This document shows, piece by piece, positions 1-64,000 of a DNA stretch of 64,000 nt (positions within the stretch are counted from its first letter, which is position 1; every line of letters starts with the position of its first letter). Location: positions 62,001 to 126,000 of the forward strand of contig LJZR01000010.1 of assembly GCA_001314865.1 (NCBI GenBank). The letters run 5' to 3'. Both the position numbers and the translations under genes were made by a program. The DNA comes from Phormidesmis priestleyi Ana (GTDB lineage: Bacteria > Cyanobacteriota > Cyanobacteriia > Phormidesmidales > Phormidesmidaceae). Under the pieces are notes generated by a model that saw nothing but the letters and a program-made list of their open reading frames with translations, did no database searches and was not told where the DNA came from.

Positions 1-675
1 CAGCTCTAGTTTGTTGGAAGGAAGGTTGTAAAAGTAGCGGGTCGCATCGGCAGAGGTTGTTGCATTAAGTCCCGTACCACCGGCTTGCTCAATAATTTGA
101 CCAAACTTATTTTGCTCTACATAGGAAGCTGCTTCAGCCTGTAGAACTGCAAAACGTTCTGAGAGTTCGGCGAGGGCTGCATCGTCCCCAGCTTCCTCTG
201 CCGCTAGCATCTGGTCAAAAACTTCGTCTAGCTGGTCGAGGACTGGTTTTTCGGCAGCGTAGTTGGTGGTGCCAATTCGCGTCGTTCCTTTAAAGGCTAG
301 GTGCTCTAGGTAGTGAGCAATACCTGTTTGGCCATCTATCTCGTTGGAGGCTCCGACGTTGGCATAGAGCATCATTGAAACAACGGGCGTGTCGTGCTGT
401 TCGAGCACGATGAATTTCATGCCGTTATCTAGCGTAAACTCGCTGACTTCTTCGGCGACCCGATCGAGGTAGGGCTGAATGGAGTTACCCGGCTCTGGCT
501 GGGTCGGGTTCTGGCTGAGTCGCTGCGCTATCGTAATGGGCGTAGCGGGAATCTGCGAACTTCCGGAGGGGAATGCTAAGGCAGGAGGCGCGATCGCACT
601 AATCCCAAACCAGCAAATCAATGAAATTGTCCAAAAACTTGTCCAAACGCGAACTATAAGGCGGCCAGAACCCAT
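1..675 (-). CDS. M16 family zinc protease, 5' part only
   Basis: This is the N-terminal 225 codons of a pitrilysin/M16-type zinc metallopeptidase; the rest lies beyond base 1. Residues 1-34 look like a signal peptide (hydrophobic run ending PPALA), so the enzyme is probably exported to periplasm or membrane. The inverted zinc motif HxxEH is seen as HYLEH at about residues 121-125, within a typical M16 context (NVGAS..DGQTGIAHYLEHLAF). The ATG at 675 is chosen because it gives the signal peptide directly. Such proteins usually work as pairs or two-domain clamps that degrade peptides; which type cannot be judged from this fragment. Confidence 0.9.
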   Translation of the reverse strand, partial: MGSGRLIVRVWTSFWTISLICWFGISAIAPPALAFPSGSSQIPATPITIAQRLSQNPTQPEPGNSIQPYLDRVAEEVSEFTLDNGMKFIVLEQHDTPVVSMMLYANVGASNEIDGQTGIAHYLEHLAFKGTTRIGTTNYAAEKPVLDQLDEVFDQMLAAEEAGDDAALAELSERFAVLQAEAASYVEQNKFGQIIEQAGGTGLNATTSADATRYFYNLPSNKLEL

Positions 676-758
676 ATCACCCAAACATGCGATTGCAAAA
701 CACTGCTCTCTAGCATAGGTTTTTTTGTCAATTTCGGGGGGTTATCTGCTGGGCACTA

Positions 759-806
759 TTTGTTGTGGCACTGGTTTGTTATGGCACTGGTTTGTTATGG
801 CATAGG
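759..806. repeat. 16-bp tandem repeat, 3 copies
   Basis: Three adjacent 16-bp units (tttgttatggcactgg type) differ at one or two bases. They lie in the divergent-side gap between the protease start and the end of the next gene. It is one of many short arrays in this window. Confidence 0.85.
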
Positions 807-831
807 CAGAGTTATGGCACTGGCACTGACA

Positions 832-1143
832 CTATTCTTTAGTCGCCGCCAAGTGCCACTCGGTGCGTTGGCTGCGCTTATAGGCGCTAAAAACAAAGAG
901 AACAGCCGCCACGGTGCCTAGCGTGAGAGCGATCGCAATCATTCCTTCGGTGCGATCGCCGCGACCAAACGCCTGCAAAAATCGGCTCACCTGCACATAT
1001 AGTGGGTCTGACAGCAAGCCCATAGGCGATAGGCTTAGCAGCATGAGGCCACCGAGTAACAGGGCTAGCCCACTGAGCGATAGCAAAAAACTAAGCAGCA
1101 AAGTTGCCGCTAGCGACCGAAGAAAATGTAATAAGGTAGCCAT
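832..1143 (-). CDS. small hypothetical membrane protein
   Basis: A 103-residue protein starting MATLLHFLRS. Two hydrophobic stretches are visible: about residues 8-42 (leucine-rich, possibly a hairpin of two helices) and about residues 70-90. The C-terminus is charged (YKRSQRTEWH). It contains a predicted loop with GRGDRTEG. No family is recognised. The ATG at 1143 is preferred over an upstream alternative that adds 13 residues with no membrane or signal character. It lies 156 bp upstream of the M16 protease start on the same strand, separated by a 16-bp repeat array, so co-transcription is uncertain. Confidence 0.55.
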   Translation of the reverse strand: MATLLHFLRSLAATLLLSFLLSLSGLALLLGGLMLLSLSPMGLLSDPLYVQVSRFLQAFGRGDRTEGMIAIALTLGTVAAVLFVFSAYKRSQRTEWHLAATKE

Positions 1144-1456
1144 GGCGATCCAAAAAAGGGACGACGAACAGGCGGCGTTCACAGGCCATCGCCATTTCCA
1201 AACCTCGCCTCTCGATTACCCTAAGAGATAGAAGCCACCGCAAGCGACGCACTTGAAAAATCTTAAATTTTCACAAAACATCTTCGCAAAATCTAGTGAT
1301 TAGCTCAAATCGCCCCAGCCAAAAGCATTACAGGCCCTTAAAAGGAATCTGTTTAAACCTGTAATCGCCCATTTTTTGGCTAAAAATCATCCCGCAGTAT
1401 CGCGTCTTTTTAGACACTGTTCAGTAAATAGTTAATAAGGCATGTAAACGTCTCTC
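1144..1456. other. intergenic region between divergent genes
   Basis: About 310 bp between the small membrane protein (minus) and the MlaE-type permease (plus). It is AT-rich near 1260-1420 and should hold promoters for both, but no convincing box, RNA or ORF was picked out. Confidence 0.4.
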
Positions 1457-2251
1457 ATGAGCCGATCCCTTCTTCCAACCGATCTCACCCTCTGGCTAGG
1501 GCGGCTTACCTCCGCTATTTTTTTAGGCGGGCAGATTCTCATTCATGTCATTTCCAAGCCCATTCATCGCCGTAACACCCTTGAGCAAATGGCGGCGGTA
1601 GGGCCTCAGTCCGTCATCATCACCCTCGTAACCGCGCTGTTTGTGGGGATGGTTTTTACCATTCAGGTCGCTAGAGAGTTCATTACCTTTGGTGCGACCA
1701 CAGCGATTGGCGGAGTCCTCGCCTTGACGCTCTCCCGAGAGTTAGCGCCTGTGCTTACAGCGGTCGTTTTAGCGGGTCGGGTCGGATCAGCCTTTGCCGC
1801 AGAAATTGGCACCATGCGTGTCACCGAGCAAATTGATGCACTGCAAATGCTCAAAAGCGACCCCGTAGACTATTTGGTCATTCCTCGCGTGGTGGCCTGT
1901 GCGCTAATGCTACCGCTGTTGAGCATCATGGCTTTTATCACCGGTATGCTCGGCGGGCTGGTAGTCGTGACCAATCTGTATAACATTCCAACCACGGTAT
2001 TTCTCAACTCAGCTCGCAATTTTTTAACGACCTGGGATTTAGCTAGCGCTCTAATCAAAGCAGTTATTTTTGGTGTCCTCATCGCCGTCATTGGCTCTAG
2101 CTGGGGGCTTACGACCACGGGGGGTGCTAAGGGCGTTGGGCAGTCAACCACAACTGCGGTCGTTACCTCTTTGCTGGCCATTTTTATTAGCAATTTTTTC
2201 CTGTCTTGGATCATGTTTCAAGGCACAGGCAGCGCCTTTATTGGCAATTAG
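1457..2251 (+). CDS. MlaE/YrbE-family lipid ABC transporter permease
   Basis: A 264-residue integral membrane protein of the MlaE (YrbE/TGD1/Ycf63) family, the permease of an ABC system moving phospholipid or lipid between envelope membranes. The family signature is clear: an MRVTEQIDALQMLKSDPVDYLVIPR-like segment around residues 118-143, preceded by LSRELAPVLTAVVLAGRVGSAFAAEIG. Five or so membrane segments are visible. The ATP-binding and MCE partners (MlaF, MlaD) are not in the window, so in this genome the components are dispersed. DUF3119 follows about 90 bp downstream on the same strand. Confidence 0.93.
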   Translation: MSRSLLPTDLTLWLGRLTSAIFLGGQILIHVISKPIHRRNTLEQMAAVGPQSVIITLVTALFVGMVFTIQVAREFITFGATTAIGGVLALTLSRELAPVLTAVVLAGRVGSAFAAEIGTMRVTEQIDALQMLKSDPVDYLVIPRVVACALMLPLLSIMAFITGMLGGLVVVTNLYNIPTTVFLNSARNFLTTWDLASALIKAVIFGVLIAVIGSSWGLTTTGGAKGVGQSTTTAVVTSLLAIFISNFFLSWIMFQGTGSAFIGN

Positions 2252-2267
2252 CTGAATCCTTTAGCCC

Positions 2268-2329
2268 GTTCTTTGAGCCCGTTCTTTGAGCCCATTCTTT
2301 TGGCCCATTCTTTTGGCCCGTTCTTTAGG
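2268..2329. repeat. 13-bp tandem repeat, about 4.8 copies
   Basis: Consecutive 13-bp units (gttctttgagccc, drifting to attcttttggccc) fill most of the spacer between the MlaE gene and the DUF3119 gene. Because 13 is not a multiple of three, the array is not coding. Confidence 0.9.
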
Positions 2330-2344
2330 AAGTTTTTAACTATT

Positions 2345-2734
2345 ATGACAACCACTCAACCTGGATCTACTCAGCTATCGCCTAGCTACAAGCTACCGAT
2401 TGTGATCGCTCTTTTGTCTCTCCCTCTGCTATTCATTCAGCTAGGGATTGGTCTATTCGTCGCCTTTCTGGGGCTCTTTTTGCTCTACCAAACCACCACC
2501 ATTCGACTTATTTTCACCGCAACGGCCCTAGAAGTATGGCGTCAAGAAAACATCCTCAAAACCTTCCCCTACGCTGACTGGCAAAGCTGGACAATTTTTT
2601 GGCCGCCCCTGCCCATTCTGTTCTACTTCAAAGAAATCAACAGCATTCACTTTTTACCCGTGCTGTTTGCACCCAACGAGCTAAAAGAAGCGCTCCAAAC
2701 CCATGTATCAGATTTATCCGATGTATCAGGATAG
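2345..2734 (+). CDS. DUF3119-like small membrane protein
   Basis: A 129-residue protein resembling the cyanobacterial/plastid DUF3119 family. Residues about 18-60 form two closely spaced hydrophobic helices (IVIALLSLPLLFIQLGIGLF..FLGLFLLYQ). The following soluble part has the motif YADWQSWTIFWPPLPILFYFKEINSIHFLPVLF split by short turns, typical of the family. Function is unknown. The ATG at 2345 is used; longer readings need a TTG inside the repeat array upstream. The last codons and stop are themselves part of a 14-bp repeat (GATGTATCAGGATA), so the C-terminus has been rewritten by tandem duplication. Confidence 0.75.
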   Translation: MTTTQPGSTQLSPSYKLPIVIALLSLPLLFIQLGIGLFVAFLGLFLLYQTTTIRLIFTATALEVWRQENILKTFPYADWQSWTIFWPPLPILFYFKEINSIHFLPVLFAPNELKEALQTHVSDLSDVSG

Positions 2735-2761
2735 ATGTATCAGGATAGATGTATCAGGATA
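2720..2761. repeat. 14-bp tandem repeat, 3 copies, across a stop codon
   Basis: Three exact copies of GATGTATCAGGATA. The first copy encodes the last residues of the DUF3119-like protein and the TAG stop falls at the junction to copy two. Confidence 0.95.
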
Positions 2762-2822
2762 ATGGTTAGATAATTTCTGAATACTCCGCATCAGATACCA
2801 CTAGCACCAAATATCACTCACA

Positions 2823-3470
2823 TCAGCCACCAAAGGTTTTAGGCTCAGTGCCGGTGAGCAAGCGAGAGATGTTACTACGGTGTCGGAGAATAACATAGCC
2901 GCCGCCAGCAATCGCTAGCAAAACATAGGGCAGCGGCTGCTGCATCGCTATCATAAACACCGCCACTGACAAAGCCGCTGCAATAGAACCGACCGACACA
3001 GTTCGAGAAAGGAGCACTGCCGTCACAAACACCGCTGCGGCGCTGAGGCCCACTGGCCACACTAGTGCCAACAGTACACCCAAGCCCGTCGCAGCCGACT
3101 TCCCGCCAGCAAAGCCAATCCACACCGATTTGCTATGACCCACCACCGCCAGCGCCGCCGCAAACATATACACCCAAACAATCCATATCAGGGCATCTGT
3201 CCCCACCTTTGGCAGCACAAATAGGCTTATCAGCGCCATCATTAACCGCACTGCCACCAGACCCTTGATCAAATCAATCACTAGCGCGGTGATGCCCGCG
3301 CCTTTGCCAATCACCCGAAACACATTGGTCGCACCCGTATTGCCGGAACCATGCTCACGAATGTCAATTCCCTGTAACGCCTTACCCAACAAAAATCCTG
3401 TGGGGATAGATCCCAACAGATAAGCTGCCAAGAGCCCTAATGTCACAATCGCAGCAATAAAACCAGACAT
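2823..3470 (-). CDS. plsY: glycerol-3-phosphate acyltransferase PlsY
   Basis: A 215-residue polytopic membrane enzyme transferring the acyl group from acyl-phosphate to glycerol-3-phosphate, the first step of phospholipid synthesis in the PlsX/PlsY route. Signature segments are present: GSIPTGFLLGKALQGIDIREHGSGNTGATN near residues 20-50 (motif 1), GHSKSVWIGFAGGKSAATGLG near 113-135 (motif 2), and LRHRSNISRLLTGTEPK at the C-terminus (motif 3). Length is usual for the family. It is 21 bp downstream of the DUF3086 gene on the same strand, an association common in cyanobacteria. Confidence 0.97.
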   Translation of the reverse strand: MSGFIAAIVTLGLLAAYLLGSIPTGFLLGKALQGIDIREHGSGNTGATNVFRVIGKGAGITALVIDLIKGLVAVRLMMALISLFVLPKVGTDALIWIVWVYMFAAALAVVGHSKSVWIGFAGGKSAATGLGVLLALVWPVGLSAAAVFVTAVLLSRTVSVGSIAAALSVAVFMIAMQQPLPYVLLAIAGGGYVILRHRSNISRLLTGTEPKTFGG

Positions 3471-3491
3471 AGCAGTAAACTAAATGAGCAT

Positions 3492-4523
3492 TTAGTAGTA
3501 GTCGTAGTCAGTAGAAGGGTTCGCCGGGTCGGGCGCGAACCCTAACCACAGCGGATATTGGAGCAAGGACAAACTGACTTTTTCCTCAGCTTCATCCATG
3601 ATCAAAAACGGAATTCTGCCGCTGTCGAGCAGTCTTTCAGCACGTTGGCTCATCGGCTCAGATGCCTCAAACAACATTACTCCACGATTTGTCCCGAAGT
3701 CAGCTCGCGAGATGCCCAAACAATCTTGCAGCCATCGCCGCCATTCACCAAGCCGCTCGGGCGTAGTTGCCAGCACCAATACACACAGCCGATTGTCGTA
3801 AATTGCGTGCATACAAGAAATAGCCGCTGAAGCCAGCAGCACATTTTGCAGGCGGCTGCCCATACTCTTAACGGTCCCGCGACCACCCTGATTAAAAAAC
3901 CAGTCGGCGGCGCGGTCGGCATGAATCGGGTCAAAGGTGCGACGCAGCTGCCAAGGCGGGCCATAGTAGTCGGGCCGAGTACGATACTGATCGAGCAGAC
4001 TGTTGATGCGATCGCGCTGTTGTGCAAACCGCTGAGCGGCCAAAGGCACCCGCTCTGTCTCTGCTGGCGGCGGCGCTGCTGCTGGTTCAACGGCGGCCAC
4101 AGGCGCAGATGGCATTAAGTCCATCTCTTCAGCCGCACTCACTAAATCTTGCAAACTGCCAACCAAATAGTTCTTAAAGCCCTGCACACGAATGGCAATA
4201 TCCTGCGAAGCACCTGCAAAGCTAGAGCGCATTTCGCCCTCTAACCGCTCCTTGCGCCGCTCTAACTGATCCACTTCACGCTGTAAAGTGCGCTTTTGAC
4301 GCTCCAAATCCTGTAGACCTTGCTTGACGAGCTGCTCAACGGTTGAACGGACAGAGTCTGAACGGGCAGAATCCGGACGCGAATTTGGGCTTATGCCAGC
4401 GTTCCCAGCTGAAGCTGTACTAGATTGCGAACCCGAATATTCGTAGCCAGAAGTGCTTTTGAACTTATCTGCGTTTTCAGACAGGCCCGTAGTGTCAGCA
4501 CGGTTAGAATCTTCTGGAGGCAT
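3492..4523 (-). CDS. DUF3086 domain protein
   Basis: A 343-residue cyanobacterial protein. Residues 1-60 are low complexity (Ser, Asn, Asp). A strong heptad-rich coiled coil runs about 62-100 (VEQLVKQGLQDLERQKRTLQREVDQLERRKERLEGEM), followed by the conserved FAGASQDIAIRVQGFKNYLVGSLQDLVSAAEEMDL segment. After a proline/alanine linker comes a globular domain with WQLRRTFDPIHADRAADWFFNQGGRG. These features match DUF3086, whose role is unknown. It shares an operon with plsY, suggesting an envelope or membrane connection (inference). The Ser-rich N-terminus contains duplicated codons (repeat-like SDSVRS, SARSDS). Confidence 0.88.
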   Translation of the reverse strand: MPPEDSNRADTTGLSENADKFKSTSGYEYSGSQSSTASAGNAGISPNSRPDSARSDSVRSTVEQLVKQGLQDLERQKRTLQREVDQLERRKERLEGEMRSSFAGASQDIAIRVQGFKNYLVGSLQDLVSAAEEMDLMPSAPVAAVEPAAAPPPAETERVPLAAQRFAQQRDRINSLLDQYRTRPDYYGPPWQLRRTFDPIHADRAADWFFNQGGRGTVKSMGSRLQNVLLASAAISCMHAIYDNRLCVLVLATTPERLGEWRRWLQDCLGISRADFGTNRGVMLFEASEPMSQRAERLLDSGRIPFLIMDEAEEKVSLSLLQYPLWLGFAPDPANPSTDYDYY

Positions 4524-4614
4524 GGCGAGAAAAAGAGCACAAACGGGGCAGCGGAATATGTATCTTAAATTTTAGAGGCTAGGTTTAGAGCCTATTTTTA
4601 TCTGGCGTTTTGAG

Positions 4615-4678
4615 TGTTGGAGCTGAATAGTGTTGGAGCTGAATAGTGCTAGCGCTGAATAATGCTAGCGCTTAATTT
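4615..4678. repeat. 16-bp tandem repeat, 4 copies
   Basis: Two exact copies of tgttggagctgaatag are followed by two diverged copies (tgctagcgctgaataa). The last one touches the proC stop codon. Confidence 0.9.
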
Positions 4679-5517
4679 TAGGAGGTCGGTAGCGATGTGG
4701 GCTTGCCAAGTTCACGCGATCGCGAACTCGCTGTTCTCACAGCCTCTATCAACGCCGAACGCATCCCTAGCTCTTCTAAGCAGGCAATTCCGGCAATCGT
4801 CGTACCGCCAGGGCTAGTGACCCGATCTTTAAGCTCAGCAGGATGCATACCTGTCGTTTGCAGTAGCTGAGCCGTTCCTAGCACAGTTTGGATGGCCAGC
4901 TTTTGGGCGATCGCACGCGGCAGCCCAGAAGCCACGCCCCCATCAGCCAATGCCTCAATCACAATGGACACATAGCCAGGACCAGAGCCCGAAAGACCCG
5001 TCACCGCATCCATCATCCCTTCTGGAACCTGCACCACCTCACCCACAGCCGAAAATATCTCCTGAGCGAGCTTGCCATGCTGCGGCGAAGTATGACTCCC
5101 TAGTGAAATGGCTGTCATCCCAGCCCCCACGGTAGAAGGCGTATTGGGCATGGCTCTTACTACTGGCCAATCCGGCATAGCATCCTCTAGCTGAGCTAGC
5201 GGTACACCCGCCAAAATAGACAGCACTAAGGGCAGCATCTCACAATGCACCTCCTGAAAATCTTTGGCGACCACATTAAAAATTTGAGGCTTTACTGCCA
5301 GCAAAATAACCTTGCTAGCTGCAATCACTTCCCGGTTATCGCCCGTCGTTCTAACCGCATATTGCTCACCTAATACCTGACAACGCTCAGGAGAAGGCTC
5401 ACCTACCAAAATCTCATCAGGTGCATACAGCCCCTGAGAAAGAAGGCGGGATAATAGAGCTTCGCCCATTACCCCGCCGCCAATCATGCCAAGCCTTACA
5501 GATGGAAAAACAGGCAA
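4678..5517 (-). CDS. proC: pyrroline-5-carboxylate reductase
   Basis: A 279-residue P5C reductase, catalysing the last step of proline synthesis with NAD(P)H. The dinucleotide-binding GGGVMGEAL follows the first strand (VRLGMIG). The region AVKPQ, the conserved MPNTPSTVGAGMTA and the C-terminal signature (LKDRVTSPGGTTIAGIACLEE) are all present. The likely start is TTG at 5517, because the next ATG (at 5487) would delete the first beta strand of the Rossmann fold. It lies downstream of sepF on the same strand, the order seen in other cyanobacteria. Confidence 0.96.
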   Translation of the reverse strand: MPVFPSVRLGMIGGGVMGEALLSRLLSQGLYAPDEILVGEPSPERCQVLGEQYAVRTTGDNREVIAASKVILLAVKPQIFNVVAKDFQEVHCEMLPLVLSILAGVPLAQLEDAMPDWPVVRAMPNTPSTVGAGMTAISLGSHTSPQHGKLAQEIFSAVGEVVQVPEGMMDAVTGLSGSGPGYVSIVIEALADGGVASGLPRAIAQKLAIQTVLGTAQLLQTTGMHPAELKDRVTSPGGTTIAGIACLEELGMRSALIEAVRTASSRSRELGKPTSLPTS

Positions 5518-5671
5518 AAGATCACAGCTTCAATAATTTCTTCCACAGCATACCGCGAATAGTCGCTAGAAAATGAAGTGCCTTTCTAGATTCCACCAGG
5601 TTTCTAGCTATGTCGAATCTTATCCTAAAAGCCATATAGCTTTAGCCTGTACGCTCAGCGCTCGCTCAAAC

Positions 5672-6280
5672 CTAGGCCATACGAGCGATCTGCTCAGTAG
5701 CCCAAGCTGGCGTTGGTGCCGCCTGACGAGTATTGCTCATAGGTGCTTGACCCATCATTCCATCTTCGCCTTCAGAAGGCATACTGACCTGAACACAGTT
5801 AGGCGTGAACAAAAAGATGCTTTCACCAATGCGCTCTTGATGACCGTCCATGGCATAGGTGCCCCCCGCAACGAAGTCTACGGCACGCTGAGCCTGGTCA
5901 GGGTCCATAATCGTGAGGTTTAGCACCACAGACTTGCGCTCACGCAAAGCCTGAATCGCCTGCGGCATTTCCTCAAACGTACGAGGCTCCATTACCAGCA
6001 CTTCAGACATTCCATTCATCGCACCAGGCATACCAATTACGTTATTCATTGAGACCATTCCAGATTCAGTTGACAAAACTCTCTCGCGGAGCCGACGGCG
6101 GGCAGGACGAACCTCTTCTGCTGGCGGCATAAGGGGTGGCACCATTGCCTCAGGTTCATTATTTTCTTCTTCGTAGAGGCTCTGATATTCTTCGCCTTCT
6201 ACTTCCTCATACTCGTATTCGTAATCTGCCGGATCGTTCAATCCAACAAAATCTTTAATCTTTCCAAAAAGGCCACTCAT
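5672..6280 (-). CDS. sepF: cell division protein SepF
   Basis: A 202-residue SepF. It starts [14 protein letters not shown], an amphipathic membrane-anchoring helix. An acidic, disordered linker rich in Glu and Tyr follows (about residues 20-60). The C-terminal SepF domain covers about residues 98-175 ([24 protein letters not shown], then [21 protein letters not shown] and a [11 protein letters not shown] strand). SepF tethers FtsZ to the membrane. The ATG at 6280 is chosen because it places the conserved MSGLF helix at the terminus. Neighbours are proC downstream and, about 635 bp upstream, pipY. Confidence 0.95.
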
Positions 6281-6914
6281 TAATTGGGCTCCATCACGAC
6301 ATTGGTAACGACTTGGCAAACACTTTATAAAACGCTTGTACTAATTTACAAAGGGAAATAAAGTGCAATCGGTATATAAGTTGTGGCAATAAACCTAGGG
6401 CATTTTTGACAAAAGTTCAATCCTTTTCTTAAGAGATAAAGGTGACACAAAAGCCGAACTTTAGATATCAAAAATGATAGATGCTTTAAAACAAAAGCGA
6501 ATGGATGATATCAGCGGCCCTCAAGCGCCAAGATAATTTTAAAAATTATTGGCTGTTGAATTATTGGCTGTTGAATTATTGGCTGTTGAGTTATTAGCTT
6601 TTGAAGTACCGGCTTTTGAAGTACTGGCACTAGGTCTATACGCTATTGTTCCACGGAATCCTTGGAATCAACGGCTTACCTTAATCTAATCCTTAAATTA
6701 GAGTCACAAGCATTACCCCACGGTTCTGAATTTATGTCAAGCCTTTTTTACTTTTTCTTGATTATTTTCCTGAATCGTTCAAACCCACCCCAGTCAGCTT
6801 GTTTGAGCATTCTGCCAGGATCTATTGCTACTAGGCTAATTTACTCACAGGCTAATTAAAAAGGGTTGATGCGACCCACTAATCTAAGCATTTGAGCCTA
6901 CAAAGCAATGAATG
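6281..6914. other. pipY-sepF spacer with repeat array
   Basis: About 630 bp without a credible gene. It holds a 15-bp tandem array (6546-6620) and AT-rich sequence upstream of sepF that probably contains its promoter. A 65-codon reading on the plus strand (6662-6859) lacks a ribosome-binding site and recognisable features and is not called. Confidence 0.5.
6546..6620. repeat. 15-bp tandem repeat, 5 copies
   Basis: Units of ttattggctgttgaa: copies one and two are exact, then the copies drift (ttattagcttttgaa, gtaccggcttttgaa). The array lies in the pipY-sepF spacer. Confidence 0.92.
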
Positions 6915-7775
6915 CTAACGCTGGCGCGCTCCAAATAAGCTGCTGCCTAGTCTTATCATGGTAGCCCCCGCTGCGATCGCCCACTCAAAATCACCCGACA
7001 TCCCCATGGATAGCTCATCCATCCTCAGCCGGTTGGGCGTTAGGGCCTTAATTTCAGTGGCTAAGTCCTGGCCTCGCTCAAACACCTTCTGAGTTGCAGC
7101 CGGAGACAAACCGTAGGGCGCAATCACCATAAGCCCCACAATATTTAAGTGCATCAGCTGATCTAATTCAGGCACAGCTGCGAGTAGATCTGCTCGTTCA
7201 AACCCATCTTTGGTCGGATCTATCGCTAGCTTTACCTGCAAGCAACAGGTCGGTTGTTTGCCGAGTTCAGCGGCATGTCTGTCGAGTCGGGCGGCTAGCT
7301 TTAGGCTATCAACCGAGTGAATCCAATCGAAGTGCTCAACGACTTTTCGAGACTTATTGGACTGTATGTGACCAATGAAATGCCATACGACATCCGTAAG
7401 ATCCGCTAACTGAGCCTGTTTTTCTACAGATTCTTGAACTTTATTTTCGGCAAAATCTCGGATGCCAGCGGCATAAGCAGCTCGCACAATCTCTGAGGGA
7501 AAGGTTTTGGTCACTGCAATCAGTTTTACTGACGAGGGCACTCGGGGTCGAATGGTACTTAATCGCGACGCGATCGCATCAGCAGTCATTGCATCAGCAG
7601 TCATCGCATCAGCAGTCATTGCATCAGCAGTCATTGCATCAGCAGTCATTGCATCAGCAGTCATTGCATCAGCAGTCATTGCATCAGCAGTCATTGCATC
7701 AGCAGCATCAGCAGTCATTGTGTCAAAAGAATGCTTCTGAAGTTTATTATCAGCGCCGGTCTGTTCAGCAGCCAT
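6915..7775 (-). CDS. pipY: PipY/YggS-family PLP-binding protein with repeat N-terminus
   Basis: A 286-residue member of the YggS/PLPBP family, a cytosolic PLP-binding protein without catalysis that maintains vitamin B6 and amino-acid homeostasis. The fold starts at IASRLSTIRPRVPSSVKLIAVTKTFPSE, whose lysine in AVTK is the PLP Schiff-base residue. FAENKVQES, WHFIGHIQSNK and SMGMSGDFEWAIAAGATMIRLGSSLFG are typical. Residues 1-66 are an extra segment made largely of MTADA repeats (nine copies), absent from normal members of about 220-230 residues. Each repeat contains an in-frame ATG, so translation could start at several places; the ATG at 7589 would give the usual length. It sits 51 bp after pipX, its usual partner. 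Confidence 0.93.
   Translation of the reverse strand: MAAEQTGADNKLQKHSFDTMTADAADAMTADAMTADAMTADAMTADAMTADAMTADAMTADAMTADAIASRLSTIRPRVPSSVKLIAVTKTFPSEIVRAAYAAGIRDFAENKVQESVEKQAQLADLTDVVWHFIGHIQSNKSRKVVEHFDWIHSVDSLKLAARLDRHAAELGKQPTCCLQVKLAIDPTKDGFERADLLAAVPELDQLMHLNIVGLMVIAPYGLSPAATQKVFERGQDLATEIKALTPNRLRMDELSMGMSGDFEWAIAAGATMIRLGSSLFGARQR
7576..7719. repeat. 15-bp in-frame tandem repeat in pipY
   Basis: Eight consecutive 15-bp units (gcatcagcagtcatt on the plus strand), then a 9-bp partial and one further full unit. On the coding strand each unit reads M-T-A-D-A. Only one base differs among the eight (position 7605), so the expansion is recent. Confidence 0.97.
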
Positions 7776-7826
7776 GTACTTAATACCTTTTTCTTCAATC
7801 CTAGCTGTCGTTTGAGATAGCTAAGA

Positions 7827-8093
7827 TTAAAAAGCCTGCTTATAGGCTTTTTGCAGCTGGTCGTATTCGATCTGCTGACCCGTCCGTCGAATCATCCTCA
7901 AACGCTGCTCTATTAGCTGCTTAGCTTCTACCCGTCCGGTTGGTTCAAAAGACAAGCCATTGGGGCCACTGCTTACTAAAAAAAATAACCGGTGCGCATA
8001 CAGCGTGGCAAAGAGTTCTTTTCCCTCACCGACCAGACAAATTCTGAAGAGCAAGCCAAAATTAGGATGATTTAAATAGGTTTCTGTGCTCAT
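7827..8093 (-). CDS. pipX: PII-interacting protein PipX
   Basis: An 88-residue PipX, the small coactivator that binds either NtcA (nitrogen starvation, high 2-oxoglutarate) or PII. The sequence shows the tudor-like N-terminal domain (ETYLNHPNFGLLFRICLV, then LFATLYAHRLFFLV) and the two C-terminal helices (EAKQLIEQRLRMIRRTG and EYDQLQKAYKQAF). Length matches the family (about 89). It heads the pipX-pipY gene pair, whose products are functionally linked in Synechococcus. Confidence 0.97.
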   Translation of the reverse strand: MSTETYLNHPNFGLLFRICLVGEGKELFATLYAHRLFFLVSSGPNGLSFEPTGRVEAKQLIEQRLRMIRRTGQQIEYDQLQKAYKQAF

Positions 8094-8280
8094 TCAGACT
8101 GTTTTTTGTTGCTTCGTACGACGAGTTTACAGCGTTTTACTCTAGATTGGCTCAAAGATTCCACCGCCATCAATCACGAACAATATAATGCATAAGCAAT
8201 ATTGTTTACCTATCATCCAGTGTGCCCGCAACGCTTATCAAGCAATCCTGCTACAGCCGCTTGACAAGCTCCCAGGCCGA

Positions 8281-8336
8281 AATTCACAGGTCTAAAGTCA
8301 AAGGCCTAAATTCACAGGTCTAAATTCATAGGCCTA
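8281..8336. repeat. 14-bp tandem repeat, 4 copies, across a stop codon
   Basis: Four 14-bp units (aattcacaggtcta and the variant aagtcaaaggccta). The innermost unit carries the last codons and stop of the neighbouring chorismate-utilising enzyme, so its C-terminus was formed from repeat sequence. Confidence 0.9.
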
Positions 8337-10074
8337 AAGCAAGCAACTGGGCTTTAGCCTTTTGTAAAGACTCTCGCCATTCTCGTTCGGGCTCACTGTC
8401 TGCAACAATGCCAGCACCCACCTGACCCCATACGGTTTGTACGGCGGCATCTTGCCATTCTGAATCAGGCCCTTCTAAATCAGACCCTTCTGGATCAGGC
8501 TCTTCTAGATCAGGCGAGAGCAACAATGTGCGAATCAAAATGTTGAGATCTAGCTGCCCGCACCGGTCGAAGTATCCACATGAGCCATAAAATAGGCTGC
8601 GGCGAACCGGCTCTAGTGCTTCAATGATTTCCATGCATCGCACCTTGGGGCAGCCAGTAATCGTACCGCCCGGAAACAGCGCCGCTACTAGCTGAGCAGC
8701 CGATTGTTTGTCGGCTAGCTTGCCAACTACGTTGCTCACTAGGTGCATCACATGGCTGTAGCGTTCAACGGTCATGAGTTCGGCAACCTGTACTGATCCC
8801 CATTCACACACCCGGCCTAGGTCATTGCGAGCCAGATCTACGAGCATGATATGTTCAGCACATTCTTTGCGATCGCCCGTCAACACCTGTGCGATCGCCC
8901 CATCCCGGTCTACCGTTTCCCCTCGTGGTCGCGTTCCTGCAATGGGCCTCGACTGCGCCACGCCTTCCTTTAAATGCACCAAGCGCTCAGGAGAACAGCT
9001 CACCACCGAACCCCAAGGCGTGTGCCAGTAGCTAGCAAACGGCGAAGGGTTAATACGATGCAGCGTTTTGTACACTTGCCAGCTGTGCAGATGGGTTTTG
9101 GCCTGAAAACGCAACGAGTGATTAACCTGAAACACATCCCCCGCTCGAATATGAGCTTTGGCCTTCAGCACCGCTTGCTCAAATTCGGACTGCGTTGTCT
9201 CAAAGGTCAGGCCATAGGTCTTACTGCTATCTGTCTGGCTGCTATCTGTCTTGTTGCTATCTGTCTGGCTGCTATCTGTCTGGCTGTTATCTGTCTGGCT
9301 GCTATTTATAGGCTGTGTAGCGTTATCGAGATAGGCGGAATATGCAGAGCCGTCCGACGTTAATTCCCGCTTTGAATCTATAGAATCACCTACAAAAGGA
9401 TCACCCGCCAAGCAGTTCAGTAAACGCTCAAAGAGCTGCGCTAGTTCAGCAAGGGTTTGAGCCGCCAGCCAAATTTGTTGACGATGGTGGTCTAGCACTG
9501 CAAACTCAGCCGGTTCGTACCAAAAGGCAACGGGAAAAGGCAGCGTGTCTTCCTTTAACCAAGGTAGCCGCTCAATTTCCCAGGCACAGTCATAGCCCAG
9601 CCAACCTAGCCAACCGCCTGTAAAAGGCAAATCAAACGGCCAGTCTGATTCGGTTGATTCGGTTGATTCGGTTGATTCATAACTGCTTGATGCGTCAGGC
9701 ACGCGCGAGATCTTAGGAGGAGCCTGCTGCCCCATCGCTGCTAGCAACAACTGCACTTGCCCGATCTCAGGTGTCCATAGCTGTGGCTGACCTGACACCA
9801 CTCTCGGCGCACCCGCGCAGATAGAATAACGAGTCATCTGCGCGGCCTGCTCAGGCAAAGAGTCTGGGGGAAGGGGATAAGGGCTCTCTAGTAGGGTCGC
9901 AATTCCAGCCGTGCCAGGCATTGCCATTTGAGGTTGAAAGAGAGCCGCGAAAATGTCTGATCCTGTTTTGGTTTGTAAGGGGTGCGATCGCACAAACAAC
10001 CGTTTACTCGGCTGCAAAGGCGGCATCAACTCATTTGCCGTATCAGCATTTAACCGAGCGCCCACTTCAGCCAT
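8326..10074 (-). CDS. anthranilate / aminodeoxychorismate synthase component I
   Basis: A chorismate-utilising enzyme of the TrpE/PabB family. The catalytic half is at the C-terminus: FQVNHSLRFQAKT, SPERLVHL, RPIAGTRPRGE, AEHIMLVDLARNDLGRV, PGGTITGCPKVRCMEIIEALEP and GSCGYFDRCGQLDLN. PIAGT (Ala rather than the Lys of E. coli-type PabB) is TrpE-like, while PGGTITG is PabB-like, so substrate fate is undecided; a glutaminase subunit gene lies at 36.9 kb. Three in-frame repeat insertions are visible: an EST run, an SSQTD-type run of about 30 residues, and a PDLEGSD-type run near the C-terminus. ATG 10074 is used; a longer start at 10191 would overlap the upstream gene by 97 bp. Confidence 0.9.
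   Translation of the reverse strand: MAEVGARLNADTANELMPPLQPSKRLFVRSHPLQTKTGSDIFAALFQPQMAMPGTAGIATLLESPYPLPPDSLPEQAAQMTRYSICAGAPRVVSGQPQLWTPEIGQVQLLLAAMGQQAPPKISRVPDASSSYESTESTESTESDWPFDLPFTGGWLGWLGYDCAWEIERLPWLKEDTLPFPVAFWYEPAEFAVLDHHRQQIWLAAQTLAELAQLFERLLNCLAGDPFVGDSIDSKRELTSDGSAYSAYLDNATQPINSSQTDNSQTDSSQTDSNKTDSSQTDSSKTYGLTFETTQSEFEQAVLKAKAHIRAGDVFQVNHSLRFQAKTHLHSWQVYKTLHRINPSPFASYWHTPWGSVVSCSPERLVHLKEGVAQSRPIAGTRPRGETVDRDGAIAQVLTGDRKECAEHIMLVDLARNDLGRVCEWGSVQVAELMTVERYSHVMHLVSNVVGKLADKQSAAQLVAALFPGGTITGCPKVRCMEIIEALEPVRRSLFYGSCGYFDRCGQLDLNILIRTLLLSPDLEEPDPEGSDLEGPDSEWQDAAVQTVWGQVGAGIVADSEPEREWRESLQKAKAQLLALGL
8458..8517. repeat. 15-bp tandem repeat inside the TrpE/PabB-like gene
   Basis: Four 15-bp units (ttctgaatcaggccc type), diverged at several positions, encode an acidic Asp/Glu/Pro/Ser insertion in a surface loop between two catalytic-domain motifs. 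The frame is kept. Confidence 0.85.
9226..9300. repeat. 15-bp tandem repeat inside the TrpE/PabB-like gene
   Basis: Five 15-bp units (gctatctgtctggct) encode the SSQTD/SNKTD linker between the N-terminal and catalytic domains. Confidence 0.93.
9652..9678. repeat. 9-bp tandem repeat inside the TrpE/PabB-like gene
   Basis: Three exact copies of ggttgattc encode the EST tripeptide run. Confidence 0.9.
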
Positions 10075-10094
10075 CAATCTGGCAGCATTAGCCT

Positions 10095-11042
10095 TCAAGC
10101 CACGCCCCCAAACACAACACGACCCCACCAAAACAGGCCTAACAGGCTCAGTACCAGCCAGTCCCACCAGCGCAATCGCAGCTGATGCCACACCACCCGA
10201 TGCTGATCGGGGCTTGTAAAGCCTCGCACCTGCATCGCGCTAGCAATTTGTTCAGCTCGCAGCAGTAAGTTTTCAATCAACCGCTCAGAGACCATCAACC
10301 AAATTTGCAAGCTGCCTCGCACGCCTAGCTTTTGCCACTTAATGGCGCGTGTCCTCACAGATCGCACGAGGTTTTGTACCTCCTCTAGCACTAGCGGAAT
10401 AAACCGCAGTGCCAGCGTGAGCGTGAGCGAAATCTCAGTCACCGGCAGTCCTAATCGTCTCAAAGGCTGCATTAAGTCTGCAATCCCTTCGGTGATTTCT
10501 TCGGGCGCAGTCGTCAGCAAAAACAGCGTTGTGGCATATATCAGCGTAAATAGCAGCGTGCTGATTTTAATCGCTAGGCGAAGCGATCGCTGCGTCACAT
10601 TAAAGCCTAAGTTAAACGGCCGCTCAGCAATCTGCACATTTATAAGGTCATAGCGATAGCCCGTCGCATCGGGTAGGATTGGCAACCTCTCAGGCGGCGT
10701 CAAATCCTCAGGCCAATTGGCCAATATCTCAGCGGTCGGCAGTCGTGGCTGCTGAGATATGGCAATGCCATCTGGCGCAATTAGGACCAGCAACGTGATG
10801 ATTACCCCAAATACCAGCAGCAGTCCCATTTGCTGTCGCCATACTCGCCAGGGAATTCGCGCAGTAATCGTTAGCAGTACCAAAAATACAACAATCGCAA
10901 TCCGCCAGGGTGAGTTAGCCAACACGGGCGCTAGCAGCAGGCTCAGCAGCCATGCGACTTTTACCCGCGCGTCAATGCGGTGTAGCCAGGTAACCGGCTG
11001 CTCCATATAGAGGCCGATAGGAAGCGATCGCAGTAAATCCAT
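10095..11042 (-). CDS. EcfT/CbiQ-type energy-coupling factor transmembrane protein
   Basis: A 315-residue membrane protein of the CbiQ/EcfT family, the scaffold subunit of ECF vitamin or metal importers. The N-terminal TWLHRIDARVKVAWLLSLLLAPVLA segment, several further hydrophobic helices, and the coupling motif region (LVRSVRTRAIKWQ, then LLRAEQIASAMQVRGF with an A-x-x-x-R-G box) are visible. ATPase and S-component genes are not adjacent, so the transported substrate is unknown. It is directly upstream of the TrpE/PabB-like gene and downstream of der on the same strand. Confidence 0.88.
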   Translation of the reverse strand: MDLLRSLPIGLYMEQPVTWLHRIDARVKVAWLLSLLLAPVLANSPWRIAIVVFLVLLTITARIPWRVWRQQMGLLLVFGVIITLLVLIAPDGIAISQQPRLPTAEILANWPEDLTPPERLPILPDATGYRYDLINVQIAERPFNLGFNVTQRSLRLAIKISTLLFTLIYATTLFLLTTAPEEITEGIADLMQPLRRLGLPVTEISLTLTLALRFIPLVLEEVQNLVRSVRTRAIKWQKLGVRGSLQIWLMVSERLIENLLLRAEQIASAMQVRGFTSPDQHRVVWHQLRLRWWDWLVLSLLGLFWWGRVVFGGVA

Positions 11043-11096
11043 AGAATCAATCTATACTGTCCAACCAGGCACTTAACCCAATGCTCAACTCAGTAC

Positions 11097-12485
11097 CTAA
11101 TTGGCGCGCGATACCTTGGTTGCCCGGTTTGCCCCTGCCGCCCGCTCAATGTCGCGCATACTCTTGCCTCGCCACAGCAGCCGAATAGGCGTGCCATCAT
11201 ACCCTAAGTTCTTCCGAAACTGCTTTTCCATGTAGCGCCGATAGCTCTCACCAAAAAGCTTAGGATCGTTTACAAACAGTGCAAACGAAGGCGGCTGCGC
11301 TTTTACCTGCGTCCCATAGTAAATTCGGCCCTGACGACCCTGCCGAGTAGTCGGCGGCGTATGCCAGCTTACCGAATCTGCCAACACTTCATTCACCACT
11401 GAGGTGGTCACCCGGCGGCGATGCTGTTCTACCGAGGCATCTATCGCATCTAATATATTCGGCAACCGTTGGCCAGTAAGCGCACTCACATACAGCCGCT
11501 TGGCCCAGCCCAAAAAGTGAATCTTCGCCTCAATGGTTTTATCAAACTCATAAATGGTGTGAGAGTCTTTATCAATCGCATCCCACTTGTTGACCACAAT
11601 GATGCAGGCCCGGCCCTCTTCTTCAATCCGCCCTGCCAGCTTTTGATCCTGCTCGGTCACGCCGTCTAACGCATCAATAACCAGCAGCACCACGTCTGAT
11701 CGCTTAATCGCCTTAAAGGCGCGGTTAATACCAAAAAACTCAGGCCCAAAGTCAACATTCTTCTTTTTGCGGATACCCGCTGTATCAATCAGCCGGTATC
11801 GCTTTTGGGCCTCGCCCTCGCCGCGAGTAACCACCATGTCAATCGAGTCACGCGTCGTCCCAGAAATCGGGCTCACAATGGATCGAGATGAGCCCACAAA
11901 GGCATTCAGCAGACTCGACTTACCCACATTGGGTCGGCCAATAATGGCCACTTTATATTCTTCAATCTCTTCGAGTTCGTCAGTTTCGGGCAGCACATCT
12001 ACTAGCATGTCCAGCAGTTCGCCCGTGCCACTGCCGTGAATCGCCGAAACGGCGTGGGGCTCACCGATGCCAATCTCCCAAAACTGCGCGGCCTGTACTA
12101 AGCCTTCGTCAGGCGACTCGCATTTGTTTACAGCCAGCAGCACGGGTATTTTTTGGCTGCGCAGCCATGAAGCGATTTCCCGGTCGCCTTCGGTCGGGCC
12201 AAACTGACCATCTACCACCAAAATGGCTGCCGACGCTTCTACCAGCGCCGCCATTGCCTGCTCGCGAATAAAGGGTAAAAATTCTGTGTCGTCGTCAAAG
12301 ACAAGGCCGCCAGTATCAACCACCAAAAAATCGCGGTCTTTCCAAAAGGCGGGTTGATAGGTGCGATCGCGCGTTACCCCAGGCTGGTCAAACACAATCG
12401 ACTGCCGTCCCCCCGCGATGCGGTTCACCAGGGCCGACTTACCCACATTAGGGCGACCAATAATTGCGACAACCGGTAAAACCAT
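11097..12485 (-). CDS. der: ribosome assembly GTPase Der (EngA)
   Basis: A 462-residue double-GTPase required for 50S assembly. Both G domains are complete: G1 [12 protein letters not shown] near residues 10-21 and [12 protein letters not shown] near 183-194; G3 DTGG and DTAG; G4 NKCE (usually NKCD) and NKWD. A C-terminal KH-like domain ([36 protein letters not shown]) follows. Length is normal. No anomalies apart from NKCE in the first G4. Confidence 0.98.
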
Positions 12486-12554
12486 AGCAAAACAGACCCA
12501 AAAAATAAGCCCAGAGCAGAATAAACGAAAGAATCATTGTAGCAATTCCTTTCC

Positions 12555-13253
12555 TCAAAGCACCGCCTTAATCTCGGCCTTTGCATCCTTTCTTAACCCC
12601 GCCGAAATTCGAAACAGCTCCTGCCCCGTGTGCAAATAGCTATCGTCATAGGTATAGGTAAAGCGCTCAATCTCTTCAATCCCATCTTCTAGCTGGTTCA
12701 AGCAGTAGTATAGGTTCGCTGCACCACTGGCCACGCCAGCCGGATTCGGCATCGATTTAAATTTTGCCTGAGCCTTTTCTAAGGACTCCCGACAGCTCTC
12801 TATATAAGTCTGAAAGGCCTCCATCAGTTCATCGTCAAACGGATCGGCTGACAGCGCCCTTACCTCAGCTTTTAGCGGCTTAATGATTTTACCAATGAGC
12901 CGGTCAGTTGGGTTAAATACACCCCGTAGCCAAGCCTCAATCGTCGTATCTTTTTCGGTGCGTCGCTTGCGGTACTGGGCTGTAGCGGTCGCGCTGCGGG
13001 CAGCTCTTGCATTCGCCGTCGCTTTTACTTGGGCACGCCGACTATCATCGTACCGCTGCCGCGCATTCACATCGCCTAGCACTTCGTAAGCCGCATTCAC
13101 CTGCGCAATCTTGTCGTGGGCAGCGTCTGTATTTTGGCTGTCTGGATGAAACTGCTTAGCGAGCTGGCGATATGCTTGCTTCACCTGTGCCTGTGTTGCC
13201 CCGTTAGCAATGCCAAGTGTTTGATAATGATCCGCTTGAGAATAGTCCACCAC
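12555..13253 (-). CDS. J-domain (DnaJ-like) protein
   Basis: A J-domain protein of about 232 residues. The J domain is at the extreme N-terminus (DHYQTLGIANGATQAQVKQAYRQLAKQFHPDSQN) with the HPD tripeptide needed to stimulate Hsp70 ATPase. There is no Gly/Phe region or zinc finger, so it is a type III co-chaperone. The remainder is helical with an Arg/Ala-rich stretch and no known domain. GTG at 13253 is used as start because it lies just before the J domain; a TTG 36 bp further upstream adds unsupported residues. It is about 70 bp upstream of der on the same strand. Confidence 0.88.
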   Translation of the reverse strand: MVDYSQADHYQTLGIANGATQAQVKQAYRQLAKQFHPDSQNTDAAHDKIAQVNAAYEVLGDVNARQRYDDSRRAQVKATANARAARSATATAQYRKRRTEKDTTIEAWLRGVFNPTDRLIGKIIKPLKAEVRALSADPFDDELMEAFQTYIESCRESLEKAQAKFKSMPNPAGVASGAANLYYCLNQLEDGIEEIERFTYTYDDSYLHTGQELFRISAGLRKDAKAEIKAVL

Positions 13254-13319
13254 AGTCCAAATGATGCCCAGGTAATATTTACTGCTCAAATATTTTAGGC
13301 CGTTTTCATTCAGCTGACT

Positions 13320-14267
13320 TTATCCCACTGGTTCGGGATCTTGAAACAATGGCGTGCTCAAATATCGCTCTCCAAAGCTCGGCTGAATCATCACAATCAG
13401 CTTCCCTTTGTTTTCGGGGCGCTTCGCTAGTTTGACGGCTGCACACAGCGCTGCACCTGTAGAAATGCCTGAAAGAATGCCCTCTTCTCTGGCTAAGCGT
13501 CTGCCAAATGCGATCGCCTCATCATCCTGCACTAGCATCACTTCGTCTATCAAAGCTTGATTGAGCACCTTAGGCACAAACCCCGCCCCAATTCCTTGAA
13601 TTTTATGCGGCCCAGGCCGACCACCCGACAGCACCGCACTGTTCACAGGCTCTACGGCCACCACCTTAAACCCAGCCTTTCGCTGCTTAAGCACCTCACC
13701 TACGCCCGTAATGGTGCCGCCTGTTCCTACGCCTGCGACCAAAAAGTCCACTTCCCCGTCTGTATCCTGCCAGATCTCCTCTGCTGTAGAGCGTCGATGC
13801 ACTGCCGGATTCGCCGGATTGTCAAATTGTTGCAGCATATAGGCATCCGGCAGGCTTTCTACCAGCGCCTTTGCTCGCTGAATGCAGCCGCTCATGCCTT
13901 CCATCCCCGGCGTTAGCTCTAGTCGTGCCCCATAGGCTCGCAGCATCGCCCGCCTTTCGCTACTCATCGTTTCGGGCATCGTCAGCACCAGGTCATAGCC
14001 CTTCGCCGCCGCCGCCATCGCTAGTGCAATTCCTGTATTACCCGAGGTCGGTTCTACCAGGGTTGTCTTTCCTGGCACAATGTCGCCCGCAGCCTCAGCC
14101 GCCTCAATCATACTGATCCCAATTCGATCCTTCACCGAAGCCGAGGGATTCATCCCCTCTAGCTTCACCACAATGTCAGCGACACACCCCTCCATTTGCG
14201 GAATCCGATGCAGCCGTACCATCGGAGTATGTCCAATCAGCTCAGTCACATTATTAGCAATTCGCAT
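13320..14267 (-). CDS. cysK: cysteine synthase A (O-acetylserine sulfhydrylase)
   Basis: A 315-residue PLP enzyme making cysteine from O-acetylserine and sulfide. The PLP lysine is in NPSASVKDR (about residue 44), the substrate loop is TSGNTGIA, and the phosphate-binding loop is GTGGTITG. C-terminal SGISTGAAL fits. It starts 5 bp after the stop of the Rrf2-type regulator, so both are one transcription unit, pointing to cysteine or sulfur control. Confidence 0.96.
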
Positions 14268-14272
14268 AGGTT

Positions 14273-14707
14273 CTATATGTAATACATCAAATCCACTTGC
14301 TGGCGGGCGTTTCGCTGATCTACTAAGTCTTGCAGCGTATATTTCTCTAGCACGGCTTCAGCCCCTTGCCGTACTTCGTGCCATACCTCCCACACCGCCG
14401 CACCCTCTGCCGTCGTGGGTGACTTTACTTCCTTCGCCTTCGCCTCAAACCCTTCAATGCAGCTCACAACATCTAGCAGCGTTATTTTCCACGGTTCGCG
14501 AGTCAGCAAATATCCGCCCTTCGCTCCCCGCTGGCTCTTTACAAATCCGGCCCGACGCAGTGTGGCTAGCAGTTGCTCCAAATAGCGATCAGGAATCGCC
14601 TGCTCAGCCGCAATTTGACAAATTCTCAGCGGCTCGCCTTTGCTGTAATGCAGGCTCAGTTCTATTAGCGCTAGCAGCGCATATTCACTTTTACACGATA
14701 GTTCCAC
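14273..14707 (-). CDS. Rrf2-family regulator, CymR-like
   Basis: A 144-residue winged-helix regulator of the Rrf2 family. The N-terminal helix-turn-helix segment reads [20 protein letters not shown], then [41 protein letters not shown]. The cysteine triplet that binds Fe-S clusters in IscR and NsrR is not seen, so it resembles CymR, which senses the cysteine synthase complex. Placement immediately before cysK supports this (inference). The start is GTG at 14707, matching the family N-terminus. Confidence 0.92.
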
Positions 14708-14879
14708 AAATTTTACAAGTAAAAGCCAATAGAGACACAGCAGCAGACGGCTACTGTCAAACAGCCCTTATTGGCATTATACTCCGGTTCTACAGTGGGG
14801 ATTACTACAATTCAATTCAGGCCATCCCCGCATAAACAGGCTCCAACAAGCCGCATAAATAGGTAACCGCCAAAGTAAA

Positions 14880-14904
14880 AGGGACCTCGCAATGCGAAGT
14901 CCCT
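14880..14904 (-). terminator. rho-independent terminator after the porin gene
   Basis: Inverted repeat AGGGAC-tTCGC / GCGA-GTCCCT with a 3-nt loop and one mismatch pair. Read on the minus strand it is followed by TTTTACTTT. It lies about 70 bp past the porin stop. Confidence 0.8.
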
Positions 14905-14940
14905 TAAATTAAACCAAAAATTGTGTCAAACGTAGTATTT

Positions 14941-14967
14941 ACAACGCCGAGCCAAGCTCGGCATTGT
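14941..14967 (-). terminator. stem-loop just after the porin stop
   Basis: Stem ACAA-GCCGAGC / GCTCGGC-TTGT with loop CAA and one mismatch. There is no U-run, so it may protect the mRNA 3' end or act together with the terminator further on. Confidence 0.55.
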
Positions 14968-14974
14968 AATGGGT

Positions 14975-16420
14975 CTAGAAGCTGAAAGTAGCGCGTAGGG
15001 CACCGTAGACGTTGTCACCATCTTCAGTGTCGTTGTCAGCGTAGATAACAGCAGGTGTAAAGGAGAGGTACTCATTGACGTTGAGGTTGTAGTAAGCCTC
15101 AACAACCAGAGGATCTAAATCGCCCTGAGAACTCACAGCACCGTATACACCGAACTCATTACCCACACCAAACAGGTCAGCGATCGCAATACCACCGCTG
15201 TAGGTATCCATGTCATCGACACCATTCATGTCAGTAGTCGCGTAGTGACCACCGATAGTAAAGCGTCCGAAGTTGAGGCTGAGCAAGCCTGCAATCGTGT
15301 TCTCAGCAGAGCCGACTGCAGCATCGCCTGCGCCAATGTAGGTTACTGCCGCGTTAAAGATGCCGTCAGTCAAAAAGTTGAGCTGAGCGATGTAGCTGTT
15401 GTCGTTAAAGAGACCACCATCTTCGGTATTTACATTGCTAGAGCCCGATGAGTAACCGAGGTCAAGCACGAGGTTGTCAGAAAACGCAATGTTTGCGCCT
15501 GCACCAAAGTCACCACCTGGATATAGGTCATAAAAGACAGGGCCACTGACATCAGCAACAGCAGAATCAAAAGGCACAATGGTGCTTGTGACGAAGTCAT
15601 CTGTGACAACACTGTTAGCCGCGATGATACCGCTGATGCGGTTACCAACTGGGAAGCTGTAGTAAACGTCATCCAACCCAACGTTATCTTCAATACCGCC
15701 GCGACGACCGCTCTGGCTAGATAAACCACCTGCATTGACCAAAGAACCTGCATCATCAGAAGCCTGCAAACGAATGCGCAGTCTATCTTCGCCGGTAAAG
15801 CTAGTGTCAAAGTTCAAGCGAGCGCGATATTCAAACGTTGCATCTGCTTCTTCGAGCGTTACGCCAGCAACGTCTGCTTCACTAAAAGGCACAACCAAGT
15901 GAGCATCCAACTGACCACGCAACTTAGTTGTCGTCGAGAACTGGTTGGCTTCTAGCTCTGCTACGTCTGCTTCAATCGTGTCTACACGACCACGGATGGT
16001 AGCTAGCTCGGCAGCAAACTCTTCTTGCAAGCGGCGGATGGTGTCTAGGTCGCTGCCTTCACCAATCAACTGAATAACTACGTCTAAGCAAGCGTTCAAA
16101 CCAGCAGCAAACTCGTAGCGAGTCAAGGCGCGATTGCCGCGATAGGTGCGGTCGGGGTAGCCTTCCAAGCAACCGTACTCTTCTACCAAGCGCTGGAGTG
16201 CCGTAAAGGCCCAGTCGCTAGGCTGTACATCAGCAAGTTCAGATACGCTTGTCACCTGTGCTAGCTGAATTGGCTCAGCAACAACGATGTCAGAAACGTT
16301 AGATACTGCTTCAGTCTCTACAGATAGCGCTTCAGCAGCGACTGCGTTGCCTGATACAGCGACAATTGCGCCAAAAGCAACGGGAGCTGCTAGTAGGGCT
16401 TTCCAAGTCATATTTGTCAT
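14975..16420 (-). CDS. SLH/OprB-type outer-membrane porin (iron-uptake porin family)
   Basis: A 481-residue cyanobacterial porin. Residues 1-28 form a signal peptide (ALLAAPVAFGAIVAVSGNAVAA). A single SLH domain follows (DVQPSDWAFTALQRLVEEYGCLEGYPD..ALTRYEFAAGLNACLD, about residues 63-115), which anchors to peptidoglycan. A short coiled coil (LDTIRRLQEEFAAELATIRGRVDTIEADVAELEAN) precedes an OprB-like beta barrel ending in the outer-membrane signature ...GALRATFSF. The family is annotated as iron-uptake or Som porins. The leader contains GTGTGAGGA at the ribosome-binding site, complementary to sRNA Yfr1. Terminators follow the gene. Confidence 0.95.
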   Translation of the reverse strand: MTNMTWKALLAAPVAFGAIVAVSGNAVAAEALSVETEAVSNVSDIVVAEPIQLAQVTSVSELADVQPSDWAFTALQRLVEEYGCLEGYPDRTYRGNRALTRYEFAAGLNACLDVVIQLIGEGSDLDTIRRLQEEFAAELATIRGRVDTIEADVAELEANQFSTTTKLRGQLDAHLVVPFSEADVAGVTLEEADATFEYRARLNFDTSFTGEDRLRIRLQASDDAGSLVNAGGLSSQSGRRGGIEDNVGLDDVYYSFPVGNRISGIIAANSVVTDDFVTSTIVPFDSAVADVSGPVFYDLYPGGDFGAGANIAFSDNLVLDLGYSSGSSNVNTEDGGLFNDNSYIAQLNFLTDGIFNAAVTYIGAGDAAVGSAENTIAGLLSLNFGRFTIGGHYATTDMNGVDDMDTYSGGIAIADLFGVGNEFGVYGAVSSQGDLDPLVVEAYYNLNVNEYLSFTPAVIYADNDTEDGDNVYGALRATFSF

Positions 16421-16427
16421 TTTTTAT

Positions 16428-16436
16428 TCCTCACAC
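16428..16436 (-). promoter_or_regulatory. porin ribosome-binding site with predicted Yfr1 sRNA pairing
   Basis: On the minus strand GTGTGAGGA ends 7 nt before the porin ATG and contains the Shine-Dalgarno sequence GAGGA. It is perfectly complementary to nine bases of the ultraconserved unpaired motif of cyanobacterial sRNA Yfr1 (ACUCCUCACAC), which is known to repress Som porins by blocking this region. The yfr1 gene itself is not in the window. Confidence 0.65.
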
Positions 16437-16939
16437 CTTAAATAAATAAAAAGGCTATCAGTGCATTAAAGAGCTAGCAGCGCAGTACAAGCCCAAGGTG
16501 TAGACACTTTAATCAACTGACCTCTCACATCCAGTCATAAGTACAAAAACACACAACTTTTAACAGCTTATATGTATGTACTTCATGAACCTGCCCAAAA
16601 TACTAACAGATCGTTCCTGTATTTCTCTAGCCTCTATGACAGTTTCGTGGGTTACTTTCAACTGACACTGCTCCATGCATTCACGACCGTGCATCTACAG
16701 AGGTAGCAATCTATGCCCTACTGATAAAACCCTTGAAACGAAGGAGCACAGGCAGTAAATCGCTTACGCATAGCCGCTATATGTAAACGACATTATGGAG
16801 ATATAAATCGCTAAACATTAACTTAGATCCTGCAACTGATTAGTTTTTCTTAACTAAAAAGGCGCTCTTAAGACTCGTACTTGGCTAGAGCGATGGCAGC
16901 GCCCCTGACTTGATAATTTATATCTATTTAAAAAACCAT

Positions 16940-16969
16940 CCGCTCCCATCTAATAAAAGATAGGAGCGG
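16940..16969 (-). terminator. rho-independent terminator of the short-peptide unit
   Basis: A 12-bp stem (CCGCTCCTATCT with AGATGGGAGCGG, one G-U pair) and a 6-nt loop, followed on the minus strand by ATGG and six T. It is strong, and lies about 85 bp past the small ORF. Confidence 0.85.
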
Positions 16970-17021
16970 TCTGGTCGGGTCTTCAGGTTAAAACCAAACT
17001 GCCGGAAGGAAATCCAGCTAT

Positions 17022-17050
17022 CTAGCTTTAACATCTGATGCTAAAGCTAG
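17022..17050 (-). other. 9-bp stem-loop after the small ORF
   Basis: CTAGCTTTA and TAAAGCTAG are perfect inverted copies around an 11-nt loop, starting 2 nt after the stop codon of the 23-codon ORF. There is no U-run; a structured 3' element is likely. Confidence 0.6.
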
Positions 17051-17052
17051 TT

Positions 17053-17124
17053 CTAGAGAACAGCCCCGGCACGCAGCCGGTTTACATCAACCTGGAGACC
17101 CACGAATGTATCACTTACAGACAT
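17053..17124 (-). CDS. putative 23-residue peptide (unrecognised)
   Basis: A short ORF beginning MSVSDTFVGLQVD and ending RAGAVL. What supports it is context: a near-perfect Shine-Dalgarno (GGAGGTG at 17131-17137) is 6 nt before the ATG, a perfect stem-loop follows the stop, and a strong terminator closes the unit at 16940-16969. The upstream leader has two further inverted repeats, and an independent terminator separates it from ycf39. The peptide has no membrane helix or cysteine and matches no small photosystem or cytochrome subunit I know. It may be a real small protein, or a leader peptide in a regulatory RNA; no function is assigned. Confidence 0.5.
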   Translation of the reverse strand: MSVSDTFVGLQVDVNRLRAGAVL

Positions 17125-17221
17125 GGGCATCACCTCCTAATTCCCTAAACGATTGCTCTCTAAAACAAGCTTAGAGGCAACTGAACGCTCTGCGTTCACA
17201 AGAGCCAATATAGCACGCTAA

Positions 17222-17252
17222 AAAAAAGCTGTGTCGTTAAGCGCGTAACGAC
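17222..17252 (-). terminator. rho-independent terminator after ycf39
   Basis: GTCGTTA and TAACGAC pair around a 6-nt loop; on the minus strand the stem is followed by ACAGC and seven T. It ends the ycf39 transcript about 60 bp past its stop. Confidence 0.85.
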
Positions 17253-17311
17253 CTAGTGACTACCGACCTAGCGTTTAACAACACAGTTCGATAACACGGC
17301 TAAATAACAAC

Positions 17312-18274
17312 TTAGAAAGGAACTTTTTTCTTAGCCGACTTACCGCTTTCAAAGTCGAGTTCTTTGAGCTTTTTCAGAATTCTGGTGAAATATTCCTGCA
17401 AGTAGTCTTCTAAGGTTGTAATTTCTCTTTGATCAATTCCAAAGGTTTCATACACGCTGTCCATGGGTGCATCCATCACATTCCCACTTGCGCTCACCTC
17501 AGTGAAGGCCAGCCGATCGGCCAAGTCCCATGTCCATTGAAAAAACGCTGCAATCTTACGAATCGCTCTTAACAGCGCAGGTGGCATTTGAGAAACGCTT
17601 GCTCGCTGATCGGAAAGGCGCTCGCATAGGCGGATGATTTCATAAGCGCCCCAAGCCCGAGTTCCTGCAAGCGGGAAAGTCGCATTTTCAGCAGCCGGTA
17701 GCTTTAACGACTTAACGGCAAACTTAGCGATGTCTTGACTGTTCATGTAGGCGATCGCGCCTGCCTCACCCATTACCCATACAGACTGCCGTTCCAAAAT
17801 AGGAATGGCATACTGACCAATCAGCCCCTGCATAAATCCGCAGGGTCTAAAGATGGTGTAGTTAATGCCCGACTCTTCTAAAAACTTCTCAATGCAGCTT
17901 TTAATTTCCATCAGCGGCACGTTGGGATACTCGCCCGCACCATAGATAGAAAAGAAAATAAACCGCTTGACGCCCGCATCCTTAGCCGCTTGGATCAAAG
18001 CGACCTTGCCATGCCAGTCAACATCATAAATCCCCTCTTTCTCAGCCGGTCTAGAAGTGGCTGCATCAATCACAGCATCGACATCTTCAAAGCAGGGCGG
18101 CAGGCTATTGGGGCCTGTCAGATCGGCTTTTACCAACTGAGCGCCCCACTCTCTTAGAAAGCTCGCCTTTTGAAAATTCCTAACTAGACACTTCACGTCG
18201 TAGCCTTCGTCCAGGGCTTGGCGAACGATTTGCCTTCCCAATGTGCCAGTTGCGCCAACGACTAATAAGACCAT
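17312..18274 (-). CDS. ycf39: Ycf39-type photosystem II assembly protein
   Basis: A 320-residue atypical short-chain dehydrogenase/NmrA-like protein. It starts MVLLVVGATGTLGRQIV with the nucleotide-binding GATGTLG loop. FFSIYGAGEYPNVPLMEIKSCIEKFLEESGINYTIFRPCGFMQGLIGQYAIPILE matches Ycf39, which with Hlip proteins helps insert chlorophyll into newly made D1 of photosystem II. No catalytic YxxxK dehydrogenase pair is obvious, fitting a structural role. ATG 18274 is chosen because the Rossmann strand begins there; a longer start adds 25 unrelated residues. petM lies about 200 bp upstream on the same strand. Confidence 0.9.
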   Translation of the reverse strand: MVLLVVGATGTLGRQIVRQALDEGYDVKCLVRNFQKASFLREWGAQLVKADLTGPNSLPPCFEDVDAVIDAATSRPAEKEGIYDVDWHGKVALIQAAKDAGVKRFIFFSIYGAGEYPNVPLMEIKSCIEKFLEESGINYTIFRPCGFMQGLIGQYAIPILERQSVWVMGEAGAIAYMNSQDIAKFAVKSLKLPAAENATFPLAGTRAWGAYEIIRLCERLSDQRASVSQMPPALLRAIRKIAAFFQWTWDLADRLAFTEVSASGNVMDAPMDSVYETFGIDQREITTLEDYLQEYFTRILKKLKELDFESGKSAKKKVPF

Positions 18275-18470
18275 GAGTGCGGTGTAAACAAAACTTAATA
18301 TGCTTCTCAGTTTATCAGAAGTCGTCGCAGCCAAACTGACTGCGGACAAGAGGTTATGTAAATAGTCTTATGACCCGTTGCGTGAACGCTATATACAAAA
18401 GCTATATCAGCAAATGATTAGCGAACGGAATTCTGATAATTAAGTAACTCCGTTCTCCCTGTGTCGGGTT

Positions 18471-18575
18471 TTATTCCTCTCCGCCCTGTACCTTGAGCAT
18501 CAAAAAGCCTACGCTCAGGCCTACCAAAATCATCCCGGAAACCAGCACAGCTGTTGTGAAAATTTCGCCGCCCAT
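18471..18575 (-). CDS. petM: cytochrome b6-f complex subunit PetM
   Basis: A 34-residue single-helix subunit of the cytochrome b6-f complex. It reads MGGEIFTTAVLVSG.., one membrane helix (about residues 8-27), then LMLKVQGGEE. The N-terminal GEIF and the C-terminal LK-QGGEE are the PetM hallmarks, and length equals the family. It is easily missed because it is so short. The ATG at 18575 follows GGAGATATTTGAGCA, a good ribosome-binding site. It sits next to ycf39, another thylakoid gene. Confidence 0.95.
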   Translation of the reverse strand: MGGEIFTTAVLVSGMILVGLSVGFLMLKVQGGEE

Positions 18576-18916
18576 TGCTCAAATATCTCCTGTTTTTATA
18601 ACAAATACCTAATTACAGATAAAGGTGATTGACCTTATCTATATTCGGCAGTTGAAAGCCAGCATTTTGTTTACTACGCCGTTTACAAATTGTTTACGCA
18701 AGTATTGCTAGCTGGGCTTTCAATCGCCATTTTAGAGTGTTTTGGGTCCTGTAATACGCTTGCAAAAGATCTAGAATCTATTAGACCCAAAGGCGAGTAG
18801 GTCAGGAAGCTGGCTTACCGCTCAGCATTTACAGCTCAGTGCTTGATATACCCACTCATTTAATAACTCAACACTTAATACTTAATACTCACTTAATACT
18901 CAATAGAGTCACCCCT
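18576..18916. other. petM-pdxA divergent promoter region
   Basis: About 340 bp between divergent genes. It should contain both promoters. Short imperfect repeats of acttaatact type (about 18866-18905) precede the pdxA start. No RNA or ORF is supported. Confidence 0.4.
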
Positions 18917-20089
18917 ATGACCTCTGGTTTTGCGGCAACCCTTGTTAATCCTTCCACTCAACATAAGTCCTGTCAGCATGAGCAAACTCAGGATTCGAAG
19001 CAAAGGCCCCGGCTGGTGATGACGCTAGGCGATCCTTCGGGCATTGGACCAGAGGTTGTTTTAAAGGCGCTGAGTGACCATCGGTTCGAGCAACGGGCCA
19101 ATATTACGGTGATTGGCGATCGCGCTCATCTCCAGCGTACCTATGATCAAATTAATGATCAAATCAAATCTGCCGCGCCACATACCATCCTTAGAGATCC
19201 TGCCACACTTAACTTTATAGATATTGCCAGTCCTAAAGCCGTGACTGATGGACTCACAACGGGCATTGGAAACGCGAGTAGCGGTGAAGTCGGCTTCCAA
19301 ACTTTAAAGGCCGCGATCGCCCACACCCTATCCGGCAAATTTGACGGCATCGTCACTGCCCCCATTGCCAAATCAGCATGGCTCGCCGCCGGGCACCACT
19401 ACCCCGGCCAAACCGAGCTACTCGCAGAGATGTCGGGAACGCAGCGATTTGGCATGCTCTTTGTCGCTAAATCGCCCTACAGTCAGTGGACGATGCGCAC
19501 CCTGCTTGCGACCACTCATATCCCGCTTAAGGCCGTTCCTACCATGCTCTCGCCACAGGTCATGACGCTCAAATTAGAGCTACTGATTGAATGTCTCCAG
19601 CGAGACTTTGGACTTAGCCATGCCAAAATTGCGATCGCTGGGCTCAATCCCCACAGCGGTGAGCAAGGCCAGCTCGGGCAAGAAGAACAAGACTGGCTCA
19701 TTCCCTGGATCGATGAGCAGCAGCAGCGGTTTCCTCACATTCAGCTAGAGGGGCCTATCCCGCCCGATACGATGTGGGTTCAACCAGGGCAAGCATGGCA
19801 TACCCACCAGCCCCTGCCTGCTCAGAGCCAAATAGCTCACGACGGCTATTTAGCGCTCTACCATGACCAAGGGCTGATCCCGGTTAAACTATTGGCCTTT
19901 GATTTAGCTGTAAATACAACTATCGGACTGCCCTTTGTGCGGACATCGCCCGACCATGGTACGGCGTTTAATATTGCCGGGCAGGGCATTGCGCGATCGC
20001 AAAGTACAGAAGCCGCGCTTGAACTCGCTATCGAACTCGCCACTCAACGGCTATCTCAGGAACAACAAACCCTTAAGACAAACCCTTAA
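18917..20089 (+). CDS. pdxA: 4-hydroxythreonine-4-phosphate dehydrogenase
   Basis: A 390-residue PdxA, the NAD-dependent, divalent-metal enzyme of the DXP-dependent vitamin B6 pathway. Family segments: [51 protein letters not shown], the metal-binding [39 protein letters not shown] and the C-terminal [18 protein letters not shown] 18917 is used; residues 1-36 before the domain are unconserved, so initiation further downstream is possible. PipY in this window also relates to PLP, but the genes are far apart. Confidence 0.95.
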
Positions 20090-20098
20090 GACAAAACC

Positions 20099-21043
20099 TT
20101 AAAACAATGCCAGCTGGCTAGGCGGATCTATTAATCCATTCCATGGCAGCGGCGGTATATTGACTGGCGCTGATGCTTCTAAAGTTGCCTGAAAATAGCG
20201 AGCAATTTCCGGCGACTCCTCCTCCATTGGGCAATGTACAAAAAAGTAAACTTGCTTTCCCTGCGCCAGCCAATCGCCTACTTGACTTGCCCAGAGCGCC
20301 AAATAATCGTGATTGCGACGCAATCGGGGATGGCTGATGTAACGAACAATTACAAAGTCAGCCGTCGCAACCACCTGCAAAGGCACCTTTGGCTTACGGC
20401 GATTAGAGCGCAGCTGCGGGTCCACATCGCCTTCTTCTTCCCAGGCATACATGGGCCGCGTATCTAACAGAACCCGGCCTACACCCAAATCCGATAGCAG
20501 TGCATTCAGCTCAGCCATCGGTCCTTGGGCAAACCAATCTAAATGGCGAACTTCAACCGCAATAGGCGCGCTCGACCGAGGCCAAGCCTTTAAAAAGTTT
20601 TCTAAATCTTGGATCGCGGCTGGACTATAGCTTGGCGGTAGCTGAGCCATCACTGGACCTAAGCGATCGCCCAATCCCTGCATCAGTTCTAAAAAAGACA
20701 GCGCCGCCGGTAAATGAGCCATCAGTGGCCCTTCATGCGTCACCGCACGTGGCAGCTTAGGGCAAAACCGAAACTCAGGCGGCGTGTTGCTAGCCCATCG
20801 CTTCACGATGTCCTGACTGGGCACCGAATAAAACGTCGTGTTGCCCTCTACTGCCAGCATCCGCTCACCGTACAGCCGTAAAAAGTTTGTTGCCTGACTC
20901 TTCGCCGGGTAAAAATTTCCGACCCAATCTTTAAACGCCCACACAGCCAGGCCCAGTCGAAAACTCAAATCTTTTTGGTATTGACCAGCTGACGGCTGAC
21001 CAGTGCGCTCATCTGTAGTCGGTCTGCCCTTGTGCCCATGCAT
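20099..21043 (-). CDS. DUF72 family protein
   Basis: A 314-residue DUF72 protein with a TIM-barrel-like fold. Characteristic segments: FRLGLAVWAFKDWVGNFYP, YGERMLAVEGNTTFYSVPSQDIVKRWASNTPPEFRFCPKLPRAVTHEG, and VEVRHLDWF. The biochemical role of DUF72 is not established. ATG 21043 is chosen over a TTG 9 bp upstream. It converges with pdxA at only 9 bp distance. The residues before FRLGL are polar and variable. Confidence 0.9.
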   Translation of the reverse strand: MHGHKGRPTTDERTGQPSAGQYQKDLSFRLGLAVWAFKDWVGNFYPAKSQATNFLRLYGERMLAVEGNTTFYSVPSQDIVKRWASNTPPEFRFCPKLPRAVTHEGPLMAHLPAALSFLELMQGLGDRLGPVMAQLPPSYSPAAIQDLENFLKAWPRSSAPIAVEVRHLDWFAQGPMAELNALLSDLGVGRVLLDTRPMYAWEEEGDVDPQLRSNRRKPKVPLQVVATADFVIVRYISHPRLRRNHDYLALWASQVGDWLAQGKQVYFFVHCPMEEESPEIARYFQATLEASAPVNIPPLPWNGLIDPPSQLALF

Positions 21044-21412
21044 ACTTATCAATACTTAGCGCTGTCTTAAGCTATATGCTCGGCAGCGATCGCTTAGCAG
21101 CTGTCGTTTAGGTCTAGTTCAATTTTACACAGCTTGCGCAGTCAGTGAGTCTCTTGTATGAGTCGTGTAACTACGCATCGCTAGCACGACAGTCTTTAGG
21201 CTGCGGTGCTAGTAGGCGATCGCGAACAAGACCAAGAGACAGCAGCCGTGAGACGCCAACTAGCATGCATGCAATAGAAGACTCAGCAAACTGATTAGAA
21301 GACCGTGAAAGCCACAGTTAGCAGCACTGTTGGTTCTGGGAAAAATAACAGCAGAATCAAGGCCTCGTCGACATTTCCAGTCGTCTTGTTCAAGCGCATT
21401 TGGAGCCTTTTT
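21044..21412. other. intergenic region
   Basis: About 370 bp between the DUF72 gene and a small hypothetical gene, which diverge. It includes HIP1-type GCGATCGC sites and a possible upstream GTG start for the small gene. Nothing else is discernible. Confidence 0.35.
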
Positions 21413-21781
21413 ATGCACCCGATTGGAACCGCCGCCCAAACCTCTCTCTCTCACAACTCTCACAGCTCTCACAAAACCAATTCCGATACATCAAGTTCTT
21501 CTACCGACGAACCAGCAGAGAATGGAACCGTCTTCCTAGCGCCTCAAGCTTTTATGGACTATTCTGCCGAAGACGATGAACCCGCCGACTTAGCACTCGC
21601 TCATTTGATTCCCGACGATCTGTCTTTAATGAATTTACCGTTGGCTAGGCCATCTTCAGTAGCAGCTCAACCAGAACAAACAACAATCTATGAAGATGAT
21701 CTTTCAGAACTAACGGTACTTATCCCCAAAGGCCTAAGCAACTTATCTCAGATCAGATCGATAGACGACCAACCCTGGTGA
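21413..21781 (+). CDS. small acidic hypothetical protein
   Basis: A 122-residue protein without recognised domains. The first third is Ser/Thr/His-rich with the tripeptide SHS repeated, the rest is acidic (Asp/Glu) with leucine clusters such as DDLSLMNLPLARP and EDDLSELTVLIPKGLSNL. It looks largely disordered. ATG 21413 is chosen because GGAG lies 7 nt upstream; a GTG at 21305 would extend it by 36 basic residues. It may be lineage-specific. Confidence 0.45.
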   Translation: MHPIGTAAQTSLSHNSHSSHKTNSDTSSSSTDEPAENGTVFLAPQAFMDYSAEDDEPADLALAHLIPDDLSLMNLPLARPSSVAAQPEQTTIYEDDLSELTVLIPKGLSNLSQIRSIDDQPW

Positions 21782-21948
21782 CTTGTCTGCTGTGGTTAAG
21801 CAAAAAAATTGTTGAATCCTGTTATCAGACGGCAAAATCAGCAAATCAGCAAATCAGAAAAGAGAGCCAGAATATCCTAAAGATCCTAAAAGATCAAAAT
21901 TAAACTGGATATGTAGCTGCCGACAAATGGAAGAGGGGCTGTGGGGAA

Positions 21949-21983
21949 GGGGAAGGCAGTCCTTATATTGAGTTGCCTTCCCC
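21949..21983. terminator. 10-bp perfect stem-loop between convergent genes
   Basis: GGGGAAGGCA and TGCCTTCCCC pair perfectly around a 15-nt loop between the small hypothetical gene (plus) and pheS (minus). Neither side has a long U-run, so its action as a terminator is only probable. Confidence 0.55.
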
Positions 21984-22033
21984 TAGTCTACGTTGAGCCA
22001 ATACGTTGAGCAAATACGTAAAACAACAATGCT

Positions 22034-23029
22034 TTAGAACTGATTCAAAAAGCGCAGATCGCTGCTGTACAGCCGCCTGATGTCATCAATTTTGCTCTGA
22101 ACCATAGCTAAGCGCTCTACGCCTAGCCCAGCGGCAAAACCTGAATAAACTTCCGGATCGCAGCCAACGGCCTTGAGCACATTGGGATCTATCATGCCGC
22201 AGCCCATCACTTCTAGCCACTGCCCCTGCCAGCGCACGTCAACTTCTGCAGAAGGCTCAGTAAAGGGAAAATAGCTTGGCCGAAAGCGAACTTCTATATC
22301 GCCGAATAACGCTTCTAGAAAAAGCTGTACGGTTCCACGTAAATCGGTAAAGGTAATGTTTTTATCGACTGCAAAGAATTCGATTTGATGGAAGACGGCT
22401 GCATGGGTAGCATCGACCGTATCGCGACGATAGCAACGACCGGAAGCGAGTACGCGCATCGGTGGCTCGTGGTTCTCCATGTATCGAATTTGAGTGTTGG
22501 ACGTATGGGTACGCATGAGCTGACCACCGGGTAAATACAGCGTATCCTGCATGTCGCGAGCGGGATGGTCGGGTAAAAAGTTCAGGGCTTCAAAATTGTA
22601 GTAATCGCTTTCGATTTCTTGGCTTTGGGCAACGGTATAGCCAAGTCCTACAAAGATATCGGTAATTTGATCAATGATGCTGTTAATTGGATGAATGCGA
22701 CCCTGTGGCTGATAGACACCCGGCATGGTGACATCTATCGTTTCTGAGGCTAACTGAGATTGGATTTGCTCTGTCTGTAGGTTGTTTTTACGCTGCTCTA
22801 TGTGTGATTGCAGCACGGCTTTTGCCTGGTTGGCGATCGCACCCACCTTAGGACGGTCTTCTGCCGACAGCTTACCCATGCCGCCTAGCACTTTAGAAAG
22901 GTCACCCTTTTTCCCCAGGTACTTAACACGCACCCGATCGAGTTCGTCTAAACCGCTGGCTGCACTAATGTCCTCGGTGGCTTGCTGGGTAACTATACTG
23001 AGCTGTGCTTCTATTTCAGACAGAGACAT
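22034..23029 (-). CDS. pheS: phenylalanyl-tRNA synthetase alpha subunit
   Basis: A 331-residue class II synthetase alpha chain. N-terminal coiled coil (about 1-85), then the catalytic core: [49 protein letters not shown] (motif 2 region), [27 protein letters not shown] and the C-terminal [35 protein letters not shown] (motif 3). ATG 23029 is preferred over a GTG 27 bp upstream. pheT is not in the window. It diverges from surE with about 77 bp between. Confidence 0.97.
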
Positions 23030-23106
23030 GGGGGTATGAGGCGCTAAAGAAATCACAAATTAGTCTATGGTAACCTGCCAGAGAAACCTGCTTGAGTTTT
23101 GATCGC

Positions 23107-23964
23107 ATGAATATTTTGGTGAGCAATGATGATGGTGTTTTTGCGTTGGGTATCCGAACGCTCGCCAATGCATTATCGGCAAGTGGTCACAAGGTAACGG
23201 TGGTATGTCCTGATCGGGAGCGTTCTGCAACCGGCCATGGCCTAACGCTGCATAGGCCGCTCCGTGTTGACCCAGTAAAAGGCGTATTTGACAACGCGGT
23301 AGAAGCTTGGGCCTGTTCGGGTACGCCGTCTGATTGCGTGAAGCTAGCGCTAGATGCGGTGTTACCTGCCACGCCTGATTTTGTGATCTCAGGGATTAAC
23401 CACGGGGCGAACTTAGGGACAGATGTGCTGTATTCGGGGACGGTATCAGCAGCGATGGAGGGCGTATTGGAAAATATTCCGGCGATCGCAATCAGCCTTG
23501 CTAGCTTTGCTTACCAAAATTTTGATCCGGCAGCTAAATTTGCCGTCCAGCTCATTGCCAAACTAGAAAAAGTGCCGCTTGAGCTACCTATTTTACTCAA
23601 TGTCAACATACCGCCCGTTGCAGAAGCAGAAATTAAGGCACCCCTGATTGTACGGCAAGGCGTTCGACGCTATTTTGATCAGTTTGAAAAGCGCATTGAT
23701 CCTAGGGGTAAAACCTACTACTGGCTCGCCGGGGAAGTGATGGAGGAGGGTGAGGCCGAGATAAGCGTGCCTTATGAGGAGCAAACAGAGGCAAAAGCTA
23801 TAGAGAAAGAAATCCTGTCAATTAATACACAGTTTACAACCGATGTTAAAGCTATAAAGGACAATCACATTACTATCACGCCGCTACAGTACAACTTAAC
23901 CGCTTATACGGCGTTGGAATTCGTTCGTGGTTGGGCGTTTAACTTATCATCTAGACCCATCTAG
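23107..23964 (+). CDS. surE: 5'-nucleotidase SurE
   Basis: A 285-residue SurE-type nucleoside 5'-monophosphate phosphatase. It starts [16 protein letters not shown], with the metal-binding Asp pair [40 protein letters not shown] and [26 protein letters not shown] are hallmark motifs. The C-terminal part (about 190-285) contains the tetramerisation arm. ATG 23107 is used rather than a TTG 15 bp earlier. Confidence 0.96.
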
Positions 23965-24199
23965 ACCAGACGAAAAAAGTGCTAAAACCCAAGCAATGAT
24001 GCCGTTCAGCGCTTAAAGTAACCGACTAAAATTGATAGGTATCGCAAGCAGCTGACTTGGCTTGGGCACTATGCATAAGGGTATTCTGGTTTTTGAGGCC
24101 GGTATTGATGCATCACTTCATCTGATTAATGGCGGATGAATGGCGCGACTAGCTGTAAAAATAGACAGTAATTCCTCTAAATCACTTCACGTAAGGCTC

Positions 24200-25075
24200 A
24201 TGTCAGATCAGCACGGTCAATTTTCGATATGCTTCTGGGGCGTCCGAGGAAGCGTAGCTTGTCCAGGGCCAGATACGGTTCGCTATGGTGGTAATACAGC
24301 CTGCATTGAGATGAAAGTCGGTGGGGAGTGGCTGATTTTCGATGGGGGAACGGGCCTACGTAACTTAGGTCAGTCAATGCTGGCAAAGATGCCTGTCAAG
24401 GCGAATATGTTTTTCACCCATTCCCATTGGGATCATATTCAGGGATTTCCGTTTTTCGTACCCGCGTTTGTACCCGGCAATAAGTTCAAAATTCATGGTG
24501 CGATCGCACCCAACGGCTCCACCATTGAGCAGCGCCTAAATGACCAAATGCTGCACCCAAACTTCCCAGTACCGCTACAAATTATGGGGGCTGAACTTGA
24601 GTTTTGCGACATTGAAGTAGGCGAAGTCGTTAAGATTGGCGATGTTGAAATCACAAACGCCTTGCTCAACCATCCGGGTGAAGCCATCGGCTATCGTGTC
24701 AGCTATCGGGGCCATTCTGCCGCCTATATCAGCGATACTGAGCATTTTCCTGATCGGCTAGATGAAAATGTGCTGCACCTGGCCAAAGATGCAGATGTCA
24801 TGATTTATGACTGCACATATACCGACCGCGAATATTACGACGAAAGGTCCAGCAAGGTGGGCTGGGGTCATTCGACCTGGCAAGAAGCCGTAAAACTCGC
24901 GAAAGCCGCCAATGTAAAGCAGCTACTGATTTTTCATCATGACCCCACTCACACCGATGAGTTTATGGATGATATTGCCCTTCAAACTTCTATTGCATTG
25001 CCCAACAGCATCGTCGCTAAAGAAGGCATGGTTCTTGAGCTAATTAAAGAAACTGCGGCAGTAGCGACGGTTTGA
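24200..25075 (+). CDS. MBL-fold metallo-hydrolase
   Basis: A protein of about 291 residues with an intact metallo-beta-lactamase zinc site: FTHSHWDHIQGFPFF (HxHxDH), then NHPGEAIGYRV, ISDTEHF (Asp) and LLIFHHDPTHTDE (His). The N-terminal CFWGVRGSVACPGPDTVRYGGNTACIEM is typical of a bacterial phosphodiesterase-like subgroup (some members hydrolyse cyclic nucleotides). The exact substrate is unknown. ATG 24200 follows homologous N-termini; ATG 24140 would add 20 residues. Confidence 0.9.
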   Translation: MSDQHGQFSICFWGVRGSVACPGPDTVRYGGNTACIEMKVGGEWLIFDGGTGLRNLGQSMLAKMPVKANMFFTHSHWDHIQGFPFFVPAFVPGNKFKIHGAIAPNGSTIEQRLNDQMLHPNFPVPLQIMGAELEFCDIEVGEVVKIGDVEITNALLNHPGEAIGYRVSYRGHSAAYISDTEHFPDRLDENVLHLAKDADVMIYDCTYTDREYYDERSSKVGWGHSTWQEAVKLAKAANVKQLLIFHHDPTHTDEFMDDIALQTSIALPNSIVAKEGMVLELIKETAAVATV

Positions 25076-25198
25076 GTCTCAGAATTCAATATTGAGTCAT
25101 TGCCGCGTTTGATTTCATTTTTGCATCGAGTCCTAGTTGCGTAGGGTCGTCGCAGAATAAAGCGTTGCGCACGCAGGCTTTATGTCAAAATGTAAAGT

Positions 25199-26230
25199 GT
25201 GTGGATAATCTCTTCTCTTAAGGCGGCTAAAACCCCTACAAATATAGCGCTGGGCAATTTTGACGGCGTCCATTTGGGTCATCAGCGGGTGATGGCCCAA
25301 ATTTTACCTGGGCAAACGGCGAAACTGGCCAATGAACAAGCGCAGCCTGTTGAAGATGGATTGCATGAAGGATTAAATGAGGGATTGAATGAGCAGGGGA
25401 AGGTACCTGTAACAACCGTTGTTACCTTTTCGCCCCATCCTCAAGAGTATTTTTCTGGGGTCTCTAAACGGCTACTCACGCCTGTTGAAGAAAAAAGCGA
25501 GCTGTTAACAAAACTTGGAATCGCGCAGCTAGTGATGCTGCCGTTTGACCAAGCTATTGCCCAGCTTAGCCCAGAGGCATTTGTTGAGCAGGTATTAATT
25601 CAAGGACTTCAGGCCAAGCGCATTAGCGTGGGAAGTGATTTTCGCTTTGGGCAGGGGCGCTGTGGTGATGCGGATGGATTACAGGCGATCGCAGCGAGCT
25701 ATGGTGTGCCGGTGGTGCAGGTACCGTTGATGTATGAAAAAGGCGATCGCATCAGCAGTTCGCGCATTCGCGAAGCACTTCAAACCGGCAGACTGTCGGA
25801 GGCTACTCAACTTTTAGGGCGTCCCTACACACTTACCGGAAAGGTTATAAAAGGCCAGCAAATTGGCCGCACGATTGGCTTCCCGACTGCTAATTTACAG
25901 CTACCCACTAAAAAATATTTGCCTCGAACAGGCGTTTATAGCGTTCGAGTTTTTGGCGTAAAAGCTGAAGGCCAAAGCTTAACCAGTGAACCGCCTCTGC
26001 AAAGAGTGCCTTTGAAGGGCGTAATGAACATTGGAACCCGACCGACGGTAGAAGGACAAAGCCTAAGCGTAGAAGTTCATATTATGGACTGGAGAGGTGA
26101 TTTGTACGATCAGTTGTTGACAGTAAGTTTGGCAGAATTTATCCGACCTGAGCAAAAGTTTGAGTCGCTAGAATCACTGAAAGCCCAAATTGCTGAAGAC
26201 TGTAGAGCTGCCAGAAGACTACATACCTGA
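25199..26230 (+). CDS. ribF: bifunctional riboflavin kinase / FAD synthetase
   Basis: A 343-residue RibF producing FMN and FAD. The N-terminal adenylyltransferase domain has ALGNFDGVHLGHQRV and TFSPHPQEYF; VGSDFRFGQGRCG and SSSRIREAL follow. The C-terminal kinase domain has GKVIKGQQIGRTIGFPTANLQLP and KGVMNIGTRPTV. Start is GTG (GTG-TGG, MW as in homologs). An insertion of about 20 residues near 50 contains a DGLHEGLNEGLNEQ tandem duplication (12-bp type unit), an in-frame example of the short-repeat habit in this genome. Confidence 0.96.
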   Translation: MWIISSLKAAKTPTNIALGNFDGVHLGHQRVMAQILPGQTAKLANEQAQPVEDGLHEGLNEGLNEQGKVPVTTVVTFSPHPQEYFSGVSKRLLTPVEEKSELLTKLGIAQLVMLPFDQAIAQLSPEAFVEQVLIQGLQAKRISVGSDFRFGQGRCGDADGLQAIAASYGVPVVQVPLMYEKGDRISSSRIREALQTGRLSEATQLLGRPYTLTGKVIKGQQIGRTIGFPTANLQLPTKKYLPRTGVYSVRVFGVKAEGQSLTSEPPLQRVPLKGVMNIGTRPTVEGQSLSVEVHIMDWRGDLYDQLLTVSLAEFIRPEQKFESLESLKAQIAEDCRAARRLHT

Positions 26231-26329
26231 TAGCCAAAGAGACTGAAGTTGCGTCCTTCACGCTATGGATACTAGCCCGACTTGCCCGCTAGGCTATGAT
26301 TTGAGCAATCTTCTTACTTTTCGGATGCA

Positions 26330-26962
26330 ATGCCCTTATCTCACAACCTCTGGCAAGCGAATCAGGATTTAGCCGCGATCGCTTTAAATAGCCCTTTCGT
26401 CCAAGGCATCGGCGATGGGTCTTTGCACCGAGAAAAGTTTGCTTACTATGTGGGGCAAGACGCTTTTTTCCTAGAAGCGTTTGCACGGGCCTATAGTATT
26501 GCAGCGGCAAAAGCGCCTAGCTGGGAGAGCTTCCAGGTATTTCACGCACTTGCAAATGGCGTACTGCAAGAGCTAAACCTGCATAAAAGCTATGCCAAGA
26601 ATTGGGAAGTGGATATTACTGCTGTAGAACCAGGTAGTACAACTCGTCAGTACACAGACTTTCTGCTGGCGACGGCTTGGGGTCAGCCGGTGGGCATTAC
26701 GGCAGTAGCCATGTCTCCCTGTATGCGTCTGTATGCTTATTTAGGTAAGGCGTTGGCTGAAAAAGGCATTCCGGCTCATGCCTACACAGATTGGATTAAA
26801 ACCTATAGCAGCAATGAGTTCGAACCCTTAGCGCAACAATTAGAAGATTTGGTGGATAAATATTCGCCTGATACAGCTCTAACCCGATCAACTTATCGCT
26901 ATGCAATGATTTGTGAACGAGATTTTTTTCAGGCGGCCTGGCAGGGTTTTAACGCGATTTAA
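26330..26962 (+). CDS. tenA: TenA-family aminopyrimidine aminohydrolase
   Basis: A 210-residue TenA/thiaminase II family protein, which salvages thiamine pyrimidine. All-helical; FAYYVGQDAFFLEAFARAY carries the active-site acid region, AMSPCMRLYAYLGKALAE carries the catalytic cysteine of the TenA_C type, and YSSNEFEPLA and DFFQAAWQ complete the site. Length is usual. No TPP riboswitch signal was seen in the roughly 100 bp upstream. Confidence 0.9.
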   Translation: MPLSHNLWQANQDLAAIALNSPFVQGIGDGSLHREKFAYYVGQDAFFLEAFARAYSIAAAKAPSWESFQVFHALANGVLQELNLHKSYAKNWEVDITAVEPGSTTRQYTDFLLATAWGQPVGITAVAMSPCMRLYAYLGKALAEKGIPAHAYTDWIKTYSSNEFEPLAQQLEDLVDKYSPDTALTRSTYRYAMICERDFFQAAWQGFNAI

Positions 26963-26991
26963 AATATCAAAAGACTCTCTCAAAAGTATTA

Positions 26992-27017
26992 AAGGTCTAG
27001 AGGTTAGGCTAGACCTT
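26992..27017 (+). terminator. stem-loop after tenA
   Basis: AAGGTCTAG pairs perfectly with CTAGACCTT around 8 nt. A short T-rich stretch follows at some distance; likely a terminator for tenA. Confidence 0.55.
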
Positions 27018-27168
27018 ACTGGATGTTTCGCTTGTGATTTTTTTGGGATTTCTCTAAGACTTCTAACTTAGATTTTCAGGCCGGAGTTTCATACGTGATT
27101 TCACAGTTGAGAATTCCGCAGTTGAGAAAGTAGAGAAAGTAGAGAAATGCCCTGCCCAGGATGTTGTT

Positions 27169-27477
27169 TTACTTCTCTTCTACGTACATCTCAGGCTCAA
27201 TGGCAAAGTTGTTCATTCGACCAGAGTCATCAATAACGTAGCCGTCGGTTGTTTTGAGATCACTGTCTTTTTCACTTTCTTTGGCTGCTTTAATATCAGC
27301 AATATCCTCCTCCGTATCTCCACCGGGCATGGTTCTGGTCCCTGATGGTTGAACGGCATTTCCAACAGGCTGTGCGGTTTGCACGGCCCACTGGTTACCC
27401 GCTGCGCCCTTACCCGGTTCTGCGTCTAATTTAATATCTTCGTTTTTGATATCTTCGTTGTTGCGTTCAACAGCCAT
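27169..27477 (-). CDS. small acidic hypothetical protein
   Basis: A 102-residue acidic, probably disordered protein. It has an N-terminal NEDIKNEDIK duplication, a Gly/Gln/Pro middle with MPGGDTEEDIADIKAAKES, and a C-terminal motif DGYVIDDSGRMNNFAIEPEMYVEEK. The C-terminal motif looks conserved in character (acidic, with an EPEMY element), and similar small cyanobacterial proteins exist, but no function is known. It stands alone between tenA and the 2'-5' ligase gene. Confidence 0.6.
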   Translation of the reverse strand: MAVERNNEDIKNEDIKLDAEPGKGAAGNQWAVQTAQPVGNAVQPSGTRTMPGGDTEEDIADIKAAKESEKDSDLKTTDGYVIDDSGRMNNFAIEPEMYVEEK

Positions 27478-27654
27478 AAAACGGCTCCGTTACTTGATCT
27501 TTCAGCGTTAAGCATAGGAACTGCCATGCTCGTCATCCATCCGTCAATGGATGAGATTTGGCGATGTTAGTTATGTCAATAGAGCTAAATAGAGCATTGA
27601 GCAGGAGTCATCATTGAGTCATCATCATTGAGGCATCAAATTTTTGAGGCTAGA

Positions 27655-28275
27655 TCAAATCTCTAAAGACTCGCTGAAGTCATAGCTTTCTTTGACTGTC
27701 CATAAATTGCCACTGTGTATCAGCAGGGTGAGCTGTCCTGCGATGAAATCGAAATGAAGTTCCTGATGCTGGAACTCTGGCCAAGCCTGACGAAACATAG
27801 CAGGCTTAAGATCACGAAAGGCAACCGTCAAATGTGGGACAAAGCTACGATTGCGATCGCGCTCACTAACCAATCCCAACTGCGTCTCTAGATAGTCAAG
27901 CAGCTGTGACTGAATGCTCATTAGGCGATCGCGCTTCATAACATTGATGTAAATCACATGCGGGGTAAATGCACCAAAGCCATCTAGCGTCATCGGCACC
28001 GGTGGCTGACTGGCAGCAAACTGCTTTAGCGTAGCCGCCAAGCGAGGCAAATCGGCAATTGGCCATTCAAACGGGGCGAGTAGCGTAACATGGGGTGGAG
28101 AGCGGAATGCAGCCTTACTGGCATAGCGATCGCGCATTATCCCCTTAATTTCATTGGCCCTTATCCGCACATCTTCAGGCGGCAGTAATGCAATAAAAAA
28201 TCGCTTACGAACCTGTGCATCACGCTCTAGCGAATTCGATTTTTCATTGAGTTCCACAGATTTTTCAATGCCCAT
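27655..28275 (-). CDS. 2'-5' RNA ligase family protein (2H phosphoesterase)
   Basis: A 206-residue 2H phosphoesterase. Two HxTx catalytic boxes are present: HVTL in PPHVTLLAPFEWP (about residue 77) and HLTV in FVPHLTVAFRDL (about residue 160). Such enzymes cleave or form 2',3'-cyclic phosphates or 2'-5' bonds in RNA; the cellular substrate is unknown. ATG 28275 is used; an earlier TTG adds a hydrophobic segment without support. Confidence 0.88.
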   Translation of the reverse strand: MGIEKSVELNEKSNSLERDAQVRKRFFIALLPPEDVRIRANEIKGIMRDRYASKAAFRSPPHVTLLAPFEWPIADLPRLAATLKQFAASQPPVPMTLDGFGAFTPHVIYINVMKRDRLMSIQSQLLDYLETQLGLVSERDRNRSFVPHLTVAFRDLKPAMFRQAWPEFQHQELHFDFIAGQLTLLIHSGNLWTVKESYDFSESLEI

Positions 28276-28361
28276 AGAATAGCCTGAGAAAAAAAGAAAG
28301 CGACCAATTGCCAAAGTAATCGCCAAATCAGAGAATTATCAGCATTAGGAGAAGATGATCA

Positions 28362-28637
28362 ATGGCATGGTTTGTCAAAATTGAACGCGGCATCGTTGAC
28401 AAGCCGCGATTTGATCAGTTTGTAGCGGCTCACGTAGCCTACGTTAACAACTTAATTAAAAATGGGCATCAGGCACGCAGTGGTTACTGGGCAGAACGCG
28501 GTGGCGGCATGCTCATTTTTCAGGCCGACTCAATAGATACCGCCAAAACTATCGTTGAGGCAGATCCCCTCATCGCGAACAACTGCGTCACCTACGAACT
28601 CCATGAATGGTGCTTAATCGCTGAGCCTAATCACTGA
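28362..28637 (+). CDS. YciI-like protein
   Basis: A 91-residue YciI-related ferredoxin-like domain. RFDQFVAAHVAYVNNLIKNGH contains the conserved histidine and ..IVEADPLIANNCVTYELHEW contains the ADP motif with the conserved Asp. The function of the family is poorly known (possible dimeric enzyme). TAGGAG upstream gives a good ribosome-binding site. It diverges from the 2'-5' ligase gene. Confidence 0.85.
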   Translation: MAWFVKIERGIVDKPRFDQFVAAHVAYVNNLIKNGHQARSGYWAERGGGMLIFQADSIDTAKTIVEADPLIANNCVTYELHEWCLIAEPNH

Positions 28638-28687
28638 ACCTAAACCCTGAGCCCAAACCTTAAATCCTAAGCCCAAATCCTGAGCCA
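28620..28687. repeat. degenerate 13-bp tandem repeat
   Basis: Diverged units of ctgagcctaatcac / ctgaacctaaacc / ctgagcccaaacc type follow, and partly overlap, the end of the YciI-like gene. Confidence 0.6.
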
Positions 28688-28869
28688 ACCGTTCTCCTGC
28701 AATAGATTGTTCGCCCAATCAATATCGACCTTGTAACCATCTAACAATATTGTCAACATCTAAACAGAAGATCCCAAAGCTTGCAAAGAACCTCTAGACT
28801 AAATAATCTGAAATCTGCAAATTCTGTCAGTCTACAAACTTTGTTTGACTTAAACTTTTGACTTAAACT

Positions 28870-29349
28870 ATGGCCAATTCAAGTAAAGACGGCGGCGTTA
28901 AAATTGTGGCGGACAACCGTCAAGCTCGCTATGAATATGAGATTTTAGAAACCTATGAGGCGGGCGTTGCCCTACTGGGCACCGAAGTAAAGTCCATTCG
29001 AGAAGGCAAAGTCAACCTGCGAGATGGATTTGCCAATGTCAAACGCGGTGAAGCATGGCTGCACAACGTGCATATTTCGCCCCATAAAATGACTAATCTG
29101 GCCTACAACCACGAGCCGCGTCGCGTTCGTAAACTGCTGCTGCATAGGCAAGAAATTCGTAAGCTCATTGGCCAAACGGAGCAAAAAGGCTTAACGCTAA
29201 TCCCTCTCAAAATGTACTTTAAAGATGGTCGGATCAAGGTCGTCATTGGCCTGAGCCGGGGCAAAAAGCTGCATGACAAGCGCGAAAGCCTGAAGAAAAA
29301 GCAGGACAAACGCGAAATGGCCAGAGTCATGAAAAGCGCTAATCAGTAA
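28870..29349 (+). CDS. smpB: tmRNA-binding protein SmpB
   Basis: A 159-residue SmpB, which delivers tmRNA to stalled ribosomes. It has VADNRQARYEYEILETYEAGVALLGTEVKSIREGKVNLRDGFANV and the RRVRKLLLHRQEI..LIGQTEQKGLTLIPLKMYFKDGRIKV core, and a basic C-terminal tail (KKLHDKRESLKKKQDKREMAR). ssrA is not in the window. Confidence 0.97.
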   Translation: MANSSKDGGVKIVADNRQARYEYEILETYEAGVALLGTEVKSIREGKVNLRDGFANVKRGEAWLHNVHISPHKMTNLAYNHEPRRVRKLLLHRQEIRKLIGQTEQKGLTLIPLKMYFKDGRIKVVIGLSRGKKLHDKRESLKKKQDKREMARVMKSANQ

Positions 29350-29376
29350 AGTGCCTCTCAGCAGTCGAGCTTGTCC

Positions 29377-31008
29377 CTACTGGCAGGTCGCCCTGTCAAT
29401 CGCCGCAACCACCTGCTCATAAATGTCTTCGGCTTCTTGAGGAGTGTTGCCAATGCAGGTAAGTCCTAATTTCCCATACTCGCTCAAGCAACCCATCAGG
29501 TGAAACACGACGCCAACCCCGTCAATAGAGCTAAAGTGCAGCTGTTCGACCATGATGATATCCATCAGATCGTTAGGCAACAGTCCGCGGTAGGCTTCGC
29601 TCTGCAAATTGTCTGAAGCTCGGTAGTATTTTGCCTGACCATTTTTGGTATAGAACTTGCCATCTTTGAGGCTATAGGTACCGTTAGTCAGCAGCTTTAA
29701 GGCCATAAACGGATGCGTCGTGCCACCTTTGCGAAGGTTGATTTCAATGGCGTTGAGCTGCCAAGGTTGTTCTGCATTTTCGGGCTGATGCACTGCAATA
29801 AAGTCTACGCTGTAGCGCTCTAGGGCACCTTTGGCAGCCAAATTTTCGCCGACCTTACGGCCCATCTCTTGTAGGGCCATCCGGTATGACTCAGCAGCCG
29901 GAAATGTGCAGCCCAGAAAAATTTGACCGTCTGGGCCGCCTAGCACCTGATCGTGAGTAGACAGAATTTCGACCTCGCCATGAGGTGTGACACGGCCTTG
30001 GACGCTGGGAGAGTATTTTTCTTCACCTTCAATAAAGGCTTCGGCGATCGCACCCAATACCTCAATCTTTTGCCTAAACGACGCCCAAGTTTCACTATTG
30101 CATTGAAACCTCAGCTTCGGCAGCTCAGCTTTAATCGCGGCTACTCGTTCGTCGTGATTCGCCTTGCCCGGTGCAACCTGGGCCAATGCCGCCAAAGAAA
30201 ATAGCGCATTGCCTTCTCCCGAAAACCCTTCATTGAGCTTAATCACAATTCGCTTGAGACCAGGCTGTCGCTCCCACAGTGCCGCCGTTGCATCCGACAA
30301 TGTATCAATATCGTGAGTCAGGTCACTGCCGTCGGGCAAAGGCAGCTTGCACTCTGTAAAAATTTGGCGGCTACCGCCTTTAGTCCCCCAATACAGCAGA
30401 TCAGGATTAACAGCCAGTAACGGCAACCCCAGCGCCAAAGAGAGCGCTTGCTCTAGCTCAGTAGAGTTGTAGCAGGTCATGTAGGCTTCAGCAGGCTTTA
30501 TTTTTTCTCGAATACGTCGTATGAGTCGAGGCCGAGCCAATATTTTTTCAGACAGAGGCTTAAGCGATGAGTCATAGGTTGCAAATAGGTCGAGGCGATC
30601 GCGCGCATGCGAACTTGGAATCCCCGGCAATAGCTCTAGGTAATAATCCACAATGCTAGGATGCAGCGGCTGAGACGTGACATAAATCAACCTAGTTTCA
30701 GGGTTTCGTAGCCGAATCAGTGAAAACAGCAGCCGTTCTTCATAATGGTGAACACCTTTAATCTTCATCAGCTCAGCCTGATCAAGACTCAGCGAAGGAA
30801 CCACCACAATTTGCCGAGGGCGACGATCAAAAACGTCAATCGGCTGCCAACGCTCGGCCAACTCCAATTGCAGCGTCGCAAATTCATCCATCTGCTCCAC
30901 TTCCATCTGCTCTACCAATGACGCTGGTACAACGTCCTGTGAGCAACAACCCAAACTACGATCCTCAGAAAAAGGATCTTGAGAAAAAGTAGCGCCAGCA
31001 GTGCCCAT
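29377..31008 (-). CDS. ATP-grasp peptide ligase, PGM1-related
   Basis: A 543-residue protein resembling the PGM1-related ATP-grasp ligases (carboxylate-amine or peptide ligases). ATP-grasp markers are RIVIKLNEGFSGEGNALF (about residues 270-287) and the metal-binding LNAIEINLRKGGTTHPFMALKLLTNG near 420-445. EAYMTCYNSTELEQALSLALG and CLSEYGKLGLTCIG are also typical. Substrate unknown. The ATG at 31008 has an excellent ribosome-binding site (AGGGAGG, 6 nt), which decides against the longer TTG start. No biosynthetic cluster surrounds it, so it is probably a conserved housekeeping-type member. Confidence 0.82.
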   Translation of the reverse strand: MGTAGATFSQDPFSEDRSLGCCSQDVVPASLVEQMEVEQMDEFATLQLELAERWQPIDVFDRRPRQIVVVPSLSLDQAELMKIKGVHHYEERLLFSLIRLRNPETRLIYVTSQPLHPSIVDYYLELLPGIPSSHARDRLDLFATYDSSLKPLSEKILARPRLIRRIREKIKPAEAYMTCYNSTELEQALSLALGLPLLAVNPDLLYWGTKGGSRQIFTECKLPLPDGSDLTHDIDTLSDATAALWERQPGLKRIVIKLNEGFSGEGNALFSLAALAQVAPGKANHDERVAAIKAELPKLRFQCNSETWASFRQKIEVLGAIAEAFIEGEEKYSPSVQGRVTPHGEVEILSTHDQVLGGPDGQIFLGCTFPAAESYRMALQEMGRKVGENLAAKGALERYSVDFIAVHQPENAEQPWQLNAIEINLRKGGTTHPFMALKLLTNGTYSLKDGKFYTKNGQAKYYRASDNLQSEAYRGLLPNDLMDIIMVEQLHFSSIDGVGVVFHLMGCLSEYGKLGLTCIGNTPQEAEDIYEQVVAAIDRATCQ

Positions 31009-31299
31009 AGGTGCCTCCCTCAATAAAGCAAATAAGCCAGATGTAGACAACCCAACGTCCTAGCAAACGACTACACAAGCGCCCAGCACCCCCGAAAAGG
31101 CTGTCGGCCGTCGGCTGTCAACTTTCAAAGCTTAGTATGAGTAGGGGCTTCCTTCTCCAACTCCATAGCCAGATCTTTTAAAGCAAAAACAGCCAACCCA
31201 TCAAAAAAATAAGCCGGTTCGGCCCCGCTGAGAAAAGTTGAGAAATAAGTTACACAACAGACTAGAAAACCGGCTAGAAAACCAGCTAGAAAGCAAAAA

Positions 31300-31327
31300 G
31301 CGATGCGATTCAATTGAATCGCATCGC
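31300..31327 (-). terminator. 28-bp perfect palindrome, terminator of sigF
   Basis: A perfectly palindromic 28-bp sequence (GCGATGCGATTCAA, then its exact inverse) ends in TTTTTG on the minus strand, about 100 bp past the sigF stop. As a hairpin it has a 14-bp arm with only the central bases forming the loop. Confidence 0.8.
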
Positions 31328-31424
31328 ACTGCTTACTTAAACTTTTATGCCTTACCTCTGAAGGAAAGCTGACTTATAAAAAGTTCGATAAAAAGTTCGA
31401 TAAAAAGCCAGAACGGCAAACCGA

Positions 31425-32216
31425 TTAAGGGTCAACCTGCAAATTTTGTTGAGGCTGTAAGTAAGCAACCATTTGCTCTACACCCCGCTGAATACGGCGA
31501 GTAACCGTCATTGGGCTCACACCAATACGCTCAGCGACTTCTTTTCGAGAGAGCCCCTTAAAAAACACAAACTCAATGGCAGATCGCGTTTTATCTTCAA
31601 GCTGATTCATCGCTCTTTGAATTTGCTGACGATCTTCTTCGAGACCTTGCAACATCATGTAGTGAATGTCAGGCAAGGTATCGCCCAAGGTAATACTGGA
31701 ATCGATTTGATGGCATACCGTTGCATCTAAGCTCAGCGGCATCCGATTTTTGTTCGCGAGCTTGACCTGCCGCCATTCTTGAACAGAAACATTGACAGCT
31801 TCAGCCATTTCAATGTCAGTAGGCTGGCGACCATACTCACGAATTAGCTCAGCCTGACGCTTTTGCCCCTCTTTTTGGAGATCTTGCCAGCGGCGAGGAA
31901 TTTTAACAGTGGTGCCGCGATCGCGCAAAAAGTGAAGCATCTCACCGCGAATATAAGGCACCGCAAAAGAACTAAACGCACAACCTTGACCGGGATCAAA
32001 ACGCTCAATAGAACGAATCAACCCAATGTAACCAATTTGCTCAAGATCCTCATAAGGCTCAGCACACTGATGACTGACCCGGTGAGCAATTTTACGAACC
32101 AAACCGGCATTAAGCCTAACCAACTGATTACGAAGCCGCACTGAACGATCCTGCTTGTACTGCATGAGCAGTTCCATGCCACGAGAGCGAAGTTGAGCTG
32201 ATTTTGAAGAAGCCAT
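31425..32216 (-). CDS. sigF: RNA polymerase sigma factor SigF
   Basis: A 263-residue group 3 sigma factor. Region 2 (ALVRKIAHRVSHQC..LEQIGYIGLIRSIERFDPGQGCAFSSFAVPYIRGEMLHFLRD) and region 4 (LEDKTRSAIEFVFFKGLSRKEVAERIGVSPMTVTRRIQRGVEQM) are complete. SigF controls motility, pili or salt stress genes in cyanobacteria. The ATG at 32216 is used; ATG 32231 adds MAACN. A palindromic terminator follows. The anti-sigma regulators are not adjacent. Confidence 0.93.
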   Translation of the reverse strand: MASSKSAQLRSRGMELLMQYKQDRSVRLRNQLVRLNAGLVRKIAHRVSHQCAEPYEDLEQIGYIGLIRSIERFDPGQGCAFSSFAVPYIRGEMLHFLRDRGTTVKIPRRWQDLQKEGQKRQAELIREYGRQPTDIEMAEAVNVSVQEWRQVKLANKNRMPLSLDATVCHQIDSSITLGDTLPDIHYMMLQGLEEDRQQIQRAMNQLEDKTRSAIEFVFFKGLSRKEVAERIGVSPMTVTRRIQRGVEQMVAYLQPQQNLQVDP

Positions 32217-32847
32217 ATTACATGCAGCCATGGCTGCGTCGAAGCGGTGTTGCGTGAATTAAACTCATTCTCGGGAAGTGCCCCCTAGCTCACCATCGTT
32301 GAAACACGGTAGTCAAAAATCAGACCGACCTACAGCCTGTGCAAATACACGCATGATGCGCTAAATCTAACCAACACCAACCAATAGAAAAACGCCTTTA
32401 TTTAGGCAACTACAGCCGCCAATAACCGTAAATATTCTGAATAAATTCTTTTACTCAACAAACTTTCCTGGTTTCTTTAGATTTTTTTTGACCCGTTAAA
32501 AACATTCATTTTTCTCACGAGTTTCTACGGAAAACAACGAGTTATTTAAATTGTCAACCGCCTTAATAACCGGGAGAGATTTCTATCAGTCAAGAGCGCT
32601 ATTTTTACGCTTCGAAAACTCATTTTCTTATGGCTTTTACAGCTTTTCAAAGAGTGCAAAAGTCCTACTAAGACTATCTATCCCCAAATCAATCCATTTC
32701 CAGCAAAATCTATAGAAAACCGTAATCGTCAGCACCTTACCGATTCGCTAAGATCAATTACAGACAAAATATCTAGGCTGCATCTAGGCTGCTAGATATC
32801 CCCTCAACGAAGTAAAAACTGAACATTGAAACTGAAACCGAACACCC
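32217..32847. other. sigF-BI-1 divergent promoter region
   Basis: About 630 bp, AT-rich, with several T-runs around 32470-32520. It should carry both promoters. No ORF, repeat or RNA is supported. Confidence 0.4.
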
Positions 32848-33576
32848 ATGAGTAACACGAGTAATTTTCGAAAGGCCATTAGTGATGCCAAAAGCAGCGC
32901 GCTCATTGGCCCCAACGTTATCGCCAATGCGCTCCCGTATGTTGGCGGGGGACTGATTCTTACAGCACTGGGCACCTTCGGGGGCATCAATGTGCTTAGA
33001 ACGAACCCAGGCATTTTTATGCCGACCTTTTTCGTGGCAATTGTTGCAGAGCTGGTGTTATTTTTTGTGGCTCGCAGCATTGCGATCAAAGGCAATAACG
33101 CAGTAGCACTGCCCCTGCTAGCAACCTACAGCCTGCTCTCCGGCTATACCCTCAGCGGATTGGTATTTGTCGCCCTGCAAAGTAGCGGCGTCGGCATTCA
33201 AGGCGTAGGATTTGCGGCATTAGCCTGTGGTCTTACCTTTATTGCAGCTCGTCCAATCGGATCTAACCTTTCAGAACAAGACGGCTTTGCGCTGGCGAAA
33301 ACAGTTCAGTTGGGCATTATTGCGCTCTTCGTTGTGATTGTCGGCCAGCTGGTGTTTAGCCTGTTTGGTGCCGGAACACCGCAATTCTTAGAAATTGCCA
33401 TTTCGGCGATTGGCGTTTTGCTTTTTGTAGGAGCCGCCGTTGTTGACTTTTTTGTCTTACCTCGCACCTATACCGATGAACAAGCTATTCCTGCCGCGCT
33501 GTCGATGTATCTGACCTACATCAACTTGTTTGTATTTATTCTGCGCCTGTTGATTGCAATTAACGGCAGAGACTAG
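32848..33576 (+). CDS. Bax-inhibitor-1 family membrane protein
   Basis: A 242-residue integral membrane protein of the BI-1/YccA/TMBIM family with about seven hydrophobic segments. The order GGLILTALGTFGGINVL, YSLLSGYTLSGLVFVAL, FVGAAVVDFFVLP and the C-terminal AALSMYLTYINLFVFILRLL is typical. The calcium-leak pore acidic pair could be the Asp residues in VVDFF and DEQAIP. Function in cyanobacteria is uncharacterised. Confidence 0.88.
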   Translation: MSNTSNFRKAISDAKSSALIGPNVIANALPYVGGGLILTALGTFGGINVLRTNPGIFMPTFFVAIVAELVLFFVARSIAIKGNNAVALPLLATYSLLSGYTLSGLVFVALQSSGVGIQGVGFAALACGLTFIAARPIGSNLSEQDGFALAKTVQLGIIALFVVIVGQLVFSLFGAGTPQFLEIAISAIGVLLFVGAAVVDFFVLPRTYTDEQAIPAALSMYLTYINLFVFILRLLIAINGRD

Positions 33577-33614
33577 ACTGTTTAGACTGTTTAGACAGAC
33601 AGGTCTCAACAAAC

Positions 33615-33691
33615 CTAGGAAATCCCTAGGAAATCCCTAGGAAATCCCTAGGAAATCCCTAGGAAATCCCTAGGAAATCCCTAGGAAATCC
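33615..33691. repeat. 11-bp tandem repeat, 7 exact copies
   Basis: Seven identical units of ctaggaaatcc. Each junction forms the palindrome CCTAGG, so the array has a palindromic site every 11 bp, about one helical turn. It lies upstream of prfB. Confidence 0.97.
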
Positions 33692-33812
33692 ATTGAGGAA
33701 TGGTAAGGGCTTAGCATGCAAAGCTCCTACCATTCCGACACCTTTTATGACAGACCTACGACAGCCCTCAAGTTAGGGCTTATCGTCAATTTATTTCCCT
33801 AAAGCTAGATTT

Positions 33813-34938
33813 ATGTTCGATAACACCACACTCAAACAAGAAATTGATTCCATTTCTGAGCGCCTGAGCAAAGCTCAGGAGTATCTTTGACCTGCCTGCC
33901 CTCCACGCCAAAATTAGTGATTTAGAGCAGCTGTCTGCACAGCCCGACTTTTGGGACGACCAAGCCGCCGCGCAAAAGCAGCTGCAAGAACTTAACGATT
34001 ACAAGTCAATCCTGACGCAAATGCAGAGCTGGATAACTAGCTGGGAAGACTCAAAGGCAATTTTGGAGCTATTGGAGCTAGATCCTGACGAAAGCCTGCT
34101 CAATGAAGCTGAAAGCAATGTTAAGCAGCTTAATCGTGAGCTGGATCAGTGGGAGCTTCAGCAGCTATTATCTGGCCCTTATGACAAGGAAGGCGCAGTC
34201 CTGACAATCAATGCGGGTGCTGGTGGAACCGATGCTCAAGACTGGGCTGAGATGCTGCTGCGGATGTACACGCGCTGGAGTGAGCAAAATGGCTATCGGC
34301 TAACGATGGTTGAAAAGTCGGAAGGGGATGAGGCAGGCTTAAAGTCAGTCACGTTAGAGATAGAAGGACGATATGCCTACGGCTACTTAAAAGGTGAGAA
34401 GGGCACCCACCGGCTGGTGCGGATTTCGCCTTTTAATGCGAATGGGAAACGACAGACGAGCTTTGCCGGGGTTGAGGTCATGCCGATTTTGGATGACGGT
34501 ATAGAGCTGGATATTCCGGATAAGGATTTAGAAGTCAAAACATCGCGATCGGGCGGAGCAGGTGGTCAGAATGTGAACAAGGTAGAAACCGCAGTGCGAA
34601 TTACCCACTTACCGACGGGAATTTCTGTGCGGTGTACTCAGGAGCGATCGCAGCTACAAAATAAAGAAAAAGCCATGGCTTTATTAAAGTCCAAGCTTCT
34701 GGTTATCGCCCAAGAACAACGCACCCAAGCCATTGCTGACATTCGTGGCGACATGGTTGAAGCTGCTTGGGGCAACCAAATTCGCAACTATGTTTTTCAT
34801 CCCTATCAAATGGTGAAAGACCTGCGTACTAACATAGAAACAACCGCCGTCTCTGATGTCATGGACGGCGACTTAGAAGCCTTTACACAGGCTTACCTCC
34901 GCCAAGAAAATCAGATGGTTGCAGAAAGCACAGTCTAG
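33813..34938 (+). CDS. prfB: peptide chain release factor 2, expressed by programmed +1 frameshift
   Basis: RF2 of 374 residues made from two frames. The first 25 codons ([20 protein letters not shown]..) end at TGA 33888-33890; the second frame starts at GAC 33889 and runs to the stop at 34938. RF2 hallmarks are the GGAGGQ peptidyl-hydrolysis loop and SPF ([12 protein letters not shown]) for UGA recognition. The downstream frame alone has no sensible start, so the frameshift is required. Release of UGA by RF2 feeds back on its own synthesis. It is followed by the DUF3285 gene, ybeY, dgkA and trpG. Confidence 0.96.
33877..33891 (+). promoter_or_regulatory. prfB frameshift signal
   Basis: AGGAG, TAT, CTT TGA C: an internal Shine-Dalgarno-like AGGAG three bases before the shift codon CTT, which is followed by in-frame TGA and C. 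This is the same layout as the E. coli RF2 signal (AGGGGG TAT CTT TGA C). Confidence 0.95.
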
Positions 34939-34990
34939 GGAGAAACCATTAGAATGTCCATGACTGTTTGATCACGACTATAATTTCTAG

Positions 34991-35032
34991 ACTCAATGCA
35001 CCAAACTCAATGCACCAAACTCAATGTACCAA
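34991..35032. repeat. 14-bp tandem repeat, 3 copies
   Basis: Units of actcaatgcaccaa, the third with one change, between prfB and the DUF3285 gene. Confidence 0.93.
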
Positions 35033-35065
35033 ATAAGTTTCTAGCCGATATAGTCCTGGTATGCA

Positions 35066-35135
35066 GTCCTTGAGAAAGAGCCCTTGAGAAAGAGTCCTTG
35101 AGAAATAGCCTTTAAGAAAGAGTCCTTGAGAAAGA
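35066..35135. repeat. 14-bp tandem repeat, 5 copies
   Basis: Units of gtccttgagaaaga with small changes. A second, unrelated 14-bp array lies only 33 bp before it, in the same spacer, and the array ends 11 bp before the next ATG. Confidence 0.93.
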
Positions 35136-35146
35136 GCGACGAAGTA

Positions 35147-35344
35147 ATGACCCATGACAAATTGATAGCGACAGAAGAAACGTTAAAAAACTCTGCCTCT
35201 AACCTCAATGAACCCCCTCCTAGCTATGTGAAGTTAGCGATGCGAAACATGGTCAAGAAAGGGGGAAAGTCGCTCTATCACTTTTTCCTGTCATCTGTAG
35301 CGCTGCTAACGCTTTTTATTGGCTTGGCCTACCTCACCCGATAA
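35147..35344 (+). CDS. DUF3285 single-helix membrane protein
   Basis: A 65-residue protein with the conserved PPPSYVKLAMRNMVKKGGKSLYHFFLSSVALLTLFIGLAYLTR, split into a basic amphipathic segment and one membrane helix. It matches DUF3285, a short cyanobacterial family of unknown role. The ATG at 35147 gives the family length; a TTG 21 bp upstream lies in the repeat array. In other cyanobacteria this gene also sits between prfB and ybeY. Confidence 0.82.
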   Translation: MTHDKLIATEETLKNSASNLNEPPPSYVKLAMRNMVKKGGKSLYHFFLSSVALLTLFIGLAYLTR

Positions 35345-35364
35345 GCTACTCACTTTAATAAATT

Positions 35365-35931
35365 ATGACTTCTAGAGGCCAAGCAACCGTTCAGCCCATA
35401 GCTGAAGCAAAAGCTGAAGCAAACATAGCCGACAAAGCAGCTCAGCAGCCGATTCAGGTAGAAGCATTTGTAGAAGGTATAGCCGTTGATCAGGTGCCGG
35501 GGGTAGCGATCGCCCAATACAAAATCTGGCTAGAGACCTGGCTAAACGAATTAGCACCCGAACTATCCCCTATTAATGCCTATGAAGTGAGTCTACGACT
35601 AACCAACGATGCCGAAATTCAGCAGCTCAATACAGACTATCGTCAGCAAGCTAAGCCAACAGACGTGCTCTCTTTTGCCGCATTAGAAACAGAGGTGCCA
35701 CAGGTCAGCGACATACTAGAGAAGCAGCCCATCTACCTAGGGGACATTGTTATTTCAGTAGAAACAGCGGCTCGACAGGCACCGGCGGGCAACCATTCCC
35801 TACCACAAGAAATGGCCTGGCTCACAGCTCACGGACTCCTTCACCTGCTAGGCTGGGATCATCCGGATGATGAGAGCTTGACGAGAATGCTAGATAAACA
35901 AACTCAGCTCATTAACCTCATAAATGTATAG
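35365..35931 (+). CDS. ybeY: rRNA maturation endonuclease YbeY
   Basis: A 188-residue YbeY, a zinc-dependent RNase for 16S rRNA 3' end maturation. The zinc motif H-x3-H-x5-H is seen in HGLLHLLGWDH near residue 155. The substrate core has LTNDAEIQQLNTDYRQQAKPTDVLSF and LGDIVIS. An N-terminal extra of about 45 residues contains AEAKAEAN and other Ala-rich near-repeats and is not conserved. It starts 20 bp after the DUF3285 gene, likely one operon. Confidence 0.94.
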   Translation: MTSRGQATVQPIAEAKAEANIADKAAQQPIQVEAFVEGIAVDQVPGVAIAQYKIWLETWLNELAPELSPINAYEVSLRLTNDAEIQQLNTDYRQQAKPTDVLSFAALETEVPQVSDILEKQPIYLGDIVISVETAARQAPAGNHSLPQEMAWLTAHGLLHLLGWDHPDDESLTRMLDKQTQLINLINV

Positions 35932-36280
35932 GGGTATTTAGAGGCATTTTCAACTTGGTTATCCCACGAGCATCTCGCTCACCCGATATCTAACCAGTTG
36001 GCGTCTTGCTTAACTAGCTAGCATCTCAGTATTGGAATTAGTCCAAGTTACGTTAGCTTAATAACTGGGTAATGTTTAGAGTCAAGGTGAGCTTAGCAAG
36101 GCCAAATCGCGAAATTTAAATCATCACTTTAAACTAAAAGGTCAGACTACAAAGCAGTTCTAACGCCCAGCCCTGCCTATAGCCAACGGTTTACAGCGAT
36201 ATAAGTTCACAGCCAATTGCTAACCGTATCATCGCCAACTCGCTGCTAACTCATAGCGAAGCAACAGGACATATCTGCGC
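35932..36280. other. ybeY-dgkA spacer
   Basis: About 350 bp in which no gene, repeat or RNA is supported. HIP1-type sites are scarce here, and AT-rich patches could hold a dgkA promoter. Confidence 0.35.
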
Positions 36281-36883
36281 ATGTTTTCTCGTGATAGCCA
36301 GTTCTCCCGACATAACAAGGCCGTCCGCAACGCTGAGAGCGATCGCGACAATTCTTCTTCTCGTCATAACGGCCAGCTATCCCCAACCAAAGCAACTCAC
36401 CATAGCAGTCCTAAAGTAGCGCCCCTGCTGCCTTCTTCGCCCCCCGCCTCTGAGAGATTACCCATTGGCACAGAAGCCATTGAGCCAGCGGCTGAGCGAT
36501 CGCTCTCCTGGCAAGTTGCACCCAACCTTTTTATCAGCTTCAAATACGCTTGGGCTGGCATCTCATACGCCTTTACCACCCAGCGTAATTTTAGAATTCA
36601 CACCGGCATTGGCATCACTGCAATACTGCTCTGCTGGGCACTCAAGGTTAGCACCGTTGAAGTCGCCGTCATTTGCTTAACCATTGGCGCAGTACTGGTT
36701 ATGGAGATTCTCAATACAGCGCTAGAGTCCCTGGTAGATCTCACCGTGGGTCAGACCTATCACGATCTGGCCAAAATCGCCAAAGACTGTGCAGCCGGTG
36801 CGGTCTTGATGGCCGCAATCGTAGCGATGCTGATCGCCGCACTCATTTTTGTCCCGCCGCTTTGGGCACTTCTTCTGAGATAA
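36281..36883 (+). CDS. dgkA: diacylglycerol kinase-family membrane protein
   Basis: A 200-residue protein. Residues about 1-80 are a disordered, Ser/Pro-rich extension. The DgkA-like core follows, with four hydrophobic stretches: FKYAWAGISYAFTTQRNFRIHTGIG, LCWALKVSTVEVAVICL, MEILNTALESLVDL and AAGAVLMAAIVAML. The E-x-x-N-T-A-x-E box near the end of the second helix is catalytic in the family. In Gram-positives and cyanobacteria this may act on undecaprenol or diacylglycerol. The gene order is as in related genomes. Confidence 0.9.
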   Translation: MFSRDSQFSRHNKAVRNAESDRDNSSSRHNGQLSPTKATHHSSPKVAPLLPSSPPASERLPIGTEAIEPAAERSLSWQVAPNLFISFKYAWAGISYAFTTQRNFRIHTGIGITAILLCWALKVSTVEVAVICLTIGAVLVMEILNTALESLVDLTVGQTYHDLAKIAKDCAAGAVLMAAIVAMLIAALIFVPPLWALLLR

Positions 36884-36926
36884 TTTAGCCACCGCTTCTA
36901 CCTAGGCCGCCTTACCGTTTGCCATC

Positions 36927-37517
36927 ATGATTCTGGTCATTGATAACTACGACAGCTTTACCTACAACCTGGTGCAGTACTTGGGCGAGTTAGGGCAAAC
37001 CATATCCGTCGCCAAAGACATCCAAGTATTTCGTAACGATCAGATCACCCTGGCCGAAATTCAGGCCAAAAAACCCGACGGCATTGTCATTTCACCAGGC
37101 CCTGGCACCCCAGATGATGCAGGCATTTCATTGCAGGTCATTAAAGAACTAGGCCCTCAAACACCGATACTTGGCGTTTGCTTAGGCCACCAAAGCATTG
37201 GGCAAGTATACGGCGGCAAAGTCATCTGTGCAGCCGAACTGATGCATGGCAAAACATCACCCGTACGCCACAACAATACAGGGGTGTTTGCAGGGCTCGC
37301 CGACCCCCTCACCGCCACCCGCTACCATAGCCTGGTGATAGAAAAAGAAACCTGTCCGCCAGTTTTAGAAATTACCGCTTGGGTAGAGGACGGCACCATT
37401 ATGGGCGTTCGTCACCGCGACTATCCGCATATTCAGGGCGTGCAGTTTCATCCAGAGAGTGTCCTGACCCAGTCGGGCAAAGCACTCCTAAAGAATTTTT
37501 TGACGACCCTCGGCTAG
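36927..37517 (+). CDS. trpG: anthranilate/aminodeoxychorismate synthase glutaminase
   Basis: A 196-residue class I glutamine amidotransferase (TrpG/PabA). Catalytic Cys in [12 protein letters not shown] (about 80), His and Glu in [11 protein letters not shown] (about 170). N-terminal [22 protein letters not shown] is typical. It can serve either anthranilate or para-aminobenzoate synthase, as in other single-copy lineages; the TrpE/PabB-like partner at 8.3 kb is a candidate. It begins 43 bp after dgkA. Confidence 0.95.
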
Positions 37518-37680
37518 CTGCCGTCTCTGTCCCCTATGTGGCCATCCACTATCTATCTAGCCATCACTATCTATCCATCACTATCTATTCATGGTGACAA
37601 ACTGTCCTACCTCAGCTGTGCTGAATGTCACACCATACGGCAGGATAGATAGCAATGTGGAAAAGTGACTTATAAACATC

Positions 37681-38448
37681 ATGAAACGGCGACAACTGCT
37701 GCAATATGCAAGTGCGAGCTTTATCGGAACCTTGGGACTCGGCTTAGTTTCTAGCTATCAAACCCTTCAGGCCCAGAGTGGATCTTTAACCATTACGTCG
37801 TTGGGTCATACCGCTTTTTTATTCACCGGGGGCGGACAGCGCATATTAGTCAATCCGTTTAAGGCAGCCGGTTGCACAGCGGGCTACGCAGAACCAACAG
37901 CCAGCGCCGACCTCATCCTGCTCAGCAGCCGCCTGTTTGACGAAGGCTTTTTAACCAATCAATACGCCAACACTCAGGTTCTTGAAAATCCAGGTGACTA
38001 TACAATCAATGGACTCACCGTCCGAGGGGTGAGCATGCCGCATGATCGGCTAGGCGGGCGTCGATTTGGCACTAACAATGCCTGGGTCTGGAGCCAAGCG
38101 GGCGTTAAGGTTGTCCACCTAGGCGGTGCAGCAGCCCCCCTTTCACTAGAGCACAAAATTCTATTGGGCCGCCCTGACATCTTACTGGTTCCAGTGGGTG
38201 GAGGCCCAAAAGCCTACACGCCCGAAGAAGCCGCTGAGGCCATCAGAGAGCTGACGCCCAAGGTGGTGATTCCAACGCATTACCGCACTGAAGCAGCAGA
38301 TGCTAACTGCGATTTAGTTGGGGTAGGCGATTTTATTTCCCTAATGTCGGGAACACCAGTCACTCAGGGGGATAACACACTCAGCATCAGCGCAGATAGT
38401 CTCCCAAGTAGCGGGATGCGGATTGAAGTTTTAGGCTATGCTTTCTAA
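37681..38448 (+). CDS. exported MBL-fold protein with a degenerate zinc site
   Basis: A 255-residue MBL-superfamily protein of the UlaG-like group. It starts MKRRQLLQYASASFIGTLGL, a twin-arginine-like signal peptide ending near SYQTLQA. Where active members have HxHxDH, this protein has SRLFDE (in LILLSSRLFDEGFL, about residue 80); only the Asp is kept. Downstream MPHDRLGGRRFGTNNAWVW and PTHYRTEAAD show the fold is otherwise intact. It may bind rather than hydrolyse, or use another metal set (inference). Similar cyanobacterial proteins share this altered motif from memory. Confidence 0.82.
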   Translation: MKRRQLLQYASASFIGTLGLGLVSSYQTLQAQSGSLTITSLGHTAFLFTGGGQRILVNPFKAAGCTAGYAEPTASADLILLSSRLFDEGFLTNQYANTQVLENPGDYTINGLTVRGVSMPHDRLGGRRFGTNNAWVWSQAGVKVVHLGGAAAPLSLEHKILLGRPDILLVPVGGGPKAYTPEEAAEAIRELTPKVVIPTHYRTEAADANCDLVGVGDFISLMSGTPVTQGDNTLSISADSLPSSGMRIEVLGYAF

Positions 38449-38484
38449 AGTTCAGGCCCATTCACACAGCTGTTAGCAACACAT

Positions 38485-39801
38485 ATGCAGAGCGAGTATC
38501 GTCAACGTCGGCAAGCTGTGCTAGAGGCTATTGGAGGAGGCACGGCGATTTTTTGCAGTGCGCCAACAGCTGTCATGCACAACGATGTGGATCATTTATT
38601 TCGGCAAGATAGCGACTTTTTCTACCTAACGGGATTTAATGAACCCAATGCGGTAGCCGTGCTCTCGCCCTGGCATGACGAGCATCAGTTTGTGCTGTTT
38701 GTGCGGCCTAAGGACTTTGATAAGGAAACCTGGAGCGGTACTCGAACAGGTATTGAGGCTGCCAAAGAACGCTATGGAGCGGATGAAGCTTACTCGATTA
38801 ATGATCTGGGCAAAAAGCTAACCCAGTATGTTGAAAAGGCGGATCGACTGTATTATCACTTTGGCCACAACAGTGAGTTTAATGGGCGAATCATTCGGCT
38901 GTGGCAGCAACTGCTAGCCAAAATGACGAAACAAGGAACAGGCCCAGTCGCGATTGAAGATTCTAAGCTGCTGATGCAGCAGTTTCGGCGGGTGAAGAGT
39001 CCTTTCGAGCTAGAGAAGATTAGACGGGCGATCGCCATCAGTGTAGAAGCTCATAACGTCGCTCGCGAAATGGCGCAGCCTGGCGTTTACGAATACGAAA
39101 TTCAGGCGGCGATAGAAAATGTGTTTCGCCGATCAGGGGCAATGGGACCAGCCTATCCTTCGATTGTGGCCACTGGAGAAAACGCCTGCATTTTGCATTA
39201 CGTAGAAAATAACCAGCAACTGGCAGAAGGCGATTTGCTGTTGATTGATGCGGGCTGTGCTTACGACTACTACAACGCAGATATCACCCGGACATTACCA
39301 GTTGGCAACCGCTTGTCCGAAGAGCAGAAAATTTTGTACGACTTGGTACTGCAAGCTCAGCTAGCGGCCATTGAGCAAGTGCAACCAGGCAAGCCATTCA
39401 ACGCCTTTCACGATGCGGCCACACGCACTATCACCGCAGGATTAGTTGAGCTAGGGCTGTTAGTGGGCGAAGTAGATCAATTGATTGAAGAAAAGAAGCA
39501 CAAAGCCTTTTTCATGCACGGCACAGGGCATTTTCTAGGGTTAGACGTGCATGACACAGGCATTTTGCGAAACATGGACAAAAGTTGGAAGCCTTTTGCG
39601 CCCAATAACATTGTCACAGTCGAGCCTGGAATTTATATTTCGCCACGCTATAAGCCAGCAGAAGGGCAACCAGCAGTTGAAGACCGCTGGAAAGGTATTG
39701 GTATTCGAATAGAAGACGACGTGCTGGTAACCGAGACCAGCAACGAAGTATTAACCTCAGCAGTCCCTAAAACGTTGAATTTACCTGTATTAGTGCATTA
39801 G
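38485..39801 (+). CDS. pepP: Xaa-Pro aminopeptidase (aminopeptidase P)
   Basis: A 438-residue aminopeptidase P that removes residues before proline. The N-terminal domain (about 1-170) is AMP_N type with DSDFFYLTGFNEPNAV. The C-terminal pita-bread domain carries the metal ligands: LLIDAGCAYDYYNADITRTLP (two Asp), HGTGHFLGLDVHD (His), VTVEPGIYIS (Glu) and RIEDDVLVT (Glu). Length is normal. It is 37 bp after the MBL protein, on the same strand. Confidence 0.96.
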   Translation: MQSEYRQRRQAVLEAIGGGTAIFCSAPTAVMHNDVDHLFRQDSDFFYLTGFNEPNAVAVLSPWHDEHQFVLFVRPKDFDKETWSGTRTGIEAAKERYGADEAYSINDLGKKLTQYVEKADRLYYHFGHNSEFNGRIIRLWQQLLAKMTKQGTGPVAIEDSKLLMQQFRRVKSPFELEKIRRAIAISVEAHNVAREMAQPGVYEYEIQAAIENVFRRSGAMGPAYPSIVATGENACILHYVENNQQLAEGDLLLIDAGCAYDYYNADITRTLPVGNRLSEEQKILYDLVLQAQLAAIEQVQPGKPFNAFHDAATRTITAGLVELGLLVGEVDQLIEEKKHKAFFMHGTGHFLGLDVHDTGILRNMDKSWKPFAPNNIVTVEPGIYISPRYKPAEGQPAVEDRWKGIGIRIEDDVLVTETSNEVLTSAVPKTLNLPVLVH

Positions 39802-40288
39802 TCAATGTGTCCTGACATACGGGACAGATTGAGGCTATACACATCACGCCCATACAGACAACGACTATTAGAAACTCAGTCATGCTACGGGAATGAAGTT
39901 TGAAGATCGCAACAACTTTGCGAATAGTTGTTTGCGGCTTTTGAACAAAACAGTAGGATGCACCAGAGACTATATATAAGCTGAAATTGTTATGTAATTC
40001 CAGTTAGCGGGCAGCCTAATAGCCGAACAATAAAAAGGTGTATCAAAAGCTCGCTTGTTTATAGCGTCTTATACCCAATGAGTCAGTTTTTGAAGAATTC
40101 AGTCAAAATGTTGCGAGCAGCCTCGGACAAACGATTCGTTCATTCAATTAACTCTAACTAACTCCATTTGTGGGACACACTTCTATATTTACAAAGTGCT
40201 GATAAACCCTCACAGTGTTTAAGTATTTAACGGCGTGAAAGAGAATGAACATATCCAGCTCGTGCATTCGGTATTGAGGAAACCCATT
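39802..40288. other. pepP-amidase spacer
   Basis: About 490 bp without a gene. A short stem (TGTCC / GGACA, near 39808-39826) just after pepP may help termination. The rest should hold the promoter of the amidase gene; a Shine-Dalgarno-like GAGGAA is 8 nt before its chosen GTG. Confidence 0.4.
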
Positions 40289-41824
40289 GTGAGATTGAAT
40301 CGTCTACTGCCCGGTCTGGCTTTATCAGGAGCGCTATTGATGGCGCTCCCTGTGGAAGCAGCTAGGCTAGAGTTCTGGCGGTTTGATACCGAAAAGAACC
40401 AGCTGATTTTTACCACAGACGATAATATTCAGCCGACTGCGCAACTGCTCTCAAACCCAACGCGGCTGGTGATTGATATGCCAGGGACAACCCTGTCTAG
40501 CCCTGAGTCGCTTTCATACGATGGCGCTATCAAAGCAGTGCGTCTAGGTGCGTTAGATGCTGAAACCACTCGTCTTGTGGTGGAATACCATGCTGGTTAT
40601 ACCATTGACCCTAATCAGGTACAGGTTAGGGGGGAAAGTTCTAGGCAATGGACAGTGCAGCTGCCTGAAGCGACAGAGATAGTGGCCTCAAGAGTGGCTC
40701 AATTACAAAATAGTAGACTGGGGACTAGCGAGCCAGAAAATTCGGGCGTCGGCGAGAATGAACAGGCAAACGCCCCAGCTAACGCGCAGGATAGAAATCG
40801 AGTGAGCAATCGTCCTGTACAAGGTGCGCGTACTCGTATCCAGGGCGTCACGGCTACCGCTGATGGATTCTTTATTCGGACGTTGGGAGATCAGGCCAAT
40901 ATAGAGGTCTTACGCGAAGAAAAGAATGGTCAACGCACTATTACCCTGGCAATTGACCAAGCGGCAGTAGCACTAGGCGTAACTAGCGCTAGGCTACCGC
41001 TCAATCGCTACAGTATTGAAGGCTGGCAAGTAGATCAGGTCTCGGCGAATCCGGCTAGAGCCGAGATTACGTTGGTATTAGGAGAAGAGAGTCCTGATTG
41101 GGATATTGCGGTCAATGATGGCGGTATTGTGGTGTTGCCTAAGGATGTTTCTATTAGCAGCATTCCGGATGTAGGTGGCAACGCCGCTAGAGAGGCTTCG
41201 GCCAGGGTTGTTAGCGAGGCTCGTCAGCCAGCGGCAAACCGTCAGGAGACTGCGGGTGAGCTACCCAGGTTACCCAACGGGCGCTTTACGGTAGTCATCG
41301 ATCCTGGTCATGGTGGGCGTGATCCGGGCGCCGTTGGCATCAACGGGCTTCAGGAAAAGCAGGTGGTCAATGATATTGCACCTCGGGTGGCCGCTATTTT
41401 GCGCCAGCAGGGCGCCAATGTGGTGATGACGCGCGATAGCGATATTGAAGTTGATCTACAGCCTCGCGTCCAAACTGCTGAAAGAGTGAATGCTTCAATC
41501 TTTGTGAGCATTCATGCCAACGCGATTAGCATGAGCCGCCCGGATGTCAACGGGTTAGAAACCTTTTACGCCTCAGATGCTGGACGACGGCTAGCGGATA
41601 CGGTACATGCCACGGTGCTCAGAGCGATGAGAATGCGCGATCGCCGTGTGCGAGCCGCGAGGTTCTACGTTATTCGCCAAACCTCAATGCCTGCTATTTT
41701 GATCGAGACAGGCTTTGTTACGGGTGCAGAAGATGCCCCCAACCTCGCAAATCCTGATTGGAGAGAGCAGATGGCCGAGGCGATCGCCGAAGGAATTTTG
41801 TTGCATTTGCAGCGAGGTTTGTAA
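40289..41824 (+). CDS. amiC: N-acetylmuramoyl-L-alanine amidase with AMIN domain
   Basis: A 511-residue cell-wall amidase. Start is GTG 40289, with GAGGAA 8 nt upstream; this gives a clean signal peptide (MRLNRLLPGLALSGALLMALPVEA). An AMIN domain follows (about 25-120, RLEFWRFDTEKNQLIFTTDDN..PTRLVIDMPGT), which localises to septa, then a second AMIN-like segment (about 190-300) and the catalytic Amidase_3 domain (about 330-508). The zinc ligands are H and E in VIDPGHGGRDPGAVG..QEKQV, H in SIHANA and E in IETGFV. In cyanobacteria such amidases drill septal pores. Confidence 0.93.
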   Translation: MRLNRLLPGLALSGALLMALPVEAARLEFWRFDTEKNQLIFTTDDNIQPTAQLLSNPTRLVIDMPGTTLSSPESLSYDGAIKAVRLGALDAETTRLVVEYHAGYTIDPNQVQVRGESSRQWTVQLPEATEIVASRVAQLQNSRLGTSEPENSGVGENEQANAPANAQDRNRVSNRPVQGARTRIQGVTATADGFFIRTLGDQANIEVLREEKNGQRTITLAIDQAAVALGVTSARLPLNRYSIEGWQVDQVSANPARAEITLVLGEESPDWDIAVNDGGIVVLPKDVSISSIPDVGGNAAREASARVVSEARQPAANRQETAGELPRLPNGRFTVVIDPGHGGRDPGAVGINGLQEKQVVNDIAPRVAAILRQQGANVVMTRDSDIEVDLQPRVQTAERVNASIFVSIHANAISMSRPDVNGLETFYASDAGRRLADTVHATVLRAMRMRDRRVRAARFYVIRQTSMPAILIETGFVTGAEDAPNLANPDWREQMAEAIAEGILLHLQRGL

Positions 41825-41893
41825 TCTAATTCGTTTAGCCCTCGCCCTACTTCTCGCAGGCGACTACTTTCTCGCAGGCAACCACTTTACAGA

Positions 41894-42997
41894 CTATTTT
41901 TTCTCAGGATGCTGAACAGCTTCACAAGAAACACCTAGCTTGCCGAGATAGCGGATCATTTGATTGAGTCGGCCTGCATCTCTTTGGTTGAAATGAAGGG
42001 CAATTCGGGGCAACCGCTCAGATTCATCGCCAAGCTCAACCTCAAACGCGGACACTTCTCGAATGGTGCCTTCACTCAAAAGGTCGGAAAACTCGGCGTT
42101 GAGACGATCAATCCCGCCCGCACACAGCGGTGCTTTTAAGCGAATAACCAGCTGCCCTCGCACATAGCGGCTAGAATGGTACATCCGATAAAAGTTGGCA
42201 ATATATTCCAACGCATCGTCGAGGCTGTCGGTAAGGTGATAAAGGCTCGTATCGTCAGGACTAATTAAACCTTGGTCTAATATGCGGTTACGCACATAGT
42301 AGTCCCAGCTCTTCCAATAGTTGCCACCGGGTCTATCAATCAGAACTAGGGGCAGCGGATCTGCTTTGCCGGTTTGAATCAACGTGAGTGCTTCAAAGGC
42401 TTCGTCTTGGGTGCCAAACCCACCGGGGAATAGCGCGATCGCATCGCTTTCCTTCAGGAAAAACAGCTTTCGCGTAAAAAAGTACTTAAAATCCAGCAGC
42501 TTGGGATCGCCCGTAATGGTGGCATTCGCGCCCTGCTCAAACGGCAGCTGAATATTGAGACCAAAGGAATTGTCGCGACCTGCGCCTTCGTTTCCGGCCT
42601 GCATGATGCCGCCGCCTGCACCGGTCATCACCATGAAGCCCTGTTTGACCACCCGACGAGCAAACTCGGCAGCCATCTGATACTCCGGGCGATCGCTGGG
42701 CGTACGAGCCGAGCCAAAAATCGTAATCTTACGAGTATGACGGTAGGGATAAAAAGACTTAAAGCCTTCCTCCATATCCAATAGCGAGTGGCTCAAAATT
42801 TTCCAATCTAGGCGTTTGGCTTCCTGCCCTGACATCCTTACAAATGTCTCCAAAATTTGTGCCATAAGCTCTCCATGCTCCATGCTCGGCAGCTGATGTA
42901 AAAGCTGCATCAGGCGCTCACGTAGCTGCGCATCTAGCGGCGAACCCGAAACCTGGCTTGAGCTTTGACGGGAACCGTCAAAAGGAGAAGCATTCAT
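41894..42997 (-). CDS. LOG-family protein (cytokinin-activating type)
   Basis: A 367-residue protein of the LOG/TIGR00730 family, formerly called lysine decarboxylase. The motif GGGIMQAGNEGA (PGGxGTxxE group begins here) and LFPGGFGTQDEAFE carry the catalytic Arg/Glu and ribose-binding loop; nucleoside 5'-monophosphate phosphoribohydrolase activity is likely. N- and C-terminal extensions (about 100 residues each) are typical of the longer cyanobacterial form. Start ATG 42997. Its stop faces the amidase gene stop about 70 bp away (convergent). Confidence 0.88.
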   Translation of the reverse strand: MNASPFDGSRQSSSQVSGSPLDAQLRERLMQLLHQLPSMEHGELMAQILETFVRMSGQEAKRLDWKILSHSLLDMEEGFKSFYPYRHTRKITIFGSARTPSDRPEYQMAAEFARRVVKQGFMVMTGAGGGIMQAGNEGAGRDNSFGLNIQLPFEQGANATITGDPKLLDFKYFFTRKLFFLKESDAIALFPGGFGTQDEAFEALTLIQTGKADPLPLVLIDRPGGNYWKSWDYYVRNRILDQGLISPDDTSLYHLTDSLDDALEYIANFYRMYHSSRYVRGQLVIRLKAPLCAGGIDRLNAEFSDLLSEGTIREVSAFEVELGDESERLPRIALHFNQRDAGRLNQMIRYLGKLGVSCEAVQHPEKK

Positions 42998-43464
42998 AAC
43001 CTGCACAAATAAAAGGAATCAAACTTTACTAACGGGCATATTTTAATCTGGCGGTGCCCCACTCCACATCTTTCCTGCAAATCTTGGCCGCATCAGCACA
43101 TTGAAGGCGCATTATATCGGCACTACATGTTGTTCACTTGTTTACAAAACTATAAATGTGATCTAAAAGCGCAATCGAAAAACGCAACCCAATCTAGCGC
43201 AGGTCGCCAAGATGAGCCGACTGAAAAAGGCTCTCGCAAGTGATGCCAGAGCCTTTTTCGAAATATGTCTCAGTATGTTTTAGTTAGTATGTCTTGCTTA
43301 GTATGCCTTGAGGATATATCAACCATGTCCTAAGACATGAAGCATCAGCGTTTTAAGACCTTAACGCTGTGTTCCAGTTTCTAGATGCAAGCGTCGTACA
43401 AAAGTCACGTAAACATACGATACATTAACGATTTGCATAAAATGAACGCTTTGCAGATAAACCT
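42998..43464. other. LOG-trxA spacer with terminator
   Basis: About 470 bp. It contains one strong bidirectional hairpin (43224-43258), and no convincing ORF or RNA. The Yfr1 sRNA, often near trxA in cyanobacteria, was searched for by its conserved motif and not found. Confidence 0.5.
43224..43258 (-). terminator. 11-bp hairpin flanked by A/T runs
   Basis: AAAAAGGCTCT and AGAGCCTTTTT pair perfectly around a 13-nt loop. It can work on both strands; on the minus strand it is the likely terminator of trxA. Confidence 0.8.
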
Positions 43465-43785
43465 TTACAGGTACTTCTCTAGGGTGTTGGCTAGCGTTGT
43501 TTTAGGAACCGCGCCGACCACCATGTCCACTCGCTGACCACCCTTGAAAATCATTAGGGTAGGAATGCTGCGAATGCCGTATTGACTCGCAACACTAGGG
43601 TTTTCATCAGTATTGACCTTAACGACTTTAACCTGGCCATCGTACTGTTCAGAAATTTCGTCTACAACGGGGGCAACCATTCGGCATGGGCCACACCAAG
43701 GGGCCCAAAAATCTACCAATACTGGCATTTCGTTGTCCAAAACTTCTTGCTTAAATGTCGAATCGGTAACCTGTGCGGCTGACAT
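43465..43785 (-). CDS. trxA: thioredoxin
   Basis: A 106-residue m-type thioredoxin. [10 protein letters not shown] has the active Cys pair at residues 31 and 34; the cis-Pro loop is [11 protein letters not shown]. It reduces disulfides in light-regulated enzymes. It is divergent from the carbonic anhydrase gene, 158 bp apart. Confidence 0.98.
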
Positions 43786-43943
43786 CCTTTAAAACCCTTG
43801 TCACTCATGTGTATCGATCTTACCATAGTCAATCGCTGCACCCAATCACGAGCATCTACAGATTTTTTACTGACTGTGACATTCTCCGCGCTCATGACTG
43901 CCGAACATGAGAGGATAAAACTAAGCAATATTCGGTCAAGACC

Positions 43944-44696
43944 ATGAAAGAGTTGATTCAGGGGCTCCGCGAGTTTCAGAGCAACTATGTGCCTCAAAAT
44001 AAGAAACTGCTCCAGGAGCTTGCGCGAGGACAACACCCTCGCGTCCTTTTTATTACCTGCTCCGACTCCCGAGTGCAGCCTGAGCTGATCACGCAGTCAG
44101 ACCTAGGCGATCTGTTTGTGATTCGCAATGCGGGCAACATTATTCCGCCCTATGGCGCAACGAATGGTGGCGAAGGGGCCACGATTGAATACGCCATCAA
44201 GTCTTTAGATATTCAGCACATTATTATTTGCGGCCATACGACCTGCGGTGCCATGAAGGGACTGCTACAGGTAGGCGAGCTAGAACAAAAGATGCCGCTG
44301 GTGTACAACTGGCTCAAACATACCGAAGCTACGCGTGAGCTTGTTGAAGAAAACTACAGTCATTTGGGCAAAGAGGAAAAACTCTCTACGCTAGTGGCCG
44401 AAAATGTCCTCACACAAATTGAGAACCTAAGAACCTATCCTTCGGTGCGATCGCACCTACATAAGGGCGAAATCGTCATCCACGGCTGGATCTACAACAT
44501 TGAAGACGGTTCTGTACTCACCTACGACCGCGCCAACCATGCTTTTGTCTTGCCTTTTGGCGGCCCAGAAAATTCAGTCGCCGTCAGCCCAAAACCTGAC
44601 AATCAATTTAATGGCAGCCGTCAGGGTTCTTCTAGGATTTCTCCGGCACAGCGCGATCGCATCTACCAAGGCTCTCCCGCTTTCTACAACCGCTAG
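43944..44696 (+). CDS. beta-class carbonic anhydrase
   Basis: A 250-residue beta-carbonic anhydrase. Zinc ligands and active-site pair: Cys39, Asp41 and Arg43 in ITCSDSR, His98 and Cys101 in ICGHTTCGAM. It is similar to the carboxysomal CcaA/IcfA type, but the C-terminal extension that targets CcaA to carboxysomes is shorter and Ser/Arg-rich here, so location (carboxysome or cytosol) is unclear. It converts HCO3- to CO2 for RuBisCO in the carbon-concentrating mechanism. Confidence 0.93.
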   Translation: MKELIQGLREFQSNYVPQNKKLLQELARGQHPRVLFITCSDSRVQPELITQSDLGDLFVIRNAGNIIPPYGATNGGEGATIEYAIKSLDIQHIIICGHTTCGAMKGLLQVGELEQKMPLVYNWLKHTEATRELVEENYSHLGKEEKLSTLVAENVLTQIENLRTYPSVRSHLHKGEIVIHGWIYNIEDGSVLTYDRANHAFVLPFGGPENSVAVSPKPDNQFNGSRQGSSRISPAQRDRIYQGSPAFYNR

Positions 44697-44782
44697 AAAA
44701 GTGCCCCGTCTGTAGGCGTCCTTCTAGCCAGGTAATCGCTAGAAGGAACGTCTGAACGGCTAGACTAAATCAGATAACCGCA

Positions 44783-46567
44783 TCACACCAAGGCCATTTT
44801 TTGAGTACGTTTCGGCCCGCCCGAACACACCTCACCCCGACCCACATCCAGCGTGATGATGGTGCCATTGCGAATAATTTCAGTCGCCCTCTCAACACCC
44901 ACAATCACAGGAATGCCCAAGCGCAGTCCTAACACCGCTGCGTGGCTGGTCATGCTGTCATCTTCGGTGATAATACCGCCTGCTCGCCGAATCGCGTCGA
45001 TATAGTCCGCACTAGTGCGCGGCACCACCAAAATCTCACCCGTGTGAAAGTCTTTAACGGCAGCCGTGTCATGCGCGATTCTGGCGCGCCCGCTCACAGA
45101 CCCTTCACCCACGCCTCGGCCATGACCCAGCACAGCCGTAACCACTTCTACCTTAATTAAGTCTGTAGAGCCCGAGACGCCCTGCTGCGTACCGGCAGTC
45201 ATCACAACCAAATCGCCATCTCTGACCAACTCACTCTCTTGAGCGACATTCATCGCCGCCTGAAAAGTCTGCCGGGTTGAAGGCAAGTCAACCACCAACA
45301 GCGGATTAACGCCCCACACCAGCTGTAGCTGCCGGGAGACATCCACCAAAGGCGTCACGGCCAAAATAGGGGCTTTAGGTCGAAACTTAGAGACATTACG
45401 AGCCGTAGCCCCACTGCGGGTCATCGTCATAATGGCCGCTGCACCTAATTGCGCCGAAATTTGCCCCACTGCCTGAGAGATTGCATTCGGAATCGTGTGA
45501 CTTTTACTAAACTCCTCGGTGACGCGCTTGAGCTGCTCTTTTTCGGTGCGCTTAGCAATTCGCGCCATGGTCGCCACCGCCTCTACCGGAAACTGGCCAA
45601 CGGCCGTCTCATTCGAGAGCATCACTGCGTCTGTCCCGTCAAAGATAGCGTTAGCAACATCAGAGACTTCAGCCCTAGTCGGACGCGGACTGTCTACCAT
45701 GCTGTCTAACATTTGGGTGGCCGTAATCACGGGAATACCCATACGATTAGCGGTTGCAATCAACCGCTTTTGTAGCACCGGCACATCCTCAGCAGGCAGT
45801 TCTACCCCCAAGTCGCCTCTAGCTACCATCACACCATCTGACAGCGACAAAATTGCTTCCATTTGCTCAATGGCTTCGTGCTTTTCAATCTTGACGATGA
45901 CCGGCACACGACGGCTGGTCGCATTTTGAATCAGCTCTTTAATCTCTAAAACGTCTTGAGGATTGCGTACAAAACTCAGCGCCACCCAATCGACGTTTTG
46001 ATTGAGACCAAACATCAAATCTTTGCGGTCTTTTTCTGTCAACGCCTTAATGGACAGATATACGCCTGGGAAGTTCACACCCTTGCTGTTGGAGAGCGTT
46101 CCACCGACGACAACTTCACAAATGAGGTTGCGCTGTGCCATCTCTTTCCCGACAACCTTCATTTCTACCTTGCCATCATCAAGCAAAATAGTGGCCCCTT
46201 CGGGCACTTCCTCAACCAGCGGCCCGTAGGTGACCGAGCTTTCAGTTTGAGTGCCGGGGATCTCACGGCTGGTGAGAATGAATCGATCGCCATTGGCAAG
46301 TTTTATAGGGCCATCTGCAAACTTACCCAGGCGAATCTTAGGCCCCTGCAAGTCCTGCAAGATGCCCACAGGCTGGTTAAGTTCAAAAGAAACTTGACGA
46401 ATAAGCTTGATATTTTTCTGGTGGTTTTCTTGATCACCATGAGAAAAATTCAGTCGTAGTGTCGTTGCGCCTGCTTCAATCAGGGCTCGCAGCGTATCTG
46501 GATTTTCGGTAGCAGGACCAATGGTCGCAACAATTTTAGTGCGGCGCAGGGCGGGGCGCGTTCTCAT
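44783..46567 (-). CDS. pyk: pyruvate kinase
   Basis: A 594-residue pyruvate kinase. The N-terminal barrel has RRTKIVATIGPATENPDTLRALIEAG, the conserved LRLNFSHG, GPKIR and IVKIEKHEAIEQME (catalytic Lys), MVARGDLGVEL, and ATQMLDSMVDSPRPTRAEVSDVANA. At the C-terminus an extra PEP-utiliser mobile-domain (GGIITEDDSMTSHAAVLGLRLGIPVIVG) is fused, as in Bacillus-type and cyanobacterial enzymes. ATG 46567 gives a natural N-terminus; a TTG 12 bp upstream is the alternative. Confidence 0.98.
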   Translation of the reverse strand: MRTRPALRRTKIVATIGPATENPDTLRALIEAGATTLRLNFSHGDQENHQKNIKLIRQVSFELNQPVGILQDLQGPKIRLGKFADGPIKLANGDRFILTSREIPGTQTESSVTYGPLVEEVPEGATILLDDGKVEMKVVGKEMAQRNLICEVVVGGTLSNSKGVNFPGVYLSIKALTEKDRKDLMFGLNQNVDWVALSFVRNPQDVLEIKELIQNATSRRVPVIVKIEKHEAIEQMEAILSLSDGVMVARGDLGVELPAEDVPVLQKRLIATANRMGIPVITATQMLDSMVDSPRPTRAEVSDVANAIFDGTDAVMLSNETAVGQFPVEAVATMARIAKRTEKEQLKRVTEEFSKSHTIPNAISQAVGQISAQLGAAAIMTMTRSGATARNVSKFRPKAPILAVTPLVDVSRQLQLVWGVNPLLVVDLPSTRQTFQAAMNVAQESELVRDGDLVVMTAGTQQGVSGSTDLIKVEVVTAVLGHGRGVGEGSVSGRARIAHDTAAVKDFHTGEILVVPRTSADYIDAIRRAGGIITEDDSMTSHAAVLGLRLGIPVIVGVERATEIIRNGTIITLDVGRGEVCSGGPKRTQKMALV

Positions 46568-46913
46568 ACGCTTTATCAACTAAGCAACTTTAAGGTCAAC
46601 AGACAAAAAATATCTGCTCAAACGATACCATTTTGTCGTCTATCCAAAGGACTCAACATGACTCAACATACACAGCCACGCTTCAAGAAAAATTATCTAA
46701 AGGATTATGAGGCGATCGCCTATGACAATGCTAATGTCACAGGCAAGCAAATAAACAGGTGAATCATGAGGTCAACTGAGTTAAGGTCAATTAAGTGAAT
46801 TCGATTTAAGTGAGATCAGCTGAGATCAACACCTTAAAGAACGTCACAAAACTTTATTATTCGTCTTAGGTAGCGTATACTACCGAAGAACGTGGTATGT
46901 AGGAGCGTATGTA
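46568..46913. other. pyk-crtR divergent promoter region
   Basis: About 345 bp. A sequence TATACT at 46876-46881 and an inverted GGTAG / CTACC flank lie 31 bp before crtR and could be its promoter and operator. Short tandem runs of tgagatcagc type are also present. No ORF is supported. Confidence 0.4.
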
Positions 46914-47819
46914 ATGGTGTCGGTGGCAGTAGAGCCCCTGGCAGTTACCCGGAGAGTCCCTAAGCGGTTTCTAGATGCAGATGGTGGTTTCAGCCCCAAT
47001 TTGCTTATTTTTTTCGGGGCTGTCTCGCTCGTTATTATTTCGACAATTGGATATTTCGTTTGGTACTGGCCCAGCTGGTGCTGTTTTGCGTTTAATACAT
47101 TGGCTTTGCATTTAGTCGGAACTGTCATTCACGACGCTTCGCACAAGTCGGCTCATAGCAATCCTATTATCAATGCAGCATTGGGCCACGGCAGCGCTTT
47201 AATGCTGGGGTTTACTTTTCCCGTATTTACAAGGGTGCATCTACAGCATCACGCCCATGTTAATGACCCTGAAAACGATCCTGACCACTTTGTTTCGACC
47301 GGAGGCCCACTTTGGCTGATTGCGGCCCGTTTTTTCTATCATGAGATTTACTTTTTTCAGCGTCGGCTGTGGAAAAAGTATGAACTCCTAGAATGGTTCT
47401 TAAGCCGTTTGGCGGTTGGGCTCTTTGTCTATGCGGCCTGTTATTTTGGCTACATTGACTACCTTTTTAACTTCTGGTTTTCTCCAGCGCTAGTTGTGGG
47501 TTTAGCACTGGGCTTATTTTTTGACTATTTGCCGCATCGCCCATTTAAGACTCAGCACCGCTGGAAAAATGCGCGGGTTTATCCCGGTCGCGTGCTCAAT
47601 TTTTTGATCATGGGTCAGAACTATCATTTGATACATCATTTGTGGCCTTCTATTCCCTGGTACAAGTACAAGCCAACCTATGAGGTCATGAAGCCTTTAC
47701 TGGACGAAAAAGGCTCGCCTCAGTCTTTAGGGCTGATGCAGACTCAAGACTTTTTGGGCTTCATGTACGACTTGTTCTTGGGCATTCGGTTTCATCACAA
47801 GCCAAAAAAGAGTGACTAG
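46914..47819 (+). CDS. crtR: beta-carotene hydroxylase CrtR
   Basis: A 301-residue membrane di-iron hydroxylase (fatty-acid desaturase superfamily) forming zeaxanthin from beta-carotene. His boxes: HDASHKSAH (about 72-80), HLQHHAHV (about 107-114) and HLIHHLWPS (about 243). Membrane segments lie around 30-50, 60-70 and 165-205. It converges with the HCP gene, separated by a shared terminator. The HCP product binds carotenoids, so supply and use of one pigment are encoded side by side. Confidence 0.95.
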   Translation: MVSVAVEPLAVTRRVPKRFLDADGGFSPNLLIFFGAVSLVIISTIGYFVWYWPSWCCFAFNTLALHLVGTVIHDASHKSAHSNPIINAALGHGSALMLGFTFPVFTRVHLQHHAHVNDPENDPDHFVSTGGPLWLIAARFFYHEIYFFQRRLWKKYELLEWFLSRLAVGLFVYAACYFGYIDYLFNFWFSPALVVGLALGLFFDYLPHRPFKTQHRWKNARVYPGRVLNFLIMGQNYHLIHHLWPSIPWYKYKPTYEVMKPLLDEKGSPQSLGLMQTQDFLGFMYDLFLGIRFHHKPKKSD

Positions 47820-47882
47820 ATCCTGAAAAGAATTTAGCAAGTTTAAAAAAGCAGATTCTTCAAAAGCAAATTCCAAAACCAT

Positions 47883-47915
47883 AAAACGCCCCTTGGATTC
47901 TCCAAAGGGCGTTTT
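47883..47915. terminator. bidirectional terminator between crtR and HCP genes
   Basis: AAAACGCCC pairs with GGGCGTTTT around a 15-nt segment that itself forms an inner CTTGGA / TCCAAAG stem. Both strands end in T-runs, so it serves both convergent genes. Confidence 0.88.
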
Positions 47916-47971
47916 GCTTTGATATGAAGGCATCTCAAGATAGGTTTACTGAGCGCTCATATCTAGCGTGG

Positions 47972-48445
47972 CTACTGTGCGCCCATATCTAGCACGGCAT
48001 GGCGTAGCACCGTAATTTGCGCATTAAAGTCAAGCGCGGCTAGGTTGTTAAACACTTTGGCAGCCTCTGAAGATAGCTCATAGCCCTCGGGCATAGGAAC
48101 CACCGTTCCAGCCGCCATTTCTTCGGCCAACTGATACCAAAACAGCAGCTTATTATCTTCGGTGTAGCCGCCATACATTTTGGTTTTCTCAGTGGCGGTC
48201 TTTTGCACTAAGTCACGCATAAAGGCTAGCTGATCTGAGTGCTCCATGGCCTTTACATCTTCTAGCAATCGCTGGGTAAATTGCGCTTCGGCAGCACCGG
48301 GAGCAGCGGGCGTAATGGACTCGCCCATGTGCTCATAGAGCACCCATAGCAAACCTAACTGTTCATCTGTACTGAGCGCTTTGAAAGCAGAAAGCTCAGG
48401 ATGGTTTTGGTTGCTAGAATTTTTACTTTGTAGTCCTGAAGTCAT
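47972..48445 (-). CDS. helical carotenoid protein (OCP N-terminal domain homolog)
   Basis: A 157-residue stand-alone homolog of the OCP N-terminal domain. It aligns through the whole domain: LSTDEQLGLLWVLYEHMGESITPAAPG, NKLLFWYQLAEEM and ITVLRHAVLDMGAQ. Residues equivalent to carotenoid contacts of OCP (W41, Y44, N104, W110, R155) are here W34, Y37, N98, W103 and R148. The C-terminal NTF2-like domain of OCP is absent, and no ORF resembling its partner CTDH or FRP is nearby. HCPs bind carotenoid and quench singlet oxygen or phycobilisome energy. ATG 48445 has AAGGAC upstream. Confidence 0.88.
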   Translation of the reverse strand: MTSGLQSKNSSNQNHPELSAFKALSTDEQLGLLWVLYEHMGESITPAAPGAAEAQFTQRLLEDVKAMEHSDQLAFMRDLVQKTATEKTKMYGGYTEDNKLLFWYQLAEEMAAGTVVPMPEGYELSSEAAKVFNNLAALDFNAQITVLRHAVLDMGAQ

Positions 48446-48571
48446 ACAGAATATGTCCTTACGTAACTTGTTACAGCAAGCCAATCGTAAGTTTTAGACA
48501 GGGCTGAACGACTCTCCTAAAGAGAGGACTTACCCTCACGCTAGCTCTTTCAAAGGGTTAGTTATGGCTGC

Positions 48572-48988
48572 TTAATCAGAGGTCAGGCAAAGATCGGGGC
48601 GTAAGTCGCGAGCGCCTCGTAGGTAGGAATGTCTGACTTTGTCCTGACAAACTGCCATAGGCGCATATATCATGAGCCGAATGCAGCGAGGCAGGGCGCC
48701 TTCTACATGCATTTGCTGGACGTCTAGCAATGGCACACAGTCCCATTTGGGGCGAGAACGGGCGATCGCAGCTGGGAAAATAGCGTCCAAATCACGAGTG
48801 ACTGAAAACGTAGCACTGATAATTTGGGTTGGATCGAGCTGATTAGATTGCTCCATAGCGTCTAACATTTCGGTGACGGCCCCGGCAATTGCCTCTGCCG
48901 AATTTTCTGGAACGGTTGTCGCTCCTCGAATAGCTCGTATCTGCCAGTCCACGGCTTTTGCTTCCTTTGCTATCTCACGTTGTCTCAT
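48572..48988 (-). CDS. aroH: chorismate mutase, AroH type
   Basis: A 138-residue AroH-class (trimeric alpha/beta) chorismate mutase, converting chorismate to prephenate for Phe/Tyr synthesis. Segments: RAIRGATTVPENSAEAIAGAV, DPTQIISATFSVTRDLDAIFPA, DCVPLLDVQQMHVEGALPRCIRLMIY. Length is normal for the family. It stands alone, upstream of the HCP gene by about 125 bp. Confidence 0.95.
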   Translation of the reverse strand: MRQREIAKEAKAVDWQIRAIRGATTVPENSAEAIAGAVTEMLDAMEQSNQLDPTQIISATFSVTRDLDAIFPAAIARSRPKWDCVPLLDVQQMHVEGALPRCIRLMIYAPMAVCQDKVRHSYLRGARDLRPDLCLTSD

Positions 48989-49110
48989 TTAACCACTGCA
49001 TTTGGCGATTCGTCCTAGCTGCCTTAATATTCCATCTGCATCGTCATATCTAAATCAATCTGCATCAAAATCAATCTGTATCAAATTCTGCATCATCTGC
49101 ATCAATGGGG

Positions 49111-49977
49111 CTAAATGCTAGGCGGCTGATACATCCATAGGGGAACACCATTGGTAGCCACCTCAAAGTCTATCCGCGCTAGCGTAGCGGGCAAATGAGC
49201 GGGGAGTAGCGCCCAAGGCGATCGCGACGGTGCAGTAATATCAAAGCGACTGCCTGGAAGCAAGCGGCTCAGCAGAGGCTTTTTCTCTTCAAAGGTGTAG
49301 CATTCTGCTTTTTCAGGATCTAAACCGCCTAGCTCTGCGGCCCAACGGCGAGCTTCTTCTTCACTGCCGAGCCGATCTACGACGCCTAGGGCTAGTGCCT
49401 GCTCCCCAGTAAAGACTCGACCATCAGCAAACTGTCTGACAGTCTCCTCTGGGAGGTTTCGCCCTTCGGCAACAGTGCGGACAAACTGACCGTAGCTCAC
49501 ATCAATTAGCTCTTGTAAAATCGTTTCTTCCGCTGAGGTCAGCGGTCGATCAAACGACAAAATATCCTTATAGGGACCTGACTTAATGACCTTAAAAGAT
49601 ACGCCCACTCGATCTAGCAGCTTCTCTAAATTATTGCCGCGTAAAATCACGCCGATAGAGCCCGTGATAGTGCCAGGGTTAGACACAATATGCTGAGCAC
49701 CGACGCCAATATACACGCCGCCCGAGGCCGAAATATTGCCGAAACTAGCCACAATTTTGACCTTTTCTTGCAGCTTTCTCAAGGCGCTGTAAATTTCTTG
49801 AGAGTCGGCTACCGTGCCGCCAGGACTGTCAATTCGCAGCAGCAGTGCCGGAAACTTCTTTTCTTCAACTTCTTTGAGGGCTTCCAATACGCGCTTGCGG
49901 GTAGCCCCTGCGATCGCCCCGGTAATTTCAATCCGAGCAATTTGTTTGCGATAGCGAGGCTTAAAAGGCCAAATCAT
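49111..49977 (-). CDS. sppA: signal peptide peptidase SppA
   Basis: A 288-residue short SppA, a membrane-associated protease degrading leftover signal peptides. The catalytic Ser is at about 85 (NISASGGVYIG), the Lys at about 137 (IKSGPYKDIL); RIDSPGGTVADSQEIY is conserved. The N-terminus has no clear membrane anchor, as in other cyanobacterial short forms. It may also act on thylakoid proteins under high light in homologs. Confidence 0.94.
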   Translation of the reverse strand: MIWPFKPRYRKQIARIEITGAIAGATRKRVLEALKEVEEKKFPALLLRIDSPGGTVADSQEIYSALRKLQEKVKIVASFGNISASGGVYIGVGAQHIVSNPGTITGSIGVILRGNNLEKLLDRVGVSFKVIKSGPYKDILSFDRPLTSAEETILQELIDVSYGQFVRTVAEGRNLPEETVRQFADGRVFTGEQALALGVVDRLGSEEEARRWAAELGGLDPEKAECYTFEEKKPLLSRLLPGSRFDITAPSRSPWALLPAHLPATLARIDFEVATNGVPLWMYQPPSI

Positions 49978-50159
49978 ATAAATCTCTTAAAGTGCATCTG
50001 GAACGCACCAGACCTTACATTACTTTAGATTAAGTATACGACCTGTCATACCTCCACCCAAATACCTTGCCAACAGCCCGATTCTGACTTGTCCATTCCA
50101 GCACCGTTCATTCCAGCACCCTTGCGCTTCCTTCACCGCCTTTATAGCTGCCGTCATAC

Positions 50160-51350
50160 ATGGATTCCCGCCCTTCTTCCCCATCCTTACCCGATAACAA
50201 CGATAGCCCCAAAGCAGACAGCCCCAAAACAGATAGATCTAGAGCAGTTCGCAATGCGCCTCGCCTGCCAATGCCACAACCGCTCTCAAACCTGGCCACT
50301 AACCCCTTATTTTTAATATCCCCCTTCTTTTTATGGGGAACGGCCATGGTCGCGATGAAAGGGGTCATGAATGAAACGACGCCCCTCTTTTTAGCAGGGA
50401 TTCGACTACTACCGGCAGGACTGCTGGTGGTTTTGGTTTCTGTGCTCTTAGGACGCGAGCAGCCTAAGGGTTGGCGGGCTTGGCTATGGATTGGGCTATT
50501 TGCGTTGATAGATGGGACCTTATTTCAGGGCTTTTTAGCCAAGGGACTAGAGCGTACCGGTGCAGGACTTGGCTCGGTGATGATTGACTCACAGCCGCTA
50601 GCCGTAGCGATTATGGCTCGCTTTCTATTTCAGGAATGGATCGGGCCGTTGGGCTGGTTAGGATTATTGGTTGGACTCATTGGTATTAGCTTTATTGGCC
50701 TTCCGGATGAATGGGTTTTGACCTTTTTTCAGGGGCAGTGGCTCAACCTAGAGCCTGTAATTACTTTTAAGCAAGAAGTTTTGTCCGTTTTGTTTCAGCA
50801 GGGAGAATGGCTGATGCTGATGGCAGCGCTCTCAATGGCAGCGGGCACTATTTTGATTCGGTACGTTGCACGGTGGGCCGATCCGGTGGCAGCCACTGGC
50901 TGGCATATGGTGATAGGCGGAACGCCGCTAATCGTCGCGTCGCTAGCTGAAACTGTGGGATCTCAGAGCGCTGGAAGCTTACCCTGGCAAGGGCTTTCAC
51001 TACCTGGAATATTAGAAATCAGCTACGCCACTATTTTTGGCAGTGCGATCGCCTATGGTGTGTTCTTTTATATCGCTGCCCAAGGCAACCTGACTAGCCT
51101 CAGCGCACTGACTTTTTTAACCCCTGTCTTTGCCCTACTCTTTAGCACGCTGCTGCTCTCAGAAAGTCTTAGCCATTTGCAGTGGAGCGGCGTCCTGTTG
51201 ACGCTACTCAGCATTTATCTGATCAATCAGCGATTTTTCCTAGCCAATTGGATCTCCGCCAAATTTCCAGCAGCCTTCTCACCAAGGCTAGCATCCTGGC
51301 TATCGCCCACCGATATTAAAACTTCATCAACCCATAAGGCATCTGACTAA
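50160..51350 (+). CDS. EamA/DMT-family transporter
   Basis: A 396-residue drug/metabolite transporter with about ten hydrophobic helices in two EamA repeats (LFLISPFFLWGTAMVAMKGVM..; WLMLMAALSMAAGTILIRYVARWADPVAATGWHMVIGGTPLI..). Residues 1-50 form an unconserved Asp/Ser/Pro-rich tail with SPKADSPKTD near-repeats, so actual initiation may be further in. Substrate unknown. Confidence 0.9.
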   Translation: MDSRPSSPSLPDNNDSPKADSPKTDRSRAVRNAPRLPMPQPLSNLATNPLFLISPFFLWGTAMVAMKGVMNETTPLFLAGIRLLPAGLLVVLVSVLLGREQPKGWRAWLWIGLFALIDGTLFQGFLAKGLERTGAGLGSVMIDSQPLAVAIMARFLFQEWIGPLGWLGLLVGLIGISFIGLPDEWVLTFFQGQWLNLEPVITFKQEVLSVLFQQGEWLMLMAALSMAAGTILIRYVARWADPVAATGWHMVIGGTPLIVASLAETVGSQSAGSLPWQGLSLPGILEISYATIFGSAIAYGVFFYIAAQGNLTSLSALTFLTPVFALLFSTLLLSESLSHLQWSGVLLTLLSIYLINQRFFLANWISAKFPAAFSPRLASWLSPTDIKTSSTHKASD

Positions 51351-51959
51351 AGCATCAATGTTACGGCCATACCTGAATCAGAAGTCAGTAGATTTGGGGG
51401 AAGACACCGCAACTTTTTCTAGCAATACCAAAACAGTTAAGTAAACTTACGGACAATAACTATAAAGAACTCAAAAACTCAGGATCCTTACAGGCTTTGC
51501 CTTGAAATGTTTACGATAGGATGTGCTTAATTCTAAAAGACACATCTAGAAACCGTATCCATTAACGCTGCTTTCCATGCCTTAATGGCCATATATTTGC
51601 GATAGTTGTGCGTTATTACATCTTACGAATTTGTGCTACTAGCACGCAAAAGACTCGCATAGCGAGCTCCCAATCGGGCACCCTAGCCTTTGAGTGAGGT
51701 GATCTTCACCGGTTTGTCACAGTTTTTCAGCGGGCTGTTTAGAAGCCTTATTATTTCTTCGTCCGACTATTAGCTTCCCTAGGGTGTAGGTTCGTTGATA
51801 AGCCAATAGAAATCAACCAATAGAAAATAGACGCTCCAGATTACTGTCAAAACGCTATAAGGAATAAGGGTTAGGCACCATTCTTGAATTGAGTTGACAG
51901 GTAACCGAAAAGACGAACCGAAAAGACGAACCGAAAAGAATAGATTAGGCAAGATAGCA
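51351..51959. other. transporter to PG-binding gene spacer
   Basis: About 610 bp with no supported gene or RNA, except a 13-bp tandem array right before the next gene. Some short inverted sequences exist but none with a U-run. Confidence 0.4.
51904..51942. repeat. 13-bp tandem repeat, 3 copies
   Basis: Units of accgaaaagacga (third copy ends aata), ending 17 bp before the ATG of the following gene. Confidence 0.9.
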
Positions 51960-53435
51960 ATGATTCGGCGTTCTACTTTAGTATTTTTAACCTGTTTGGC
52001 GGCTGTGGGTATCCCGGCCATGCGAACAAAGAGCGCTGCATCTGCGGTGAGTTTTTCACAACCCTTTTTAGATTCTTCGGAGAGTCATTCAAGACAACAC
52101 CCATCGGTGTCTCAGCCCCTGCTGATTGCTCAAGCCTCTGGTGGAATCAGTGCTGGCAATTTAGACATCAATTCAAAGGGTGAAGCAGTCAAAGCCCTTC
52201 AGGTACGGTTGCAGCAAGCAGGATACTACAGCGGCGCTATTGATGGCCTATATGGATTTGACACCCAACGGGCGGTCATCGCGTTTCAAGCCGATGCAGG
52301 ACTAGAACAAACAGGTAGCCTGAACGATGAGACCTACCAAAAGCTTCGCGAACAGTCAGCGCTGCTCCCTAATTCCATCAATTCAGGGCCGAGTTCAGAG
52401 TCAAGTCCCGATTCTTCCAGCGCAGATGCGTCTAATCCAGTCCTAGAGCCGACTGCCAGTGAACTTCCAGCAGTGGATGCAGAGGAAGACACCATCGTAG
52501 CGGGTGATAGTCAGGCAGGTGGGCTAGGTAGGCTATTTGGGTTTGGGCTGGGCATTGCGGCAATGCTAGCGAGCTTTGGGGTGGGCTTTTATGTTGCCAA
52601 TCGCGACCAAGCCGATAAAGAAGGTGAAGGTGAGTGGGGTGAACTTGAAACCAATGGAGGGTTAGCTCGGTCAGAGCGATCGCTGGCTGGTGGGTCTGCT
52701 AATGGGGGAATGCAGCCATCAAATACAGCAACTCAAACAGGAAGAAATCGGCAAAATATCGGAACGGCTGCGTCCAGCAGCGGCATGATAGCTGGTTCAA
52801 TCTCTCCGGTATCTCAATCGCTGAGCACCAATAATCAGATGGGTGCTCAGATGGGTGGCCAGATGGGTGGTCAGATAGGCGAAACGGCTCCGATGGCTCA
52901 AATGGATGTGATTGATGGCCTCATTGGGGATTTGCGAAATCCTGATCCGGCCCGCAGACGTAAGGCGATTTGGGAACTAGGTCAGCGAGGTAATTCGTTG
53001 GCCATGCAGCCTCTGGTTAATTCTATGGTAGATGCAGACTCTAAAGAGAAGAGTCTGGTGTTGGCAGCGCTTTCAGAAATCGGCATTCGTTCACTTAAAC
53101 CCATGAGTCGGGCACTGGCGATCGCCCTACAAGATGACAACCCCGAAGTTCGTAAAAACGCGATTCGTGATCTCACTCGCGTATACGAGTTGGTCGTACA
53201 AATCAGCCAAATGCTAAGCCACGCGACAGAAGATGAAGATTCCGAAGTACGGCAGACTGCGACTTGGGCCCTCGAACAACTCAATCGAATTCGTCGCGGA
53301 CATGATGAAGATCCGGCCATGCGTGCTTTTTCAGGCGGCAGTGGCGGCGGTGGCATTGGCGGCGGTAGCGGATCTCCACCGATAGATTTACTGGCCAGTG
53401 AAGCTTCTTTACGCCGATCGCAGCAAGGCTTCTAG
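51960..53435 (+). CDS. secreted peptidoglycan-binding / HEAT-repeat protein
   Basis: A 491-residue multidomain protein. Residues 1-25 are a signal-like segment. A PG_binding_1 domain lies around 70-130 (NSKGEAVKALQVRLQQAGYYSGAIDGLYGFDTQRAVIAFQADAG). A single membrane helix follows near 185-210 (LFGFGLGIAAMLASFGVGFYVANRD). The linker has a QMGAQMGGQMGGQIG repeat. The C-terminus has HEAT-like repeats (DPARRRKAIWELGQRGNSLAMQPLVNSMVDADSKEKSLVLAAL..; DNPEVRKNAIRDLTRVYELV). Topology: periplasmic N-terminus, cytosolic HEAT part (inference). ATG 51960 is used. Role unknown, probably in envelope organisation. Confidence 0.82.
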   Translation: MIRRSTLVFLTCLAAVGIPAMRTKSAASAVSFSQPFLDSSESHSRQHPSVSQPLLIAQASGGISAGNLDINSKGEAVKALQVRLQQAGYYSGAIDGLYGFDTQRAVIAFQADAGLEQTGSLNDETYQKLREQSALLPNSINSGPSSESSPDSSSADASNPVLEPTASELPAVDAEEDTIVAGDSQAGGLGRLFGFGLGIAAMLASFGVGFYVANRDQADKEGEGEWGELETNGGLARSERSLAGGSANGGMQPSNTATQTGRNRQNIGTAASSSGMIAGSISPVSQSLSTNNQMGAQMGGQMGGQIGETAPMAQMDVIDGLIGDLRNPDPARRRKAIWELGQRGNSLAMQPLVNSMVDADSKEKSLVLAALSEIGIRSLKPMSRALAIALQDDNPEVRKNAIRDLTRVYELVVQISQMLSHATEDEDSEVRQTATWALEQLNRIRRGHDEDPAMRAFSGGSGGGGIGGGSGSPPIDLLASEASLRRSQQGF

Positions 53436-53500
53436 GCTATTTAGCCTAAGCTATGTCTAAGCGGTGTTTAAGCTATTTAGATTGATTGATCGATTGAACC

Positions 53501-54637
53501 TTGGCAATTTTGCCCTTGATACCGCCTCAAAAAACACCTCTACGACTCCTGCTGCTTTCTACACCCGTCGGGCCTTTAGGGTCTGGCTTGGGCGGCGGCG
53601 TTGAGGCAAGCGTCGTTAATCTAGCGCGGGTTCTTGGCCAACGAGGCCATCGCATCACCATCGTGGCGCCTTTGGGTTCTGTGCTGCCCGACCACAGCCA
53701 GGTTGAGCTGGTTCAGATGGTTGGGAGCTTTCAGCCCACGGCTCAGACTCAGCCCAGATTGCAGCCATCTGAACCATTCCCAGTCGCAAATTCAGCCTTG
53801 GCGAATGCCTGCGAGTATGTGCAGGCTGAGCAGGCACGGTACGACCTAATTGTGAATTTTGCCTACGACTGGCAACCGTTTCAGCTCACGGCGATGCTCG
53901 AAACACCGCTGGCCCATTTTGTCACCATGGGATCGTTACTAGATGTGATGGATCAGGTGATTGCGCAAACCGCCCTTCAATTCCCAAATCGGTTAGGCGC
54001 CTATACGCGATCGCAAGCTGAAACCTTTAGACAAACATCTTTGAGCGATTGGCAAATTTTGGGCAGTGCGATAGACCTTCAGCAGTATGACTACTGCGAT
54101 GAGCCTGAAGGCTCGCTAGGTTGGGTTGGGCGGATTTCGCCAGAGAAAGGATTAGAAGATGCGATCGCAGCCTCAGCTAGCGCCCGCCGCCCGCTCAAAA
54201 TTTTTGGCAAGATAGAAGATGCTGCGTACTGGCAAAGTCTTACCAAGCAAATCAATGAAGCGCCTGCACCGGTCAATTATTGTGGCTTTTTATCCACACC
54301 TGAACTCCAAAAAGCATTAGGGTCTACTCAGGCGCTTTTAATGACGCCAAAATGGATCGAAGCCTTTGGTATGGTAGCGATAGAAGCGATGGCCTGCGGG
54401 GTGCCGGTCATTGCCTACCGTCGAGGTGGGCCGGCTGAGATTGTGCGCGACGGCCAGACAGGTTGGCTAGTACAGCCGGATAATATTGAAGCGTTAGTGA
54501 GTGCGATCGCCCGTATTGGCGAAATAGATCGCCGTCAGTGCCGTCAGGACGCGGCGGATCTGTATTCTTTGACGGCTTGGGGCGATCGCTTTGAGCGGTG
54601 GTTTTATCAGATCGTTTCCGGTATGATGAGCAGCTAA
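53501..54637 (+). CDS. glycosyltransferase family 4 protein
   Basis: A 378-residue GT4-type glycosyltransferase (GT-B fold). N-terminal LRLLLLSTPVGPLGSGLGGGVEASVVNLARVLGQRGHRITIVAP; C-terminal nucleotide-sugar domain with LGWVGRISPEKGLEDAIAAS, ALLMTPKWIEAFGMVAIEAMACGVPVIAYRRGGPAEIVRDGQTGWLV (the E-x7-E motif region). Acceptor unknown. No ATG lies near the N-terminal beta strand, so a TTG at 53501 is used. It is 20 bp before the next gene. Confidence 0.87.
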   Translation: MAILPLIPPQKTPLRLLLLSTPVGPLGSGLGGGVEASVVNLARVLGQRGHRITIVAPLGSVLPDHSQVELVQMVGSFQPTAQTQPRLQPSEPFPVANSALANACEYVQAEQARYDLIVNFAYDWQPFQLTAMLETPLAHFVTMGSLLDVMDQVIAQTALQFPNRLGAYTRSQAETFRQTSLSDWQILGSAIDLQQYDYCDEPEGSLGWVGRISPEKGLEDAIAASASARRPLKIFGKIEDAAYWQSLTKQINEAPAPVNYCGFLSTPELQKALGSTQALLMTPKWIEAFGMVAIEAMACGVPVIAYRRGGPAEIVRDGQTGWLVQPDNIEALVSAIARIGEIDRRQCRQDAADLYSLTAWGDRFERWFYQIVSGMMSS

Positions 54638-54657
54638 GAAAAGATTGATCGCTTTTA

Positions 54658-55047
54658 ATGATTGCTTTAACACCTGAAGAAATTGCTCAGTTCAGAGCCC
54701 GCCTTGCCGACTACCCTGAAGCCTTAGCAGCACTGCAAGAAATTGAAGACTGTGACGGTGATATTGAAGATGCCGCAATTTCTTTATCCTTGAAGGCCAA
54801 CCAAGAGCCAGATACCAACGAGGAATGGCTCGCTGGGTTTAGCAAACGCTATCGGCATATCGTTTGTCGAGCAGAGTTTCGAGAAGCGATCGCCGCCGGA
54901 CAGCTCAGCACGCTCATTCATGCCCTTACGACAGAAACCGACTGTCCGCCGCTGATAGCTCTGCCAGTTGCACTCTACGCGCATAAGGCTGAGGTCGCTA
55001 CATTCTGCTATAGCTTTGACCACAGCCGAGTTGTGAGCAATTCTTAA
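54658..55047 (+). CDS. conserved-looking hypothetical protein
   Basis: A 129-residue protein beginning MIALTPEEIAQFRARLADYPEALAALQEIEDCDGDIEDAAISL, with helix-turn-helix-like spacing and a WLAGFSKRYRHIVCRAEFREAIAAGQLSTLIHAL segment. No family is recognised. The codon use matches its neighbours. It is 20 bp after the glycosyltransferase, so it is probably co-transcribed with it, and converges on the J-domain gene. Confidence 0.6.
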   Translation: MIALTPEEIAQFRARLADYPEALAALQEIEDCDGDIEDAAISLSLKANQEPDTNEEWLAGFSKRYRHIVCRAEFREAIAAGQLSTLIHALTTETDCPPLIALPVALYAHKAEVATFCYSFDHSRVVSNS

Positions 55048-55085
55048 GAAATCGGCTAAAGACCTGAGCTTTTCAACCGGTAGAA

Positions 55086-55886
55086 CTAACCTTCTAAATT
55101 GGCTAGCTGGTAGAAGTCGAGATTGATCTCGCGCCATAGCGCTTGGTTGTTAGGGTCAGTTCGCAGCGCTTTTGTAAGGTAGATGCGAGCCTTTTGGGGT
55201 TGGCCTGCTTTAATCAACCTTCTGCCCCACCGCTGATATACGATAGCTTGCCACTGAACGATTTCGGTATCGGTAGGCATACGGTGGGCCAAGCCTTCTA
55301 CGAGTGCGATCGCCCTAGGAAATTTTTGCTGCCTCAACAGCTCCTTGAGCTGTCCGTAGGCTTCTAGCTTTAGATCCTCTTCTTGCCCAGAGAGCGGATG
55401 CAATGACTGCCGAGAAACTCCCAACTGTGCTTTTTTTGGCAGCTGGGAGTCAATGGCTTTTTGAGCATTTCTATGAGCGCTGCCACTGTCGGCAATCGTT
55501 TCGTAGGTCTCAGCATTATGAGCTGGTGCCCCAATCGCGGCTTCTGCTATAGCTGACTCGCTCGCAGTAGCCTTTGGCGTATCAGTTAGGCTACCAAAAC
55601 CCATCTTTTCTAACGTCTGGATTAGATTGCTGAGCGTATTGTCTAAGCCAAAGCCGCCTGCATGGGATTGCACATCAGGCCCTGCCGTCTTCGCCTCGCG
55701 AGCGTGATCAGCCGCTAACAAAACGGTATAAGCATCGTTGATTTTAATAAATTGCTCAATCGCTGCCTTATCCGGATTGATATCGGGATGATACTGTCGC
55801 ACTAGCTTTCGATAAGCAGCTTTCACAGCTTGAGCCGAGGCCCCTCGGTGCAATCCTAATGTGTGATAGTGGGAGGCCAGGTTCAT
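55086..55886 (-). CDS. J-domain protein with helical C-terminus
   Basis: A 266-residue co-chaperone. J domain at residues 5-70 (YHTLGLHRGASAQAVKAAYRKLVRQYHPDINPDKAAIEQFIKINDAYTVLL) with intact HPD. A middle part (75-170) is Ala/Ser-rich and unconserved. The C-terminal part (ELLRQQKFPRAIALVEGLAHRMPTDTEIVQWQAIVYQRWGRRLIKAGQPQKARIYLTKALRTDPNNQALWREI) looks like TPR repeats. No zinc finger. Role in this organism unknown. Confidence 0.88.
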   Translation of the reverse strand: MNLASHYHTLGLHRGASAQAVKAAYRKLVRQYHPDINPDKAAIEQFIKINDAYTVLLAADHAREAKTAGPDVQSHAGGFGLDNTLSNLIQTLEKMGFGSLTDTPKATASESAIAEAAIGAPAHNAETYETIADSGSAHRNAQKAIDSQLPKKAQLGVSRQSLHPLSGQEEDLKLEAYGQLKELLRQQKFPRAIALVEGLAHRMPTDTEIVQWQAIVYQRWGRRLIKAGQPQKARIYLTKALRTDPNNQALWREINLDFYQLANLEG

Positions 55887-55987
55887 ATCAGCTTGTTTTG
55901 ATATGCAGAAGATATGGCGTACACCAGCCCAATTGCATCCGTAATATCACATGAGTGAGGGTGCTTAATAGAACTCATCGTCTAATA

Positions 55988-56039
55988 TTTATTGCGGCTA
56001 TTTATTGCGGCTATTTATTGCGGCTATTTATTGCGGCTA
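55988..56039. repeat. 13-bp tandem repeat, 4 copies
   Basis: Units of tttattgcggcta lie directly after the clpP3 stop codon region. Confidence 0.93.
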
Positions 56040-56045
56040 TGACAG

Positions 56046-56648
56046 CTATGCAGGCAACCGCTCTTCAATCACTCGGTCAATCAAGCCGTACTCTTTAGCC
56101 TCTGCCGCCGACATAAAAAAGTCGCGATCGCTGTCCTTCTCAATTTTCTCTACAGACTGTCCCGAATGCTGCGCCATTAGCTCATTGAGGTCCTGCCGTA
56201 CCTTCACAATCCGCGCCGCCTCAATCTCAATATCGGTCGCCTGCGAGCGGCCCACCCCACCCGAAGGCTGGTGAATCATAATTCGCGAATGCGGCAGCGC
56301 CAGTCGCTTGCCCTTCGCACCCGCATTCAGCAAAAACGCACCCATACTGGCCGCTAAGCCCACACAAATAGTCACCACTTCAGACTTGATGTACTGCATC
56401 GTGTCATAAATCGCCATACCCGCTGTGACCGAGCCCCCTGGCGAGTTGATGTATAGGTAAATCGGCTTCGTTGAGTCTTCTGAGTCAAGGTAAAGCATGT
56501 AAGCCACAATCGCGTTTGCAATACCGTCATCAACTTCTTCAGTCAAAAAGATAATGCGCTCACGAAACAATCGCTCGTAGATACCGATCCACTGTTCGTA
56601 AGTGCCGCCAGGAAGGCGATAGGGGACGCTAGGAGTTCCGATAGGCAT
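56046..56648 (-). CDS. clpP: ATP-dependent Clp protease proteolytic subunit ClpP3
   Basis: A 200-residue active ClpP. The catalytic triad is intact: Ser101 (GLAASMGAF), His126 ([11 protein letters not shown]) and Asp176 (DSDRDFFMS). [15 protein letters not shown] at the start is typical of cyanobacterial ClpP3, which assembles with ClpR into the mixed proteolytic core that degrades proteins with ClpC. It is the third gene of a three-gene clp cluster on this strand; a 13-bp array fills the spacer to the preceding gene. Confidence 0.96.
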
Positions 56649-56677
56649 GGGATTAATTCAGTGGAAGGTGGACACTT

Positions 56678-56804
56678 GAAAATGGGTGAGAAAAATGGGT
56701 GAGAAAAATGGGTGAGAAAAATGGGTGAGAAAAATGGGTGAGAAAAATGGGTGAGAAAAATGGGTGAGAAAAATGGGTGAGAAAAATGGGCGGAAAAAAT
56801 GGGT
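56678..56804. repeat. 13-bp tandem repeat, about 9.8 copies
   Basis: Units of gagaaaaatgggt, eight nearly exact plus a partial start and a diverged end (ggaaaaaatgggt). It occupies most of the 201-bp spacer between two clp genes. A 98-codon open frame across it is an artefact of the repeat. Confidence 0.97.
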
Positions 56805-56849
56805 GGGCATTGACAACCGGCCCAGGCGCTATGCCTCAAAACGCTAGAA

Positions 56850-57521
56850 TCAAACCTCTACGGCCGCATCTGCCGTTACGTTCGCTGCCGGATTCTCAAT
56901 GACCCGATCAATTAAGCCATAGGTTTTAGCTTCTTCTGGCGATAGATAAAACATCCGCTCCATATCTCGCTTAATCTTATCGACGCTCTGGCCTGTATTG
57001 TTAGCCAATATCTGCTGAATGAGCTGCCTTTTCTCTAGCACTTGCTCTGCTTCTATCTCAATGTCAGTCGCTTGCCCGCGAGTCAGCGTTTGGGGATGCG
57101 TCAGGGCGATGCTCGTATGAGGTAGGGCAGCTCGCTTACCCTTAGCACCTGCCGAGAGCAAAACGGCTGCCATCCCGTAAGCAGTCCCCATACAAATAGT
57201 CACCACTTCGGACTTGATATAAGCAATCGTATCGTATACGGCGAGTCCAGCTCTAATTGAAACCATTCCCGCTGAAGAATCGGCTTGCCCTGTCATAACG
57301 GGGTCGCCAACAGAGTTGATATACAGATAAATCGGCTTGGTGTTGTCATCGGATTCTAAATAGAGCAACGCCGAGACAATTGAGTTAGCAACCCCATCCG
57401 TCAGTGGCTGATTAATAAACAAAATACGCTCTTGGCTCATGCGAGTGTATACACTCACCCATTGCCATGAGCGACTGCCGGGTAGATTGTACGGAACGCG
57501 CAGGATGCCATCGACAGACAT
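56850..57521 (-). CDS. ClpR-like (inactive) Clp protease subunit
   Basis: A 223-residue ClpP-family protein whose triad positions are all changed. Where ClpP3 has GLAASMG this protein has GTAYGMA (Ser to Gly); at the His position, SIALTHPQ reads Thr followed by His; at the Asp position, ERMFYLS has Met. It also carries an insertion (INSVGDPVMTGQADSSAGMVSIRAGLAVYDT), like ClpR proteins. It is therefore a second non-catalytic subunit, distinct from the canonical ClpR upstream. The ATG at 57521 is used. It begins 62 bp after the clpR stop. Confidence 0.88.
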   Translation of the reverse strand: MSVDGILRVPYNLPGSRSWQWVSVYTRMSQERILFINQPLTDGVANSIVSALLYLESDDNTKPIYLYINSVGDPVMTGQADSSAGMVSIRAGLAVYDTIAYIKSEVVTICMGTAYGMAAVLLSAGAKGKRAALPHTSIALTHPQTLTRGQATDIEIEAEQVLEKRQLIQQILANNTGQSVDKIKRDMERMFYLSPEEAKTYGLIDRVIENPAANVTADAAVEV

Positions 57522-57583
57522 AAGAAGAAGCAAGGGGGAGGGAACAGCAAGGAGCGAAACAATGAATTACATAACGCAAAAAA

Positions 57584-58276
57584 CTACATAACGCCAGCTG
57601 GAATCGCGGTGGGCAGCTCCTTGGTGCTACTTAACACGCGATCAATTAGGCCGTACTCTTTAGCTTCTTCAGGCGTTAGGTAAAACATTCGGTCAGTATC
57701 TTTATCGAGCTTTTCAGTCGTCTGACCGGTGTTAGTAGACAAAATATCCAGAAAAGAAGCCTTATTCGCCAGGACTTCTTCTGCGCGAATTTGAATGTCT
57801 GTCGCCTGACCTCGGGCGCCTGAGCGAGCCTGATTAAGCACAATCGTGGCATGAGGTAAGCTGGCGCGTGAGCCTTTGGCACCAGAGGATAAAATCATGG
57901 CAGCAGTGCCCATTGCCTGACCTAAGCAAATGGTGTGAACCGGTGGCTTGATATATTTAAGCGTGTCGCAAATGGCAAAAGCTTCGGTCTCAAAGCCCAC
58001 AGAGTCGCCCGTGTACCAAGATGTCCCTGTAGAGTTGATGTAAAAGAAAATGGGCTTGTCGGGATCGTCAAATTCTAGATACAGGAGCTGGGCAATGATG
58101 AGCTTAGTAACATCTACGCCCATCTGACGCTTAAAGTCATCAGATGAGACAAGGGGGGTACCCAGATACACAATGCGCTCTTTGAGCAGCAAAGAAGGCA
58201 GGTCAGGTGGGGGAGTCTTGTAGGCCATGGCGCCTCCACCGTAGGGAGCTTGTATTGCCTTGATGGGAGAACTCAT
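57584..58276 (-). CDS. clpR: ClpR, non-catalytic Clp protease subunit
   Basis: A 230-residue ClpR. It has the family start (MSSPIKAIQAPYGGGAMAYKTPPPDLPSLLLKERIVYLG), the ClpR insertion (INSTGTSWYTGDSVGFETEAFAICDT), and the altered triad: GQAMGTAAM (Ser to Gly), IVLNQ (His to Asn) and DRMFYLT (Asp to Met). In cyanobacteria ClpR is an essential structural partner of ClpP3. ATG 58276 gives the family N-terminus. It heads the three-gene clp cluster. Confidence 0.95.
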   Translation of the reverse strand: MSSPIKAIQAPYGGGAMAYKTPPPDLPSLLLKERIVYLGTPLVSSDDFKRQMGVDVTKLIIAQLLYLEFDDPDKPIFFYINSTGTSWYTGDSVGFETEAFAICDTLKYIKPPVHTICLGQAMGTAAMILSSGAKGSRASLPHATIVLNQARSGARGQATDIQIRAEEVLANKASFLDILSTNTGQTTEKLDKDTDRMFYLTPEEAKEYGLIDRVLSSTKELPTAIPAGVM

Positions 58277-58639
58277 AGATAGCTCAGCGGGTGCGTTCAA
58301 TTAATATGCTTTCCATAGTAGCTCGCAAGCGAACTTGGTGGACTGCGATCGCCCGTCCGTTTTTGACCGGTTTCTAGCCTGTTTTTGGCGGATAACCTCA
58401 CTCCTCACTCCGCATTTCACGACCTTTTGGCGATGCCATATGGAATTGATATGGAATTGATCCCAACCGAGCTGATGTTAGATCTTCAGATCTGATAAAA
58501 CATGTCTTAGCAAATGCTTTTGACCTATTTCCTTGGACCGACTGTTGGCCTATTGTTTAGGGGCATCTTGTTTAGGCGCATTGTTTAAGTTGGTTAGTGT
58601 TCAAGTCAGTTGGTTACAACGTTAGGAGCTAGGCTAAGC
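58277..58639. other. clpR-VWA divergent promoter region
   Basis: About 360 bp. Short near-repeats (tgttta, tatggaattga twice) are visible. AGGAG at 58624 could be the ribosome-binding site of the VWA gene. No ORF or RNA is supported. Confidence 0.4.
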
Positions 58640-59872
58640 ATGAAAGTTGGTTTAAAGTGGGCACTCAGCGATGCGCATGTCCCTACAGGGCAAGACAACA
58701 GTCAGCGTCAGCTGTCGGTCTCACTGTCGGCCAGTGGAGAGGGCTCCCAAGCGCCGATTAACCTGTGTTTTGTGCTCGATTGCAGTGGTTCAATGGGCGG
58801 CATCCCCTTAAAGACAGTGAAGCAGGCGGCTAGTCGGTTGATTGATCGAATGACGGCGCGCGATCGCATCTCAATTATCACCTTCAACCACAAGGCCAAA
58901 ATCCTAGTCGAGAACCAACCCGCGACGGATTTAGAAAACATCAAGCGCAAAATTGACGGACTCAAAGCCAGCGGCGGCACTTGCATAGACGACGGGCTAA
59001 AAGCAGGCATTGAGCAGCTTGCCAGCGGCAAAGAAGGTCGAATATCGCAGCTATTGCTGCTCACAGATGGTGAAAATGAGCATGGTGACAATGCTCGCGC
59101 GGTAAAGCTCGCCAACGTTGCGGTGGGCTACAACCTAACCATCAGCACACTGGGCTTTGGTGACCATTGGAATCAAGATGTATTAGAACAAATTGCCGAT
59201 GCGGGTGGCGGCTCGCTGAACTACATTCAGCATGCTGAAGAAGCCGTGGGCATTTTTGGGCGGCTGTTCACTCGCATTCAATCAGTTGGGCTGACCAATG
59301 CGTTTCTAAACATTGAGCTAGCCGATGGCACCCGCCTTGCAGACCTTAAGCCCGTGGCCCAAGTTGCGCCCGAAACCGTAGAGCTACCAGTCGTGCAGCA
59401 AGGCAATGAAGCCATTGTGCGAATTGGCGATTTAATGAAGGATCAGCCGCGCGTGGTTTTACTGAACTTATATGTACCGCGACTAACGGCAAGCACAGCC
59501 GTCATTGCACAGCTCCAGGTCACTTATGACGACCCCGTGATAGAAGCCACAGCCCAATCTACCGAAAAGTTTGCGGTTAACATTGAGGCGCAAGATGCTT
59601 ATGTACCTGCGGTGGACGCTGGCGTTCAGCAAAACATTTTGGCACTCGCGAAGTACCGACAAACACAGATTGCTGAGGAAAAGCTGAAGGCAGGCGATCG
59701 CAAAGGAGCCGTTACCATGCTTCAGTCGGCGGCAAATACCGCCATCCAGATGGGCGATACCCATGCGGCAACAGTACTGCAAGAAAATGCGACAGTGCTG
59801 CAAACGGGGAATGAGCTGTCAAAGAGCGATCAAAAGAAGACCCGCATCGCCTCTAAAACTCAGCTGAGGTAG
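58640..59872 (+). CDS. VWA-domain protein
   Basis: A 410-residue protein with a von Willebrand A domain at about 35-215. The MIDAS is complete: DCSGSM (D-x-S-x-S), then T and D in TDGEN. The latter half is a beta-rich domain plus a helical tail (AEEKLKAGDRKGAVTMLQSAANTAIQMGDTHAATVLQENATVL) similar to other bacterial VWA proteins. No signal peptide or membrane helix. It is 12 bp before the dipeptide epimerase gene, so it may be co-transcribed; functional connection unknown. Confidence 0.85.
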   Translation: MKVGLKWALSDAHVPTGQDNSQRQLSVSLSASGEGSQAPINLCFVLDCSGSMGGIPLKTVKQAASRLIDRMTARDRISIITFNHKAKILVENQPATDLENIKRKIDGLKASGGTCIDDGLKAGIEQLASGKEGRISQLLLLTDGENEHGDNARAVKLANVAVGYNLTISTLGFGDHWNQDVLEQIADAGGGSLNYIQHAEEAVGIFGRLFTRIQSVGLTNAFLNIELADGTRLADLKPVAQVAPETVELPVVQQGNEAIVRIGDLMKDQPRVVLLNLYVPRLTASTAVIAQLQVTYDDPVIEATAQSTEKFAVNIEAQDAYVPAVDAGVQQNILALAKYRQTQIAEEKLKAGDRKGAVTMLQSAANTAIQMGDTHAATVLQENATVLQTGNELSKSDQKKTRIASKTQLR

Positions 59873-59884
59873 CCCACCAACTGC

Positions 59885-60937
59885 ATGCATATTCACATTG
59901 AACCATTCACAGTTCACAAGCGAGTGCCTTTAACGATCAGCCGTGGCACGACAGCAGGCTCTACGAACTTATGGGTACGAATTGAAGCAGATGGCATTGA
60001 TGGGTGGGGCGAGGCTTCGCCTTTTTCGATTGGATCACAGACTCAAACGACTGAACAAATTACAGCCGATTTAGAAGCGCTTGCACTTTGGCTGTCTGCA
60101 TATCATCCGTTTCAGCAGCAAGCGATTGAGGCGAGGCTGACTGAGTCAGGTGTTTGTTCGGCAGCGCGAGCAGCGATAGATGTGGCGCTGCATGATTGGC
60201 TAGGTAAGCAGGTAGGGCTGCCATTGTGGCAGCTATGGGGCTTAGACTTGGCAAAAATTAGCCCCACAGCAGTCACCGTGGGTATTAGCTCACCGGAAGG
60301 CGCAGCGGATAGACTGCAAAAATGGTGCGATCAGCAGCCAGTTGCTTCTGTAAAAGTAAAACTAGGCAATCCAACCGGGATTGAAGCCGATCAGGCCATG
60401 TTTGAAGCAGTGCTAGCCGAAGTGCCCGCAGGCGCTAAAGTCAGTATTGATGCCAACGGCGGCTGGAACTTACCCGATGCTTTGACGATGGCCCATTGGC
60501 TGGCAGATCGGGGCGTTACTTACTTGGAGCAGCCTTTATCTGTCGCGGATGACGGCCTATTACCACAGCTCTATGAACGGTCACCTTTGCCCATTTTTAT
60601 CGATGAAAGCTGCTTCACGGGCGCCGATATTCCCCGCTTAGCACACTGCATTCATGGCATTAATATTAAGCTAATGAAGGCGGGAGGCTTAAGCGAGGCA
60701 AGGCGGATGATTCATACCGCTAGAGCCTGTGGTTTGGGCGTGATGTTTGGCTGCTATTCAGATAGCGCGATCGCTAACACTGCCTTATCCCATCTCTCGC
60801 CTTTGGCCGACCATCTCGATCTCGATAGCCACTTCAATTTAAAAGACGATCCGTTCCAAGGCGCTCAGCTCCAAAACGGTGCGTTAATACCTAACAATCA
60901 CTCTGGACTCGGACTCTCTCGCCATGCTAGCTCCTGA
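59885..60937 (+). CDS. enolase-superfamily epimerase, DgcA / L-Ala-D/L-Glu epimerase type
   Basis: A 350-residue muconate-cycloisomerase-type enolase-superfamily protein. The catalytic KxK is in SVKVKLG, metal ligands are Asp in SIDANGGWN, Glu in YLEQPLS and Asp in IDESCF; the second Lys is in IKLMKAGG. It is annotated as dipeptide epimerase in most genomes, but next to a DUF1611 gene it is more likely DgcA, an N-acetyl-glutamate racemase. Its last 14 bp overlap the start of the DUF1611 gene, showing tight co-translation. Confidence 0.88.
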   Translation: MHIHIEPFTVHKRVPLTISRGTTAGSTNLWVRIEADGIDGWGEASPFSIGSQTQTTEQITADLEALALWLSAYHPFQQQAIEARLTESGVCSAARAAIDVALHDWLGKQVGLPLWQLWGLDLAKISPTAVTVGISSPEGAADRLQKWCDQQPVASVKVKLGNPTGIEADQAMFEAVLAEVPAGAKVSIDANGGWNLPDALTMAHWLADRGVTYLEQPLSVADDGLLPQLYERSPLPIFIDESCFTGADIPRLAHCIHGINIKLMKAGGLSEARRMIHTARACGLGVMFGCYSDSAIANTALSHLSPLADHLDLDSHFNLKDDPFQGAQLQNGALIPNNHSGLGLSRHASS

Positions 60938-61970
60938 TGATCACATCGCGATTCTCATGCACGGTGGCCTTAAAGGGGCCAAAGGCAAAACTGGCATTTC
61001 TCTGCTGCGCTACAGCCAAAACCCGATCGTCTGCGTTATTGACGAAACTGCTGAGGGCGAGTCAGTTGCATCGCTCACTGGTATAGACCGTCATATTCCC
61101 ATTGTGTCCTCGTTAGAGGATGCATTGGCACTTAATCCAACTGTACTTGCGATTGGCCTTGCACCTTCGGGCGGCCAACTGCCCGAGCCCTGGTACGCCC
61201 AGGTTAAGCAAGGCGTTAGAGCTGGGCTTTCGGTCATGAATGGACTGCACACTCAGATGAATGAGGATTCAGAGGTTGCCAGCAATATTCAACCGGGAAG
61301 ATGGGTTTGGGATGTTCGGCGAGAGCCCATAGGGCTCAGTGTGGGTGGGGGCCTAGCGAGGCTATTAGCATGCGATCGCGTCCTAACCGTTGGCACCGAC
61401 ATGGGCGTCGGCAAAATGTCTACCAGCATCGAACTCAACCGTGCTGCCAAAGCCCAAAGGTTGCGATCTAAACTCATCGCCACGGGGCAAACCGGCTTAA
61501 TGCTTGGCGAAGATGGCGTAGCCCTAGACGCGGTTCGGGTTGACTATGCGTCAGGCGCAGTTGAACAGTGCTTACTCAGGAATGGTGAAGACCACGATAT
61601 TTTGTTTGTAGAAGGTCAAGGTTCTTTGCTCAATCCGGCTTCTACCGCAACGCTGCCGCTAATTAGAGGGTCACAGCCAACGCATTTAATTTTGGTGCAT
61701 AAGGCAAACCTGAGCCATATTCAGCACTTTCCAGATTTTAAGATTCCGCCGCTGCATGAGGTGATCCAGCTATATGAGTCGGTAGCAACAGCAGCAGGGA
61801 CATTTGCGCCTGCAAAGGTGGTTGGAATTGCGCTGAATACGTTCGGATTGAGTGCGGAGGAGGGGTTGCGTGCGATCGCAGAGACCGCTCAAAAGACAGG
61901 ACTGCCCTGCACCGATGTCGTTCGTTTCGGCGGCGATCCGTTACTCGCTAGCATCAGAAATATTGCTTAA
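60924..61970 (+). CDS. DUF1611 protein, DgcN-type D-glutamate N-acetyltransferase
   Basis: A 348-residue DUF1611 protein. The N-terminal half is Rossmann-like (ISLLRYSQNPIVCVIDETAEGESV), and the C-terminal half is P-loop-like with GTDMGVGKMSTS, LIATGQTGLMLGEDGVALDAVRVDYASGAVEQ and FVEGQGSLLNPASTATLPLIRG. DgcN has been shown in other bacteria to acetylate D-glutamate, which DgcA then racemises to N-acetyl-L-glutamate, the first arginine-pathway intermediate. The overlap with dgcA supports that role here (inference from family and context). Confidence 0.85.
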   Translation: MLAPDDHIAILMHGGLKGAKGKTGISLLRYSQNPIVCVIDETAEGESVASLTGIDRHIPIVSSLEDALALNPTVLAIGLAPSGGQLPEPWYAQVKQGVRAGLSVMNGLHTQMNEDSEVASNIQPGRWVWDVRREPIGLSVGGGLARLLACDRVLTVGTDMGVGKMSTSIELNRAAKAQRLRSKLIATGQTGLMLGEDGVALDAVRVDYASGAVEQCLLRNGEDHDILFVEGQGSLLNPASTATLPLIRGSQPTHLILVHKANLSHIQHFPDFKIPPLHEVIQLYESVATAAGTFAPAKVVGIALNTFGLSAEEGLRAIAETAQKTGLPCTDVVRFGGDPLLASIRNIA

Positions 61971-62010
61971 ACCGAATGCTTAAACCGGATTGAACCGCTC
62001 GCACTCAAAT

Positions 62011-62051
62011 AGCGATGTTTTTGTAGCGATGTTTTTGTAGCGATGTTTTTT
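62011..62051. repeat. 14-bp tandem repeat, 3 copies
   Basis: Units of agcgatgtttttgt in the convergent gap between dgcN and infA. Confidence 0.9.
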
Positions 62052-62194
62052 GAAGGGTTTTCGAACATCAGTTCACTTCAGCGCTGGCGCTCTACCAAAA
62101 CAAAACACATAACCAAGATACCGTTCAAGGCCCTAGCTATGTGCTGCTTAATTCTTTAAGGATGTTATTAAGACCTACATCAAGAGACCTACAC

Positions 62195-62422
62195 TTAGCG
62201 GGGCTTCTTGAGGCGGTAGGTGATGCGGCCTTTAGTCAGGTCATAGGGAGTAAGTTCTACTTTGACGCGATCGCCCGGCAGAATCTTAATATAGTTTCGT
62301 CGAATCTTACCCGAAATATGGGCAAGTACGTTAAACCCATTATCTAGGTCAACCCGAAACATTGCGTTGGGAAGCGACTCAGTAATCGTCCCTTCCATCT
62401 CAATCAAATCTTGCTTAGACAA
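62195..62422 (-). CDS. infA: translation initiation factor IF-1
   Basis: A 75-residue IF-1, an S1/OB-fold protein that binds the A site during initiation. [44 protein letters not shown] and [10 protein letters not shown] are family-typical. The start must be TTG at 62422, as no ATG precedes the conserved MSKQD. The usual next genes (rpmJ, rpsM) do not follow; the sequence faces dgcN instead. Confidence 0.96.
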
Positions 62423-62676
62423 CTAACCGTTCCTCTCTTTTTCGCTCACAAATAAAACACATACTTTAAAATCCTAACAAAACCCTAAATAATGCCAAAC
62501 CGGAAACCCGACCCTATAGAGGAAGATTCCCGGTCATCTTACTATCATCAATTGACGTAAGCTCAATCTTGTTACAAGAAAACGTCAACCCTCAGTAAGC
62601 ACCGTAGTAGGCACCCTTTAGTTACTTACGCTAATCGGCTTATACAGCAGGCTCAGCCCCTACAACACCAGCATTA

Positions 62677-63255
62677 TCAATCAGCAGTAGCATTAACATC
62701 AGGCTTGTCAACAATGGCCCTCAGCGCATCCGTTACGTTACTCAATGCTTGATTGCCATCCACAGAGCGCAGCAGCCCTTGGGCTTGGTAAAAAGCAATC
62801 AACGGCTCAGTTTGCGCTCGATAAACTTCTAGACGATTTCGGATCACATCTTCTTTATCATCCGCCCGTCCACGTTCCAGCATTCTGGAAACCAACACAT
62901 CATCAGGAACTTCCAAATTAATCACAGAGTCACAGCGCTGCTCGATCTCATCAAGCAGCGCTGTCAAAAACTCCGCCTGCTCCACGTTTCGAGGAAACCC
63001 ATCTAAAAGCCAGCCATGAGCGGTATCTTCCGAGCTAAGTCGCTCGCCAATCAAGTCCAACATCAGATCATCAGGCACCAACTCGCCCGCGCTCATATAG
63101 CCTTCTGCCTTTTGGCCGAGCGTCGTCTCAGCCTTGACGGCCGCCCGCAAAATGTCACCCGTCGAGATATGAGGCACCTTACAACGCTCAGAGAGCACTT
63201 TTGCTTGAGTTCCTTTACCAGCACCAGGTGGGCCTAAAAAGATAAGTCTGGTCAT
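62677..63255 (-). CDS. adk: adenylate kinase
   Basis: A 192-residue short-form adenylate kinase. P-loop [12 protein letters not shown] (residues about 6-17), [21 protein letters not shown] and [21 protein letters not shown]; the LID is the short form without a zinc finger, as in cyanobacteria. Its ATG overlaps the secY stop by one base (TAATG). Confidence 0.97.
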
Positions 63256-64000
63256 TAGCTTTTCACCATGCCCTCATAGCGCTGGGAGATTACATAGGTT
63301 TGAATTTGCTTCGCCGTATCAATGGCCACACCCACCAGAATCAGCAGGGAAGTAGCTCCAAACCCTTGAAAGGTCTGTACGCGAGTTGCACTCTCAACAA
63401 GGCTAGGTACAACAGCAACCAAACCTAAGAAAATAGCGCCCAAAAAGGTCAACCGGTTCAATACCTTGCCAATATAGTCCGTCGTTGCTCTACCCGGACG
63501 AATGCCTGGAATGCTCGCACCCATTTTTTTCAGGTTTCGAGACATATCTTCAGGATTTACCACCAGCGACGCATAGAAGTAGCTAAAGAAGACAATCATT
63601 ACCAGATACACCAAAATGTATAGTGGCGAAGTCGGGCTAAAGTTCTGCGTCATAAACCGCGAAAAGGCAGGATTTTGGATAAAGCCCACTAGCGACAGCG
63701 GCAAAATCAGCATCGACGAGGCAAAAATAATCGGCATCACACCACCCTGATTGAGGCGAAGAGGCAAATAGTTGCTTTTCTCTAGGTACAGCTTTCTGCC
63801 AACCTGACGACGGGCCGACACAATCGGAATGCGACGTGTGCCCTCTTGAACAAAGACAATACCAACGATAGTTGCAATAAAGACCAAAAAGAGGATGACA
63901 ATACCCCCAATGGTACTGCGATCGCCCGTTTGAGCCAAATCCACCGTCTCGCCCAACACTCGAGGCAGCGAAGAAACAATGTTCAAGAAAATCAACAGCG
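63255..64000 (-). CDS. secY: preprotein translocase subunit SecY, 3' part only
   Basis: The C-terminal 247 codons of SecY; the start lies beyond base 64000. Several membrane helices, [66 protein letters not shown] and a C-terminal tail [16 protein letters not shown] are all characteristic. It is the translocon channel in plasma and thylakoid membranes. secY-adk-infA order is the normal spc-cluster order. Confidence 0.98.

Follow-up and report, generated by a model that had tools for sequence, protein, structure and literature searches.

Genomic context and architecture of the unit

The window, a 64,000-nt stretch of a contig of Phormidesmis priestleyi Ana, carries on its minus strand a compact unit of about 270 nt (window ~17200 to 16931). 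It is sited between ycf39, its upstream neighbour, and a downstream porin gene (14975-16420, minus strand), which was recognised as an ORF and is linked to the unit in many relatives. Behind the porin gene lie genes for a cysteine-synthase-like protein and for an Rrf2-like regulator (13320-14707, minus strand). A small ORF, MGGEIFTTAVLVSGMILVGLSVGFLMLKVQGGEE, lies between ycf39 and the next gene (18471-18575, minus strand). Its product presumably resembles PetM of the cytochrome b6f complex.

An earlier note on this DNA had described a self-contained unit of about 290 bp with a possible −10 element near 17205, two leader inverted repeats, a near-perfect Shine-Dalgarno (SD) sequence, a 23-codon ORF, a perfect 9-bp hairpin and a strong intrinsic terminator. 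All these parts were found on the minus strand, and the unit is conserved with variable neighbours. The promoter element is an extended −10, TGCTATATT, at 17215-17207 (minus strand), identified from the sequence and a motif count upstream of the relatives' units: TGYTANNNT is present in 136 of 170 distinct units and in 13 of 170 shuffled upstream regions. The inverted repeats form two hairpins in the fold of the window transcript (17198-17182 and 17181-17152, minus strand), and we infer a 5′ end of the RNA at about 17200, near these hairpins. On average, the leaders are more stably folded than their mononucleotide shuffles (mean z −1.5; 119 of 172 units scored). For the whole unit, the fold has a z of −7.2 and none of 100 shuffles was equally good.

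The intrinsic terminator CCGCUCC...GGAGCGG with its T run (16970-16931, minus strand; stem 16969-16940) was defined by pattern and alignment. Double changes maintain its stem across 37 sequences. A separate terminator isolating the unit from ycf39 had also been claimed; a hairpin is indeed located at 17252-17233 (minus strand), but it is weak and recognised by pattern only. Generic scans were uninformative. A sigma-70 scan of 14000-21000 returned 1 site against 6.7 expected and missed the unit's own promoter, and terminator-like sites numbered 8 against 7.4 expected, no more than in shuffles. Since both scans stay near the shuffle level, they are no proof by themselves, and conservation decides.

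Distribution and a diverged family

BLASTN with the 331-bp unit yielded matches in 113 of 143 genomes, ranging from genus to class (E ≤ 0.1). A covariance search in cyanobacterial genomes had been suggested previously. Covariance model R1, built from 33 sequences, was run on 386 genomes of the phylum and located the unit in 141 of them (E ≤ 0.01), which excludes a lack of conservation. Strong matches at E ≤ 1.4e-18 occurred in 120 of the 386 genomes, all of the window's own class by hand count. Three weak matches (E 6e-6 to 1.2e-3) in genomes that do not belong to the class were treated as chance. Rfam 15 gave no match at the gathering cut-off in the window and in six relatives (L040, L048, L051, L153, L201 and L210), and at E ≤ 10 weak chance-like matches only.

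Individual units were located with a pattern that requires an SD sequence and a start codon. Therefore, SD and start are not independent evidence in this set. The pattern located 200 of 214 loci, comprising 172 distinct units. The 14 unlocated loci include two homologues by covariance model (L206 and L207), L172 and L183, which were also left out, eight non-cyanobacterial pattern matches among the matches listed, and two apparent chance BLAST matches inside genes (L033 and L034). Record titles covered the best 80 of at least 115 matches. The unit is mostly found at one place per genome, in its main and its diverged form. A second, weaker match was seen in two genomes (G099, contigs C112 and C329; G114, contig C1 at 2018484 and 2023818), possibly representing second or partial copies.

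The diverged homologous form came to light through weak R1 matches (E 1e-3 to 1e-5) to a single family of small genomes. Of 81 genomes in this family, 52 gave a match to it (E ≤ 0.01). We call this family picocyanobacteria-like, an assumption based on genome size and on the context of porin and psbD. Its genomes of 1.6 to 1.8 Mb often had no match. All 33 distinct units read show the SD sequence GGAGGAGGTG and a 17-codon ORF with the stop TGA (33/33), and GUG replaces AUG as start codon in 12 of the 33. The peptide is mostly xxxSCxxxGLLIAENAx. The layout of the fold is the same as in the main family: the helix GGGUCUGCU/AGCGGACCC joins the ORF to the 3′ arm, and the terminator follows directly. 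In alignment A3, comprising 24 of the 33 distinct units, this long helix is nearly invariant, with one double-change pair, and covariation is mostly located in the terminator.

The micro-ORF

The SD sequence AGGAGGTGAT is located at 17138-17129 (minus strand) and is near-invariant in alignments A1 and A2. Its complementarity was judged against the canonical anti-SD sequence, which we assume for this strain because the 16S tail had no match in the draft genome of P. priestleyi Ana. Counted at SD distance before an ATG, the motif is found 4 times in the genome of this strain, and its reversed control twice. AGGAGGTGATGCCC is also present upstream of another gene of the own genome (L246 near 1500, contig C30), where a short leader ORF is possible; the gene behind it presumably encodes a protein resembling ribosomal protein L35.

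The ORF MSVSDTFVGLQVDVNRLRAGAVL extends over 23 codons from the ATG at 17124 to the TAG at 17053 (minus strand), as defined by translation and by the relatives. All 172 located distinct units have an ORF of 16-27 codons, and 141 have exactly 23. The spacing from ATG to GGGTC is 20, 23 or 26 nt in all 172. A spacing other than 23 nt characterises 12 units (L009-L013, L022, L041, L043, L090, L163, L205 and L120), and by inspection these departures represent some 8-9 separate changes. The relative L207 has a larger ORF insert, again a multiple of three. A stop within 16 codons closes the alternative frame +1 in 145 and frame +2 in 164 of the 172 units. Two relatives show changes of another kind: a 1-nt deletion in the ORF of L045 results in a stop after 16 codons, and L040 has its start shifted by 2 nt without loss. 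From these comparisons we conclude that the reading frame is under selection. Selection on the amino acids seems less clear than that on the frame.

Codon changes were followed along a minimum spanning tree that connects 132 distinct ORFs of 23 codons, skipping edges with more than 8 differences. As only ORFs of 23 codons were included, the stop-codon row is true by construction and is not claimed as a result. Synonymous changes exceeded the expectation in codons 10-14 (28 versus 17.3) and in codons 15-23 (37 versus 24.2). Part of this excess, which falls in paired codons, may stem from G-U tolerance. The loop codons 2-7 showed no excess (12 observed, 14.9 expected), so that selection on the N-terminal amino acids need not be assumed. 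The loop motif AGU AGU AAA (window 17121-17105, and relatives) is kept as nucleotides, with almost no synonymous codons. Ser and Cys codons recur in the ORF loop of the main and the diverged family. The earlier note recognised no small protein in the peptide. For two 23-aa forms, Pfam and NCBIfam returned no family, queries this short being a weak test.

Long-range helices and competing folds

The ORF strand pairs with the segment that precedes the terminator. Two long-range helices, H2 and H3, were recognised by covariation. The 5′ strand of H2, GGGUC UC CAGGUUGA, lies within the ORF at 17101-17087, and the 5′ strands of H3, CCGGCU and GCCGGGG, also within the ORF, at 17080-17064 (both minus strand). 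Alignment and covariation place their partners in a 3′ arm at 17007-16977 (minus strand), with those of H3 at 17007-16994, those of H2 at 16991-16977 and a conserved CCUUCC. These helices had been missed by the earlier note, which pointed to the perfect 9-bp hairpin. This hairpin, H4, is present in the sequence and is perfect, with the arms CTAGCTTTA (17050-17042) and TAAAGCTAG (17030-17022, minus strand), but it is a variable tip: its length and sequence vary among relatives, and it is nearly gone in L050.

RNAalifold predicted 42 pairs for 37 sequences, 23 of them with double changes. For H2 and H3, 90.7% of the cells are paired, a share somewhat favoured by drawing the structure on one aligned sequence, and 17 of 26 pairs are changed on both sides. 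None of 500 shuffles reached this covariation in any of five measures. The signal vanishes when the partner strand is slid by 1-3 columns. One relative (L030, from 1533 on) seems to have extra sequence inserted behind the ORF, before the conserved 3′ arm, which returns about 100 nt later.

A third helix, H1, was seen as pairing in the alignment. It joins GCCCAUG (17128-17122) with CGUGGGU (17104-17098, minus strand), and this pairing hides the start codon. With 92% of the cells paired, H1 shows almost no covariation. Its GGGU is contested between H1 and the outer part of H2. Predicted folds from the SD onward, calculated for 33 sequences, favoured the outer H2 in 26 cases and H1 in 4. The full transcript of the window behaves differently in prediction: its best fold contains H1 (P 0.67-0.87) and is 3.9 kcal/mol better than a fold with forced H2 and H3. 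In this model, an H1-containing ground state would either speak against a simple reading or suggest two states in the species. H1 was also considered as the main switch; this role is weakened by the scarcity of covariation and the preference for H2 in 26 of 33 folds, yet H1 is best in the window transcript. In the relative L038, GCCC is changed to GCUC, GGGUC to GAGUC and GACCC to GACUC jointly, as expected if H1 and the outer H2 both form.

A probable ribosome-loaded small RNA

What the comparisons show directly is a conserved anatomy, covariation and a reading frame that is kept. The unit is probably free-standing and its RNA at the same time a tiny mRNA, that is, a ribosome-loaded, dual-function small mRNA/sRNA. 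That the RNA is translated, that its hairpin opens and that it has a given function is inferred from these. According to the predicted structure, the RNA would be one long hairpin with the terminator directly after it. The SD and the start codon would be at the open foot of the hairpin, while the ORF ascends the 5′ strand, its stop codon lying close to the tip. Most likely, a ribosome loading at the strong SD and translating the ORF would pry the hairpin open; without translation, the hairpin would re-form. The output may be the micropeptide, the freed 3′ arm as an sRNA, or both, or else the holding of ribosomes. The earlier note had left open whether the unit is a small protein gene, a leader-controlled sRNA or a toxin-antitoxin component. 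The ORF with a kept frame inside co-varying helices fits best to a leader-controlled or dual-function RNA, and the toxin-antitoxin option found no support.

Far more tentative is a ribosome-operated RNA switch operating across most of the cyanobacterial class, in which each translating ribosome would unzip the RNA and free a trans-acting, C-rich 3′ arm. We hold this to be possible but rather doubtful. If it were true, the activity of the RNA would report ribosome availability, and the signal would be translation itself and not the peptide. Apart from this switch, the micro-ORF in the core helix, kept from filamentous cyanobacteria to the picocyanobacteria-like family, raises concrete questions about an abundant sRNA to which no function has been assigned: is it translated, and is its fold set by translation? 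The unit would also offer an exceptionally clear example of coding and structural selection acting together on a single RNA strand.

A purely non-coding RNA may use its SD to dock 30S subunits, for ribosome parking or sensing, with the ORF as a by-product. Such docking would suit the conserved and very strong SD, given that the RNA is reported to be extremely abundant, as well as the SD and AUG that are free in 26 of 33 predicted folds from the SD onward and a loop conserved as nucleotides and not as amino acids. Against a by-product speak a frame kept through length changes, the alternation of AUG and GUG, and a stop always within 16-27 codons. We regard pure docking as unlikely, and the dual-function RNA remains the preferred explanation.

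Neighbouring genes and further alternatives

Downstream sequence of at least 3 kb was available for 80 distinct units; 50 of these have a porin gene downstream on the same strand, and none has one on the opposite strand. A PCD-like gene is often found between the unit and the porin gene. A same-strand match to cysteine synthase is present downstream in 19 of 80 units, at +385 from the unit's ATG in L153, directly after the unit, and at +811 in L125. The upstream genes vary: in the 160 distinct units for which the upstream sequence covers at least 300 bp, these were psbD (70), nadC (13), cobB (11), ycf39 (7) and others (59).

The constant orientation of the porin gene behind changing upstream genes would suit a cis-acting leader, an attenuator or an actuaton, that sets the read-through into a downstream porin operon. 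Actuatons are known from Synechocystis, according to the available text of PMC5386190. Against this stand the 30 of 80 units for which the two-query porin search gave no match, a search that may miss more diverged porins. They include L032, which we take to be Thermosynechococcus, as well as L152 (Thermosynechococcus), L098 (Planktothrix) and L153 (Myxosarcina). As the RNA is conserved in these units, it is independent of the porin gene. An obligatory porin leader was taken seriously and then lowered for this reason. In addition, no conserved antiterminator was noticed by eye, and somA has its own mapped start in S. elongatus, as stated in the available text of PMC6091082. Control of the porin operon by read-through is accordingly improbable in our view.

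In a plain micropeptide gene, the RNA structure would merely stabilise the mRNA. The synonymous excess in codons 10-23 and the kept frame are in line with such a gene. The ORF has only 16-17 codons in several lineages, however, the peptide of the diverged family is quite different, the N-terminal codons lack the synonymous excess, and the covariation seems stronger than stability would require. A plain micropeptide gene is therefore very unlikely. A type I toxin mRNA of a putative toxin-antitoxin pair, to which a small ORF, strong SD, long-range folding and stable terminator would correspond, is hardly credible and was dropped, finding no support in copy number (one place in most genomes searched), spread (near-universal in the class) or peptide character (not membrane-like by eye), and homologues are abundant in normal growth (available text of PMC6091082).

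Relation to known RNAs

The unit of L040, a relative we take to be S. elongatus PCC 6301, follows psbD, and 2,726 nt separate its ATG from the second porin ORF downstream. This arrangement recalls Sye_sRNA1 of S. elongatus UTEX 2973. The available text of PMC6091082 places the mapped start of Sye_sRNA1 2,714 nt before the start of somA. It describes an sRNA that exceeds all others in abundance, in control as well as high-temperature cultures, of about 200 nt on Northern blots and with dRNA-seq data, which is transiently lowered in high light. There, 53 homologues with a conserved structure are reported, mostly downstream of psbD or cobB, and confirmed experimentally for Anabaena 7120, S. elongatus 7942 and two Synechocystis strains. 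The same text names as homologous TU475 of Synechocystis 6803 and TU2045 of 6714. No function is assigned to the homologues in that text (PMC6091082).

The unit shares with Sye_sRNA1, as described there, the character of a single conserved cyanobacterial RNA with a conserved structure, with psbD or cobB upstream and somA about 2.7 kb downstream. The synteny with psbD or cobB, the distance to the porin gene and a conserved secondary structure were all found for the unit. Based on the psbD context and the porin distance in L040 (2,726 versus 2,714 nt), the unit was filed as a Sye_sRNA1 homologue. By position and synteny, it apparently is one, the comparison being by description. The dRNA-seq and Northern data of PMC6091082, in its available text, contradict for the homologues, but not for this strain, the absence of a transcript that the earlier note had named as a possible outcome.

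The available text of PMC6091082 treats an sRNA and mentions no ORF or porin linkage; the ORF, the long-range helices and the picocyanobacterial form are added here. In the open-access literature searched, neither the micro-ORF within the core helix nor the diverged family nor a frequent porin linkage was found; these make the function of a very abundant RNA accessible to direct tests. Our verdict is a known RNA family with a new feature.

Yfr103 of marine picocyanobacteria is, in the available text of PMC5069720, likewise a very abundant RNA with a conserved structure, an overlapping taxonomic range and no assigned function. It has 290-328 nt and seven paralogues in Synechococcus CC9605 (PMC5069720, available text), whereas the diverged form is shorter and usually has a single place in a genome. 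Given length and paralogue number, identity with Yfr103 was not adopted, a separation made by description only. The actuatons described in Synechocystis are alike in being abundant sRNAs with a terminator and often a sense gene downstream (PMC5386190, available text), but the unit is linked to the porin gene in 50 of 80 units only. The dual-function sRNAs SgrS/SgrT and SR1/SR1P combine a short ORF and a conserved RNA structure in one transcript, as outlined in the available text of PMC5126843. The unit resembles them in this, and differs in that its ORF directly makes up a strand of the conserved helix.
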